In this document: positions 1-23,848 of the stretch, piece after piece
How the letters are laid out: every line of letters begins with the position of its first letter
How positions within the stretch are numbered: the first letter of the stretch is position 1
Virus record (IMG/VR): IMGVR_UViG_3300000101_000175
Span: 1 to 23,848 of that record
Reading direction: 5' to 3' (one strand)
Length of the DNA stretch: 23,848 nt
Origin: a virus
Notes under the pieces: model-generated
Told to the model about the DNA's origin: nothing
The model's database searches: none
What the model saw: the letters and a program-made list of their open reading frames with translations, nothing else
Translations under genes and position numbers: made by a program

Positions 1-407
1 CTAAGTTCCTTGCTAACTTTAATAGATTTTTTTATATTTTTAGGAGTTGCTATCTCACTTTTTTTATTTACCGACTTTGTAGAGGTTGCTGTATCCGTTG
101 ATTTATCTTCAGTATCTTTACCCTTATCTAATTTATCAAGATCTTTTTTAGAAGCATTCTTTTTAATAATTTTTTGAGTTTTAGGATTTACGTTTTGTAC
201 TGCATAAACATTACCTGATTTTTTGTTTTTTACTATAGATTTTTCGGTTAATCCATGAACATACTCCACAATAAACTTGTGAGGTAATCCGAAATGATAT
301 AAAATTTCACGCAGATTCTCGATGTGATCTGGATTAGATACATCAGGTTGACCATCGTCTACACGATAAGCCCATTCAGCTAGTATTTTATTTGTATTGA
401 ATTTCAT
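1..407 (-). CDS. Unknown lysine-rich protein, N-terminal part (cut by window edge)
   Basis: An open frame runs from an ATG at 407-405 to the left edge without a stop, giving about 135 residues. It begins MKFNTNKILAEWAYRV. The first 55 or so residues look like a compact helical domain, with a DDGQPDVSNPDHIENLRE stretch followed by LPHKFIVEYVHGLTEK. After that comes a segment ending KIIKKNASKKDLDKL, then a lysine, threonine and serine-rich linker. The start lies 24 bases after the polymerase stop, with only a weak GGA-type ribosome binding site. The domain style resembles unannotated proteins I associate with marine T4-like phages, but I cannot assign a function. The lysine-rich linker suggests that a larger multi-domain protein continues outside the window. 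The reading frame is well supported; the role is unknown. Confidence 0.75.
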   Translation of the reverse strand, partial: MKFNTNKILAEWAYRVDDGQPDVSNPDHIENLREILYHFGLPHKFIVEYVHGLTEKSIVKNKKSGNVYAVQNVNPKTQKIIKKNASKKDLDKLDKGKDTEDKSTDTATSTKSVNKKSEIATPKNIKKSIKVSKEL

Positions 408-430
408 GCATGTATTCCATAATATAATTA

Positions 431-1753
431 TTAGATTGCATGTTCAAACACTAGAGATTCTAGAGTGTTATAAGTATCTCCTATCTGACCTTTCACAGGA
501 TATTTCATAGCATTTTTAATGTCTACGAAAAACTGTTCGCCGTCAGAAGGGTTAAAATCGAATGTAAATGAATCGTAGGTGTATAGTACCAACTTAGATT
601 TATAACCACTCATTACTTTGAATACCTCTTTTAGTATCAAAACGTTGCTTTCCGTTTCCAGTGCTTGCAGATAATAATTAAACAGCTTTGGAGCGTTCAT
701 CTCCGTTAAATTGTCCGCATGTAACCTTCTTGTTAATAAGTATGTAGTTATAAACTTTTTCGACTTAAATTGTTTCCATAATTCGCGAGTAAATTCGTGT
801 ACTTTACCAAAAAACTCTATCTCACGCATCTCTTTAGGAATACCACCATAAATTATTTTGAAAGATAAAGCTTTAGATTCACGATATTCTTCTTCTGTAA
901 GTTCGTCTTTACCAAAGTACTGTTTACCAAGATATTCATGAACAGAAGTATCAGGAAATGTATAACCTACCACATCAGCCATTAAACGGATATGATATGC
1001 ATCAAAATCAAACTCTAATATTTTACCACCATCAAATCGACTAACGAATCTATCTCTTGAACCATCCTCTTTATTTAATGCAGCATAATTTATACCACCA
1101 TATCTATTAGATGGTCTACCAGTTGATGTATATGGATTATACTGTGTATACTCCATACCTTTTGTAGTATATAGACCAGCTTGCTCTATACCGTACAATA
1201 TATACAGCATATCTTCATTATATCTAGTGTATGAATTAGCCTGTTGCTTATCTTGCGTTATATACTGTTTGTACGTGATATCCTTAATGCTCCTGCATTT
1301 TTCCAGATGTTTATATAAAGGTATAACCGTGTTTACTCTTGGAAGACTTGAATACCTTCTTTCTATAAAGTCATGAGCTGGAGTTGTAATATGGGAAGTA
1401 TCAGTAGGTTTATTAGAGACAAACCAACCAGCCATATTCAAATCAATAATTTTACGTGAACGTTGTTTACTCCACTTAAAAGCGTGTAAAAACTCTTTTT
1501 TATCATTCACATAAATATAAGAAAATTTAGCTAGTATACCTTCGATTTGATCTACAGTAAATTGGATATCAGAATCTGGGTGATTGATAGGTATTATAAA
1601 ATCACGTTCCTTTGAAGCAATATATAGTAACGATAAGGTATTTTCATTAGGATGTTTGTATAAATCTGTAAATATAGGTATAGCGTATATCTCAGTTTGA
1701 GTTTGAGACAAATCAAAAATATCTAATATTGTACTTCGTGATTCTACTATCAT
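431..1753 (-). CDS. Family A DNA polymerase-like protein lacking a recognisable exonuclease
   Basis: Likely a template-dependent nucleotidyl transferase of 440 residues, about the size of a polymerase core plus a short N-terminal domain. Family A landmarks occur in order: TSTGRPSN (209-216), motif A EFDFDAYHIRLMA (247-259) with candidate metal ligand D249, motif B with K294, F298, Y302 and G303 in the canonical spacing, and motif C YTYDSF (391-396) with candidate metal ligand D394. Three usual residues differ. The motif A glutamate that gates sugars in Klenow polymerase aligns with H254, the motif C glutamate after the aspartate is S395, and the motif B arginine is displaced by one position. 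Residues 1-200 may be a degenerate 3'-5' exonuclease fold, but no DxE motif is visible. Family A polymerases without exonuclease are known from other phages, for example Rhodothermus phage RM378 (from memory). The gene stands directly after tail genes. A hairpin precedes the start and the ribosome binding site is weak. Family assignment is good; catalytic activity is inferred. Confidence 0.8.
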   Translation of the reverse strand: MIVESRSTILDIFDLSQTQTEIYAIPIFTDLYKHPNENTLSLLYIASKERDFIIPINHPDSDIQFTVDQIEGILAKFSYIYVNDKKEFLHAFKWSKQRSRKIIDLNMAGWFVSNKPTDTSHITTPAHDFIERRYSSLPRVNTVIPLYKHLEKCRSIKDITYKQYITQDKQQANSYTRYNEDMLYILYGIEQAGLYTTKGMEYTQYNPYTSTGRPSNRYGGINYAALNKEDGSRDRFVSRFDGGKILEFDFDAYHIRLMADVVGYTFPDTSVHEYLGKQYFGKDELTEEEYRESKALSFKIIYGGIPKEMREIEFFGKVHEFTRELWKQFKSKKFITTYLLTRRLHADNLTEMNAPKLFNYYLQALETESNVLILKEVFKVMSGYKSKLVLYTYDSFTFDFNPSDGEQFFVDIKNAMKYPVKGQIGDTYNTLESLVFEHAI

Positions 1754-1755
1754 CG

Positions 1756-1790
1756 GAACTTTCTTTTATCTAATATAGGAAAAAAAGTTC
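1756..1790 (-). other. Hairpin between the 209-residue gene and the polymerase gene
   Basis: A perfect 7-bp inverted repeat (GAACTTT / AAAGTTC) encloses a 21-base loop and ends three bases before the polymerase ATG. A run of seven T (minus strand) lies in its upstream arm and start of the loop rather than after the stem, so it does not look like an intrinsic terminator. It could limit access to the polymerase start or stabilise the message. In AT-rich DNA it could also be chance. Confidence 0.3.
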
Positions 1791-1794
1791 AGAT

Positions 1795-2424
1795 CTACAA
1801 CTCTATGTCAGTATTTGAATCACTATTGTTAATATCATATGGGGAAAACTTTGTCAATCGATTTTTTAAAAGTGTGTATAACCCTTTTATTACTTTACTC
1901 TTTTCTATTAGAGTTCTAGCGTTAGTATTACTAACACCTGGTGTAATAATAAGACTACCACTCTTTACATCAAATTCAGGTCCCACTATCTTCCATCTCA
2001 ATACAACTGACTTAAATAAACTTGGATTAATACCAGCAGTACCATCTGAAACAGTGCTATACTGATCTTTATCAAGCTCGTAAACTCTCGCTCGTTTATC
2101 ATTACGCTTTTGAATAAAATACCTATTAAAAAATCCTCGTTTAATATCACCTTTATTAGGAGCTATAACTGCAGGAGTTGGATCGTCAAAATCTAAATCA
2201 GTTGTATAACCAACCCCTTCTGCAAGCCCTGTATATATTTGCGATTGTTCGTTAAATACAGTCTTTAAAACAAATAGCGGTTGCTCTTTGTCAGCATACA
2301 CCCTACCAGTATAAGGTCCACGAACAGTTATATTATAATAGCCTATATATTCTTCACCTCCTATCATGTATTCACCACCTTTAGTGTACTGATTTTGTCG
2401 TTTTATGTAGCTTGGAGTATACAT
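1795..2424 (-). CDS. Conserved-looking phage protein of unknown function, in baseplate cluster
   Basis: A 209-residue protein with no signal peptide or membrane segment. Its N-terminal half is rich in tyrosine and glycine (YTKGGEYMIGGEEYIGYYNI, then RGPYTGRVYA), which suggests a beta-rich domain. A middle segment RGFFNRYFIQKRNDKRARVY is strongly basic, and the last 50 residues are helical and lysine-rich before an acidic tail. Its ATG shares one base with the stop of the 905-residue gene (TAATG), so translation is probably coupled. I associate this YTKGGE...GYYNI pattern with unannotated proteins next to tail genes in marine phage genomes, from memory only. The location suggests a virion or baseplate role, but no function can be assigned. 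Confidence 0.75.
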   Translation of the reverse strand: MYTPSYIKRQNQYTKGGEYMIGGEEYIGYYNITVRGPYTGRVYADKEQPLFVLKTVFNEQSQIYTGLAEGVGYTTDLDFDDPTPAVIAPNKGDIKRGFFNRYFIQKRNDKRARVYELDKDQYSTVSDGTAGINPSLFKSVVLRWKIVGPEFDVKSGSLIITPGVSNTNARTLIEKSKVIKGLYTLLKNRLTKFSPYDINNSDSNTDIEL

Positions 2425-5141
2425 TAGAACATGTCACCTACGCCAAGTGGAATTTGATTACCATTATTAACTGCACGTTTCTGTTGACCGTTTTCGTCTA
2501 TATCAGTCTTATTTGTTGGTAATGGAGGTGGAGTATAAGTTTGCGTTGAGCGTATCACTGCAGCTCTTTTAATTTTAGCTGCAGCTTGTACTTCTTTTCT
2601 AAGTGGTGCTGTACCATTAGCTTCTGAATAATATATGATTTTGTTAAGATTTGTATTAGCATCTGATATATCACTGACAGTACCACCTGTATAATATAAT
2701 CCTGCCATTAAATCAGATTGCGTATCAATTAAATCAAGTTGGTTCTCTTGTTTATCATTTTGTGCTTGTACTATCATTCCTTCATTAGGGTCTATACCAT
2801 CTCCACCCATTACTAAACCTTCACTTTCTAGAGATGCAAACATTGAACCAGGTAGAAGTTTACCATTATTTGATTTAGCTCCTGTAGTTTCTAGATCTTC
2901 ACCTTCTCCAACATTAGTTGCTTCTTCTGATATAGCTGCAAGGATTGCTTCTTCATCACCTCCACTAAGATTGTTCGGTACCTGACTTAACCGTATTTTG
3001 TTTAACGTACTCTCTAGCGGTGCCCATCTAAAACCTGCAGTTATAGTAGTATTCCAACTATTAGGTGATACTGAGTGCTGCACCTGTTTTGCAAATAAAT
3101 AAGTTTGTGAACGATATCGTTTAGGTAAATAATCAATAGCCATTGTAGTACCAAATTGCAATCCTGATACTCCATCTATTTCAAAATCTACATCTAATGG
3201 TATTATGTTTTTATTAGAAAGTTCACCCTTTTTTACTGTAGCTCCTGTAAATGGTGTATTAGCAGCTATATATAAAGCGTTAGTCATTTGACTGCTAATA
3301 GAAGATTTCATAGAAAGAGATTTAACTAAACTTGATAGATTATCTACTCCAAATTCAAGAGCCTGTACTTTTCCAGACCAACTAAAGTTACGGTCAACAC
3401 AAGTCATATACCCTGGCTGTTGGTCGTCCATTCTCCATTGGAATGCCCATATATTAGCACAAGAGTAGTTTATGTCGGTTGTTACTCCATTTAGAAAATC
3501 AGCTAATGAACTAGCAGCCTCTGCTTTTTCTAGTAGCACATCTATATTGACAAATATATTAGCTAGAAATCCAGCTCCAAATTCACTTTCACGATTATAA
3601 TCAATAGCTCCCATTTCTTTAGCTATAGTGTCAGGTACATTAAAATCTACACCTCCTCCTTGTAGCCCAGTAGGTACATATTTTTTAACTTTAGATTTTT
3701 CACTTGCGTCGTATTTATTGGTAATACCAACTTGATTCGGTAATAGACATACACCAGGGTCACAGGATAATAGTTGAGGGTGATTACTGATAACTGATAC
3801 AGGCCTTTTAGGAACTGTTGTTATATCTTCACCTTCTTTTTCTACATCTTCTACTACTTTGATTGGACCTGCACTTAACCCAGCATCTTGTTCGTCTGGA
3901 CTACCACCAATAGATAGCATAGCAATTGGAGGTGTTATGTTGTTATCCCCTACTTCAGCTCTTGTATGGTTAGAAGTAAGACAATATAATTTATTACACA
4001 ATCGATCTACTATATCACCAAATCTAACGTATAGTTGTTTTTTTCTATGTCTATCGTTTTCTTCAGATGCTTTTGAAGTATCACCTGTATTTAATCTGTA
4101 AAATTTACATTTTAAAGGTCCTATTGACTCTTTAAAATCTATAGTAAATTCTGATATAGTGTTGTTTGATCCTTGACTTGACAGTTTTTTTGATATAACC
4201 TCAAGTGCTGAAGTCAGAGTAAATCCACCACTTGGTAGTTTAGCTTCATCAGCTGCAGTCATTTTTAAATTATGAAAAGGAGTATTTACGTTAGCAGTAA
4301 ATATTGAATCACCAATATCAGCTATTGTAGTTGTACAATCAAAAGATTTATCCTTATTTATAGTCCAGCTAAAGTTTACAATTGTACCAAATAGACCATC
4401 ATAACACCCACCAGATGCTAGTTTGTTTTCTTGAATTTCTCTATACACTTTACCAGGAAATTTTAAAGTATCGTCTGAGAGTGTGACTCCTGGTATTTTA
4501 GTACTAGTAAATTCAGATCCTGCAGTATTTATTGACCAACCCCATTCTAATAACACCTTAAATCCTGGATACATATAGTATTTTTCCATTCTTTCTAGAT
4601 CATCTAGTGTGTGGCATTTGAATGCTACTACAGCTTTTTTTAATGCTCCCATATCACCTTTGTAAGTAACTTCAATATTAGTTATACCTGGTGATGGTCT
4701 TAAGCGATTCTCAAGTGGGGTTATTTTGGTTTCATCATCCATACTATATTGAAACGGGTTTATATATGTTTGAGAAAAGTTTCTTGAAAGATTAAGATTT
4801 CCTCCATCTAAACCTTCTGGGTCTATTTGACCGATACCACCATAAAGTATGTGTTGAAATCGTGTTTCATTGGTAGGTGCACCTCCTCCCAATAGTACAT
4901 TAGTAGTTGCAGCTTCAGCGTACAATTGAGATATATTGTTTCCATCTTTGTCCAGTTTAGGTACTGCATTTGAGCACATCCGTATCCATGGTGTTTTTAA
5001 ATGGTGCCAGTTTTTTAAATTTTCTGCTCCTGATATAGCTTTTGAATCTTTGTCTTCACGCTTTCCAGTGATACCCATGGTGCGTCGGATCATCTCTTTC
5101 ATTACGTATTTATGTGCTTTTGCATCACCTACACCTGCCAT
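2424..5141 (-). CDS. Large probable baseplate structural protein
   Basis: A 905-residue protein without signal peptide or membrane helix. The N-terminal third holds a block at about 145-202 with LRPSPGITNIEVTYKGDMG, then a helix with LDDLERMEKYY and the motif YPGFKVLLEWGW. I associate this arrangement with large tail or baseplate proteins of marine and large phages. Around 520-585 is a second block with FLANIFVNIDVL and WAFQWRMDDQQPGYMTCVD, followed by beta-rich sequence to about 730. The last 170 residues are low-complexity, polar and proline-rich, probably flexible. It follows the LysM-like baseplate gene with its start two bases before that gene's stop triplet; an AGGG ribosome binding site lies about nine bases upstream of the ATG. 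Being large, multidomain and between baseplate genes, it may be a hub or wedge component (compare T4 gp27 or gp6 in role, not in sequence). Exact role unproven. Confidence 0.7.
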   Translation of the reverse strand: MAGVGDAKAHKYVMKEMIRRTMGITGKREDKDSKAISGAENLKNWHHLKTPWIRMCSNAVPKLDKDGNNISQLYAEAATTNVLLGGGAPTNETRFQHILYGGIGQIDPEGLDGGNLNLSRNFSQTYINPFQYSMDDETKITPLENRLRPSPGITNIEVTYKGDMGALKKAVVAFKCHTLDDLERMEKYYMYPGFKVLLEWGWSINTAGSEFTSTKIPGVTLSDDTLKFPGKVYREIQENKLASGGCYDGLFGTIVNFSWTINKDKSFDCTTTIADIGDSIFTANVNTPFHNLKMTAADEAKLPSGGFTLTSALEVISKKLSSQGSNNTISEFTIDFKESIGPLKCKFYRLNTGDTSKASEENDRHRKKQLYVRFGDIVDRLCNKLYCLTSNHTRAEVGDNNITPPIAMLSIGGSPDEQDAGLSAGPIKVVEDVEKEGEDITTVPKRPVSVISNHPQLLSCDPGVCLLPNQVGITNKYDASEKSKVKKYVPTGLQGGGVDFNVPDTIAKEMGAIDYNRESEFGAGFLANIFVNIDVLLEKAEAASSLADFLNGVTTDINYSCANIWAFQWRMDDQQPGYMTCVDRNFSWSGKVQALEFGVDNLSSLVKSLSMKSSISSQMTNALYIAANTPFTGATVKKGELSNKNIIPLDVDFEIDGVSGLQFGTTMAIDYLPKRYRSQTYLFAKQVQHSVSPNSWNTTITAGFRWAPLESTLNKIRLSQVPNNLSGGDEEAILAAISEEATNVGEGEDLETTGAKSNNGKLLPGSMFASLESEGLVMGGDGIDPNEGMIVQAQNDKQENQLDLIDTQSDLMAGLYYTGGTVSDISDANTNLNKIIYYSEANGTAPLRKEVQAAAKIKRAAVIRSTQTYTPPPLPTNKTDIDENGQQKRAVNNGNQIPLGVGDMF

Positions 5142-5143
5142 AA

Positions 5144-5473
5144 CTATTTCCCTATACTGTTTTTAATTTGCAAATCTTTTATTATTTTATTAATATCACC
5201 AGGTATAAACAATTGCAATCCTGGTTCTATAAATAGACTATCCCCTGGTAATTTATTTGCAAGTGCAATTACCCACCATAATGTACGATCATTAAAAAAT
5301 CTATGAGCTAATAGGTCCAATCTATCAGTAGTTTTAGCTGTTATTATTGTATCACCTGGTCGTCTAGATATCTCAGGCAGTAAATTAGTTGTAAGTCCAA
5401 TTTCACCATAATGTAAATCATTCTCATGTGTATCTAAATTTACAGTTTTTTTATTGTATAAATATCGTTGCAT
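5144..5473 (-). CDS. LysM-like baseplate wedge protein (T4 gp53-type)
   Basis: A 109-residue protein whose C-terminal half reads DRLDLLAHRFFNDRTLWWVI (positions 50-69), then ALANKLPGDSLFIEPGLQLFIPGD. This is the classic pattern of the phage baseplate LysM-like fold: a helix with LLA..F..D..LWW.IA..N, then a strand ending in a G..L.IP motif. In T4 the related protein gp53 is a wedge component at the baseplate periphery; in other phages a similar domain links hub proteins. Since it sits among structural genes and has no signal peptide, I infer a virion role rather than binding to host peptidoglycan. The ATG has a strong AGGAG five bases upstream, overlapping the end of the preceding 1292-residue gene region. 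The family call is good; equivalence to gp53 is by type only. Confidence 0.78.
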   Translation of the reverse strand: MQRYLYNKKTVNLDTHENDLHYGEIGLTTNLLPEISRRPGDTIITAKTTDRLDLLAHRFFNDRTLWWVIALANKLPGDSLFIEPGLQLFIPGDINKIIKDLQIKNSIGK

Positions 5474-5481
5474 ATAATCTC

Positions 5482-8400
5482 CTATTTATTTATTGGTAAC
5501 TCAGCAAAGAAAGTTCCATCAGCTGTTTCTGGTGATACACCTCCACCTATATGTATACCTGCCATAGATGCATCTTTACCAAACACACTACTCATGTGTG
5601 GACCATCACCTATAACTGTAAACCCTAATGCTACTGATACAATCTGAGGTAACTGTGCTACTCGAGTTGATTCTTGTTCTAAATTTATCTCCCATGGATA
5701 ATCATTATCTACTGTAGTAGCTATAGAGTTAAAATATCCTGGACATCTAAACAGCCAATCACCCATGGTTAATTTAATTAGAGGAGCTATCATAGATTCC
5801 CGAAATGCTTGATTAGGTATAGTATCATTGTAATGTGGATATGCTAAACCGTATAAATAATTAATTTTCTTATACATAGGGACCATACCGATACGTGATA
5901 AAGATGCAAATTTTAAAGTGAAGGTAACTTCACGACTAGCACCACTATACGAGTGTACTTGATCTGGCCTTCCAACATACTGATTTTTAGTCCATTCAGG
6001 TGTTATTGTATCTGATATTTCAGACAAGTATGAACGGAAACGAACTATTTTTTTAGAGTCACCTACTGATGATGGTATATCTTCAACCATTAGTTTAATC
6101 ATATCACGTTGGCCATTTATTTCATCAGTCTGTACATCACCGTAATCTTGATCGAAATCTATATACTCATCCATACCATGATCTAGACGGAAGTTCTGAT
6201 CTTCACCATCTAGTGGTAAGAAGTTTCTATCTCTGTCAGCTCCATAAGGTGTGTAACCAAATTTAGCATCTCGACTATAATCACTATAAGGAAACGTACC
6301 ACTGTCACCTAGTGATAGCATGTCAGGGTTTGATCGAGTATCACCGATTTCTTCAAAAATATCTTCTCTAAAATCTTTAGCTACTCCTTCAAAACCTTCT
6401 CTGTTATCAGATGCCAAAGCTAAACCGTAATGACTTATAGTTGAATATTTAGCTAGCAAACTACTTCTACCACCTTGCCCTTCATCTTGACTACTTTCTA
6501 GAGATTCACCAGTTAAATGTTCACCTGCATTGTAATATCTTCGTATAGTTGTACCACCAATACCATATAACGATTTAGGTCCAGCAAAAGCGGTATCTGA
6601 TAGTAGATCTATTTTTTGACCTGTAAATCCTAGTAGATTCCCTAGACCTAAAAAGCCTCCAGCTCCATTACCTGAAGCTCCGAAGTGTAATTCATCTTTA
6701 AGACTCATTAACCTATTACGACCACCTTTACCTACTTTTGCAGGCCCAAATTCAGCTCTATCAGCATCGTAAGGGTTAATACCACTATGTGCTTTAACTG
6801 CAGTTTCATAAGTTGATTTATCTTCACCTATACCATTTAACAGTCCATGTCGATACAATTTAATACCAAACGGACCAGTTAACATATTAGCTAGAAGACC
6901 AATACCTAGATTAAATACTCGTGTTCGCCTGCCTAAGAATGCCATTTCAGTTTCAACTTTAGGGTTAGAAGCTTGAAGCCCTATCTGTTTGAGTCCCCAC
7001 AATAATCCTTTGATAGGATCAGAAATAATATGTTTTGTATTACGTACAACATCTAACAATGCTCTATTACCTAGAGTTAAAAATCCACCTCTGAAAGCTC
7101 CTTCATCAAACGGTGTACCTTCGTTAGAAAATCCATTCCATTTTTTACCTATATCTCTTAAAATATGAGGTTTTTTATATGATTTTAATCCTTTAGGATC
7201 ATCACCAGTTCCACCAAACGTTAAATCATGACCATAAGTACCATCAGTATCATAATCTATAGTTCTTGCAAATAATTCGTTTCTAACAAACCCTTCTCTT
7301 TGATTAGCTACACCAGCTGAACTGTAAGATAAATTTTGTGTATTGTAGTTCGGGTATCCATCTACATGAGTATAGTTAGCTACGACTGCTGCTTCACCAG
7401 TAGGACCAGTATTAGAAGGTATTAACACTTTTATACTATCTAGAGGTGAAGGTGAATGTTCTCTGCTGGCAAAGTTAGCTAGAACACTTTTTGGATGTGA
7501 TCCATTTAATTCAATATCCGCTTCAAAGTTACCTAAACTATTCTCATACTTATTACCTTCATTAAAATGTAATCTATTAGGGCTTGCATTATAAAGGTTG
7601 TATTGTACTGGATCAGTGCCTGCTAATTTATTTATTGTAATTTGAGGATTAATTGGTATCTGTTCTGCTAGAGATGAAATATACAATCCTCCATAAGGAT
7701 TACCAGCATCAGCAAATGGGACATCATACATTAACCTACCTGTCCCTGCAGGACCTACATCAGTTGGATATTCATATGTCAATGTACCAGGAGTACCTGC
7801 TACACCATTGAACTGGGTCTTAGGTAAACCTAAATCAAACATTTGAGGTGTAAATCCTTTAGCTCCAGAAGTTGTATCATCAAATGCATTAATTATACCA
7901 ATATCACCTGATGTGTTACCTCCAGAAGTAAATTCACCAAGACCGGTTGGATTATTACCCATTACTGGTACTTGACCTTGAACACCTCCGAACGTTGAGT
8001 GTGTAAATCCTTCTGTCTGTAAACCTATTTTACCTCCACCTGCAAAACTCTCTAAACTAAACTGAGAATCTTCTATTGGTTGATTTTGTACAAAACCATT
8101 AGGAAATAAAGGAGTTGTATAAGGAGTAGGATATGTATTAGTAAATAAACTGTTACCTATAAGGCCAAAACCTAAACCGTGATTATCTGGATATGTGTAA
8201 TCACCTGCTGTAGCTCCTTTAAATTGCGTAGGTGTACCTGTATCAAAAAATGTAGTAAATCCTTGAGCATCTAAGTTTTCAATATCTAAGAAATTAACAC
8301 CTTGACTTGAATCTACTGATCCATAACCTAGCTGCATAGAGTCAGGGTATGTATATGTTTGACCTGCTATCCCTTTAAATTGACTTTCTAATACAGAATT

Positions 8401-9360
8401 TTTAATTGTAAATCCTGATGTATTTACATTTGGTATATCTGTAAAATTTACTCCAGTTGTTGTGTCAATGCTACTTACCTCATGACGTCCAGTTAAAGTT
8501 GATATTATTGGAGCAGTATCTGACGATTCAAACCTACCAGTAAGTTGTGTTATAGCATCATCTATACCACTAGTTTCATGACGTCCAGTTAATACTGATG
8601 TCAATGGAGCAGTATCTGATGATTCAAATCTACCAGTAAGTGTAGATGTAATTGGAGCAGTATCTGATGATTCGAATCTACCCGTTAATACTGAAATAAC
8701 TGGTGCTGTATCAGAAGATTCAAATCTACCAGTTAGTGTAGATATTACTGGAGTAGTATCAGAGGATTCAAATCTACCTTGAAGTTGTGAAACTATAGGA
8801 GATATATCACTAGTATCAAATCTACCTGTTAATGTTGAGTTTATAGGTGCAGTTGTACTATCTATATTATTAGCACCTAGAACTGAAGTGAAAGGTGCAG
8901 TTGTACTGTCTATATTATTAGCACCTAAAACCGAAATTGAAGGTGCAGTTGCACTGTTTATGTTATTGGCACCTAACTGTGAAGTTAAAGGTGCAGTTGT
9001 ACTATTTGTGTTATTGGCACCTAGAGTTGAGTTTAAAAGTGCAGTATTAGATGATATATTGTTAGAACCTAGTATTGATCCCATAGGTGAAATATCAGAT
9101 TTCAATCTTGTTGTAAATGGAACTGATGATAAAGTTGGTATATCTGACTTCATTGCAGTGTTAAAGTTTACAAAAGGTATTGGAAATACATCTGATTTAA
9201 AGTTAGTAGTAAAAGATAATGTAGACATAGGAGCTATATCAGACTTCATATTAGTAGTAAATGCAGAAAATCCCATAGGTGCTATCAATGATGATTCATG
9301 TCTACCAGTTAATGTACCTGGTAAATTTATCTCGTTTGGTATGTTGTTTTCGTTTGCCAT
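5482..9360 (-). CDS. Very large tail/baseplate protein with N-terminal 16-residue repeat array
   Basis: A 1292-residue protein in at least four parts. Residues 17-304 are eighteen 16-residue tandem repeats in three subtypes (LTGRFESSDTAP, LGANNxxSTTAP and FTTNxKSDIxP). Residues 303-403 hold two copies of a 50-residue repeat (QFKG.AG...YTYPD), with a related segment near 500-545. Around 765-860 a helical block contains GLLWGLKQIGLQ and RVFNLGIGLLANMLTGPFGI, possibly packed inside the virion. Residues about 1075-1275 form a conserved-looking C-terminal domain with REVTFTLKFASLS, PLIKLTMGDWLFRCPG and VSVALGFTVIGDG. That domain resembles tail-tube-like or baseplate hub/initiator proteins in pattern, which is tentative. 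The ATG shares one base with the tape measure stop (TAATG) and has no visible Shine-Dalgarno, so translation probably depends on coupling. The position between tape measure and LysM-like baseplate gene supports a hub or tail-tip role. Confidence 0.72.
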   Translation of the reverse strand: MANENNIPNEINLPGTLTGRHESSLIAPMGFSAFTTNMKSDIAPMSTLSFTTNFKSDVFPIPFVNFNTAMKSDIPTLSSVPFTTRLKSDISPMGSILGSNNISSNTALLNSTLGANNTNSTTAPLTSQLGANNINSATAPSISVLGANNIDSTTAPFTSVLGANNIDSTTAPINSTLTGRFDTSDISPIVSQLQGRFESSDTTPVISTLTGRFESSDTAPVISVLTGRFESSDTAPITSTLTGRFESSDTAPLTSVLTGRHETSGIDDAITQLTGRFESSDTAPIISTLTGRHEVSSIDTTTGVNFTDIPNVNTSGFTIKNSVLESQFKGIAGQTYTYPDSMQLGYGSVDSSQGVNFLDIENLDAQGFTTFFDTGTPTQFKGATAGDYTYPDNHGLGFGLIGNSLFTNTYPTPYTTPLFPNGFVQNQPIEDSQFSLESFAGGGKIGLQTEGFTHSTFGGVQGQVPVMGNNPTGLGEFTSGGNTSGDIGIINAFDDTTSGAKGFTPQMFDLGLPKTQFNGVAGTPGTLTYEYPTDVGPAGTGRLMYDVPFADAGNPYGGLYISSLAEQIPINPQITINKLAGTDPVQYNLYNASPNRLHFNEGNKYENSLGNFEADIELNGSHPKSVLANFASREHSPSPLDSIKVLIPSNTGPTGEAAVVANYTHVDGYPNYNTQNLSYSSAGVANQREGFVRNELFARTIDYDTDGTYGHDLTFGGTGDDPKGLKSYKKPHILRDIGKKWNGFSNEGTPFDEGAFRGGFLTLGNRALLDVVRNTKHIISDPIKGLLWGLKQIGLQASNPKVETEMAFLGRRTRVFNLGIGLLANMLTGPFGIKLYRHGLLNGIGEDKSTYETAVKAHSGINPYDADRAEFGPAKVGKGGRNRLMSLKDELHFGASGNGAGGFLGLGNLLGFTGQKIDLLSDTAFAGPKSLYGIGGTTIRRYYNAGEHLTGESLESSQDEGQGGRSSLLAKYSTISHYGLALASDNREGFEGVAKDFREDIFEEIGDTRSNPDMLSLGDSGTFPYSDYSRDAKFGYTPYGADRDRNFLPLDGEDQNFRLDHGMDEYIDFDQDYGDVQTDEINGQRDMIKLMVEDIPSSVGDSKKIVRFRSYLSEISDTITPEWTKNQYVGRPDQVHSYSGASREVTFTLKFASLSRIGMVPMYKKINYLYGLAYPHYNDTIPNQAFRESMIAPLIKLTMGDWLFRCPGYFNSIATTVDNDYPWEINLEQESTRVAQLPQIVSVALGFTVIGDGPHMSSVFGKDASMAGIHIGGGVSPETADGTFFAELPINK
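8152..8454 (-). repeat. Two tandem ~50-residue coding repeats
   Basis: Residues 303-353 and 354-403 of the 1292-residue protein align as diverged copies. Both begin GVNF.DI.N, continue through GFT, then carry QFKG and a YTYPD motif followed by G.G. A third, more distant relative (GFTPQMF...TQFNGVAG...YEYP) lies near residues 498-545, around 7720-7870. The copies start exactly where the 16-residue array ends. Confidence 0.75.
8449..9312 (-). repeat. Eighteen tandem 48-bp coding repeats (16-residue units)
   Basis: Units begin at residues 17, 33, 49 and so on to 289 of the 1292-residue protein, without a change in register. Nine belong to the LTGR subtype (units at 17 and 177-289), four to the F-T-x-x-K-S-D subtype (33-81) and five to the LGANN subtype (97-161). 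Most share serine near position 8, proline at position 12 and a hydrophobic residue at position 1 or 2. Identical residues are often encoded by different synonymous codons, so the copies are not recent identical duplications. Confidence 0.92.
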
Positions 9361-12300
9361 TATGCGTTATAGTTTGCTTGATTTACTGCAGCTGATACTT
9401 TAGCTCCATCCATGTATACGTCACCTTTTTGTCCTGTTACCATAATTAGTTGTTCTAGAAGTTCTTCTACTCGACTCTTTCCACCTGAAGCTGGTTTCTG
9501 AGTTATTCCACCTTTTTTAGCTATCAAGTTGTCATCTTCATGTGTTTCAATCATTTGACCGTCTTTAGTTAGGATCATGTCATTTACTTTAGTAATAGGT
9601 GATTTAGCTGTTATACCACCTCTTTCTCCCATCATTTCAGCTGAATCGAGCATTTTTTTATCTAACCCCATGTTCATTTTAGCTTTATCGCTGACTTTCC
9701 CACCTGGAGGTACGTCAAATCCTGGATCTCCTTTTATTGAAAATCCATTTCCAGGGCTTTCAGGATTTTCAAATATAGTAAACCCATTAGCTATATTATC
9801 TTTCGCTGACGATAATTTATTACCAATATAACGGTTAAATACTGTTTTATCGATTTCATTACCTATATTTAAACGTTCTACTGTATGGAATCCCGTTCCA
9901 AGTACCTTCGCAGTTTTAGTACCTTTAATACCCAACTTGGTTGCAGCTGCTATATAACCAGCTCCTGGAATAGCGGCTGCTGTAGAGAGTGCTGCATGAG
10001 CATAGTTACCCTCTCTAGTGTATGCTGCTGCGTTAGCTAAATCGAAAACCCCTCCTACTATTGGAAGCAAACCAAGTAAATCAAGCGCTAAATGCATAGC
10101 AGGAGACATTGTATTATTTTCTTCTACCAATCCACCCAAACTCCTATTTCGTATATACGCCTGTATCTCTTTTTTACTCATACCACCTTTTTTCATTTCT
10201 TCAACTATTGGTACGATAGGGCCCCTATCTCTCATTTTCATATCCGCTTTCGACATACCTTGTTGAGGATTTAATAACCCACGAAGTGATTCGCTATCAA
10301 AATTGAATCCATATTTACCTGAATCAACCATTTTATTAATCGAATCATCCCTTCGAGTATCCATCATATAGCTAATTCTATCACCACCTTTTGTATTTCT
10401 AGTTGATAAAGGAAATATTTCACCTGCTGGTTTAGTTGCTACATTTTCTAATGGAGTTCCAAATGGGCCAATAGTACCCCCTGCTTCAAATTTACTGGTA
10501 ACACCTCCATCTCCAAATGCAACACCTCCACCAGCTTGATTCAACTGTGATAGTTGATCTTTAAACATGGCAGTAGAACGTTTATTGATTACTGCTTCAC
10601 CACCTTCTAGTTCACCATAACGAGTTGGAATACCACCATTTGCATGGGATGGTCCATAAGTTATACCACCATCAGCTAGAATCCCACCTGCAGCCTTGGT
10701 ACTTACGTCTTGAACGTTAACTACCTTACCACCATTCTTTCCAGGAACTATCGCATCATCTAACGTTCTAGCTTTATGCTGATCATCAATAATTCTATTC
10801 TCCAGAATTTGATTCTTTTCTTGATCTTTAGTATATTGCGTTTCTAATGTGTGTTCTAAACTACCTAAAATATCTTCAATAATATCTGCAGTTTTTGTTT
10901 CTGCTGAAGAGTAAAAGCTTTGATTATCGGCAGCTACTTTTATAGCTTTTTCAATTTGTTTAGTAGTTATTGACGTTATACCAGTTTGCTCTTTGATAAG
11001 GTCTTTAACAAGTGCTACGTATTGAATACTTTTACCTTTGTCGGTAGCGTCCGATTGATCCCCATAAGAGGCTGAAAATACATTGTATTTACTAATAGCA
11101 CCATGTTCTGCCACTGCTTCTTTAATTTCATCTTTAGTAATAATGTCCATTGAAACACTTTCCGCCTGAAGCTTCTTATGGTCAATATCAGCCTGCGTTT
11201 TATAATAACCTCCTTGTTGTTTAAGTTTTTCAATATTGTTTTGAGTTTCAGTAGCAAAGTCGTGAAGTTTAGTTGTAGCGCTACCGGTAGCTATATTTAG
11301 AAGATCTTGAGTTGATGCACCATTTGCAACAGCTGTTTTCCATTGTTTTTCGGTTACATAACCGGCATCTATCATCTTTTCCTTAAATTTTTGAACCCCT
11401 TTAGAGGAAAGATCGTCGGTACCACCTGCTAATTCTTGAAAGCTTTGATTTATTATATTATGATGTTTTTGCTCGGCCATACGTAGCTTGTCTTGCTCGC
11501 GTTGTTGTAATTTATCATATTTTGCCTGCTGCGTGACTAACCCTTTTCTTGCAGTATCTAATTTATCATCAAATATACTTGTTTCAGCTACTAAATAACC
11601 ACCTAGATAACCAAGACCAGCTCCAACTGCAGTACCTATACCTGGTAATATTGCAGTACCAATAGCTGCTCCAAGACCTGCTCCTACCATTTTTGAATTA
11701 GCTGCTCCTTTCTCCTTGCCTGTTGCATTACGTTTTAAAGTTGCAACATCATATATACTTTTACCAACTATAGCACCACCAACTGCGAATCCTCCTAAAG
11801 CCATACCAGCACTTGAAGACATACCACCCAATCCTGCAGGTCCACGAGCTCCTCCAAACATTTTAGAACCTATGTTTTGCATTACACCACCACCATACTT
11901 GTTGGCTGCAAATCGCTTATCTGGTAATCCACCTTTTGTAAGAGGTCCACTAAACATTTTTTTTAAACCACCAAACATACTACTCATACCGCTACCAGAC
12001 ATAGAAACAAACATTGGTGTTAAAGGTGTAGCACCTAGAAGCATTTTAGCTCCTAACAGTACAGCAATTCCTTTACCTATAGTTTTACCTACACCTTCTG
12101 CTTTTCCGTAACTTCCTGAAAAATCTTTAGATGCAAAGCTTTTAAGAAATCCACCAATTGCTCCTCCTGATAGTTTATCTATAAATGCAGCAGTACCCAT
12201 TACTGCGTCTTTAATACCTATTATTATACCTTTTATAGTATATAATAAATTTTTAAATCCGGTTTTAAAAGCAGGTGATTCTAGAAACTTGAAAAAGGTT

Positions 12301-13994
12301 TTTTCTAAATCTTTAAGCCCTGTACCAAATACATCCAGGAATAGATCACCAATAACTTTAGCTATACGCTCCATTACACCTAAACCAACATCTAATTTAC
12401 CTAACATTGGTAAAGCTTTTTCTGCTAGATCATATTGTTTCTGAACAAGGTCTTGTTTCATTTGAGCTTGTTTAGCTTCACGTTGCCTCTGTGCCGTAGA
12501 TTTTTGTAACTGACCTACCGTTAATCCCACTGCTTCTGCTAAAGCTCTTTGTTGATGGGGTGCCATTTTATTAAATTTGTCTAACCCACCAACCTGCTTC
12601 ATTACTTCTTCCATAGCTCCAGCTTCATCACCTTGCATAGCTAGCATTCTAGCTTTTTGGAAATTAAGGTCTAAACCTGTAATAAGCTGTGCCTCCATTT
12701 CTTTTTCTATAGAAGTTTCAAAGTCTAACAAAGCGCTAGATACTTTAGTCATATCATCTAATGTTAAACCTAAACGTCTAGCAGTTACTGCTGATTTAGC
12801 TAATTCATCAGCTGAACCACTAAATGATGCTAATGTATCTCCGGATGCTGAAGCAATATCTTGAAAAATAACTTGTGGATTTAACCCAGCTTGCTCTGAC
12901 ATTTGATATGTCATTTTAGTCATATTTACAGCTGCTTCATCTGTCATTCCACCAACTATAGAGAAGTTATCTAAAACTTTAGCCGATTCTTCATCACTTA
13001 ATCCTATAGATAGTTTAAGCTCCGCCATTGTTTTTACCAATTTACCAGATACATAATCGATCTTACCAAATTGACTTTCTAATGCTACAATAGCATCTAC
13101 AGAACCTTCTAAACTTGAAGAAAAGCCTTCACCCATTTCATAGAAACGTTTTTTAATTAAATCAGCTTTCTGCAATATCTTATCTTGAAACGGTCCAGCT
13201 CCAGCTAATTTTTTATTAACTCGATCCATCTCTTCAGCTAGTTCATTTCCACGCTGACGCATAGTTTCAAATCGTGATAGGCCTACTGCTAACAGTCCAG
13301 TAAATAAAGTCAAAGGATTGGTAACTATATCCTTAAGAGTACTAAATATTTGACTTGCTGCACCACCTTGATTCTCCATAAGGTCGGTTATACTACCTTG
13401 TATCTTCTCGATACGTTCATTCATCTGTTCTTGCTTGGAGAGAGCTTGATATCCCTTTTCCATAGTTTTTAAACTTGCTAGTCGCTGCTTTTCCTGTAGA
13501 TTAAGATTCTGTATACCTGTAACCTGCATTGCACCGATTTCTGCTTGAATACCTCTAATTTTATCTTCAAAAGGTACAGTTTTTTTACGAAAATCTAATA
13601 ATTCTTTACTTTTTTTAGCTACACCTGCTGCTTCTTGGTTATATGTTTCGTAATCTGATATAGTAGTTTTAAGGATGTTAGATTCTTCTAACGATAGATC
13701 TCTTGTAGCTTGCTTTTGCAATGCAACTATTTTTACTTGATTAGCCATAAAGCCTAGATTATCAAGCATCTTTTTTTCAATACCGTACATCTGATCTATT
13801 TCACGGCGTTGATTTTGCTGTAAAGAAAATATGGATTCCATTTCAGATGATATATCTACTAACTGAGCTCGTTTTTTTCCATAAAAATCCAACTCAGACT
13901 TCATATCAGCTGATGATGGGCCTGTGTAGTCTTGGGATGAGTCAGCTAGAGGGCTAACAACACGTCTTCCTTGATTTGCTTTCTTTTTAGCCAT
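9360..13994 (-). CDS. Tail tape measure protein
   Basis: Sets tail length and is packed inside the tail tube, from which it is released at infection. It is 1544 residues long, the longest protein here, and follows the tube and presumed chaperone genes. The first 215 residues are charged and predicted coiled coil. A hydrophobic stretch lies near 225-240, and a strongly hydrophobic glycine and alanine-rich segment at about 768-803 (GLGAAIGTAILPGIGTAVGA) could cross a membrane. Around 1116-1140 is the motif GGIPTRYGELEGGEAVINKR, which recurs in tape measure C-termini. Further hydrophobic stretches follow near 1300-1345. By the usual rule of about 0.15 nm per residue, the tail would be at most roughly 230 nm, much longer than T4's. 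The start is ATG with a weak ribosome binding site ten bases after the preceding stop. Its stop overlaps the next start by one base. Confidence 0.92.
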   Translation of the reverse strand: MAKKKANQGRRVVSPLADSSQDYTGPSSADMKSELDFYGKKRAQLVDISSEMESIFSLQQNQRREIDQMYGIEKKMLDNLGFMANQVKIVALQKQATRDLSLEESNILKTTISDYETYNQEAAGVAKKSKELLDFRKKTVPFEDKIRGIQAEIGAMQVTGIQNLNLQEKQRLASLKTMEKGYQALSKQEQMNERIEKIQGSITDLMENQGGAASQIFSTLKDIVTNPLTLFTGLLAVGLSRFETMRQRGNELAEEMDRVNKKLAGAGPFQDKILQKADLIKKRFYEMGEGFSSSLEGSVDAIVALESQFGKIDYVSGKLVKTMAELKLSIGLSDEESAKVLDNFSIVGGMTDEAAVNMTKMTYQMSEQAGLNPQVIFQDIASASGDTLASFSGSADELAKSAVTARRLGLTLDDMTKVSSALLDFETSIEKEMEAQLITGLDLNFQKARMLAMQGDEAGAMEEVMKQVGGLDKFNKMAPHQQRALAEAVGLTVGQLQKSTAQRQREAKQAQMKQDLVQKQYDLAEKALPMLGKLDVGLGVMERIAKVIGDLFLDVFGTGLKDLEKTFFKFLESPAFKTGFKNLLYTIKGIIIGIKDAVMGTAAFIDKLSGGAIGGFLKSFASKDFSGSYGKAEGVGKTIGKGIAVLLGAKMLLGATPLTPMFVSMSGSGMSSMFGGLKKMFSGPLTKGGLPDKRFAANKYGGGVMQNIGSKMFGGARGPAGLGGMSSSAGMALGGFAVGGAIVGKSIYDVATLKRNATGKEKGAANSKMVGAGLGAAIGTAILPGIGTAVGAGLGYLGGYLVAETSIFDDKLDTARKGLVTQQAKYDKLQQREQDKLRMAEQKHHNIINQSFQELAGGTDDLSSKGVQKFKEKMIDAGYVTEKQWKTAVANGASTQDLLNIATGSATTKLHDFATETQNNIEKLKQQGGYYKTQADIDHKKLQAESVSMDIITKDEIKEAVAEHGAISKYNVFSASYGDQSDATDKGKSIQYVALVKDLIKEQTGITSITTKQIEKAIKVAADNQSFYSSAETKTADIIEDILGSLEHTLETQYTKDQEKNQILENRIIDDQHKARTLDDAIVPGKNGGKVVNVQDVSTKAAGGILADGGITYGPSHANGGIPTRYGELEGGEAVINKRSTAMFKDQLSQLNQAGGGVAFGDGGVTSKFEAGGTIGPFGTPLENVATKPAGEIFPLSTRNTKGGDRISYMMDTRRDDSINKMVDSGKYGFNFDSESLRGLLNPQQGMSKADMKMRDRGPIVPIVEEMKKGGMSKKEIQAYIRNRSLGGLVEENNTMSPAMHLALDLLGLLPIVGGVFDLANAAAYTREGNYAHAALSTAAAIPGAGYIAAATKLGIKGTKTAKVLGTGFHTVERLNIGNEIDKTVFNRYIGNKLSSAKDNIANGFTIFENPESPGNGFSIKGDPGFDVPPGGKVSDKAKMNMGLDKKMLDSAEMMGERGGITAKSPITKVNDMILTKDGQMIETHEDDNLIAKKGGITQKPASGGKSRVEELLEQLIMVTGQKGDVYMDGAKVSAAVNQANYNA

Positions 13995-14003
13995 AGAATA
14001 CTA

Positions 14004-14252
14004 CTATATATCTCGACGAAGTCTATCTAGTTCATCTTTATCAAATAATGGATCACTATAATGTGATTGCTCTATAGATTTATTAAGAATATCTACTCTT
14101 TTTTCAAGATCTTTAGACATCTTATAAAGCTTAGGGTCAGTCTTTATTTTTTTATAATAAAGTAGTTTTGCAGCAGTATCTTTACCTACTAACGTTTTAA
14201 GAAGCCAGCTAAAAGCGCCTTCATTTATCTTATATTTTTTTGAATTGTCCAT
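14004..14252 (-). CDS. Small helical protein of unknown function before the tape measure
   Basis: An 82-residue protein beginning MDNSKKYKINEGAFSWLLKT. I choose the ATG at 14252 rather than the in-frame ATG at 14276 because an AAAGGGG ribosome binding site lies about five bases before it, inside the longer version. The sequence is charged and mostly helical: an amphipathic N-terminal helix (GAFSWLLKTLVG), then a likely coiled coil (SKDLEKRVDILNKSIEQ) and an acidic and basic C-terminus ending RLRRDI. There are no cysteines or signal peptide. It lies between the overlapping gp26-type pair and the tape measure gene. That position is where tail assembly factors are often encoded, so a chaperone or accessory role is a guess from context. 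I do not recognise the family with certainty. Confidence 0.75.
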   Translation of the reverse strand: MDNSKKYKINEGAFSWLLKTLVGKDTAAKLLYYKKIKTDPKLYKMSKDLEKRVDILNKSIEQSHYSDPLFDKDELDRLRRDI

Positions 14253-14270
14253 AGTATCCCCTTTACATAG

Positions 14271-14292
14271 TTTCACATATATAAATATGAAA
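14271..14292 (-). other. Intergenic hairpin upstream of the small helical gene
   Basis: An imperfect 22-base inverted repeat (TTTCATAT / ATATGTGAAA with one G-U pair on the minus strand) lies between the stop at 14305 and the ATG at 14252. Its core CATATTTATATATG differs by one base from the core of the hairpin at 15880-15899. No T-run follows, so it is not a typical intrinsic terminator. Confidence 0.4.
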
Positions 14293-14304
14293 TACCTAGA
14301 AAAC

Positions 14305-14586
14305 CTACTGTTTTACTTTAGGGGGTCCAAAAACTTCTGATTTACCTGAATTGTGATTATCTTGCTTTTTTTGATCTTCTACCTGTCTGTTATTAATCTT
14401 CTCAATCTGCTTGAGATAGAACGTACGTAGATACTTAGGCATGTTGTAAACCTGATCATGGGTAAATCCACCTTTACCGTAATAACATAGCATGAAAACT
14501 TCTTCGTGTATAAGTGGTCTATGACTCGGAGCTAGGCCAAAAAAACCCGGTGTCGATAGGCATATCGACGTTCTCCGTGTGACCAC
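14305..14586 (-). CDS. +1-frame ORF overlapping the gp26-type gene; likely expressed by frameshift
   Basis: This 93-codon frame opens with GTG at 14586, deep inside the gp26-type gene. Residues 1-16 are only an alternative reading of that gene's conserved end, so I doubt the GTG is a real start. The protein-like part begins near RPLIHEEVFMLCYYGKGG (from residue 23) and runs through VYNMPKYLRTFYLKQIEKI to a polar lysine-rich tail. I recall similar HEE...YYG..F...VYNMP..LR.FY proteins following gp26-type genes in marine T4-like phages. The first ATG (14493, residue 32) falls inside this block, which argues against ordinary initiation there. The simplest reading is a C-terminal extension fused to the upstream protein by slippage on the T-run at 14539-14545, giving 338 residues. 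By position this would be a tail assembly chaperone like lambda gpG-T or a baseplate factor. The ORF is convincing; its mode of expression is inferred. Confidence 0.72.
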   Translation of the reverse strand: MVTRRTSICLSTPGFFGLAPSHRPLIHEEVFMLCYYGKGGFTHDQVYNMPKYLRTFYLKQIEKINNRQVEDQKKQDNHNSGKSEVFGPPKVKQ

Positions 14587-15322
14587 AAGCTTCGCATTCG
14601 AAGTTGAATTTAGTTATTACATCTGGAGCAGCTTCTTTCATTTCATTACGTAAAGCTAAAGAATCTTGAGCAAATAAATCATTATCTACATACTCTCTTA
14701 TTAGTTTAGTATCTCTATTACCGTCTACTGCTAGTATTTGATGCTTTAATCTTGTTGTAAGATTTTTACCTGGACCTTTTTTATTAGCAAATTTAGCTAA
14801 CCCTTTCATTTCACTTTCTAATGATTTTTCATCTCCACCTGACATTATTTTATATGTAATTGTGTTTTTAGATAATGGTAATTGGAAGTCAAATTCATTC
14901 GAATATTGCTTGAATTTATCGAAAGCTATTTCTTTGTTGTTTAAACCAGTTAAATCTATTTGTAATTTATTTTTTTCACCACATTTAGGGCAGTTGAGAT
15001 CAATATCATAATCTTTACCATAACCTAAAATTCTAGCCGCAATCATAATAGCATTTTTATCACCTACTAGTATATCATCATAACTAACATCAGTTACTAA
15101 TAAAGCGTTAATTAAGGTATCAATAACTTTACCTTGTCTAATAAGATTTGCGGAAGTAAGAATATCTTCTTCTCTTGCAGTCATGTATTTTAGTTCTACT
15201 TGACCAGAAGCTAAAGGGTGGTTTTCTGGATAGAACCACCCTTTGCTCGGAAGATCGATAAATTCGGTTGGAAATTTCTTTTTGTCTGTTTGTTTAGCCG
15301 TAACTTTACTGTTTTCGCTCAT
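14519..15322 (-). CDS. T4 gp26-type baseplate/tail assembly protein with four-cysteine site
   Basis: A 267-residue protein matching the pattern of the T4 baseplate (gp26-like) family. The diagnostic N-terminal segment is FIDLPSKGWFYPENHPLASG (21-40), followed by VELKYMTAREEDILTSANLI (42-61). Two CxxC pairs, C111/C114 and C243/C246, probably bind one zinc ion. The C-terminal half is charged. In T4 such proteins act in baseplate hub formation. Here the gene stands between tail tube and tape measure, the usual place of tail assembly chaperones, so it may chaperone the tape measure. The ATG follows a GAGGA ribosome binding site about ten bases upstream. The last codons are GGG TTT TTT TGG followed by five codons and TAG, and the next ORF overlaps in the +1 frame, suggesting a minority fusion product. 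Confidence 0.85.
   Translation of the reverse strand: MSENSKVTAKQTDKKKFPTEFIDLPSKGWFYPENHPLASGQVELKYMTAREEDILTSANLIRQGKVIDTLINALLVTDVSYDDILVGDKNAIMIAARILGYGKDYDIDLNCPKCGEKNKLQIDLTGLNNKEIAFDKFKQYSNEFDFQLPLSKNTITYKIMSGGDEKSLESEMKGLAKFANKKGPGKNLTTRLKHQILAVDGNRDTKLIREYVDNDLFAQDSLALRNEMKEAAPDVITKFNFECEACGHTENVDMPIDTGFFWPSSES
14536..14548 (-). other. Candidate programmed +1 (or -2) frameshift site
   Basis: On the minus strand the gene reads GGG TTT TTT TGG in frame 0, that is G259 F260 F261 W262 of the gp26-type protein; the seven T are at 14545-14539. If the tRNA on the second TTT moves one base forward it still pairs with TTT, and the next codon becomes GGC in the frame of the downstream ORF. 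The frame-0 stop comes only five codons after the TGG. A backward shift of two would add one phenylalanine. No strong stimulatory structure is evident by eye. Confidence 0.55.
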
Positions 15323-15355
15323 AACTTTTTTCCTCTATTTTAATTTAATATGTGT

Positions 15356-15370
15356 CTAATAATATATTAG
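15356..15370 (-). other. Short inverted repeat at the tail tube stop codon
   Basis: CTAATA / TATTAG forms a perfect 6-bp stem with a 3-base loop that includes the tail tube stop triplet. There is no following T-run. It may protect the 3' end of a processed tube message, or be chance in AT-rich DNA. Confidence 0.3.
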
Positions 15371-15855
15371 AACTGTAGTATTGCATAGTCGTATGCTAAT
15401 GTAATTGAAAGCATAAGCGCTGAATCTGTACTCCAATCTAAACTACCTTTAGCAGTTGATTGTACATAAGCGCCTTTCAATGTCCATTCTTCGACTTTAT
15501 CACCTACAGGACCTAACACATTAAAAGTAATGTCCTTTTTGTAGAAATCAGCATATCCGTCTCGACCAGTAACAGATTCGTGTGATAATCTAACCCATTC
15601 CATTACAGCTTGTGCTGCTGATGGAACTACTGGATCATATAAATCACATGTAATTGTACCCCAATCAGCTTTACCTTTAAGTTTACGTTTAACATTGATA
15701 TGATCTAATGTTACGTCACCAAAAGTTACTGATGGTCTGTCGATTTTTTTAATTAAATATGCAGGTATACCATCTATATACATGATAAACCTATTCTGCG
15801 TTTTCGGCTCAAATGCCGTGAACATTGCTTCTGTTGGGTCGATTAATTGTGCCAT
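15367..15855 (-). CDS. gp19: Tail tube protein (T4 gp19 family)
   Basis: Subunit that polymerises into the inner tube of the contractile tail. It is 162 residues, the usual size (T4 gp19 is 163). Visible family features are the N-terminal PTEAMFTAFEPKTQNRF (8-24), then IDGIPAYLIKKIDRPSVTFG, the HINVKRKLKGKADWG segment (52-66) and a C-terminal LDWSTDSALMLSITLAYDYA. These fit the beta-sandwich plus helix of phage tube and Hcp-like proteins. The ATG has a strong AGGAG six bases upstream. The gene follows the second sheath gene by 74 bases, a gap that holds a hairpin, and precedes the gp26-type gene. This order (sheath, tube, chaperone or baseplate, tape measure) is standard. Only one tube gene is present despite two sheath genes. 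Confidence 0.95.
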   Translation of the reverse strand: MAQLIDPTEAMFTAFEPKTQNRFIMYIDGIPAYLIKKIDRPSVTFGDVTLDHINVKRKLKGKADWGTITCDLYDPVVPSAAQAVMEWVRLSHESVTGRDGYADFYKKDITFNVLGPVGDKVEEWTLKGAYVQSTAKGSLDWSTDSALMLSITLAYDYAILQF

Positions 15856-15879
15856 TTGTTCTCCTCGTTTATTCTGTTT

Positions 15880-15899
15880 CTACATATATAAGTATGTAG
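15880..15899 (-). other. Intergenic hairpin upstream of the tail tube gene
   Basis: CTACATA / TATGTAG forms a 7-bp perfect stem with a short AT loop, between the second sheath stop and the tube start. The core CATACTTATATATG nearly matches the hairpin core at 14276-14289. With no T-run after it, a stabilising or RNA-processing role ahead of the highly expressed tube gene is more plausible than termination. Confidence 0.4.
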
Positions 15900-15929
15900 T
15901 TATATAAAAAGTATCCTTTTTTTCTGTTA

Positions 15930-18900
15930 TTATTCAGGGAATACCGCTCCTGTTGGTAAAATATTAAAGTCTAGTATAATAAATTCTGCTGATTTAGCTG
16001 GTTGCAAGAATATTTCACCGATCATTTGATTTCTATCAATTACATCAGCTGTGTTATTCGAAGCATCCATTATTACTTTGTAAGCATAAAGACCTTGTCT
16101 TTGTTGTACACTTTCAAAATATGGATTAGCTATATTTAAGAATCGCTGTCTAGTAGCAGATGTATTGTTTTCAAATACAAGGAACTTAGTTGCTGATGCA
16201 ATAAATTTCTTCGCTGCTATTAATAATCTTCTTACGTTAATTCTATCTAAAGCAGATGGTTTAGCTTGAAGTGTTTTTTGACCCCATATACAAATTCCTT
16301 CTTTGAAAGTTGCAATTGGATTAACTCTTCCTTCATATAAATCATCTCGTTCAGCATGAGTCAATCTAGTAGGTACATCTATAGCTTCCGTTAAGATACC
16401 TCTATTAAGACCTGCTGGTGCGAACCATTCAAACGATACTTGATCGTTTTTAGATATAACACCTGCCATTACCGTTGATGGTGGTACCCATACTGGTTTA
16501 TTTTTATCAGTATCAAGTATTTTAACCCATGGCCAGTATGTAGCTGTGTAGTTAGAATCTAAAGATTTAACTGTATTAGTTACCGTTGATATAGTAGTTG
16601 TATCATATCCTACTGCATCCATAATATATAAAGCGTCACCTCTGTTCTCACAAGTATTTTTAGCATGAGTTGTAACTACTGAGTGTAATCTGTGATTGAC
16701 ACCTGGAGTTACCATTAAGTTAATATCATACTCATCTGGATTAGATACCGCGTTTATAGCTCGTTTAAATGCTTTTGAACCATCTTTCTCTGCAGTTGAT
16801 AAATCAAATCCTAAGAAGTTAGTTGCTGTAATATTACTATCTCTTGCAATATAACGTGCTGGATTTAATCCGTCAAATCCTCCTTGGAATGGTACAATGA
16901 ATTTCTTAGTAGATAAATTAATTGTTGTTCCATCTGGCGTTATAGTATCACCTGCTCCTGAGTCTAATGATGCAGAAGGGTGTTGAGCACATTCAGAAAG
17001 ATTAAAGTGTTTGTTAGAACCTACTGCACTGTTATCACTTAAAGGTAATAGGTAATTATAGTTATCACTATCAAGGTAGTCAAATCCATAATGTATATTT
17101 TTATTATATACGTCATCTGCTACTTGAGATTTCTTAGTAAAGTGTGTCATAGTAACACCAGGTTGCGTTTCTGCATTTGTATGACCTACAAATGATGCAG
17201 TTGGTAAGTTACCGTGGTTAGCATGTAATGGTTCCTTCAATGCTTCAAAGCCGAAAGGTACTAAATCAGGTGATACACCTTGATCTTTAACTTCTTCTGG
17301 TACTTCTACCCATACATGATTTGATAAGTTTGGATAGTCACCAAATACTGTTACTTTACCATTTGCGTCAATTTCTTGATATCTATCACCAATTACACGT
17401 GCAATAAAGTTAGGTGAATTAGGATCTAAAGTTACATTGTTATACTGCTCTACTATATGTGGTCGTAAATCTTTATCAGTTGATTTAGCATAAGGCGTAT
17501 TAGCTGAATGTATAGTACCATCTAAGTCTACTCTTCTAATTGCTATTGAGAATGTACCATAATCACTACCTGCTACTGCATTAGGTGCTTTAACATTTGA
17601 TATAGCAACTTTATACTGATAATTACAAGAAGCACCATGAGATCTAGTATGGAATCTAAATAATCTAGTTGTTTTAGCTGCTTTATATGAACCTAAATTT
17701 TGAGATACGATAAAAGGTGTTCTTGCTTCATATCCATTTTTAGATGAATAAGCAAATGCAAAGTCATCTTGAATATTAGTTGCAGTTACAGTTAAATTAG
17801 CATTAGCACTAAATGATCTAGATGCATAATTTTTAAATAACATGTAATTGTATACTGGCTTATATCTATCTTTTGGAGTTATTCCAAATACTTTACCTAA
17901 CCACTGTTCTGAAGTTGAATCAATAGAACCTGAGTAAGTTGTATTAGAAGTTAATATATTGTTTGTATCTGTATGACCAGTTGTAAAGTTAGTAGTAGCT
18001 GTATAAGTTGCTACTCCGTCTCCAGCTGCATCATCAGTTAAGTATAGTGTAAATGACTGACCGTCAATTGAACCGTTAGTCCATTTTTGTATACCATGTG
18101 ATGGTTGTACTATCGAACCTGTAGTATTTGCTGCTCCTGTTCCAAATCCATTTGTTGGAGCTGCTACATCACCTGTAAATTTATTAAGAATACGTACAGA
18201 ATTTGCTTTGCCGCTGTTAGTATCAGTAATATCTTTATATGCACTTCCATGTGATCCAGAAGCTGCTAGAGAAGCAGAGAATAATGTTACACCTGATACT
18301 CTACTTGCAGTTACTGAGTTAATTGCATTACGTATTACGTTAATAATGGATGCTGAAACTGCACCGCCTGCTGCTGCAGTTGCTGGTATAGTAATTTCAG
18401 TATTAAATACTGTTCCTGCTGTATTTAAAGCTGCTTGTGCATTTGCATTATTACCATGATTTTGAGTACCTATACCGATAGAACCAGTAAAGTAGAAACC
18501 GTATTTTTGATTAGCTCCACCTGCTGGATCAGGAGATTCAAGTGCGAAGTAAGCTTCTGCAAATGATTTAGATAAAATAGAACCTGCACCGTATAAATAT
18601 AGATTAGTCTGTTCTGGTGTACCGTCGTTAAACTTAACTCCAAATTGTGCATCTGAATCTACTTGTGTTGGGTGTAATACTGCCCATGTATTACCTGAAC
18701 CACCTGCTGTTGCAAGATTACCTGAACCTGATTCAACTGCTTGAATACCGATAAGGTAAGGTGTGTATCCAGTTAAACCAAGTGTTCTAACTACTGTTAC
18801 TCTACCTGCACTCTTCAAATAAGCTTCAACTGTATACGGAACATAACTATCTAAAGTTTTAGGTCCAAATACAGCTTCAAATTCTTTGAATGATTCTATA

Positions 18901-19034
18901 ATTACTGGTTCAAACGCAGGACCTTTCACTGTTGGACCAACTATTGCTGCTCCTATTTGAGTGATCCCTGCTGGTAAGAAAGATAAGTCTCTTTCTCGTG
19001 TAAATACACCTGGGCTAACTATTTTTTCTGCCAT
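15930..19034 (-). CDS. gp18: Tail sheath protein, second paralogue, with long insertion
   Basis: A contractile tail sheath subunit of 1034 residues (T4 gp18 has 659). The N-terminus MAEKIVSPGVFTRERDLSFL is identical to that of the upstream paralogue. The segment AFEPVIIESFKEFEAVFGPK and the C-terminal FLVFENNTSATRQRFLNIAN, then EFIILDFNILPTGAVFPE, are typical of the sheath family; the conserved C-terminal domain assembles around the tube. Between HPTQVDSDAQF (about 120-131) and VFGITPKDRYKP (about 380) lies a stretch rich in alanine, serine, threonine, asparagine and glycine. It is roughly 175 residues longer than in the paralogue and probably forms an extra surface domain. An AGGAG lies about eight bases before the ATG. 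The gene follows its paralogue by 30 bases and precedes the tail tube. Sheath identity is secure; whether both paralogues enter one virion is unknown. Confidence 0.95.
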   Translation of the reverse strand: MAEKIVSPGVFTRERDLSFLPAGITQIGAAIVGPTVKGPAFEPVIIESFKEFEAVFGPKTLDSYVPYTVEAYLKSAGRVTVVRTLGLTGYTPYLIGIQAVESGSGNLATAGGSGNTWAVLHPTQVDSDAQFGVKFNDGTPEQTNLYLYGAGSILSKSFAEAYFALESPDPAGGANQKYGFYFTGSIGIGTQNHGNNANAQAALNTAGTVFNTEITIPATAAAGGAVSASIINVIRNAINSVTASRVSGVTLFSASLAASGSHGSAYKDITDTNSGKANSVRILNKFTGDVAAPTNGFGTGAANTTGSIVQPSHGIQKWTNGSIDGQSFTLYLTDDAAGDGVATYTATTNFTTGHTDTNNILTSNTTYSGSIDSTSEQWLGKVFGITPKDRYKPVYNYMLFKNYASRSFSANANLTVTATNIQDDFAFAYSSKNGYEARTPFIVSQNLGSYKAAKTTRLFRFHTRSHGASCNYQYKVAISNVKAPNAVAGSDYGTFSIAIRRVDLDGTIHSANTPYAKSTDKDLRPHIVEQYNNVTLDPNSPNFIARVIGDRYQEIDANGKVTVFGDYPNLSNHVWVEVPEEVKDQGVSPDLVPFGFEALKEPLHANHGNLPTASFVGHTNAETQPGVTMTHFTKKSQVADDVYNKNIHYGFDYLDSDNYNYLLPLSDNSAVGSNKHFNLSECAQHPSASLDSGAGDTITPDGTTINLSTKKFIVPFQGGFDGLNPARYIARDSNITATNFLGFDLSTAEKDGSKAFKRAINAVSNPDEYDINLMVTPGVNHRLHSVVTTHAKNTCENRGDALYIMDAVGYDTTTISTVTNTVKSLDSNYTATYWPWVKILDTDKNKPVWVPPSTVMAGVISKNDQVSFEWFAPAGLNRGILTEAIDVPTRLTHAERDDLYEGRVNPIATFKEGICIWGQKTLQAKPSALDRINVRRLLIAAKKFIASATKFLVFENNTSATRQRFLNIANPYFESVQQRQGLYAYKVIMDASNNTADVIDRNQMIGEIFLQPAKSAEFIILDFNILPTGAVFPE

Positions 19035-19064
19035 TTTTTCTACTCCTAGAGTTTATTTTTAATT

Positions 19065-21608
19065 CTATTCAGGAAACGCTGCACCTGTTGGTAAAATGTT
19101 AAAGTCTAATACAATGAATTCAGCTGCTTTAGCTGGTTGCAAGAATAATTCACCTACCATTTGATTTCTATCAATTACGTCTGGTGTATTATTAGTTGCG
19201 TCCATTATTACCTTGAATGCGTATAATCCTTGTCTTTGTTGTACTGATTCTAAATATGGGTTTGCAATGTTCAAAAATCTATTTCTAGTTGCTGAAGTAT
19301 TGTTTTCAAATACTAGATATCTAGTAGCTGATGCAATAAACTTCTTAACTGCGATTAGTAATCTTCTAACATTTACTCTGTCGAGTGCTGAAGGTTTACC
19401 TTGAAGCGTTTTTTGACCCCAGATACATACACCTTGTCCAGGGAATGTAGCTATTGGGTTTACTCTACCTTCATATAAATCATCTCGCTCTTCATGAGTT
19501 ACTCTATCTGCTGTTTCAATTACTTCAGTTAAAGAACCACGATTTAAACCTGCTGGTGCAAACCATTCGAAAGCAACTTGATCGTTAAATGCTATTGCTC
19601 CTGGAACTACTACTGATGGTGGTACCCATACTGGTTTATTTATGTCTGTATCTAATATTTTAACCCATGGGTAATAAGTTGCTGCATAATTTGAATCAAA
19701 TGCTTTAACTGTATTAGTTACTGTATTAATAGAGTCACCGTACGCTGCTGAATCCATTACGTAGAATGCATCTCCTCTGTCTTCACATGTATTTTTAGCA
19801 TGTGTAGTAGTTACGGAGTGTAATCTATGATTAGCACCTGGTGTTACCATTAAGTTAATATCATATTCATCAGGATTAGAAACTGCATTAATTGATCTTT
19901 TATAAGCTAATGCACCATCTTTTTCTGCTGATGATAAATCGTATCCAAATAAATTAGCTGCAGTAATATTAGTATCCAATCCTACGAAACGTGCTGGATT
20001 AAATCCATCGAATCCACCTTGGAAAGGTATTACAAACTTTTTAGTTGAAAGATTTATTGTAGACCCTGCTGGGCTAACTGTATCACCTGCTCCTGAATCT
20101 AATGATGCAGAAGGGTGTTGTTTTTGATCGCTAAGATTAAATGCAGTATTATCTCCACTCGTTGTATCTGAATCTGGTAATGGTCGTAAATAATTGTGGT
20201 TATCAGCTTCAGTATAATCGAATCCGTAATAAACACTATTATTATAAACATTATCTAAAATTTGAGTTCTTTTAGTTGCAGAATGGTTGTGATGTCCAAT
20301 TGCTGATGCTGAAGGACAACCTGTAAATCCTGTATCAGGTAAAGGCTCTACTAATGCAGCGTATCCAAATGGAACTAAATCAGGTGATGTACCTTGATCT
20401 TTTACTGATTCAGGAACTTCTACCCATATATGACGTGATAGATTAGCATAATCACCATAAATACTAACTTTACCATTAGCATCAATTGCTTGATACTTGT
20501 CACCTATTACTCGTGCAATAAAATTAGGGGAGTTAGGATCTAGTGTTAAATTGTTAAATTGTTCTATAATTTCTGGACGTCTATCTGAATCACTAGATAC
20601 TGCAAATGGTGATAGTTGAGCATTAATTGTACCGTCAACATCTACACGTCTTAATCGTAGTGAGAAGGAACCGTAATCACTTCCTGCTACTGAACCTGCT
20701 GCTCTAATATTATCAACTACAATTTTAAATTCAAAGTTAGTAGCTGTACCATGTGCACGTCTATGAACTCTAAATAAGTCAGTAGTTTTACCACCTACTT
20801 TTTGTGAAGTAATAAATGGTGTTCTAGCTTCATATTCATTCTTATTAGTACTATACCCTGTAGTTAGATCAATAGTCTTTCTACCTCTTGTAGTTACACT
20901 TGTAATACCTTCTGCAGACGAAGCTGCGTTAGATCTTGATGCATGTGTACCAAAGAATAAGTAAGTATATAAAGGCTTTTTTCTATCTTTAGGTGTCTTA
21001 CCAAATACTTTAGTTACAAAGTTAGCTGATGTTGGATCTAGAGACATTGAGTATGCAGTAGCACCTGTTTTACCTCCTGTAAGATTTTCAAATCCAGTGG
21101 ATGCTCCAACTAAATCTCCTGTAATACCTACCGCTGTGTTAGTAGATGCATTGTAATCTGCAGCTGAAGCTGATAGATAAAATACAAATCCTGATCCAGA
21201 AGTATCATTTACTGAACCTGATATTACTGTAAATTTAGCATCTTCATCTACTATAGACGGATGAAATACTGCAGTTGTTTTACTAGTTGCTGTAGCGTGA
21301 GGACCATAATTAGATACAAGTTCTGCTACTTGAGCAGTATAACCTGATAATCCAAGTACTCTAACTACAGTTACTCTACCAGCACTACGTAAATATTGCT
21401 CTATAGTGTAAGGTACGTATGATTCTTTAGTTTTTGGACCAAATACTGCTTCAAATTCTTTGAATGATTCAATAATAGTTGGTTCAAATGCTGGTCCTTT
21501 TACGGTTGGTCCAATTACTGCAGCACCTATTTCTCCAATAGCTGCTGGTAAGAAAGATAAGTCTCTTTCTCTAGTAAATACACCTGGGCTGACGATTTTT
21601 TCTGCCAT
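19065..21608 (-). CDS. gp18: Tail sheath protein, first paralogue
   Basis: A contractile tail sheath subunit of 847 residues. It shares long near-identical blocks with the downstream paralogue: the first 20 residues, the ARVIGDKYQAIDANGKVSIY region, the STKKFVIPFQGGFDGFNPAR region, the GANHRLHSVTTTHAKNTCE region and the whole C-terminal domain ending AEFIVLDFNILPTGAAFPE. The two differ most in the central surface domain, which is shorter here (about 80 residues between HPSIVDEDAKF near 120 and VFGKTPKDRKKP near 203). Start is ATG with AGGAG about ten bases upstream. It follows a small coiled-coil gene by 22 bases. The pair most likely arose by tandem duplication in an ancestor followed by divergence of the exposed domain. 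Confidence 0.95.
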   Translation of the reverse strand: MAEKIVSPGVFTRERDLSFLPAAIGEIGAAVIGPTVKGPAFEPTIIESFKEFEAVFGPKTKESYVPYTIEQYLRSAGRVTVVRVLGLSGYTAQVAELVSNYGPHATATSKTTAVFHPSIVDEDAKFTVISGSVNDTSGSGFVFYLSASAADYNASTNTAVGITGDLVGASTGFENLTGGKTGATAYSMSLDPTSANFVTKVFGKTPKDRKKPLYTYLFFGTHASRSNAASSAEGITSVTTRGRKTIDLTTGYSTNKNEYEARTPFITSQKVGGKTTDLFRVHRRAHGTATNFEFKIVVDNIRAAGSVAGSDYGSFSLRLRRVDVDGTINAQLSPFAVSSDSDRRPEIIEQFNNLTLDPNSPNFIARVIGDKYQAIDANGKVSIYGDYANLSRHIWVEVPESVKDQGTSPDLVPFGYAALVEPLPDTGFTGCPSASAIGHHNHSATKRTQILDNVYNNSVYYGFDYTEADNHNYLRPLPDSDTTSGDNTAFNLSDQKQHPSASLDSGAGDTVSPAGSTINLSTKKFVIPFQGGFDGFNPARFVGLDTNITAANLFGYDLSSAEKDGALAYKRSINAVSNPDEYDINLMVTPGANHRLHSVTTTHAKNTCEDRGDAFYVMDSAAYGDSINTVTNTVKAFDSNYAATYYPWVKILDTDINKPVWVPPSVVVPGAIAFNDQVAFEWFAPAGLNRGSLTEVIETADRVTHEERDDLYEGRVNPIATFPGQGVCIWGQKTLQGKPSALDRVNVRRLLIAVKKFIASATRYLVFENNTSATRNRFLNIANPYLESVQQRQGLYAFKVIMDATNNTPDVIDRNQMVGELFLQPAKAAEFIVLDFNILPTGAAFPE

Positions 21609-21630
21609 AATTAGCGACTCCTACTTTTAG

Positions 21631-21909
21631 TTATGATTGGGCTGGCTTAAATTCTCCTGACTGCGGATCTAATGTACCTGCACCATACTTTTCGTTTAAT
21701 TCTTTAACTAGTGCTCGTTCTTGTTGCTCTAAGTCAATAATTTCTTTTTTTAATGCTACCTCAGCTGCGTTTGCTGTGTCAAGCTGTCTTTCCAATTGGA
21801 ATTTTTGAAAGCTTAACTGTCCAAATAAAGCTGTTTTTTCTTGATACGTTTTTTGAACTTCTTGTATCTTGTTCATTTCTTCTTCTGTGAACTTAATTGT
21901 TTCTGACAT
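21631..21909 (-). CDS. Small coiled-coil protein upstream of the sheath genes
   Basis: A 92-residue acidic protein beginning MSETIKFTEEEMNKIQEVQK. Residues about 8-72 form a near-continuous heptad-like helix (QLSFQKFQLERQLDTANAAE, then a segment rich in lysine, glutamate and glutamine), followed by a glycine and proline-rich tail ending EFKPAQS. There is no membrane segment or signal peptide. The ATG has AGGAG about seven bases upstream. It lies between the fibre-like gene and the first sheath gene. Similar small coiled-coil proteins with an FTEEE start are often seen beside structural genes in marine T4-like phages, to my recollection, without assigned roles. It may be a scaffold, chaperone or minor neck component; no function can be fixed. 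Confidence 0.75.
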   Translation of the reverse strand: MSETIKFTEEEMNKIQEVQKTYQEKTALFGQLSFQKFQLERQLDTANAAEVALKKEIIDLEQQERALVKELNEKYGAGTLDPQSGEFKPAQS

Positions 21910-22015
21910 AACTGTACTCCTATATATTTTTTATTAAATTGAACAAACCACTCCTATTTGTGGTCCATAATAAATATGGAGATTACCGCTCAAACACTCT
22001 ATTACCTAACTAGAT
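21910..22015 (-). other. 106-base gap with two adjacent hairpins
   Basis: This is the longest gap between genes in the window. It contains ACCAC / GTGGT (21947-21964, 8-base loop) and TCCATA / TATGGA (21964-21980, 5-base loop), which share a base and so compete or stack. Neither is followed by a proper T-run on the minus strand, so termination is not well supported. I see no clear promoter and no exact T4-type late box (TATAAATA) on the minus strand here. The ribosome binding site AGGAG of the coiled-coil gene lies near 21920. Confidence 0.4.
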
Positions 22016-23848
22016 TTAACTGATTACGGTAGTAAAATATCCTACGTAGCTGTCTTCTCCTGCAACTGTTACTATCATAGCAGTATTGGCTGGAACTGAA
22101 GCTGCACTGTCTTGTGTTAGAGGTGTTATAGTATCTCCAGAGTGTGGGAATACCTTTAATGCAGATCCTGCTTTGTTTTGTAATGTAATAGTATGTCCTA
22201 CTGTAAGAGTTGCGGCTTGTGGTAACGTTGCTGCTTTTGTAGCATCAGCTCCAGTAATAACTTGATGACCGATGCTAGGTAAATCTGCCCCATTTGCAGC
22301 GGCATTACCAGTTGCAGCTATATTTGTTGTTTCTAATATTTGATGACGAGCAGTCATACCACCACTTGCACTTATATGACCAGACGCTGAAATGTGTCCT
22401 GCAAAATTTGTACTTGTGTATGCTCCTGCTCTACCTACTGATCCTTTAGTTACAGTATCGTTATATGAAAAACGTAACAACCCTGTTGAAGTATTATAAT
22501 CGAATAAATTAAGGGTATCTATTTGGTAACTATTAGCATTTATAGTACCACTTGCACTTATATTACCTGATGCTGATATATGGCTATCAGCATCTATAGG
22601 ACCTACAACACCGATTCCTGCAGGAACATTTACTAAAATTATTTGATCATTATTAGTATTGGCAATTGCTGGTGTTGTAACCTGTGATGATGCAACAATA
22701 TTATCTCCTGTTAATATTCCACTTGAACTTATATTACCTGAGGCTGTTATATGGCCAGCTGGTCCGTTTATATAAACTGTAGAACTTCCAAATTGTGCAT
22801 TATTTGCAAATAAAGTTCCACTTGCTGTTATATTACCTGAAGCAGATATGTTTCCATTGAATTCATGTTGAGTAGCAGTATTTAAACCTGCTCTTACACT
22901 TCCATATACTTGTAAAGTGTGTGAATCATCAGCAAATGTTAAACCATTAGAATTAGGATTAATGTTAAGAGTTTTGCTAGTATCGTTACCTTGACTCATG
23001 TATATAGCTTCAGTAAATATATCACCACTTGCACTTATATTACCTGAGGCTGTTACATTACCTGATGTATCTAAAAATAATCCTTTTGAACCATCGGAAC
23101 CAGTAACAAAAATGTTAACTCCTGCTGCTTGATATGTAGGATGGTTTGTTCCTAAATTAAGGGCCCCTCCATCTGTTATAGAAAGTATAGGCTTTCCAGT
23201 CCCAATATGATAACCATCGTTTATACCAATAGGTGCATGAAAGTCAGTTGCAAAAATTTCACCACTTGCACTTATGTTACCAATTACTTCAAGTTTTTCT
23301 CCTGGTGTAGTTGTACCAAGACCTACCTTACCTGTACTACCTTGAACTACTAGTGAATCAGTAATACCTTCTGATGTTACTACAAAATCGACATCATCTG
23401 CTCCACTACCAACTGTAATTGCTGATGATGTTCCATCTTCTCTCATTCTAAACATCTGTACGTTACCGACAGTGTATATCATATCATCATCGTCAATAAC
23501 CCATTTAGTATCTGTATCACCGTAATGTGCCATAGTCCATGCATCTGTTGCATTTTCTTGTCCTACAAACATTGGACCTTTTATAGTTGTTGTATTACTT
23601 GAGCTTACAATTAATGAACCTGTTACTCTAACTGAACCAGAAACTTCAAGTGTTGAGTTTGGAGTATATATTTGACCGAAAGCAGTTTTAAAGTCTGCAA
23701 TAGTATTACCTACTACCATAGAGTTACTAGCACTAACTCTTGCGCCTGTACCTAATGCTATCGAGTTATCAATTGCAGCTGTACCGTCTTGATTAGTAGG
23801 TGCGTCTGCTCCTGCACCTATAAATATGTTAGAACTACCAGTGGATAA
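22016..23848 (-). CDS. Fibre-like structural protein with ISASG repeats, C-terminal part (cut by window edge)
   Basis: The frame is open from the right edge to the stop at 22016, about 610 residues. The ATG at 23719 is probably internal because the upstream 43 codons continue as protein-like sequence (IALGTGARVSASNSMVVGN), a pattern seen in YadA-type trimeric head repeats. Next come VTGSLIVSSS, a segment WVIDDDDMIYTVGN, and the fibre motif VGLGTTTPGEKLEVIGN common in phage tail fibres and trimeric adhesins. Then follow about eleven copies of a [N/H]I[S/T]ASG motif, mostly in pairs and spaced by 30-60 residues, probably marking turns of a trimeric beta-structure. The last 100 residues form a distinct beta-rich C-terminal domain. 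No intramolecular chaperone domain is visible. Lying upstream of the sheath genes, it could be a neck whisker, head fibre or tail fibre. Confidence 0.75.
   Translation of the reverse strand, partial: LSTGSSNIFIGAGADAPTNQDGTAAIDNSIALGTGARVSASNSMVVGNTIADFKTAFGQIYTPNSTLEVSGSVRVTGSLIVSSSNTTTIKGPMFVGQENATDAWTMAHYGDTDTKWVIDDDDMIYTVGNVQMFRMREDGTSSAITVGSGADDVDFVVTSEGITDSLVVQGSTGKVGLGTTTPGEKLEVIGNISASGEIFATDFHAPIGINDGYHIGTGKPILSITDGGALNLGTNHPTYQAAGVNIFVTGSDGSKGLFLDTSGNVTASGNISASGDIFTEAIYMSQGNDTSKTLNINPNSNGLTFADDSHTLQVYGSVRAGLNTATQHEFNGNISASGNITASGTLFANNAQFGSSTVYINGPAGHITASGNISSSGILTGDNIVASSQVTTPAIANTNNDQIILVNVPAGIGVVGPIDADSHISASGNISASGTINANSYQIDTLNLFDYNTSTGLLRFSYNDTVTKGSVGRAGAYTSTNFAGHISASGHISASGGMTARHQILETTNIAATGNAAANGADLPSIGHQVITGADATKAATLPQAATLTVGHTITLQNKAGSALKVFPHSGDTITPLTQDSAASVPANTAMIVTVAGEDSYVGYFTTVIS
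22360..23285 (-). repeat. Interspersed ISASG coding repeats
   Basis: About eleven short GNISASG-like motifs (variants HISASG, NITASG, NISSSG) recur, generally as a doublet such as ISASGNISASG followed by a short hydrophobic strand. The DNA copies are highly similar, for example CCACTTGCACTTATATTACC on the plus strand near 22550 and 23030. Confidence 0.85.

Follow-up and report, generated by a model that had tools for sequence, protein, structure and literature searches.

Probable +1 ribosomal frameshifting in a T4 gp26-type gene, and related putative recoding sites in tail genes of T4-type phages

Closest described systems

Tail assembly chaperones of the lambda G/GT type are made by frameshifting (Xu, Hendrix and Duda 2004, as cited in PMC7230728; review, PMC5009743). 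The window analysed here is the whole 23,848 nucleotide stretch of viral DNA (IMG/VR record IMGVR_UViG_3300000101_000175), and it contains a gene of the T4 gp26 type (PF12322) overlapped at its 3' end by an open reading frame (ORF) in the +1 frame. Like lambda G/GT, this gene lies between those for the tail tube and the tape measure, the proposed shift is near the stop of the short form, and a short form would be accompanied by a long form that arises by frameshifting, is rarer (here by proposal) and ends in a small C-terminal domain. However, its family is that of T4 gp26 and not a described G family, and the shift is +1 on UUU_U rather than -1. The short form and the extension are referred to below as G and T.

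In T4, where gp51 is essential but missing from the particle, both gp26 and gp51 are listed as chaperones of hub assembly (PMC3004832). Both match PF12322, as does the window gene, and an extra C-terminal piece of gp51 matches the T domain of cyanophages. Unlike the arrangement in the window, they are encoded separately, by genes on opposite strands that no frameshift links, and a 2016 review of recoding describes G-T frameshifting as widely conserved 'except T4' (PMC5009743). Our search of the literature on gp26, gp51 and frameshifting, which missed most subscription papers, found no report of frameshifting in the gp26/gp51 family.

Three described +1 sites are relevant. The haloviruses of the HF1 group have a chaperone pair with a proposed +1 site, TTT_CGC (PMC7230728), and share with the window the +1 relation, a location between tube and tape measure and, near the first stop, UUU as the shift codon. 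However, their hosts are archaea, and HF2 did not match PF12322 and was rejected as a homologue, making the HF1-group site a parallel case by that test. The gene for release factor 2, prfB, shifts +1 at CUU_U or, in a minority of the species, at UUU_U (PMC5009743). In prfB and, by proposal, in the window, the P-site tRNA slips +1 on an NUU_U codon, but the UUU_U of the window has TGG and not a stop in the A site, no Shine-Dalgarno-like stimulator was found, and there is no autoregulation. Finally, influenza PA-X is made by a +1 shift at UCC_UUU_CGU (as cited in PMC7230728). A UUU_C shift followed by a CGN codon is also found in two relatives of the window gene, GiJojo (TTT_CGC) and GXN1 (TTT_CGT), whereas the window itself has UUU_U GG, and PA-X belongs to an unrelated gene translated on eukaryotic ribosomes.

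The gp26-type gene and its neighbours

The features of the locus are listed in Table 1.

Table 1. Positions in the window of the gp26-type gene, its proposed slip site and the neighbouring tail genes
Feature	Position	Strand	Basis
gp19-type tail tube protein, upstream neighbour	15367..15855	-	PF06841 and phrog_4542
gp26-type gene (PF12322), zero frame, short form of 267 aa (G)	14519..15322	-	ORF and translation; PF12322 match
Proposed slip site, TTT TTT TGG CCT	14534..14545	-	Sequence; conservation over relatives
Zero-frame stop TAG, six codons past the second TTT	14519..14521	-	Sequence
+1 frame extension (T), present only in the predicted 338-aa long form	14305..14538	-	Translation, weak DUF6760 match, structure prediction, purifying selection in the +1 frame
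90-aa ORF between the T extension and the tape measure	14004..14276	-	ORF only
Putative tape measure protein, 1544 aa, downstream	9360..13994	-	Length and position; equivalent gene annotated as tape measure in immuto and SP-15

The gp26-type gene ends in GGG TTT TTT TGG CCT AGC TCC GAG TCA TAG, where GGG is codon 259 (14548-14546, minus strand throughout) and is followed by TTT (F260, 14545-14543), TTT (F261, 14542-14540), TGG (W262, 14539-14537) and CCT (P263, 14536-14534). The overlapping +1 ORF occupies 14305-14586 (minus) and its translation carries FGLAPSHRPLIHEEVFMLCYYGKGGFTHDQVYNMPKYLRTFYLKQIEK. As an earlier, sequence-only reading of this DNA had claimed, a conserved block begins upstream of the first ATG of this ORF; the coordinates, frames and product lengths (267 and 338 aa) given in that reading were also correct when the sequence and translation were re-read. 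With TTTT counted as one Phe step, the product is uninterrupted over 338 aa, and there is a single such step in the whole protein. The predicted junction peptide is TGFFGLAPSHR for a +1 shift and TGFFFGLAPSHR for a -2 shift. In-frame TTT TGG occurs once among the 7558 codons of the window, which is close to the number expected from codon usage, and it is thus conservation and not rarity that sets the site apart from chance.

The short product matches PF12322 (T4_baseplate, the T4 gp26/gp51 family) with 52.6 bits against a cut-off of 24.5, as do 37 of 41 relatives, and it also matches phrog_150 (baseplate hub). The T domain scores 25 bits against DUF6760 (PF20546), which is a resemblance only as it is under the curated cut-off of 27; among 42 T-domain members, eight match DUF6760 at E<=0.01. 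Structure prediction gives a three-helix T domain, with high confidence across residues 11-60. For the long form, modelled from an alignment of standard rows only (four-letter-code rows were left out), the first domain is predicted with confidence, the linker with low confidence and the C-terminus as helical. This model had 61 matches at E<=0.001 in a fold search against viral models, and the named ones are mainly baseplate hub or hub assembly proteins. Against the PDB nothing was significant, the top match being the HK97 tail assembly chaperone 2ob9 (E=1.3), and the T domain had no significant match among the viral models. A search by sequence for solved structures found none for either domain.

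The order tube, gp26-type gene, tape measure is also found in annotated cultured relatives. The putative tape measure of the window has no family match of its own that establishes its identity. The 90-aa ORF has no family match of weight, and a small ORF is found at the equivalent place in Microcystis phage Mel-JY01. Elsewhere in the window, two adjoining tail sheath genes (15930-19034 and 19065-21608, minus) encode 1034 and 847 aa; their products are near-identical over the first 22 residues and each includes both sheath domains. A 1292-aa protein (5482-9360, minus) contains many short repeats near its start (LGANN..STTAP, LTGRFESSDTAP), and the plus strand of this region opens a spurious 171-aa ORF. 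An ORF at 431-1753 (minus), adjoining the T4-type tail cluster, resembles family A DNA polymerases (31.1 bits, cut-off 34.3); the DNA polymerase of T4 belongs to family B.

Proposed +1 frameshift

We consider that this one gp26-type gene probably gives rise to a tail assembly chaperone in two forms through a programmed +1 ribosomal frameshift (a probability of about 0.88). The majority of ribosomes would terminate at TAG and release the short form. In a minority, the peptidyl-tRNA-Phe on the second TTT would move one base forward and re-pair on the overlapping TTT, so that T14539 would be skipped and GGC (14538-14536) decoded in place of TGG. Slipped ribosomes would then proceed through the predicted three-helix domain and complete the long form. 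If the lambda G/GT pair is a guide, the tape measure may be coated by many short forms, and a few long forms may recruit tube subunits. We infer the slippage, its efficiency and this division of labour from sequence comparison, and gene order together with the link to T4 gp26/gp51 suggests the role of tape measure chaperone for the gp26-type gene.

Three observations count against the +1 model. Stimulators were sought, and neither a Shine-Dalgarno-like element nor a consistent or strong downstream RNA structure was found. A hungry-codon model was rejected, as the codon in the A site, TGG, is at least as common as GGC, the codon read after the shift. The fold predicted for the long form, moreover, matches no solved structure significantly.

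Conservation of the crossing

The survey covered 80 viral relatives sharing 45-100 % amino acid identity, and 36 representatives with the +1 relation were placed in a codon alignment. In nearly all of the 80, TTTTTTTGGCCT is kept and the second ORF lies in the +1 frame. The gp26 frame of L010 is broken early by a frame change, making this contig unfit for the site survey, and L053 and L074 end too soon to judge. A separate contig (L002) with 100 % amino acid identity has the identical T-run. The sequence-only reading had proposed alignment of homologous gene pairs as a check and loss of the T-run in relatives as a refutation. The site and the +1 frame relation hold across relatives with 45-86 % identity, and the run is either kept or swapped for another site that permits slippage.

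Counts from the codon alignment make no correction for common ancestry and should not be taken as probabilities. All 36 representatives have CCT as the Pro codon that follows TGG, while CCT makes up 25-56 % at other conserved Pro columns. Such fixation would be expected if these bases are also translated, as GGC CTN, into Gly-Leu in the +1 frame. TTT serves as the second Phe codon in 36 of 36 and as the first in 35 of 36. However, as Phe is mostly TTT elsewhere (384 TTT to 104 TTC overall, and TTT at 79-97 % in other conserved Phe columns), the invariant second TTT is weak evidence on its own. The +1 ORF is conserved as protein, with substitutions clustered at its own third codon positions (6, 5 and 26 at first, second and third positions in L003) and many changes that are synonymous in its frame only, consistent with purifying selection in that frame. 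Thus, a conserved out-of-frame C-terminal extension that only a frameshift would reach, as in lambda G/GT, is present in the window gene and in its relatives.

An out-of-frame extension at the equivalent point was also found in cultured phages of Flavobacterium, Microcystis, Bacillus, Listeria, Streptococcus and Streptomyces. Four annotated genomes, immuto (L082), Mel-JY01 (L083), SP-15 (L084) and GiJojo (L090), list the gp26-type gene with the T ORF separate or truncated and no long form. In the jumbo phages Atu_ph07 (L086) and 121Q (L091) an out-of-frame T ORF follows the gp26-type gene, and no tube or tape measure annotation was seen beside this gene in the stretch looked at. The only bacterial or archaeal carriers found were two MAG contigs, labelled bacterium (L186) and Woesearchaeota archaeon (L187), with ordinary copies of the site (TTT TTT TGG CCT) and a +1 T ORF that does not match DUF6760. 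These are probably binned phage contigs.

Direction of the shift and alternative explanations

The seven-T run of the window would equally allow a -2 shift, in which the tRNA would leave the second TTT and pair again two bases further back in the run. Pairing would be complete, the resulting frame identical and the long form one Phe longer (GFFFGL), and the window alone cannot discriminate between the two directions. The presence of TTT as first Phe codon in 35 of 36 representatives also suits a -2 shift, as a +1 slip, which involves the second codon, could do without it. However, L021 and L022 (TTC TTT TGG), SagM-GXN1 (TTC TTT CGT) and GiJojo (CTG TTT CGC) retain the frame relation with one slippery Phe codon. 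There, a -2 move would place the Phe tRNA on TCT or TGT with a mismatch at the middle base, whereas a +1 move re-pairs well (on TTT or TTC). The +1 direction is therefore better supported, and we regard -2 as improbable. This bears out the one-base forward slip on TTT, with GGC replacing TGG, that the sequence alone had suggested, and it is the site variants that favour +1 over -2. In immuto the site is CTT_TGG, like the CUU_U of prfB. For SP-15, LIS04 and GXN1 it is less certain which codon slips, because NCC CGA is found just downstream.

It is very unlikely that the second ORF is an ordinary separate gene, with an internal start or coupled to the upstream stop. The window does have possible starts on both sides of the crossing (GTG, 16 codons upstream; ATG, 15 codons downstream), there is an ATG near the gp26 stop in cyanophages, 121Q and Atu_ph07, and LR756511 looks like a case of re-initiation. 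However, neither start in the window has a Shine-Dalgarno-like sequence, use of the ATG would remove conserved residues, and 12 representatives have no ATG, GTG or TTG upstream of the middle of the conserved domain. A well-placed separate start, which had been named as grounds for refutation, is thus absent in many relatives. The conserved extension starts exactly at the T-run in every lineage, and in 15 representatives the +1 frame is open for just 3-5 codons upstream of GGC, so that the crossing must fall within the few codons that surround TTT TTT TGG. Homopolymer runs of this kind can support transcriptional slippage, and fusion through mRNAs with extra or missing bases has to be weighed against ribosomal +1 slippage, since two T gained or one T lost in the seven-T run would restore the needed frame. 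We give this explanation just as little credence as that of a separate gene, since L021, L022, GXN1, GiJojo, immuto and LR756508 keep the frame relation without a long run, and lineages with a -1 relation have correctly phased ribosomal heptamers. In this metagenome contig the site consists of a homopolymer of seven bases, and an assembly or sequencing error there could split one continuous gene. This possibility, also raised by the sequence-only reading, is excluded for practical purposes, as the relation is present in independent contigs and in complete cultured phages, some of them lacking the homopolymer, and the zero frame retains TGG CCT with a stop soon after.

-1 heptamers in other lineages

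The second ORF of the window is in the +1 frame, and the site is thus not a canonical -1 heptamer (X_XXY_YYZ). Such heptamers are found in some relatives and in loci of the cyanophage type. In L050-L053 and L069-L070, AAATTTC is in the phase A_AAT_TTC, with the second ORF in the -1 frame in those loci that are long enough to judge. These loci form one clade (100/100) nested in a supported group in which all other members are +1, indicating that the direction was switched while the fusion was kept. The cyanophage-type gp26 genes end with T_TTT_TTC in 82 of 82 cases, ahead of a 57-aa 'gp51', and the codon that provides the first T varies (AGT, AAT, TCT or GCT) but always ends in T. Re-initiation is possible for this second ORF, as a start codon is close to the stop. 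In 121Q and Atu_ph07, T_TTT_TTC precedes the stop and the start codon overlaps it, so that both frameshifting and re-initiation are possible. Across T4-type phages there appears to be a common scheme, with +1 shifts on UUU_U, UUU_C or CUU_U, -1 shifts on A_AAT_TTC or U_UUU_UUC, and two paralogous genes in T4.

Relationship to T4 gp26 and gp51

T4 gp26 and gp51 both match PF12322 (8e-65 and 2e-53, respectively) and are paralogues. For each of the following profile comparisons the E-value is that of a single comparison. The match of gp26 to gp51 has E=7e-23 over approximately 195 residues, and that of the gp51 C-terminus to the 57-aa cyanophage 'gp51' has E=8e-13. The T domain of the window family matches the cyanophage T domain (E=7e-5) and the gp51 C-terminus (E=1e-3) in matching register, though both values are modest. 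T4 gp26 looks like G alone and gp51 like G plus a T domain in one frame, in which case gp51 would be the equivalent of the long form.

We therefore think it likely that T4 is no exception to the G/GT arrangement, with gp26 corresponding to G, gp51 to a duplicate with T fused in frame, so that duplication would have replaced frameshifting, and the cyanophage 'gp51' to the T part only, reached by a -1 shift from gp26. This reading of the two proteins fits what is known of T4, where both are listed as hub assembly chaperones and gp51 is essential yet not in the particle. The T4 proteins are on very long branches of the tree, and their placement was not used.

Implications

Few recoding events in tailed phages are as well conserved as the frameshifting of tail chaperones, and the exception given in a standard review (PMC5009743) is T4, the contractile phage that has been studied most. 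The findings reported here would bring the gp26/gp51 family inside the rule and offer a testable role for gp51. They also suggest that several cultured phages, including immuto, Mel-JY01, SP-15 and GiJojo, have been annotated without their long form. Beyond what the sequence-only reading had proposed, the arrangement is found in many phage groups, some lineages have -1 heptamers, and gp51 looks like an in-frame long form. Together, these would form a natural series in which the fusion protein is conserved while the mechanism that produces it varies between +1 shifts, -1 shifts and gene duplication.
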